Source of the DNA: Deltaproteobacteria bacterium
Lineage (GTDB): Bacteria > Desulfobacterota > Desulfobulbia > Desulfobulbales > Desulfobulbaceae
NCBI GenBank assembly: GCA_024277485.1
Contig: JAJRVA010000193.1
Coordinates: 1 to 17,432 of the forward strand
Reading direction: 5' to 3'
Length of the DNA stretch: 17,432 bases
Of this stretch, positions 1 to 17,432 are shown one piece after another. A program made the position numbers and the translations under genes. The notes beneath the pieces were generated by a model that did no database searches, was not told the DNA's origin, and worked only from the letters and a program-made list of their open reading frames with translations. The first letter of the stretch is position 1, and each line of letters opens with the position of its first letter.

Positions 1-597
1 GAAAAACGGTCCGGCATGATTGAGCTGCTGTCGGAACATTTTACCGTTAAAGTCACGACACTGAAACATGGCGATTACCTGATCAACAACCGGTTCACCG
101 TGGAACGCAAAACCGCCAGGGACTTTCTGGTTTCTATCATTGATCTGCGACTCTTCAATCAGGCAGCCAACCTGAAAAAAAACTGCTCTCATTAATTTTT
201 TCTCCTCGAAGGAGATCCCTATGCAACCGACCTTGATTTCGACTCGAGGGCCATACGGGGTGCCCTTCTTTCCGTTCAAACTGCATGGCAGATACCGGTC
301 ATCTTTTCCCGTTCAGTGGAAGACAGCGTTGAAATTTTAGTTACTGTCGCCCGTCAAGATGAAACTGCAACGGATATCGCACCCCTTAGGGGTGGTTATC
401 GACCGAAAAAGCTCAAAACCCGGCAACTCTACCTTTTGCAGGGCCTGCCCGATGTTGGGCCGAAATTAGCCGAGAGACTGCTGGGCCATTTTCATTCCGC
501 AGGCCGTGTAATGAATGCTGCGCTGGATGAATTAGCTGAAGTCGAGGGCATCGGCAGCGGCAGGGCCGCAAAAATCAGAGAGGTGTTAGACTCGTGA
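1..597 (+). pseudogene. ERCC4 (XPF/MUS81-type) nuclease with C-terminal helix-hairpin-helix domain, 5' partial, in-frame TAA
   Basis: The frame is open from the left edge and ends at TGA 595-597, apart from an in-frame TAA at 193-195. Before that stop it encodes a GDY...VERKTARDF segment, matching the XPF-family nuclease signature GD-Xn-ERK-X3-D, followed by IIDLRLFNQ. After the stop the same frame continues as LLEGDPYATDL, RGALLSVQTAW and IPVIFSRS, all typical of ERCC4 domains. It ends in two helix-hairpin-helix motifs, LPDVGPKLAERLL and VEGIGSGRAAKI. The window begins at EKRSG, which in the family follows the D-x-R-E catalytic residues, so only a few N-terminal residues are probably missing. 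Such enzymes cut flaps, forks and branched DNA. The stop separates the catalytic motif from the HhH domain. A GTG at 316 could only restart an HhH-containing fragment. The last four bases overlap the start of recQ, implying coupled translation. The family is clear; whether the stop is real, an error or tolerated cannot be decided here. Confidence 0.8.
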
Positions 598-2543
598 CAG
601 AACCCCTTGAAACAGATATCAGCACAACCCTCCACGACATATTTGATTTTGATCGGTTTCTGCCGGGGCAGGAGGAGATTGTTAAAAAAATTATCGCTGG
701 CAGATCCTGCCTGGCGGTTTTCCCCACCGGCCAGGGCAAGAGTCTCTGTTACCAGCTGAGCAGCCTCCACCTGCCGGGACTGACCCTGGTGGTTTCGCCC
801 CTGGTGGCACTGATGAAAGATCAGGTGGATTTTTTGCTCACCAGATCAATCAAGGCTGCCAGGCTTGATTCAACGCTGAGCCGCGAAGAGTTTACGAAAA
901 TCCAGGATTCTCTCAAGCGAAACGAACTGAAACTGCTCTATGTGGCGCCGGAACGTTTTGCCAACGAGCGTTATCTGCACAGTTTACAGCGAATGCAGAT
1001 ATCCATGATGGTGGTGGATGAGGCACACTGTATCTCGGAGTGGGGCCATAATTTCCGGCCCGATTACCTGAAGCTTGCCGCCATCATCAAGGACCTGCAC
1101 ATCCCCCAGGTCCTGGGACTGACCGCCACTGCCACCCCAAAGGTAGCCGAAGATATCCGGGCAGCCTTTGATATCGCCCCTGATGACTTTATCCTCACCG
1201 GCTTTTACCGGCCCAACCTGACCCTTCGTTTTTCCCCGTCCGCCGATCCAATGGGCGTTCTGTTGGATCGCCTTGCCTCCCGGCCCAAGGGGCCAACCAT
1301 TGTTTATGTCACGTTGCAGGCCACGGCTGAAAAAGTAGCCGGCGCCTTGAGCAATGCCGGTTTTGCTGCCCGGACCTATCACGCCGGGCTGAAAGATGAG
1401 GATCGTCATACAGTCCAGGACTGGTTCATGGAGTCAACTGATGCAATTGTGGTGGCAACCATTGCATTCGGCATGGGGATTGACAAGGCCGATATACGGT
1501 ACGTGTATCATTACAACCTGGCCAAGAGCCTGGAGAATTACGCCCAGGAAATCGGCCGGGCCGGACGGGACGGCAAAACCGCGGTCTGCGAAACCCTGGG
1601 AGGCAGTCAAGACCTTGCAGTGCTTGAAAATTTTGTCTATGGAGATACCCCGGAACCGGCGGCAATTGAAAAAATGCTCACGGACATCTCACGGGAGGAG
1701 GACAATTTCAGTCTCTCTATTTATGAGATGTCCCACACCAGTGACACCCGCAATCTGGTTATCTCCACCCTGCTCACCTATCTTGAGCTGGAAAAAATTA
1801 TTGTCTCCACCGGCCCGTTCTATACCAGTTATAAATTTATCCCCCAGCGGTCGTCTGCGGAAATTTTTGCCCCCTTTGACGCGGAACGGGTGGCTTTCCT
1901 GACCAAAATCTTTTCATGCGCCCAAAAAGGAAAAAAATGGTTCAGTCTGGATATTGACGAGGTGATCGAAAAAACAGGCGCTGATCGAAAACGGATCGTA
2001 GCGGCCCTGAATTACCTGGAGGAACAGGGTGACCTTGTGCTGCAGGTTGCCGGGGCCAGACGCGGGTACCGGGTTTCACGCCGCCTGTCCGGAAAAGAAC
2101 GGGATGCGCTGACAGAAAAACTGGTTGACCGGTTCACCATGAGAGAAAAAAACGATATTGACCGCATCCACCAGGTGGTCGCGCTCGTGAACCATGCCGG
2201 GTGCCGGACAAATTTCCTGCTGGACTATTTTGGGGAACACCGGGACACTGGCTGTGGTCATTGCGAATTTTGCCTGAGAGAACCGGGCAGCCGGGACCAG
2301 CCGGCAATAATGGTCATGGAAACCGCGGAAATATCAACTAACTGGGAAACATGGAAGGAAAAAATAGCGGATGTCCTGGCGGAAAATCATGCGGCCCTGC
2401 AGAGTCCCCGGCAGCAGGCCCGGTTCTTCTGCGGCATCCGTTCACCGCAGAGCTCACGCGCTGGATTGCAGCGCCATCCCTCTTTCGGCCTGCTGGCAAA
2501 CCTTCCCTTTATTGAGGTCCTGATACAACTGGCAGAGTTGTAA
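594..2543 (+). CDS. recQ: RecQ-family ATP-dependent 3'-5' DNA helicase
   Basis: A 649-residue SF2 helicase. It shows Walker A PTGQGKSLCYQ at 44-54, the DEAH box at 142-145 with the RecQ-specific continuation CISEWGH, motif III LTATAT near 176-181, and motif VI QEIGRAGRDG at 318-327. The RecQ zinc ligands are visible as C537 in CRTNFLLDYFGE and C554, C557 and C560 in CGHCEFC. The GTG start at 594 overlaps the nuclease stop (GTGA), the arrangement expected for coupled translation; no better start lies in frame. Compared with E. coli RecQ, about 190 residues with winged-helix character (372-500) sit between the helicase core and the zinc module. The C-terminal segment RQQARFFCGI...PFIEVL looks like the tail of this longer RecQ subfamily, not an HRDC domain. 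The role is unwinding forks, D-loops or recombination intermediates, here possibly for the nuclease upstream. The family call is very secure; the exact substrate is not. Confidence 0.93.
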   Translation: MTEPLETDISTTLHDIFDFDRFLPGQEEIVKKIIAGRSCLAVFPTGQGKSLCYQLSSLHLPGLTLVVSPLVALMKDQVDFLLTRSIKAARLDSTLSREEFTKIQDSLKRNELKLLYVAPERFANERYLHSLQRMQISMMVVDEAHCISEWGHNFRPDYLKLAAIIKDLHIPQVLGLTATATPKVAEDIRAAFDIAPDDFILTGFYRPNLTLRFSPSADPMGVLLDRLASRPKGPTIVYVTLQATAEKVAGALSNAGFAARTYHAGLKDEDRHTVQDWFMESTDAIVVATIAFGMGIDKADIRYVYHYNLAKSLENYAQEIGRAGRDGKTAVCETLGGSQDLAVLENFVYGDTPEPAAIEKMLTDISREEDNFSLSIYEMSHTSDTRNLVISTLLTYLELEKIIVSTGPFYTSYKFIPQRSSAEIFAPFDAERVAFLTKIFSCAQKGKKWFSLDIDEVIEKTGADRKRIVAALNYLEEQGDLVLQVAGARRGYRVSRRLSGKERDALTEKLVDRFTMREKNDIDRIHQVVALVNHAGCRTNFLLDYFGEHRDTGCGHCEFCLREPGSRDQPAIMVMETAEISTNWETWKEKIADVLAENHAALQSPRQQARFFCGIRSPQSSRAGLQRHPSFGLLANLPFIEVLIQLAEL

Positions 2544-2684
2544 TTGGAGAAGGAAAAGAACCGCAAACACGCTAAACAGTTCCTGGTTCAGCAGGTTTTC
2601 CTGCAGCAATTCCAGATCAACAGGGACCTGCAGGTTCCTCCTGGTCTTGAGTTGGTCGTACTTCTCAATATACCAGAAACCCTG
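2454..2684 (-). other. Unassigned open frame in the recQ-ppsA gap, no start codon (possible gene remnant)
   Basis: The 301-base gap between recQ and ppsA has no gene I can name. On the minus strand a 76-codon frame is open from just after a TGA (2685-2687) to TGA at 2454-2456. It overlaps the recQ 3' end and reads protein-like (YIEKYDQLKTRR, VDLELLQENLLNQELF). It has no ATG near its beginning and no ribosome binding site. The opposite strand is also open, in the recQ frame, for 58 codons after the recQ stop (2544-2720). I do not recognise either product. This may be a decayed gene end or simply chance openness, and I would not annotate it as expressed. The rest of the gap (2721-2792) shows nothing but AT-rich sequence ahead of the terminator. 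Confidence 0.2.
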
Positions 2685-2792
2685 TCATGTCCTCTTGTTA
2701 ACTCATATGGTGCACTTTGAGCTTGAATCTACCCCTCCGGAACAGGCAAAAATAAAGTCCGCTTTTTTACAAAAAAACGCACAGCTTTCAAC

Positions 2793-2823
2793 AAAAAAAG
2801 CGGGGATCAGCCCCGCTTTTTTT
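2793..2823. terminator. Bidirectional intrinsic terminator between convergent recQ and ppsA
   Basis: A run of seven A, a GC-rich hairpin (GCGGGG, loop ATCAG, CCCCGC) and a run of seven T form a 13-bp stem that works as a terminator in either direction. It lies 21 bases beyond the ppsA stop on the minus strand and about 250 bases beyond the recQ stop on the plus strand, so it should end both transcripts. Confidence 0.9.
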
Positions 2824-2844
2824 CACAACAACTTCTCAGGTTGT

Positions 2845-5286
2845 TCAGGGAGCAACCCCCATCTCCTTTTCCTTCTCGTGCACGGCCAGACGGGTCTTGA
2901 CCGCGGTGTCGGGGATCAGGGACATGGAATCGATCCCCAGCTCCACCAGGAAGGTGGCAAACTCGGGGAAGTCGGACGGGCCCTGGCCGCAGATACCGAT
3001 CTTCTTGCCGCGCCGCTTGGCGGTCTTGATGACCATGCGGATCATATCCTTGACCGCCTCGTCACGCTCGTCGGCAATCCCGGCGATCAGACCGGAATCG
3101 CGGTCCAGGCCGAAGGTCAGCTGGGTCAGATCGTTTGAACCAATGGAAAAACCGTCAAAGATATCGGCAAAGGCATCGGCCGAGATAACGTTTGAGGGGA
3201 TCTCGCACATGACATAGAGCTCCAGGCCGTTCTCGCCCTGGACCAGGCCGCAGTCACGCATGACCTCGATGACCTTCCGACCCTCATCCGGGGTCCGGCA
3301 AAACGGCACCATCAGCTTGATATTATTGAGCCCCATGTCGTTGCGGGCCTTGAGCAGACCCTGGCACTCCAGCTCAAAGGCGGGCCGGTACTTGGGATCA
3401 TAGTAGCGGGAAGCGCCGCGCCAGCCGATCATGGGGTTTTCCTCGTCCGGCTCGTACAGAACGCCGCCCAGCAGGTTGGCGTACTCGTTGGATTTGAAGT
3501 CGGAGAGGCGGACGATCACATCCTTGGGGTAGAAGCCGGCAGCGATCCTGCCCACGCCCTCGGCCACCTTGTCGATGAAGAACTGCTTTTTATCAGAATA
3601 GGCTCCGGTTTTCTCGTCGATCTTCCTGACGATCTCCTGCTTCTCCGGATCATCCGACTGTTTCAGCTCCTCGTAATTGTAGAGGGCCAGGGGATGGATG
3701 CCGATATGCGAGTTGATAATGAACTCCTCCCGGGCCAGGCCGACGCCATCATTGGGAATCTGGCACTCGGTAAAGGCCTTTTCCGGAATGGCCAGGTTCA
3801 TCATGATCTTGGTCTTGGTATCGGGCAGGTCGCCCAGGTCGAGTTTTTCGACCTCGAAGTCGAGCAGCCCCTCGTAGACATAGCCGGTCTCGCCCTCGGC
3901 CGAGGAGGCGGTAATCTCCTGGCCGGTGGTGATCTTGCTGGTGGCGTCACCGGTGCCGATAACACAGGGGATACCCAGCTCCCGGGAGATGATGGCAGCG
4001 TGGCAGGTCCGGCCGCCGCGGTTGGTAATGATGGCGCCGGCGATCTTCATGATCGGCTCCCAGTCAGGATCGGTCATGTCGGTGACCAGTACCTCGCCCT
4101 TCTTGAAGGTGCCGATATCCTTGACATCATCGATGCAGTGGGCCACGCCCTGGCCGATCTTGGTGCCCACGGCCAGCCCTTCGGCCAGGACCTTGCCCCT
4201 CTCTTTCAGCTTGTAGGTCTCCATGACGCCCTTGTTGGCCTGGGAATGAACCGTTTCGGGCCGGGCCTGAACGATAAAGAGCTCGCCGGTGCCGACATTG
4301 ACCCCGTCGCCGTCCTTGGCCCACTCGATATCCATGCCCTTGCCGTAATGGTCCTCGATGATGCAGGCCCACTGGGCGAGCGTGATAATCTCGTCGTCAC
4401 TGATAACGTAAGAATTCCGCTCGGCCTCGGTAGTGTCGATGTTCCGGACCGGTTCGTCCGCGCCCGGATCATCGTTGTAGATCATCTTGATCTCTTTGGA
4501 GCCAAGCTTCTTGCCGACGATGGGCCGCTTGCCCTCCTTGAGGGTGGGTTTGAATACATAGTATTCATCCGGGTTGACCGCCCCCTGGACCACGTTCTCG
4601 CCCAGGCCCCAGGCGCCGGTGATGAAGACGGCATCCTCGAAACCGGACTCGGTGTCAATGGAGAACAGGACCCCGGAAGAGGCGGAATCGGAGCGGACCA
4701 TTTTCTGGATGGTAATGGAAAGATAGACGTCGAACTGGCCGAACCCCTGGTGCTTGCGGTAGGAGATGGCGCGGTTGGTGAACAGGGAGGCAAAACACTT
4801 CCGGCAGTTCTCGATGATATTCTCGTAGCCGTGGATATTGAGATAGGTCTCCTGCTGGCCGGCAAAGGAGGCGTCGGGCAGGTCCTCGGCCGTGGCGGAA
4901 GAACGGACGGCAACGGCCACGTTCTCACCGTACTCGTCCTCCATCTTCTTGTAGGCCTCGATAATGGCGTCGCGCAGGTCATCGGGAAACTCGGCATGCC
5001 GGATAATATCCCGGCATTTTTCGCCACGTTCGGCCAGGTTCTGCATGTCCTCGGTGTCCAGGTCGGCCAGGACCTCGCGGATCTGGTCCTCGACGCCGGA
5101 GGCTTTCAGAAGATACCGATACGCATAGGCGGTGATGGCAAAACCGTGGGGAACGGCAACACCCTTGGCGGTCAAATGCTGATACATTTCACCAAGCGAG
5201 GCGTTCTTGCCGCCCACCAGCGGCACATCCTCAATGCCGATATCATCGAACCACAAAATTAATTCTTGCTCGTGCGAGTTTCCCAT
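2845..5286 (-). CDS. ppsA: Phosphoenolpyruvate synthase (pyruvate, water dikinase)
   Basis: An 813-residue protein, close to the E. coli PpsA length (about 790). It converts pyruvate + ATP + water to PEP + AMP + Pi, the gluconeogenic entry from pyruvate. The N-terminal ATP-grasp/PPDK_N domain begins with PLVGGKNASLGEM (22-34) and contains AVRSSATAEDLPDASFAGQQ at about 126-145. The mobile phosphohistidine domain has GGRTCHAAIISRELGIP with catalytic His429. The C-terminal PEP-utilising TIM barrel carries IGSNDLTQLT near 715-724 and the catalytic Cys766 in GICGQGPSDFPEF. All key residues are present. The ATG is preceded six bases upstream by AGGGAGAG, a good ribosome binding site. The gene is monocistronic, divergent from pgm across 268 bases, and ends at a strong terminator. 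PPDK is less likely because of the PpsA-type N-terminus and length. Confidence 0.96.
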   Translation of the reverse strand: MGNSHEQELILWFDDIGIEDVPLVGGKNASLGEMYQHLTAKGVAVPHGFAITAYAYRYLLKASGVEDQIREVLADLDTEDMQNLAERGEKCRDIIRHAEFPDDLRDAIIEAYKKMEDEYGENVAVAVRSSATAEDLPDASFAGQQETYLNIHGYENIIENCRKCFASLFTNRAISYRKHQGFGQFDVYLSITIQKMVRSDSASSGVLFSIDTESGFEDAVFITGAWGLGENVVQGAVNPDEYYVFKPTLKEGKRPIVGKKLGSKEIKMIYNDDPGADEPVRNIDTTEAERNSYVISDDEIITLAQWACIIEDHYGKGMDIEWAKDGDGVNVGTGELFIVQARPETVHSQANKGVMETYKLKERGKVLAEGLAVGTKIGQGVAHCIDDVKDIGTFKKGEVLVTDMTDPDWEPIMKIAGAIITNRGGRTCHAAIISRELGIPCVIGTGDATSKITTGQEITASSAEGETGYVYEGLLDFEVEKLDLGDLPDTKTKIMMNLAIPEKAFTECQIPNDGVGLAREEFIINSHIGIHPLALYNYEELKQSDDPEKQEIVRKIDEKTGAYSDKKQFFIDKVAEGVGRIAAGFYPKDVIVRLSDFKSNEYANLLGGVLYEPDEENPMIGWRGASRYYDPKYRPAFELECQGLLKARNDMGLNNIKLMVPFCRTPDEGRKVIEVMRDCGLVQGENGLELYVMCEIPSNVISADAFADIFDGFSIGSNDLTQLTFGLDRDSGLIAGIADERDEAVKDMIRMVIKTAKRRGKKIGICGQGPSDFPEFATFLVELGIDSMSLIPDTAVKTRLAVHEKEKEMGVAP

Positions 5287-5367
5287 ATCTTGCTCTCCCT
5301 ACTCGTTACAGGTAAATAATTGATTGTATACTTAACGGCATGGCGCCTGTTCTATAGCAAACTTTGT

Positions 5368-5396
5368 ACTGTAAAAAAAAAAATTCTTCCGGTCAA
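5368..5396 (-). promoter_or_regulatory. Candidate sigma70-type promoter for ppsA
   Basis: Read on the minus strand: TTGACC (5391-5396), a 17-base spacer that includes most of an 11-base T-tract, then TACAGT (5368-5373). The spacing is ideal and each box matches the consensus at four or five positions. It would give a leader of roughly 75 bases before the ppsA ATG. This is a pattern match only. Confidence 0.45.
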
Positions 5397-5453
5397 CCCC
5401 AACCCGCATATTTCACAGATAAACATATACCTCAGGCTGATGGCCGCACAACA

Positions 5454-5476
5454 CCTGCAAATAAAATCTTTGCAGG
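5454..5476. other. Perfect 8-bp inverted repeat upstream of the pgm promoter
   Basis: CCTGCAAA (5454-5461), loop TAAAATC, TTTGCAGG (5469-5476). It lies four bases upstream of the proposed pgm -35 box and has no T-tract after it, so it resembles an operator more than a terminator. No known regulator site is recognised. Confidence 0.35.
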
Positions 5477-5480
5477 ATCA

Positions 5481-5509
5481 TTGCTAAGGAAAATTCTTCA
5501 AGTTATAGT
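5481..5509 (+). promoter_or_regulatory. Candidate sigma70-type promoter for pgm
   Basis: TTGCTA (5481-5486), a 17-base spacer, then TATAGT (5504-5509), which differs from the consensus -10 by one base. The start of transcription would be near 5516. That makes the TTG at 5519 an unlikely start codon and supports the ATG at 5555. Confidence 0.55.
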
Positions 5510-5554
5510 AGAGGTTCATTGTCCTCCCTTTTTCAAATCAGAGCGGGAAAGAAT

Positions 5555-7312
5555 ATGAAAATCAGGTCCGCTGTTCAAGACATTCTCGACAAGTACCTTG
5601 TCCTTGATGACCATCCGGCCAGTGATTACTTTGAGGCGGTCAAAGAACTGGTCCGCCGCCGCGGCGAGGCCGATGACCCGGCTGAGATTCGCCAGTGGCA
5701 GGAAGGCATTGACAGGGTTTATGCGCTGGTCAGGGATGAAATCCTCACCAATACGAACCCGCCGCAAACAACGGTCAAGTTCGGCACCTCCGGCTGGCGG
5801 GGACTGCTTGGCAAGGATATCAATGTCCATTCGGTCGCCTGTGTGACTGCTGCCATTCTCTCCCTGTACCGTGAAGCCGACCATGACCCTGATATGCAGG
5901 CCGCTCTCGGGGTCCGCGATTTTGACGAAATGAGGAGGCGGGGCTGCGTGATCAGCTTTGACAACCGGTTTGGCGGCGACCTCCTGGCCTTAAGCGCAAT
6001 GAACGTGCTCAGCGCAAACGATGTCAGGATCTATTACGCCGGTGAAGCCACCACCGGGACCCTGTCCGCATCTGTCCTTGAAAGAAAGGCTGCCTTTTCC
6101 ATCAACCTGACACCGAGCCACAACCCCCTCGAATACGGGGGGTTCAAGTACAATGCCGCTGACGCGGGCCCGGCCGCCCCGATTCTCACCGACACGATTA
6201 CAACGCGGGCCCGGCAAATTCTCAAAAAAGGGACCAGTGAGTTTATGCCGGCGAATATTGACCTGCAGGGGCCCCTGGACTCCATTGCCGGCCTGGAGAC
6301 GGAAAACGCGCTGGTCAGCTGGCAGAACCTGGTCAGAAAAAACGAGAACCTGCACGGCCTTGACTATGATTCCATTATCGTTGACTTTGCCACCTCTCCG
6401 GACATGGTTCTTGCGATTGACTGTGTCCACGGCGCATCCCGGGTCAACATCTCCGACTTTTTCAAAAACCAGGAGACCGGGCGGCTTCTTGTTCTGCGCG
6501 GTGATGCAGACGTTACCTTCGGTGGCATAGCGCCGGAACCGTCTTCATCAAACATGGCCCAGGTACAGAAAACCCTGCAGGGAAGGAAGGAACATCTCAA
6601 GCTGGGAGCAATAATCGACCCGGACGGGGACCGCATCCGTTTTTGCGACGGCAGCGCTGAAATAAGCATGAACCAGTTCGGCGCCATGGCCTACCATTTT
6701 CTGCATGAGATCAAGGGAAAAAAGGGCATGGTGGCCAAAACCGTTGCCTCAAGCAACCTGGCAAATGCCATTGCCGCGGCTCTCAATGAAAAAGTTTTCG
6801 AGCCCAGGGTGGGATTCAAGGAATTCAAACCGGTTATCGGCAAGGCCCTGGTCTGCTTTGAGGAATCGGACGGCATCACTATCATCGGCCACACCCCGGA
6901 AAAAGATGCCTACATCGGCCTGCTGCTCGCCCTGGACATGGTCCTGACCCTCAGGAAAAACCTGAGCGACTATCTTGAGACACTTGAAAACCAATACGGC
7001 ACCTACTGCCCGGACCGTGATGGTGTCGAGGTGTCCCAGCATGGTGAAGAGCTGAAATCGAGCCTGGCCGGTCTGGAAAAGTACGCCGAAGGGGTTGAAG
7101 TCACGATAGGCGGCACAACCAGGACCATCAGGGAGGTCATCACCATAGACGGCAGAAAAATGATCTTTGATGATAACAGCTGGATCATGATCAGGCCGTC
7201 CGGCACCGAGCCCAAGGTCCGGTTTTACGTTGAAGCCGGGAGTGGCAGGGAAACGGCCCTGCTGGTACAAACTGCGAAATCCATGCTTGCCGAAATCGGT
7301 TTGCTTACTTAG
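5555..7312 (+). CDS. pgm: Phosphoglucomutase/phosphomannomutase family protein (alpha-D-phosphohexomutase)
   Basis: A 585-residue enzyme that interconverts glucose-1-phosphate and glucose-6-phosphate, supplying sugar nucleotides, glycogen and LPS precursors in the cytoplasm. The four signature loops are present in order: KFGTSGWRG at 75-83; the phosphoserine loop TPSHNPLEYGGFKYN with Ser188; the metal loop DPDGDR at 355-360; the sugar loop FEESDGI near 435-441; and the phosphate-binding RPSGTEPKVR at 547-556. I chose ATG 5555, preceded by GCGGGAAAG, over the upstream TTG at 5519 because the proposed transcription start lies next to that TTG. It ends in TAG, the only TAG terminator among the genes here. 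It is followed by a 65-base gap to nifU with no clear terminator, so read-through transcription into nifUS is possible. Whether glucose or mannose phosphate is preferred cannot be fixed from sequence. Confidence 0.93.
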   Translation: MKIRSAVQDILDKYLVLDDHPASDYFEAVKELVRRRGEADDPAEIRQWQEGIDRVYALVRDEILTNTNPPQTTVKFGTSGWRGLLGKDINVHSVACVTAAILSLYREADHDPDMQAALGVRDFDEMRRRGCVISFDNRFGGDLLALSAMNVLSANDVRIYYAGEATTGTLSASVLERKAAFSINLTPSHNPLEYGGFKYNAADAGPAAPILTDTITTRARQILKKGTSEFMPANIDLQGPLDSIAGLETENALVSWQNLVRKNENLHGLDYDSIIVDFATSPDMVLAIDCVHGASRVNISDFFKNQETGRLLVLRGDADVTFGGIAPEPSSSNMAQVQKTLQGRKEHLKLGAIIDPDGDRIRFCDGSAEISMNQFGAMAYHFLHEIKGKKGMVAKTVASSNLANAIAAALNEKVFEPRVGFKEFKPVIGKALVCFEESDGITIIGHTPEKDAYIGLLLALDMVLTLRKNLSDYLETLENQYGTYCPDRDGVEVSQHGEELKSSLAGLEKYAEGVEVTIGGTTRTIREVITIDGRKMIFDDNSWIMIRPSGTEPKVRFYVEAGSGRETALLVQTAKSMLAEIGLLT

Positions 7313-7377
7313 AGTAGGTATGTAACCGGTTGCAGAGTAGCACAGCACACATAATTAACTATTTCAGGTAATGCATC

Positions 7378-8211
7378 ATGTGGGAATATACGGATAAAGT
7401 CCAGGAACATTTCATGCACCCCCGTAACGTGGGAGACGTGGAAAATGCAGACGGTATCGGCGAGGTGGGCTCACTTGCCTGCGGCGATGCCTTGAAGCTG
7501 AGCATCAAGGTTGAAAATAACATTATCACTGATGCCGGATTCAAAACCTTCGGCTGCGCATCGGCCATAGCCTCTTCCTCAGCCCTGACCGAGATGATCA
7601 AGGGGATGAGTGTTGACGAGGCGGAAAAAATCACCAACGAAGATATAGCTGATTACTTAGGCGGCCTGCCCAAGGAAAAAATGCACTGTTCCGTCATGGG
7701 CAGAGAGGCGCTGGAAGCGGCCATTGCCAACTACCGGGGCATCATTCTTCCCATGGCCGAAGGCGAGGTGGTCTGCGAGTGCTTCGGTGTAACCGACCTT
7801 GAAATAATCAGGGCCATCCGGGAATCCGACCTGCGCTCGGTGGAAGAGATCACAAATTTCACCAAGGCCGGCGGAGGATGCGGCAAGTGCGAAGACCGGC
7901 TGCGCGACATCCTGCAGCAGACAGTTGAAGGCCTGACGGTGGAACCCAAGGTTGCCAAGAAGGAACAGCGGATGACCACCCTGCAGAAAATCAAGAAAAT
8001 CGAGGAGGTCCTGGAGCGGGAAATCAAACCGACCCTCAAAAAGGACGGTGGTGACATTGAGCTCGTTGATGTGGATGGTGATTTTGTCACCGTCTCCCTC
8101 AGGGGCGCCTGTTCAGGGTGCCAGTCCTCTCAGACCACCCTCAAGGTGTATGTGGAGAAGAAACTGCGTGAACTGGTGAGCGACACCCTGATCGTCGAGG
8201 AGGACAAATAA
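7378..8211 (+). CDS. nifU: Fe-S cluster assembly scaffold NifU (three-domain form)
   Basis: A 277-residue protein with the full NifU architecture. The N-terminal IscU-like scaffold has Cys35 (ACGDA, with Asp37), Cys60 (FGCAS) and Cys104 (MHCSV). The central domain holds a permanent [2Fe-2S] cluster with ligands C133 and C135 (CECFG) and C168 and C171 (GGGCGKC). The C-terminal Nfu-like domain has C245 and C248 in ACSGCQSSQ. It accepts sulfur from NifS, builds clusters and passes them to target proteins. The stop codon shares one base with the nifS ATG, so the pair is coupled. No nitrogenase gene is visible, and many anaerobes and epsilonproteobacteria use NifUS as their general Fe-S system, so the nif name does not by itself imply nitrogen fixation. 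No convincing promoter is seen in the 65 bases upstream. Confidence 0.96.
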   Translation: MWEYTDKVQEHFMHPRNVGDVENADGIGEVGSLACGDALKLSIKVENNIITDAGFKTFGCASAIASSSALTEMIKGMSVDEAEKITNEDIADYLGGLPKEKMHCSVMGREALEAAIANYRGIILPMAEGEVVCECFGVTDLEIIRAIRESDLRSVEEITNFTKAGGGCGKCEDRLRDILQQTVEGLTVEPKVAKKEQRMTTLQKIKKIEEVLEREIKPTLKKDGGDIELVDVDGDFVTVSLRGACSGCQSSQTTLKVYVEKKLRELVSDTLIVEEDK

Positions 8212-9404
8212 TGGAATGCGGCAGCGATAAAGTCATCTACATGGACAATAACGCCACTACCAGGGTCGCACCTGAGGTTGTGGACGCGATGATGCCCTTT
8301 TTGACCGACTGTTACGGCAATCCATCATCCATGCATACATTCGGCGGCCAGGTGGGCAGGGCGATTGATGAAGCCAGGGAATCCATAGCCGCCCTTATCG
8401 GGGCCGACCCGGAGGAGATTGTCTTTACCAGCTGCGGAACGGAAAGCGACTCCACCGCCATTCTTTCCGGCCTGCATACCTCCCCGGAAAAACGCCACGT
8501 GGTAACCACCAGGGTGGAACACCCGGCTGTCAAGAATCTCTGCGAAAACCTGGACAACCTGACCGGGCACAAGCACAGGGTAACCCGCCTGCATGTCGAA
8601 TCCGACGGCACGCTTGATCTCGACGAATACCGTGAAAGCCTGGGCGAGGACACATCCATTGTCAGCGTGATGTGGGCCAACAATGAGACCGGGGTTACCT
8701 TCCCTGTCGAAGAGATGGCCGCCATAGCCCGGGAACGGGACATTCTTTTTCACACCGATGCGGTCCAGGCTGTCGGCAAAATCCCCATCGACCTCAGGAA
8801 TAACACTGTTGACTTCCTCTCCATCTCCGGCCACAAGCTGCATGCTCCCAAGGGGATAGGTGTCCTGTATGTCCGCAAGGGAACGCCTTTCATTCCATTC
8901 CTGCACGGCGGCCACCAGGAATCAGGCCGGCGGGGAGGGACGGAAAACGTGGCCTCCATTGTCGGACTGGGGCGGGCCTGCAGGCTGGCCGCGGAAACAA
9001 TGGACGAGGAAAATTCCAGGGTCAGGCAACTGCGGGACAGGCTGGAGGCCGGCCTGCTGGAAGCAATCCCCAGGTCCATGCTGAACGGCCACAAGACAGA
9101 CCGACTGCCCAACACGACCAACATCAGCTTCGAGTTCGTTGAAGGAGAGGCTATTCTGCTGCATATGAACCAGTTGAATATCTGCGCATCATCCGGTTCC
9201 GCCTGCACCTCAGGCTCACTGGAACCCTCGCACGTCCTGCGGGCCATGGGGGTTCCCTTTACAGCGGCACACGGCTCTATCCGTTTCAGCCTTTCCATAT
9301 ACAATACTGAAGAAGAGGTCGACTTTGTGGTGGACAATATGCCGAAGATCATTGCCAACCTCCGCGCCATGTCACCTTTCTGGAAAGAAGAGAACAACTC
9401 CTAA
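8211..9404 (+). CDS. nifS: Cysteine desulfurase NifS
   Basis: A 397-residue class V aminotransferase-fold, PLP-dependent enzyme that takes sulfur from L-cysteine (leaving alanine) and delivers it to NifU. The N-terminus IYMDNNATTRVAPEV is characteristic. The PLP-binding lysine is Lys209 in SISGHKLHAPKG, with HTDAVQAVGK just before it at 181-190. The catalytic persulfide Cys332 lies in ASSGSACTSGSLEPSHVL, the short-loop signature of the NifS/IscS group rather than SufS. The ATG at 8211 overlaps the nifU TAA by one base and is preceded by GAGGAGG within the end of nifU. The gene is followed by thyX after 17 bases. Confidence 0.96.
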   Translation: MECGSDKVIYMDNNATTRVAPEVVDAMMPFLTDCYGNPSSMHTFGGQVGRAIDEARESIAALIGADPEEIVFTSCGTESDSTAILSGLHTSPEKRHVVTTRVEHPAVKNLCENLDNLTGHKHRVTRLHVESDGTLDLDEYRESLGEDTSIVSVMWANNETGVTFPVEEMAAIARERDILFHTDAVQAVGKIPIDLRNNTVDFLSISGHKLHAPKGIGVLYVRKGTPFIPFLHGGHQESGRRGGTENVASIVGLGRACRLAAETMDEENSRVRQLRDRLEAGLLEAIPRSMLNGHKTDRLPNTTNISFEFVEGEAILLHMNQLNICASSGSACTSGSLEPSHVLRAMGVPFTAAHGSIRFSLSIYNTEEEVDFVVDNMPKIIANLRAMSPFWKEENNS

Positions 9405-9421
9405 ACACCTGAGGGCAGCCC

Positions 9422-10360
9422 ATGCAGATCATCCCCCCGTCGTATGAAATTTTAGACAGCCTTGACCGGCAGAGTCTGGCCGTCCGCATCGAACACTGCG
9501 GCCGTATCTGCTACAAGAGTGAAGACCAGATCAATCATGACTCCGCGGTGCCCTTTGTCCGCAAGATGGCTGAGCATGGCCATAATTAGGTCCTGGAGAT
9601 GGGCGCTGTTTCACTCATGATTACGGGCACCGGTCCGAACCAGTTGGCCGAACTTTTCGCCACCCAGCCACGGTACCTGCAGATTGACTCCCTGGACGAA
9701 ACCCGTCTGCTTGTCAGCGGGACGGTCAGGGCCTTTCGCGAGATGCTTCTTTTTCATCCCTCCTGCAGGCTGGTGCATGACATGGCGGCCCTGCTGGCCG
9801 AACGCCACCCGTATTTCTTTGATACCATTATTCCATCCGGCGGACTGCAGACCGACCCTGCCGTTACGGTTACCAAGGTCAGCCTGGATGAGGTCGATGC
9901 ACTGGTGCCGGACCTGCGCCTCAAACACCGCCATATCGCGGTCAAGTTCATTGTCAACCGGGCCATCACCCATGAAATAGTCCGGCACCGGCCCTGTTCA
10001 TTCCTGCAGGAGAGCCAGCGCTACTGCCGCTACTCGGAAAACAAGTTCGGCGGCGAGGTCTCTTTTATCAAGCCCATGTTCTTTGAGGAAGGCTCCCCGG
10101 AGTATGACCTGTGGAAAAAGGCCATGCAGGATACCGAGCAGATCTACCTGCAACTGCTGGAAACCTCCACCCCGCAGGCGGCCAGAACGGTCCTGCCCAA
10201 CTCCTGCAAGACCGAACTCATCGTGTACGCCAACCTGCAGGAGTGGAAACACATCTTCAGGCTGCGAACCACCAAGGCGGCCGAGCCATCCATGCGCGAG
10301 GTGATGATCCCCCTGCACGGTGAACTGGCGGCACGTTTCCCGGAACTTGACCTCGGGTAA
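9422..10360 (+). pseudogene. thyX: FAD-dependent thymidylate synthase ThyX, interrupted by in-frame TAG
   Basis: Read through the TAG at 9587-9589 (codon 56), the frame gives a 312-residue ThyX, which methylates dUMP to dTMP using methylene-THF, FAD and NADPH. The ATG at 9422 has GAGGGC seven bases upstream and the N-terminus HCGRICYKSED is typical. The ThyX signature RHR-x7-S is present as RHRPCSFLQES at 188-198, and the C-terminus carries KTELIVYANLQEWKHIFRLR. The stop falls in GHN-stop-VLEM, aligned with the GHE-T-PFEH stretch of Thermotoga ThyX, where I recall the Thr contacting FAD. Restart at ATG 9599 would lose this conserved part. A single-base change from TCG (Ser) would explain the codon. 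It may be a sequencing error, a true pseudogene or a recoded codon. The gene shares a transcription unit with nifUS, and the rest of the frame is undamaged. Confidence 0.85.
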
Positions 10361-10375
10361 ACCACTCCAGGCAGA

Positions 10376-10417
10376 GGCCACCATGCCACGGTGTTGCATT
10401 CCAGGTTTCCGGTGGCC
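10376..10417 (+). other. Inverted repeat downstream of thyX
   Basis: GGCCACC (10376-10382) and GGTGGCC (10411-10417) can pair as a 7-bp stem around a 28-base loop that itself contains ATGC/GCAT. No T-tract follows, so it is not a standard terminator. It may be a 3' RNA structure of the nifUS-thyX transcript. Confidence 0.25.
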
Positions 10418-10458
10418 CCGAAAATACCTGAAAACGAGGATAAACGGGCCGTGCTTTC

Positions 10459-10487
10459 TTGACATAACTTTACGAAACTGCTAAATT
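10459..10487 (+). promoter_or_regulatory. Candidate sigma70-type promoter for fhs
   Basis: A perfect -35 TTGACA (10459-10464), a 17-base spacer and TAAATT (10482-10487, four of six consensus positions). The predicted start is near 10494, leaving a leader of about 180 bases before the fhs ATG. Confidence 0.65.
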
Positions 10488-10676
10488 TATTGTATATGCT
10501 GTTGCTTGGACAGATAACCTCAGGCAAGCTCCCTGCCGGATAACTATACGATAGACTCTTCTACATTTGCAGCCTCATGTTGCCGGACCGAATCCCTCCA
10601 CGGGGAGGAAGGATCTTGGTATGAAAAATTGGTAGAGCCGATAACTATAAATGGACACAGTTAAGGAGGAAACAAC
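10488..10676 (+). promoter_or_regulatory. Long structured 5' leader of fhs with GATAAC repeats and tiny open frames
   Basis: Together with the promoter this fills the 316-base thyX-fhs gap. The leader contains GATAAC at 10513, 10539 and 10640; the last two lie in longer copies, GCCGGATAACTATA (10535-10548) and GCCGATAACTATA (10637-10649). A short hairpin (CCTCC, ACGG, GGAGG) lies near 10597-10610. Two tiny frames overlap by ATGA: a 15-codon frame at 10577-10624 (MLPDRIPPRGGRILV) and MKNW at 10621-10635, whose start follows the GGAGGAAGG of the hairpin. I could not match it to the ZTP, THF or other riboswitch consensus I know. A regulatory role is inferred only from length and repeats. Confidence 0.35.
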
Positions 10677-12440
10677 ATGGCTTACAACGCAGTGGAAATG
10701 GCAGACTGGCAGATCTCGGAGGCTGCTGAAAAGAATATGCCCACTCCTGAGGAGTGGCGGGAAAAACTCGGCCTTGAAAAGGATGAAATCCTGCCCATGG
10801 GCAGGCTGGCCAAGCTCGACTTCCTGAAAATCATCAACCGGCTCAAGGACAAGCCGGACGGTAAATACATCGAGGTTACCGCTATAACCCCGACCCCCCT
10901 GGGTGAAGGAAAAAGCACCACTTCCTGCGGCCTGATGGAAGGAATGGGGAAACGCGGTGTCAACGTGGGCGGCGCCCTGCGCCAGCCCTCCGGCGGCCCG
11001 ACCATGAACGTCAAGGGAACCGCGGCGGGCGGCGGCAACTCCCTGCTGATCCCCATGACCGAATTTTCCCTTGGCCTGACCGGTGACATCAATGACATCA
11101 TGAATGCCCATAACCTGGGCATGGTCGCCCTGACCGCCCGGATGCAGCATGAGCGGAATTATAATGACGAGCAGTTGGCCAGGCTGACCGGCATGCGGCG
11201 GCTTGATATTGACCCGACCAGGGTGGAATTCGGCTGGATCATCGATTTCTGCGCCCAGGCGCTCAGAAACATCGTCATCGGCCTCGGCGGCCGCTATGAC
11301 GGTTTTACCATGCAGTCGAAATTCGGCATTGCCGTCGGATCCGAGCTCATGGCCATCCTTTCCATTGCCACCGATCTGGCAGACCTGAAGGAACGGATCA
11401 ACAACATCACCGTGGCCTTTGACAAGAGCGGTAAGCCCGTAACCTGCCGCGACCTGGAAGTGGGCAATGCCATGGCCGCCTTCATGCGCAATACCATCAA
11501 CCCGACCCTGATGTGCACCGCAGAGTACAACCCCTGCCTGGTCCATGCCGGCCCCTTTGCCAACATTGCCGTGGGCCAGTCATCGATCATCGCCGACCGT
11601 GTCGCCCTGAAGCTCTTTGACTACAACATCACCGAATCCGGCTTTGCCGCTGATATCGGTTTCGAGAAGTTCTGGAACGTCAAGTGCCGCTACTCCGGTC
11701 TCAAGCCGCACGTCTCCGTCCTGACCGCCACGATCCGCGCCCTGAAGATGCACGGCGGCGGCCCCACGGTCGTTGCCGGCAAACCGCTGGACGACGCCTA
11801 CACCAAGGAAAATGTGGAACTGGTCGAGAAAGGCTGCGAGAACATGGTCCACCTGATCAACGTGATCCGCAAGGCCGGCATCAACCCGGTGGTCTGTATC
11901 AACCGTTTTTATACCGATACCGACGAAGAGTGCAAGGTTGTCCGCCGGATCGCCGAGGCTGCCGGTGCACGCTGCGCCGAGTCCAAGCACTGGGAACTGG
12001 GCGGCGACGGGGCCCTGGAATTCGCTGACGCTGTTATTGACGCCTGCAACGAAGAGAATGACTTCAAGTTCCTCTATCCGCTGGAGATGAAACTTCGGGA
12101 CCGGGTTGAATTGATCACCAGGGAAGTATACGGCGGAGATGGTGTTGACTGGTCGCCCGAGGCCAAGGCCAAGGCCGAGATGCTGGAAAAAGACCCCCAG
12201 TACGCCGATTACGCCACCATGATGGTCAAGAGCCACCTGAGCCTGAGCCACGATCCGACCAAAAAAGGTGTGCCCAAGGGATGGCGGCTGCCTGTCCGGG
12301 ACATCCTGATCTACTCTGGCGCCAAGTTCCTGTGCCCCTGTGCCGGTACCATCAGCCTGATGCCGGGCACCAGCTCCAATCCGGCCTTCCGTCGTATTGA
12401 CGTGGAAACGGATACAGGAAAAGTAACCGGCTTGTTCTAA
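10677..12440 (+). CDS. fhs: Formate-tetrahydrofolate ligase
   Basis: A 587-residue enzyme that makes 10-formyl-THF from formate, ATP and THF, feeding purine and thymidylate C1 pools and the methyl branch of the Wood-Ljungdahl pathway. The P-loop is [12 protein letters not shown] at 71-82. The second signature reads [20 protein letters not shown] at 101-120, where acetogen enzymes have LREPSLGP...KGGAAGGG, followed by [11 protein letters not shown] and [29 protein letters not shown] and IRALKMHGG confirm the family. The length and the QPSGGP variant fit the longer form I associate with sulfate-reducing deltaproteobacteria. The ATG follows a strong AAGGAGGA (10663-10670). The gene stands alone between its own promoter and a strong terminator. 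Confidence 0.96.
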
Positions 12441-12462
12441 GAATAACTCCTGAAACAGAATC

Positions 12463-12507
12463 AAACACAGGTCAGAGGAGCATCTCCTTTGACCTGTGTT
12501 TTTTTTT
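12463..12507 (+). terminator. Strong intrinsic terminator of fhs
   Basis: AAACACAGGTCA (12463-12474) pairs with TGACCTGTGTTT. The stem continues inward through GAGGAG/CTCCTT with one wobble pair, giving an 18-bp stem with a CAT loop. The right arm runs directly into a T-tract ending at 12507. It starts 22 bases after the fhs stop. Confidence 0.95.
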
Positions 12508-12517
12508 ATAGTATAAT
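12489..12517 (+). promoter_or_regulatory. Near-consensus promoter embedded in the fhs terminator, for the PilB-like gene
   Basis: TTGACC (12489-12494) lies in the right arm of the terminator stem. A 17-base spacer contains the T-tract and is followed by a perfect TATAAT (12512-12517). The transcript would start near 12524 and carry an AT-rich leader of about 124 bases to the ATG at 12648. The -35 box is therefore part of the upstream gene's terminator hairpin. Confidence 0.65.
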
Positions 12518-12647
12518 TGGGCATAATGTTGTAATCGGAAGAGGTACTCTGCGGTAACCCAAGGAAATACTTTATCAATCCCATTTATAATTGATGTGGT
12601 GATTGTGATTGTCCGGGTATCTTAATAAATTCATATTTTCTTAATTC

Positions 12648-14870
12648 ATGGCAACAAAAACAGCCTCCCACAGAAGAACAACCGTCAAAGACCAGTCCGG
12701 GGCCGGCAAGCTCAAAATCGGCGAACTGCTCAGCAAAGCCGGGTATATCACGGCCCACCAGTTTGACCAGGCCAAGGCTGAACAGAAAAAGAACGGCAGG
12801 CGCCTGAGCCATATTCTGCTTGACAACGGGTATATCGAACAGGATACCGTTGTCAACTTCCTGAGCAGGATGCACAACTATCCTGCCGTAACCATCTCCA
12901 AAGAACCGCCCAGCGAAGATGCCATCAAGCTGATGTCCTACGATGTCGCCAAGAGATTCATGGCCTTTCCCCTGCGGATCGCCGGCAATACTCTCCAGGT
13001 GACCATGGCTGAGCCGACCAATACGCAGGAGGTCGAGGAACTGCAGGAGATCGTCAAGAAAGGCCTGAACGTCTGCGTTTCCACGGCCAAGGACATTATT
13101 GACGCCTACCGGGACTACTACAAGATAGATGACGAGGAGTACAGATCCTTCTTTACCCAGAATGAAGACCAGGAAGAGGAGGAGACCCCGGTTACCCAGG
13201 TGGATGACTTCGGGGCGCTGGTGTCGGATGCTGCCGAGGATTTCGAAATCGCCTCGGATGAAGAAACAGAGGGCCCGGAACAGTTCTCCGCCTCTGATGC
13301 GCCGATCATCAAGCTGGTGAACGGTATCCTGATCAAGGCGGTCCAGGAAGGGGTCAGTGATATCCATATCGAACCCTTTGAAAAATCCATGCAGGTTCGC
13401 TACCGTAAAGACGGATCCCTGTTCAAGTCAATGAACCTGCCGCTGACCATCAAGAACGCCCTGATCGCCCGCATGAAAATCCTGGCTGATCTCAATATCA
13501 CCGAAAGAAGAATCCCGCAGGACGGCCGTATCAAGATGCGGGTCGGCCGCAACAGGGCAGTGGATTTTCGTGTCTCGACCCTTCCCCTGCTCCACGGCGA
13601 GGGCATAGTCCTCCGTATCCTGGACAAGAGTTCGCTCAACGTTGACCTGACCATGCTGGGCTTTGAGCCGGAAACCTTCACCATGCTCAAGCGCTGCCTT
13701 GCCAGGCCCCAGGGACTCCTGCTTGTTACCGGGCCGACAGGTTCCGGTAAAACGGTTACCCTCTATTCCGCCCTCAACTCCCTGAACAAGGAAGATATCA
13801 AGATCCTGACTGCGGAAGATCCCGTTGAGTTCAACTTCAGGGGCATAAACCAGGTCAACGTGAACGTCGAGGTCGGCATGACCTTCCCGGCCGCCCTGAA
13901 GGCCTTTCTCCGCCAGGATCCGGATATCATCATGGTCGGTGAGATTCGAGACATCGACACCGCGGAAATCGCCATGAAGGCCGCCATGACCGGTCATCTT
14001 GTCTTCTCCACCCTGCATACCAATGACGCGCCCTCTTCGGTCAGCCGTATGATTGATATCGGCATACCGCCATACCTGTTAGCCGGCTCCCTGACCATGG
14101 TCCTGGCCCAGCGTCTCGGCCGCCGCCTGTGCGTCAAGTGCAAAACCGTTGTTGAACACGACCCCAAAGAACTTTTAGCTGCCGGTTTCCGCGAAGAAGA
14201 ACTTGAAGGGCTGGTAACCTACGGGGCAGTGGGCTGTCCCGAATGCAACGGCCTGGGGTACAAGGGGAGGGTCGGCTTCTTCGAACTCCTGGAGGTCACC
14301 GAAGAGGTGGCAAAGGCCATTGCCGCTGAAGTGCCCGAAGACCAGCTCTACAAGGTTTCCGTCAAGGAAGGGCTGGTGCCCCTGCGCCACGCCGCCCTCA
14401 AGAAAGTTGCCCAGGGCATAACCAGCCTTGAGGAGGCCCTGCGCCGAACGGTCATCAGGGAAGAGAGCATGCCCGCCTACCTGGTCAATCCTGATACCGA
14501 AGAGTACGAGGATGGAGGTGTCATCATCCAGGAGGGCAACAAGGACAATGATTTTTTCAAGCTCGTCCGCGGCAAGGTCGCTGTCCTCAAGGGAGGCAAA
14601 AAGATAGCCGAGATCACGGAACCCGGTGATTACTTCGGGGAGATGGCTGCCATCTCGGCCGAGCCCCGCTTTGCCTCAATCGTCTCCATGGGTCGTACTG
14701 CGGTAACCCGCTATCCCGGCGACAAGCTTATGGAACTGCTGGAAAAATATCCGGATGTTGCACGAAAAATGTTCAGAACACTTGTCACGCGCCTGCAGAA
14801 AACCGATCGCCTGGTCGTCAAGCTGGCCAATGGCGGACGGGCACGGCCGAAAGTCGTCCGACGTGCATGA
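12648..14870 (+). CDS. GspE/PilB-family secretion or pilus ATPase with N-terminal MshEN motifs and C-terminal cyclic-nucleotide-binding domain
   Basis: A 740-residue hexameric AAA-type motor of the type II secretion/type IV pilus class. Residues 23-46 and 52-75 are two 24-residue MshEN-type motifs (KIGELL..G.I...Q...Q and RL...LL..G.I) separated by exactly five residues, the c-di-GMP-binding layout of MshE. An acidic linker spans about 160-215. The ATPase has Walker A GPTGSGKT (362-369), Asp box TAEDPVE (388-394), Walker B DIIMVGEIRD (426-435), His box TGHLVFSTLHTND (448-460) and zinc cysteines C495, C498, C530 and C533. PilB proteins usually end after residue 600. Here a CRP-like domain follows (about 612-725) with phosphate-binding cassette FGEMAAISAEPRFAS, keeping Glu665 and Arg674. 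The start has no Shine-Dalgarno sequence and an in-frame TAA lies just upstream. The gene overlaps the next glycosyltransferase by ATGA. No pilus or secretion genes are visible nearby, so the exact machine is unknown. Confidence 0.93.
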   Translation: MATKTASHRRTTVKDQSGAGKLKIGELLSKAGYITAHQFDQAKAEQKKNGRRLSHILLDNGYIEQDTVVNFLSRMHNYPAVTISKEPPSEDAIKLMSYDVAKRFMAFPLRIAGNTLQVTMAEPTNTQEVEELQEIVKKGLNVCVSTAKDIIDAYRDYYKIDDEEYRSFFTQNEDQEEEETPVTQVDDFGALVSDAAEDFEIASDEETEGPEQFSASDAPIIKLVNGILIKAVQEGVSDIHIEPFEKSMQVRYRKDGSLFKSMNLPLTIKNALIARMKILADLNITERRIPQDGRIKMRVGRNRAVDFRVSTLPLLHGEGIVLRILDKSSLNVDLTMLGFEPETFTMLKRCLARPQGLLLVTGPTGSGKTVTLYSALNSLNKEDIKILTAEDPVEFNFRGINQVNVNVEVGMTFPAALKAFLRQDPDIIMVGEIRDIDTAEIAMKAAMTGHLVFSTLHTNDAPSSVSRMIDIGIPPYLLAGSLTMVLAQRLGRRLCVKCKTVVEHDPKELLAAGFREEELEGLVTYGAVGCPECNGLGYKGRVGFFELLEVTEEVAKAIAAEVPEDQLYKVSVKEGLVPLRHAALKKVAQGITSLEEALRRTVIREESMPAYLVNPDTEEYEDGGVIIQEGNKDNDFFKLVRGKVAVLKGGKKIAEITEPGDYFGEMAAISAEPRFASIVSMGRTAVTRYPGDKLMELLEKYPDVARKMFRTLVTRLQKTDRLVVKLANGGRARPKVVRRA

Positions 14871-15655
14871 GCAAAGTCTCTGTCTATATTATAGCCTACA
14901 ACGAATCCAAAAAGATCGGACCGGCAATAAACTCTGTTCTCTGGGCGGATGAAATTGTTGTCGTTGACTCCTGCAGCCAGGACGATACGGCGGATATTGC
15001 CTCGAAAATGGGGGCCCGCGTTGTCCAGATCGATTTCCATGGCTTCGGCGACCTGCGTAACCGGGCCATGGAGGCATGTTCACATGACTGGATTTTCTCC
15101 CTTGACGCCGACGAGCGATGCACGCCCGAGGCCAGGGATGAAATCCTGGCGACCACTGCTGATCCGCATGCCGGGGACGCCTATTATATCCCCCGGCGCA
15201 ACTATTTCATGGGCCGCTGGATCAAGCATTCCGGTTTTTATCCCGACTATCGTCAGCCGCAGCTCTTCAAAAAGGGGGCTCTGGTCTTCAAGGATGACCC
15301 GGTTCATGAGGAATACAGTATCATCTCAGACCGGCCGGCCGGTTACCTGAAACAGCCCATCTGGCAGTTTCCTTTTAAAAACCTGGAAGAAGTGATCCAC
15401 AAATCCAACAGGTACTCGACACTCGGGGCGGAAAAGCTTTCACAAAACGGGAGGCATACCTCCATGATGAATGCGTTGATGCGGGCTCTCTGGTCTTTCT
15501 TTCAGATGTACATTCTTAAAAAAGGGATCCTGGACGGCTGGCCGGGCATTGTCATTGCCCTGGGAAACTTTAACGGTACTTTTTACAAGTATGCCAAACT
15601 GCACGAACTGCAGTCAGACTGGCAGCCTCCTCCTTCGCCGCCGCTGCGACGATGA
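14867..15655 (+). CDS. GT2-family glycosyltransferase, LPS-core type (WaaE/KdtX-like)
   Basis: A 262-residue GT-A-fold transferase. The N-terminus VSVYIIAYNESKKIGPAINS and DEIVVVDSCSQDDTADIA form the nucleotide-sugar-binding half, and SLDADERCTPE carries the DxD-type motif (Asp80, Asp82). The later segments YIPRRNYFMGRWIKHSGFYPD, LFKKGALVF and VHEEY match the LPS-core glucosyltransferase group (WaaE/KdtX) that adds a sugar to the inner-core heptose or Kdo. It would act at the cytoplasmic face of the inner membrane; a hydrophobic or amphipathic stretch near 205-235 may touch the membrane. The start overlaps the ATPase stop by four bases, so the two are likely co-translated. A GspE-type ATPase is an unexpected partner, but the nearby heptosyltransferase supports an LPS role. 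The sugar donor and acceptor cannot be read from sequence. Confidence 0.85.
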   Translation: MSKVSVYIIAYNESKKIGPAINSVLWADEIVVVDSCSQDDTADIASKMGARVVQIDFHGFGDLRNRAMEACSHDWIFSLDADERCTPEARDEILATTADPHAGDAYYIPRRNYFMGRWIKHSGFYPDYRQPQLFKKGALVFKDDPVHEEYSIISDRPAGYLKQPIWQFPFKNLEEVIHKSNRYSTLGAEKLSQNGRHTSMMNALMRALWSFFQMYILKKGILDGWPGIVIALGNFNGTFYKYAKLHELQSDWQPPPSPPLRR

Positions 15656-15734
15656 AAAGGACTGTATTCAGTATACGGGAATCAGGACTCAGAATGTGCG
15701 ATGGCAGTTCGTTTCCAGTGGGAAGCCGGGACAA

Positions 15735-16523
15735 TCATTTAAGATACTGATTTATTCCTCTTTCACACCAGGTCAGTTTCCGGGTACGGGTATTCTGGAG
15801 AATCCTGTCATTGGTTCCAAGCCGGGTCCGGTCGTTCATCGGATGGTAGAGGTGATAAGCCAGACCGTTGAATTTCATGTTCTGCCGTTTTATTCCCCTG
15901 TTCAGCAACCGAACGGTAAACTCACTGTCTTCCCTGCCCCAGCCGACAAAATCTTCGTTAAATCCATTCACGGCAACAGCATCATCTTTAAAAAAAGCGA
16001 AATTGCAGGTCTTTATACCTCTCAGCCCTGCGCTCCTGAAAGAAAACAGCCGGGCAAGCAGGTTGGAACGCAAACAGTTTTTTTTGTTTTCCACACCTGA
16101 CAGGCAAAACGATGAGGTCATGGCTTTCCTCTTCAGGACCTCTGCTGAAAATTTCTCATTTAAAAGCACCCTGGTTCCCTGGATAAAATATCCGGGCCGG
16201 GCAAACTTCTGATGATCCTCGACAAAGTATTTCTCCAGCACTATATCTCCGTCAATGAGGACGATGTAATTCCCATTCGCCTTTGCGATGGCCCTGTTCC
16301 TGCTTCTGGCCAACCGGAACCCCTTGTCCTCCTGCCATGAATGCACAACCGGCACAGGAGCACCGGCTGCTATTCGCCTGACGACGTGCGCAGTATCCGG
16401 TTGTGAACCGTCATCGGCAACTATTATCTCACATGGCAGGCATGTCTGGTTTAATGCACTGCACAATGAGACTTCCAGTGCCTCTTTCCAGTTATACGTC
16501 GTTACAATGAGAGTGATCTTCAA
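15735..16523 (-). CDS. GT2-family glycosyltransferase with C-terminal galactosyltransferase-like domain
   Basis: A 262-residue protein that begins with the typical GT-A entry ITLIVTTYNWKEALEVSL, followed by IIVADDGSQPDT and the DxD motif in VLIDGDIVLE (Asp91, Asp93). Residues about 173-203 (CNFAFFKDDAVAVNGFNEDF and GWGREDSEF) form the Glyco_transf_7C-type acceptor domain, as in LPS and capsule GT2 enzymes with two-part catalytic sites. The start is a TTG seven bases after the heptosyltransferase stop; it gives exactly the usual N-terminus and no nearby ATG does so. The two genes form a minus-strand operon. The gene ends convergently with the other glycosyltransferase across 79 bases that contain no clear terminator. 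The likely role is addition of a hexose to LPS core or another surface glycan; the sugar is unknown. Confidence 0.88.
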   Translation of the reverse strand: MKITLIVTTYNWKEALEVSLCSALNQTCLPCEIIVADDGSQPDTAHVVRRIAAGAPVPVVHSWQEDKGFRLARSRNRAIAKANGNYIVLIDGDIVLEKYFVEDHQKFARPGYFIQGTRVLLNEKFSAEVLKRKAMTSSFCLSGVENKKNCLRSNLLARLFSFRSAGLRGIKTCNFAFFKDDAVAVNGFNEDFVGWGREDSEFTVRLLNRGIKRQNMKFNGLAYHLYHPMNDRTRLGTNDRILQNTRTRKLTWCERGINQYLK

Positions 16524-16528
16524 TCCGT

Positions 16529-17432
16529 TTACTTTTCCAATGCGTATTTATTGAGCAACCGCAGGAGTGATTCATACACACTGTCAACAGTGATGCCTTT
16601 CATACAGCTCATATGGCTGCAGATTCTTTTCCTGCAGCCAAGACAGTCAACGCCCGGGGCCTGAATAATCGCATGCTCAATCCCGTAGGGGCCGACCCGT
16701 TCAGGATGGGTAGGGCCGAAAAGCGCAACCACGGGAATGCCGGTCATGGCGGCCATATGCATTGGTCCCGAATCAAGACCGACATAGACTGCTGAACGTT
16801 TGAGCAGTGATGTGGTTTCCGAAAGGGTCAGCATGCCGGCCGCGACAATGGGACGATGCACCATTTTTCCCGCAATTGTCGAAACATACCCTTCATCTTT
16901 GCTGCTGCCGCCAAAAATCACCTGAAAATGATGCTCATCAATAAGACGATCGCCAAGTTCCGCCCATCTTTCCGGAGCCCAGAATTTTGTTTTCCAGCGG
17001 GCAGCCGGATTCATGTATATCATCCTGGACCCCCCAGGGATCCCCCGTCCGGCCAGAAAATTGTCCACCTGCTGTTCATCATCCTCTGAACAGTACAGCC
17101 GGAAATCTTCCCGGGATGACGGACAGTTCAGGTGTGAACCAAACAAAAGATTCTTCTCAACCGCGTGCTCCACTGATGGAGGGACCTGTATCCGCTGGTT
17201 CTGGAACAGGGGATTGAGTTCTCGGGCATCTGCAAACCCGATACGGATGCCGCCGGGATTTGTGCGGCCAAGCAGGCCGCTGCGAAACGATGCCTGCAGA
17301 TCAAGAACCAGATTATACGGCTGCCGCCTGAAAGCTCTTCGCAACTCGCCACACGCCCTGACTGTATCCCTGAAGGCGTGCCAGTATGCCATGCGTCCTG
17401 ACCCGGGGTCACTGGTCGATGAAATATGTATC
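16529..17432 (-). CDS. ADP-heptose:LPS heptosyltransferase (GT9 family), 5' partial
   Basis: The reading frame runs off the right edge of the window. The ATG at 17392 is probably internal, because thirteen open codons precede it and the family's N-terminal acceptor motif lies outside. The visible part has YNLVLDLQASFRSGLL in the N-terminal Rossmann half, then MIYMNPAARWKTKFWAPERWAEL, VIFGGSSKDEGY, the ADP-heptose-binding VGLDSGPMHMAAMTGIPVVALFG as two neighbouring blocks, and THPERVGPYG. The C-terminus contains a CLGCRKRICSHMSC cysteine cluster, common in WaaF-like members. It transfers L-glycero-D-manno-heptose from ADP-heptose to inner-core LPS on the cytoplasmic side. WaaF-like (heptosyltransferase II) is somewhat more likely than WaaC, but I leave the symbol empty. 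It leads the minus-strand operon with the GT2 gene. Confidence 0.9.
   Translation of the reverse strand, partial: IHISSTSDPGSGRMAYWHAFRDTVRACGELRRAFRRQPYNLVLDLQASFRSGLLGRTNPGGIRIGFADARELNPLFQNQRIQVPPSVEHAVEKNLLFGSHLNCPSSREDFRLYCSEDDEQQVDNFLAGRGIPGGSRMIYMNPAARWKTKFWAPERWAELGDRLIDEHHFQVIFGGSSKDEGYVSTIAGKMVHRPIVAAGMLTLSETTSLLKRSAVYVGLDSGPMHMAAMTGIPVVALFGPTHPERVGPYGIEHAIIQAPGVDCLGCRKRICSHMSCMKGITVDSVYESLLRLLNKYALEK

Follow-up and report, generated by a model that had tools for sequence, protein, structure and literature searches.

By its sequence, the protein studied here is the extension ATPase of a type IVa pilus system (PilB), from a bacterium near Desulfobulbaceae, and carries a C-terminal domain of the CRP/PKA type. 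Its gene occupies positions 12648..14870 on the + strand of the window (the whole stretch of 17,432 nt that was analysed) and encodes 740 amino acids plus stop from an ATG start. We put at about one in two the probability that this motor has gained an input for a cyclic mononucleotide, most likely cAMP, and that its c-di-GMP input is probably weak or lost in this lineage. The ligand of the cyclic-nucleotide-binding (CNB) domain would be a 3',5'-cyclic mononucleotide, with cAMP from class III cyclases as the likeliest candidate. Once bound, it would move the C-helix that adjoins the C-terminal region of the ATPase, the shift would alter the ATPase cycle of the hexamer or its assembly, and pilus extension would be switched at the motor itself and not via transcription. 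The N-terminal c-di-GMP site would be an inheritance, probably weak or lost in the lineage of the window. Such a coupling of C-helix movement to the ATPase is plausible as a switch for extension; no path between the domains is predicted, since the model of the full-length protein is too uncertain (pTM 0.48). A broader version of this reading combines cAMP-type gating of the motor with one ancient fusion common to Desulfobacterota and Nitrospinota and with a c-di-GMP input that decayed separately in several lineages, the window's included; we advance it tentatively, at somewhat less than even odds.

A PilB ATPase with an appended domain

Pfam finds three domains in the 740-residue protein, each above its own cut-off and all on the + strand: an MshEN stretch at residues 76-162 (12873..13133, E 1.5e-14), the GspE/PilB ATPase core T2SSE at residues 215-599 (13290..14444, E 1.4e-132), and cNMP_binding (PF00027) at residues 618-701 (14499..14750, E 1.6e-14). 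The sequence-only reading had described a PilB-like ATPase set between MshEN motifs and a CRP-like domain and had suggested a search with these three profiles; the open reading frame, Pfam, and NCBIfam bear that description out. Considering the E-values of the domains and the conservation of the architecture across hundreds of relatives, it is not a product of chance.

The same reading had proposed a pilus or secretion motor. The pilus part stands, as the protein scores 751.8 bits with the PilB equivalog TIGR02538 (curated cut-off 675.65, NCBIfam). The secretion part does not: the score with the GspE equivalog TIGR02533 is 543.1 bits, below its curated cut-off of 630.25 (NCBIfam), and a type II secretion motor was rejected on this basis. 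The claim of a complete ATPase core agrees with the T2SSE match and with the intact state of the Walker A motif (residues 362-369, K368), GEIRD at 431 (with E432 as the Walker B Glu), and the cysteines at 495, 498, 530, and 533. K368, E432, and the four cysteines are unchanged in all 345 ungapped rows of fused proteins. The closest solved structures are of PilB (e.g. 5zfr and 6olj, which we take to be the Geobacter proteins), with alignments running from residues 21-22 to 603, and the C-terminal part matches domains of cGMP- and cAMP-dependent kinases.

Each of the 19 genomes examined has exactly one match above the PilB cut-off, which is the fused gene; other PilB-, GspE-, and PilT-like matches score below. 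A second PilB-like ATPase lacking the CNB domain occurs in 18 of these 19 genomes, with 602-643 bits, under the PilB cut-off. In an alignment of 13 such second copies (L115-L127), the first contact of MshEN motif I is never Arg.

Spread and origin of the fusion

Of 1427 candidates in a search with residues 604-740, 1242 proteins reached E <= 0.001. The best 120 of the 1242 all carry T2SSE and cNMP_binding, and most also MshEN; several of these relatives are named PilB (in Desulfobulbaceae, Desulfobulbus, Desulfogranum, and the like) and one, from Desulfobulbus propionicus, is named cyclic nucleotide-binding protein. At the reference-genome loci, the relative reaches into the CNB domain in 50 of 51 cases, the exception being L051, and the fusion loci include the cable bacteria Electrothrix and Electronema. 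In the class of the nearest relative, taken as Desulfobulbia, 174 of 193 genomes match the C-terminal third at E <= 1e-90, a count that rests on score, and among the matches listed (E <= 5.1e-102) every one spans the CNB domain. The other 19 genomes have weaker best matches; in one of them, G010, the frame of the copy at locus L042 is broken. In this copy (L042:9821, Candidatus Electrothrix aarhusensis) the ATPase and the CNB domain lie in different frames, with a break near residue 610 that is either real or an assembly error.

At the level of the phylum, 345 genomes were searched, and residues 600-740 have a match at 1e-12 in 74 of them. By frame, 27 of the 74 are fusions (736-985 aa, and one of 459 aa near a contig end) and the others are shorter frames; all 13 of the 27 that were examined at full length span the CNB domain. 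Searches from divergent members recovered T2SSE with cNMP_binding, mostly together with MshEN, in Nitrospinae/Nitrospinota, Candidatus Adiutrix, and Deltaproteobacteria. The survey of co-occurrence that the sequence-only reading had called for thus shows a common fusion, in Desulfobacterota and Nitrospinota, and a rare one-off event was rejected given its presence in 174 of 193 class genomes (by score), in Adiutrix-like bacteria, and in Nitrospinota. In a search of at least 5000 plasmid records, the eight matches listed were all ordinary PilB/GspE matches, in which the alignment ends at residue 601. The 20 unfused relatives have tails of 0-3 residues past position ~603, where unfused PilB ends. 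Four fused proteins that are Adiutrix-like by tree (L088, L089, L090, and L091) have about 300 residues after the ATPase; in the two inspected, an extended tail with much Ala, Pro, or Gly comes after the CNB domain.

Phylogenies were built on thinned sets of 65 and 56 rows; set A1 comprised 39 of the 62 usable loci and set A2 40 of the 303 proteins found, and one row set was built without proteins of <=680 aa and without L037, L042, L050, and L051, which are incomplete, broken in frame, or unfused. In a tree of residues 76-603, which excludes both sensory sites, the 30 fused rows form one clade (SH-aLRT 100), 18 of the 20 unfused PilB fall in one sister clade, and the second PilB-like copies also stand apart. 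A second tree, which takes in ten rows from Nitrospinota, again unites all 39 fused rows in one clade (100). Since all fused rows group together, these trees suggest that the fusion of PilB to the CNB domain most likely arose once.

The putative nucleotide sites at the N-terminus and the C-terminus

The two MshEN motifs of 24 residues lie where the sequence-only reading had put them, on the + strand, with motif I at residues 23-46 (12714..12785), motif II at residues 52-75 (12801..12872), and a spacer of five residues. The 53-residue c-di-GMP motif model NF053729 matches residues 23-74 with 49.4 bits, against a cut-off of 38. According to the available part of Wang 2016 (PMC5013675), the contacts of Vibrio cholerae MshE are R9, L10, G11, L25, L29, Q32, R38, L39, G40, L54, L58, and Q61. 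The window protein has K23, I24, G25, F39, K43, and Q46 at these positions in motif I, and R52, L53, S54, V68, L72, and M75 in motif II. Five of the 12 contacts are thus exact (the equivalents of G11, Q32, R38, L39, and L58), or nine if conservative changes count, and the full Arg/Leu/Gly/Gln contact set of c-di-GMP-binding MshEN domains is not kept. The second copy had been called the weaker one for its Ser in place of Gly and Met in place of Gln. Both changes are present, at G40 and Q61, together with Val at L54; motif I, for which that reading listed no change, departs as well, at R9 (Lys), L10 (Ile), L25 (Phe), and L29 (Lys). The non-conservative changes are K43, S54, and M75.

A single motor might integrate both messengers, c-di-GMP through the N-domain and a cyclic mononucleotide through the C-domain, as the sequence-only reading had proposed. 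The NF053729 match above cut-off and the five exact contacts speak for it, GGDEF proteins occur in 39 of 39 class genomes, and perfect conservation of the contacts may not be needed for binding, as far as the accessible text of Wang 2016 goes (PMC5013675). However, only 5 of 12 contacts are kept, and L29K, G40S, and Q61M sit at positions altered in XpsE, whose loss of c-di-GMP binding is ascribed, in the part of that article available, to changes including L29R, G40L, and Q61V (PMC5013675). In PilF, the available text of PMC12002112 reports that the Gln positions are required for binding of c-di-GMP and the third Gly for high affinity.

Fused proteins keep on average 5.90 contacts (333 rows) against 9.58 in unfused PilB (19 rows), after removal of rows with gaps at contacts (13 of the 346 fused, 1 of the 20 unfused). 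The 53-residue stretch has 41 positions besides the contacts. Compared with these, the contacts of unfused PilB are better conserved (entropy 0.94 vs 1.68, p 0.006), whereas those of fused representatives show no such advantage (1.50 vs 1.67, p 0.23), with p-values that ignore shared descent. As the fused proteins form one clade, this lack of special conservation counts as one event and not as many. We rejected the idea of a decay of the contacts that outpaces the rest of the protein, since 2808 of 5000 draws of matched columns were as low or lower. We regard integration of two messengers by the window protein as rather unlikely: the cassette of the cyclic-nucleotide half is canonical-looking and invariant, and the c-di-GMP half is weak.

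Some relatives make a better case. NF053729 continues to recognise 35 of 41 fused sequences, including that of the window protein, and 20 of 20 unfused ones (E <= 8e-10), which counts against a lost c-di-GMP input. The contact changes differ by lineage (KIGFK... in Desulfobulbaceae, ILGLT... or LIGLT... in Adiutrix-like bacteria, VLGLE... in some Nitrospinota), and, with conservative changes allowed, all 12 contacts are satisfied in 26 of 333 fused rows. Among the 13 fused proteins listed, two from Nitrospinae, P0158 and P0303, keep 11 of 12 contacts exactly. They are, by their residues, the best candidates that we have seen for a true two-messenger pilus motor, and integration of both signals is better argued for such Nitrospinota relatives than for the window protein. 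Considering these lineage-specific changes, the rows that fit the 12 contacts, and P0158 and P0303, the ancestor could probably read both messengers, some relatives may still do so, and the c-di-GMP input was probably weakened or lost in the lineage of the window.

The CNB domain has a predicted CRP-like fold and a phosphate-binding cassette at residues 664-676 (14637..14675, + strand; G664, E665, R674, A676). The Glu665 and Arg674 reported from the letters alone are both present, in a Pfam domain above cut-off, and the cassette is invariant in relatives: none of the 345 ungapped fused rows departs from Gly664, Glu665, or Arg674, and the pattern Gly-Glu ... Arg-Ala is found in 344-345 of them. 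These counts exclude proteins of <680 aa and the window's own entry (P0001); L004, which as extracted lacks the CNB stretch, is the single gap, and the 346 fused rows represent 316 distinct sequences over residues 200-701, some proteins having been entered twice. The domain likely binds a 3',5'-cyclic mononucleotide, judging from its residues. Its closest solved relatives by sequence are mostly domains of cGMP- and cAMP-dependent kinases, and its fold matches include cAMP-bound Vfr, CAP, PycTIR, and cUMP-bound HCN2. The residue after the cassette Arg is small in well-known CNB domains (Ser in CRP, Thr in PKG, Ala in PKA), a feature that is typical of them rather than defining. Here it is Phe675, at a position that presumably sits beside the base, and the family varies (S148 T82 F59 N23 Y11 and others), which makes the ligand unsure and the pocket possibly altered.

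On the balance of probability, cAMP would be the ligand. The alternative, in which the domain reads cGMP, cCMP, or cUMP and all else in the preferred explanation holds, draws on the cGMP-dependent kinases, presumably apicomplexan, among the best sequence matches to solved structures and on PycTIR and cUMP-bound HCN2 among the fold matches. We consider it unlikely, since the six cyclases matched in the genomes of five relatives all have a Lys/Thr pair, which we take to be adenylate-type. The cyclase motif pattern is present in 6 of the 12 loci checked; against the preferred explanation, four class genomes in which the fusion is called by score showed neither a class I nor a class III cyclase.

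The domain might instead bind no nucleotide and have a structural or docking role towards the hexamer or polar partners. This is improbable, as docking would hardly explain a Gly-Glu-Arg-Ala signature that is invariant over >300 distinct proteins from two phyla. Very improbable is a C-terminal domain that binds c-di-GMP as in Xanthomonas Clp, the input having moved rather than been replaced, given a cassette of the classical cyclic-mononucleotide type and closest structures that are mostly cGMP- and cAMP-dependent kinase domains by sequence and cAMP-bound Vfr and CAP by fold.

Neighbouring genes and known systems

We recognised no other pil genes in the 17,432-nt window, which, like the metal-transporter neighbours of L088 described below, speaks against the preferred reading. 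A family 2 glycosyltransferase gene (14867..15655, + strand) overlaps the end of the fused gene by four bases; at 42 of 49 reference-genome loci the fused gene is likewise followed by one of this family, some of the others ending first. Loci of the Desulfobulbaceae type place the fused gene among housekeeping and glycosyltransferase genes. Further along the window lies a heptosyltransferase-like gene, below all curated cut-offs. The gene order thus couples a pilus motor to a probable envelope-sugar gene, the glycosyltransferase, which is not known to take part in the mechanism.

The fused gene is in a pilus context in several relatives. The neighbour scan with Pfam covered five outgroup loci, the other outgroup loci with a fused pilB being viewed as translated frames only. 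Downstream of the fused gene, L084, L086, and L087 have pilM (TIGR01175, 242-274 bits vs a cut-off of 133), followed in L084 by a prepilin peptidase. L083 has a T2SSF/PilC-type gene (583 bits, under the PilC model cut-off of 700 and also under that of GspF) and then a PilS-like kinase; L088 has metal-transporter genes. In at least seven genomes (G007, G008, G017, G018, G021, G044, and G060), a class III cyclase lies ~14-26 kb downstream of the fused gene in the opposite orientation, and the catalytic motif pattern is present in the downstream cyclases of L144, L145, and L146. This arrangement may be plain synteny.

Both c-di-GMP and cAMP steer surface life. If the preferred reading, a cyclic-mononucleotide input gained by the motor, is true, cAMP could set pilus extension without an intermediary, through a pocket in the motor itself, and such a pocket would be an example of how one second-messenger input can replace another in a molecular motor. 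The fusion concerns a large group of sulfur-cycling bacteria, including cable bacteria, and a second phylum, Nitrospinota. In the literature searched, mostly that outside subscription journals and in part only as partial text, we found no functional account of a PilB that carries a cNMP domain, and the sequence-only reading had likewise known of no characterised protein with this combination. Each part is known, and databases, which usually call the protein PilB, record the combination as no more than an architecture.

With PilB (TIGR02538; 5zfr, 5tsg, 3jc8) the window protein shares the N-domain, the GspE-type ATPase, all core motifs, and a score above the cut-off, but unfused PilB ends at ~603 in the alignment and the window protein continues into the CNB domain. 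From the available text on MshE and other MshEN receptors (PMC5013675), among which the accessible part of PMC10519070 counts Clostridium perfringens PilB2, it has in common the domain family and two 24-residue motifs with a 5-residue spacer; it differs in keeping 5 of 12 contacts, in a fused clade where special conservation of the contacts is not seen. The CNB domains of CRP/Vfr, PKA, PKG, HCN, SthK, and PycTIR have the same fold and phosphate-binding cassette, but are attached to a DNA-binding domain, a kinase, a channel, or TIR, and here to a pilus motor. To our knowledge, known cAMP control of pili acts through transcription factors, and in Pseudomonas it runs through transcription by way of Vfr. 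In Synechocystis, the transcription factors Sycrp1/2 link cAMP to type IV pili, according to the available part of PMC7690835. These systems and the one proposed here alike tie cAMP to type IV pili, but in the former the receptor is a separate transcription factor, whereas here it would be part of the motor.
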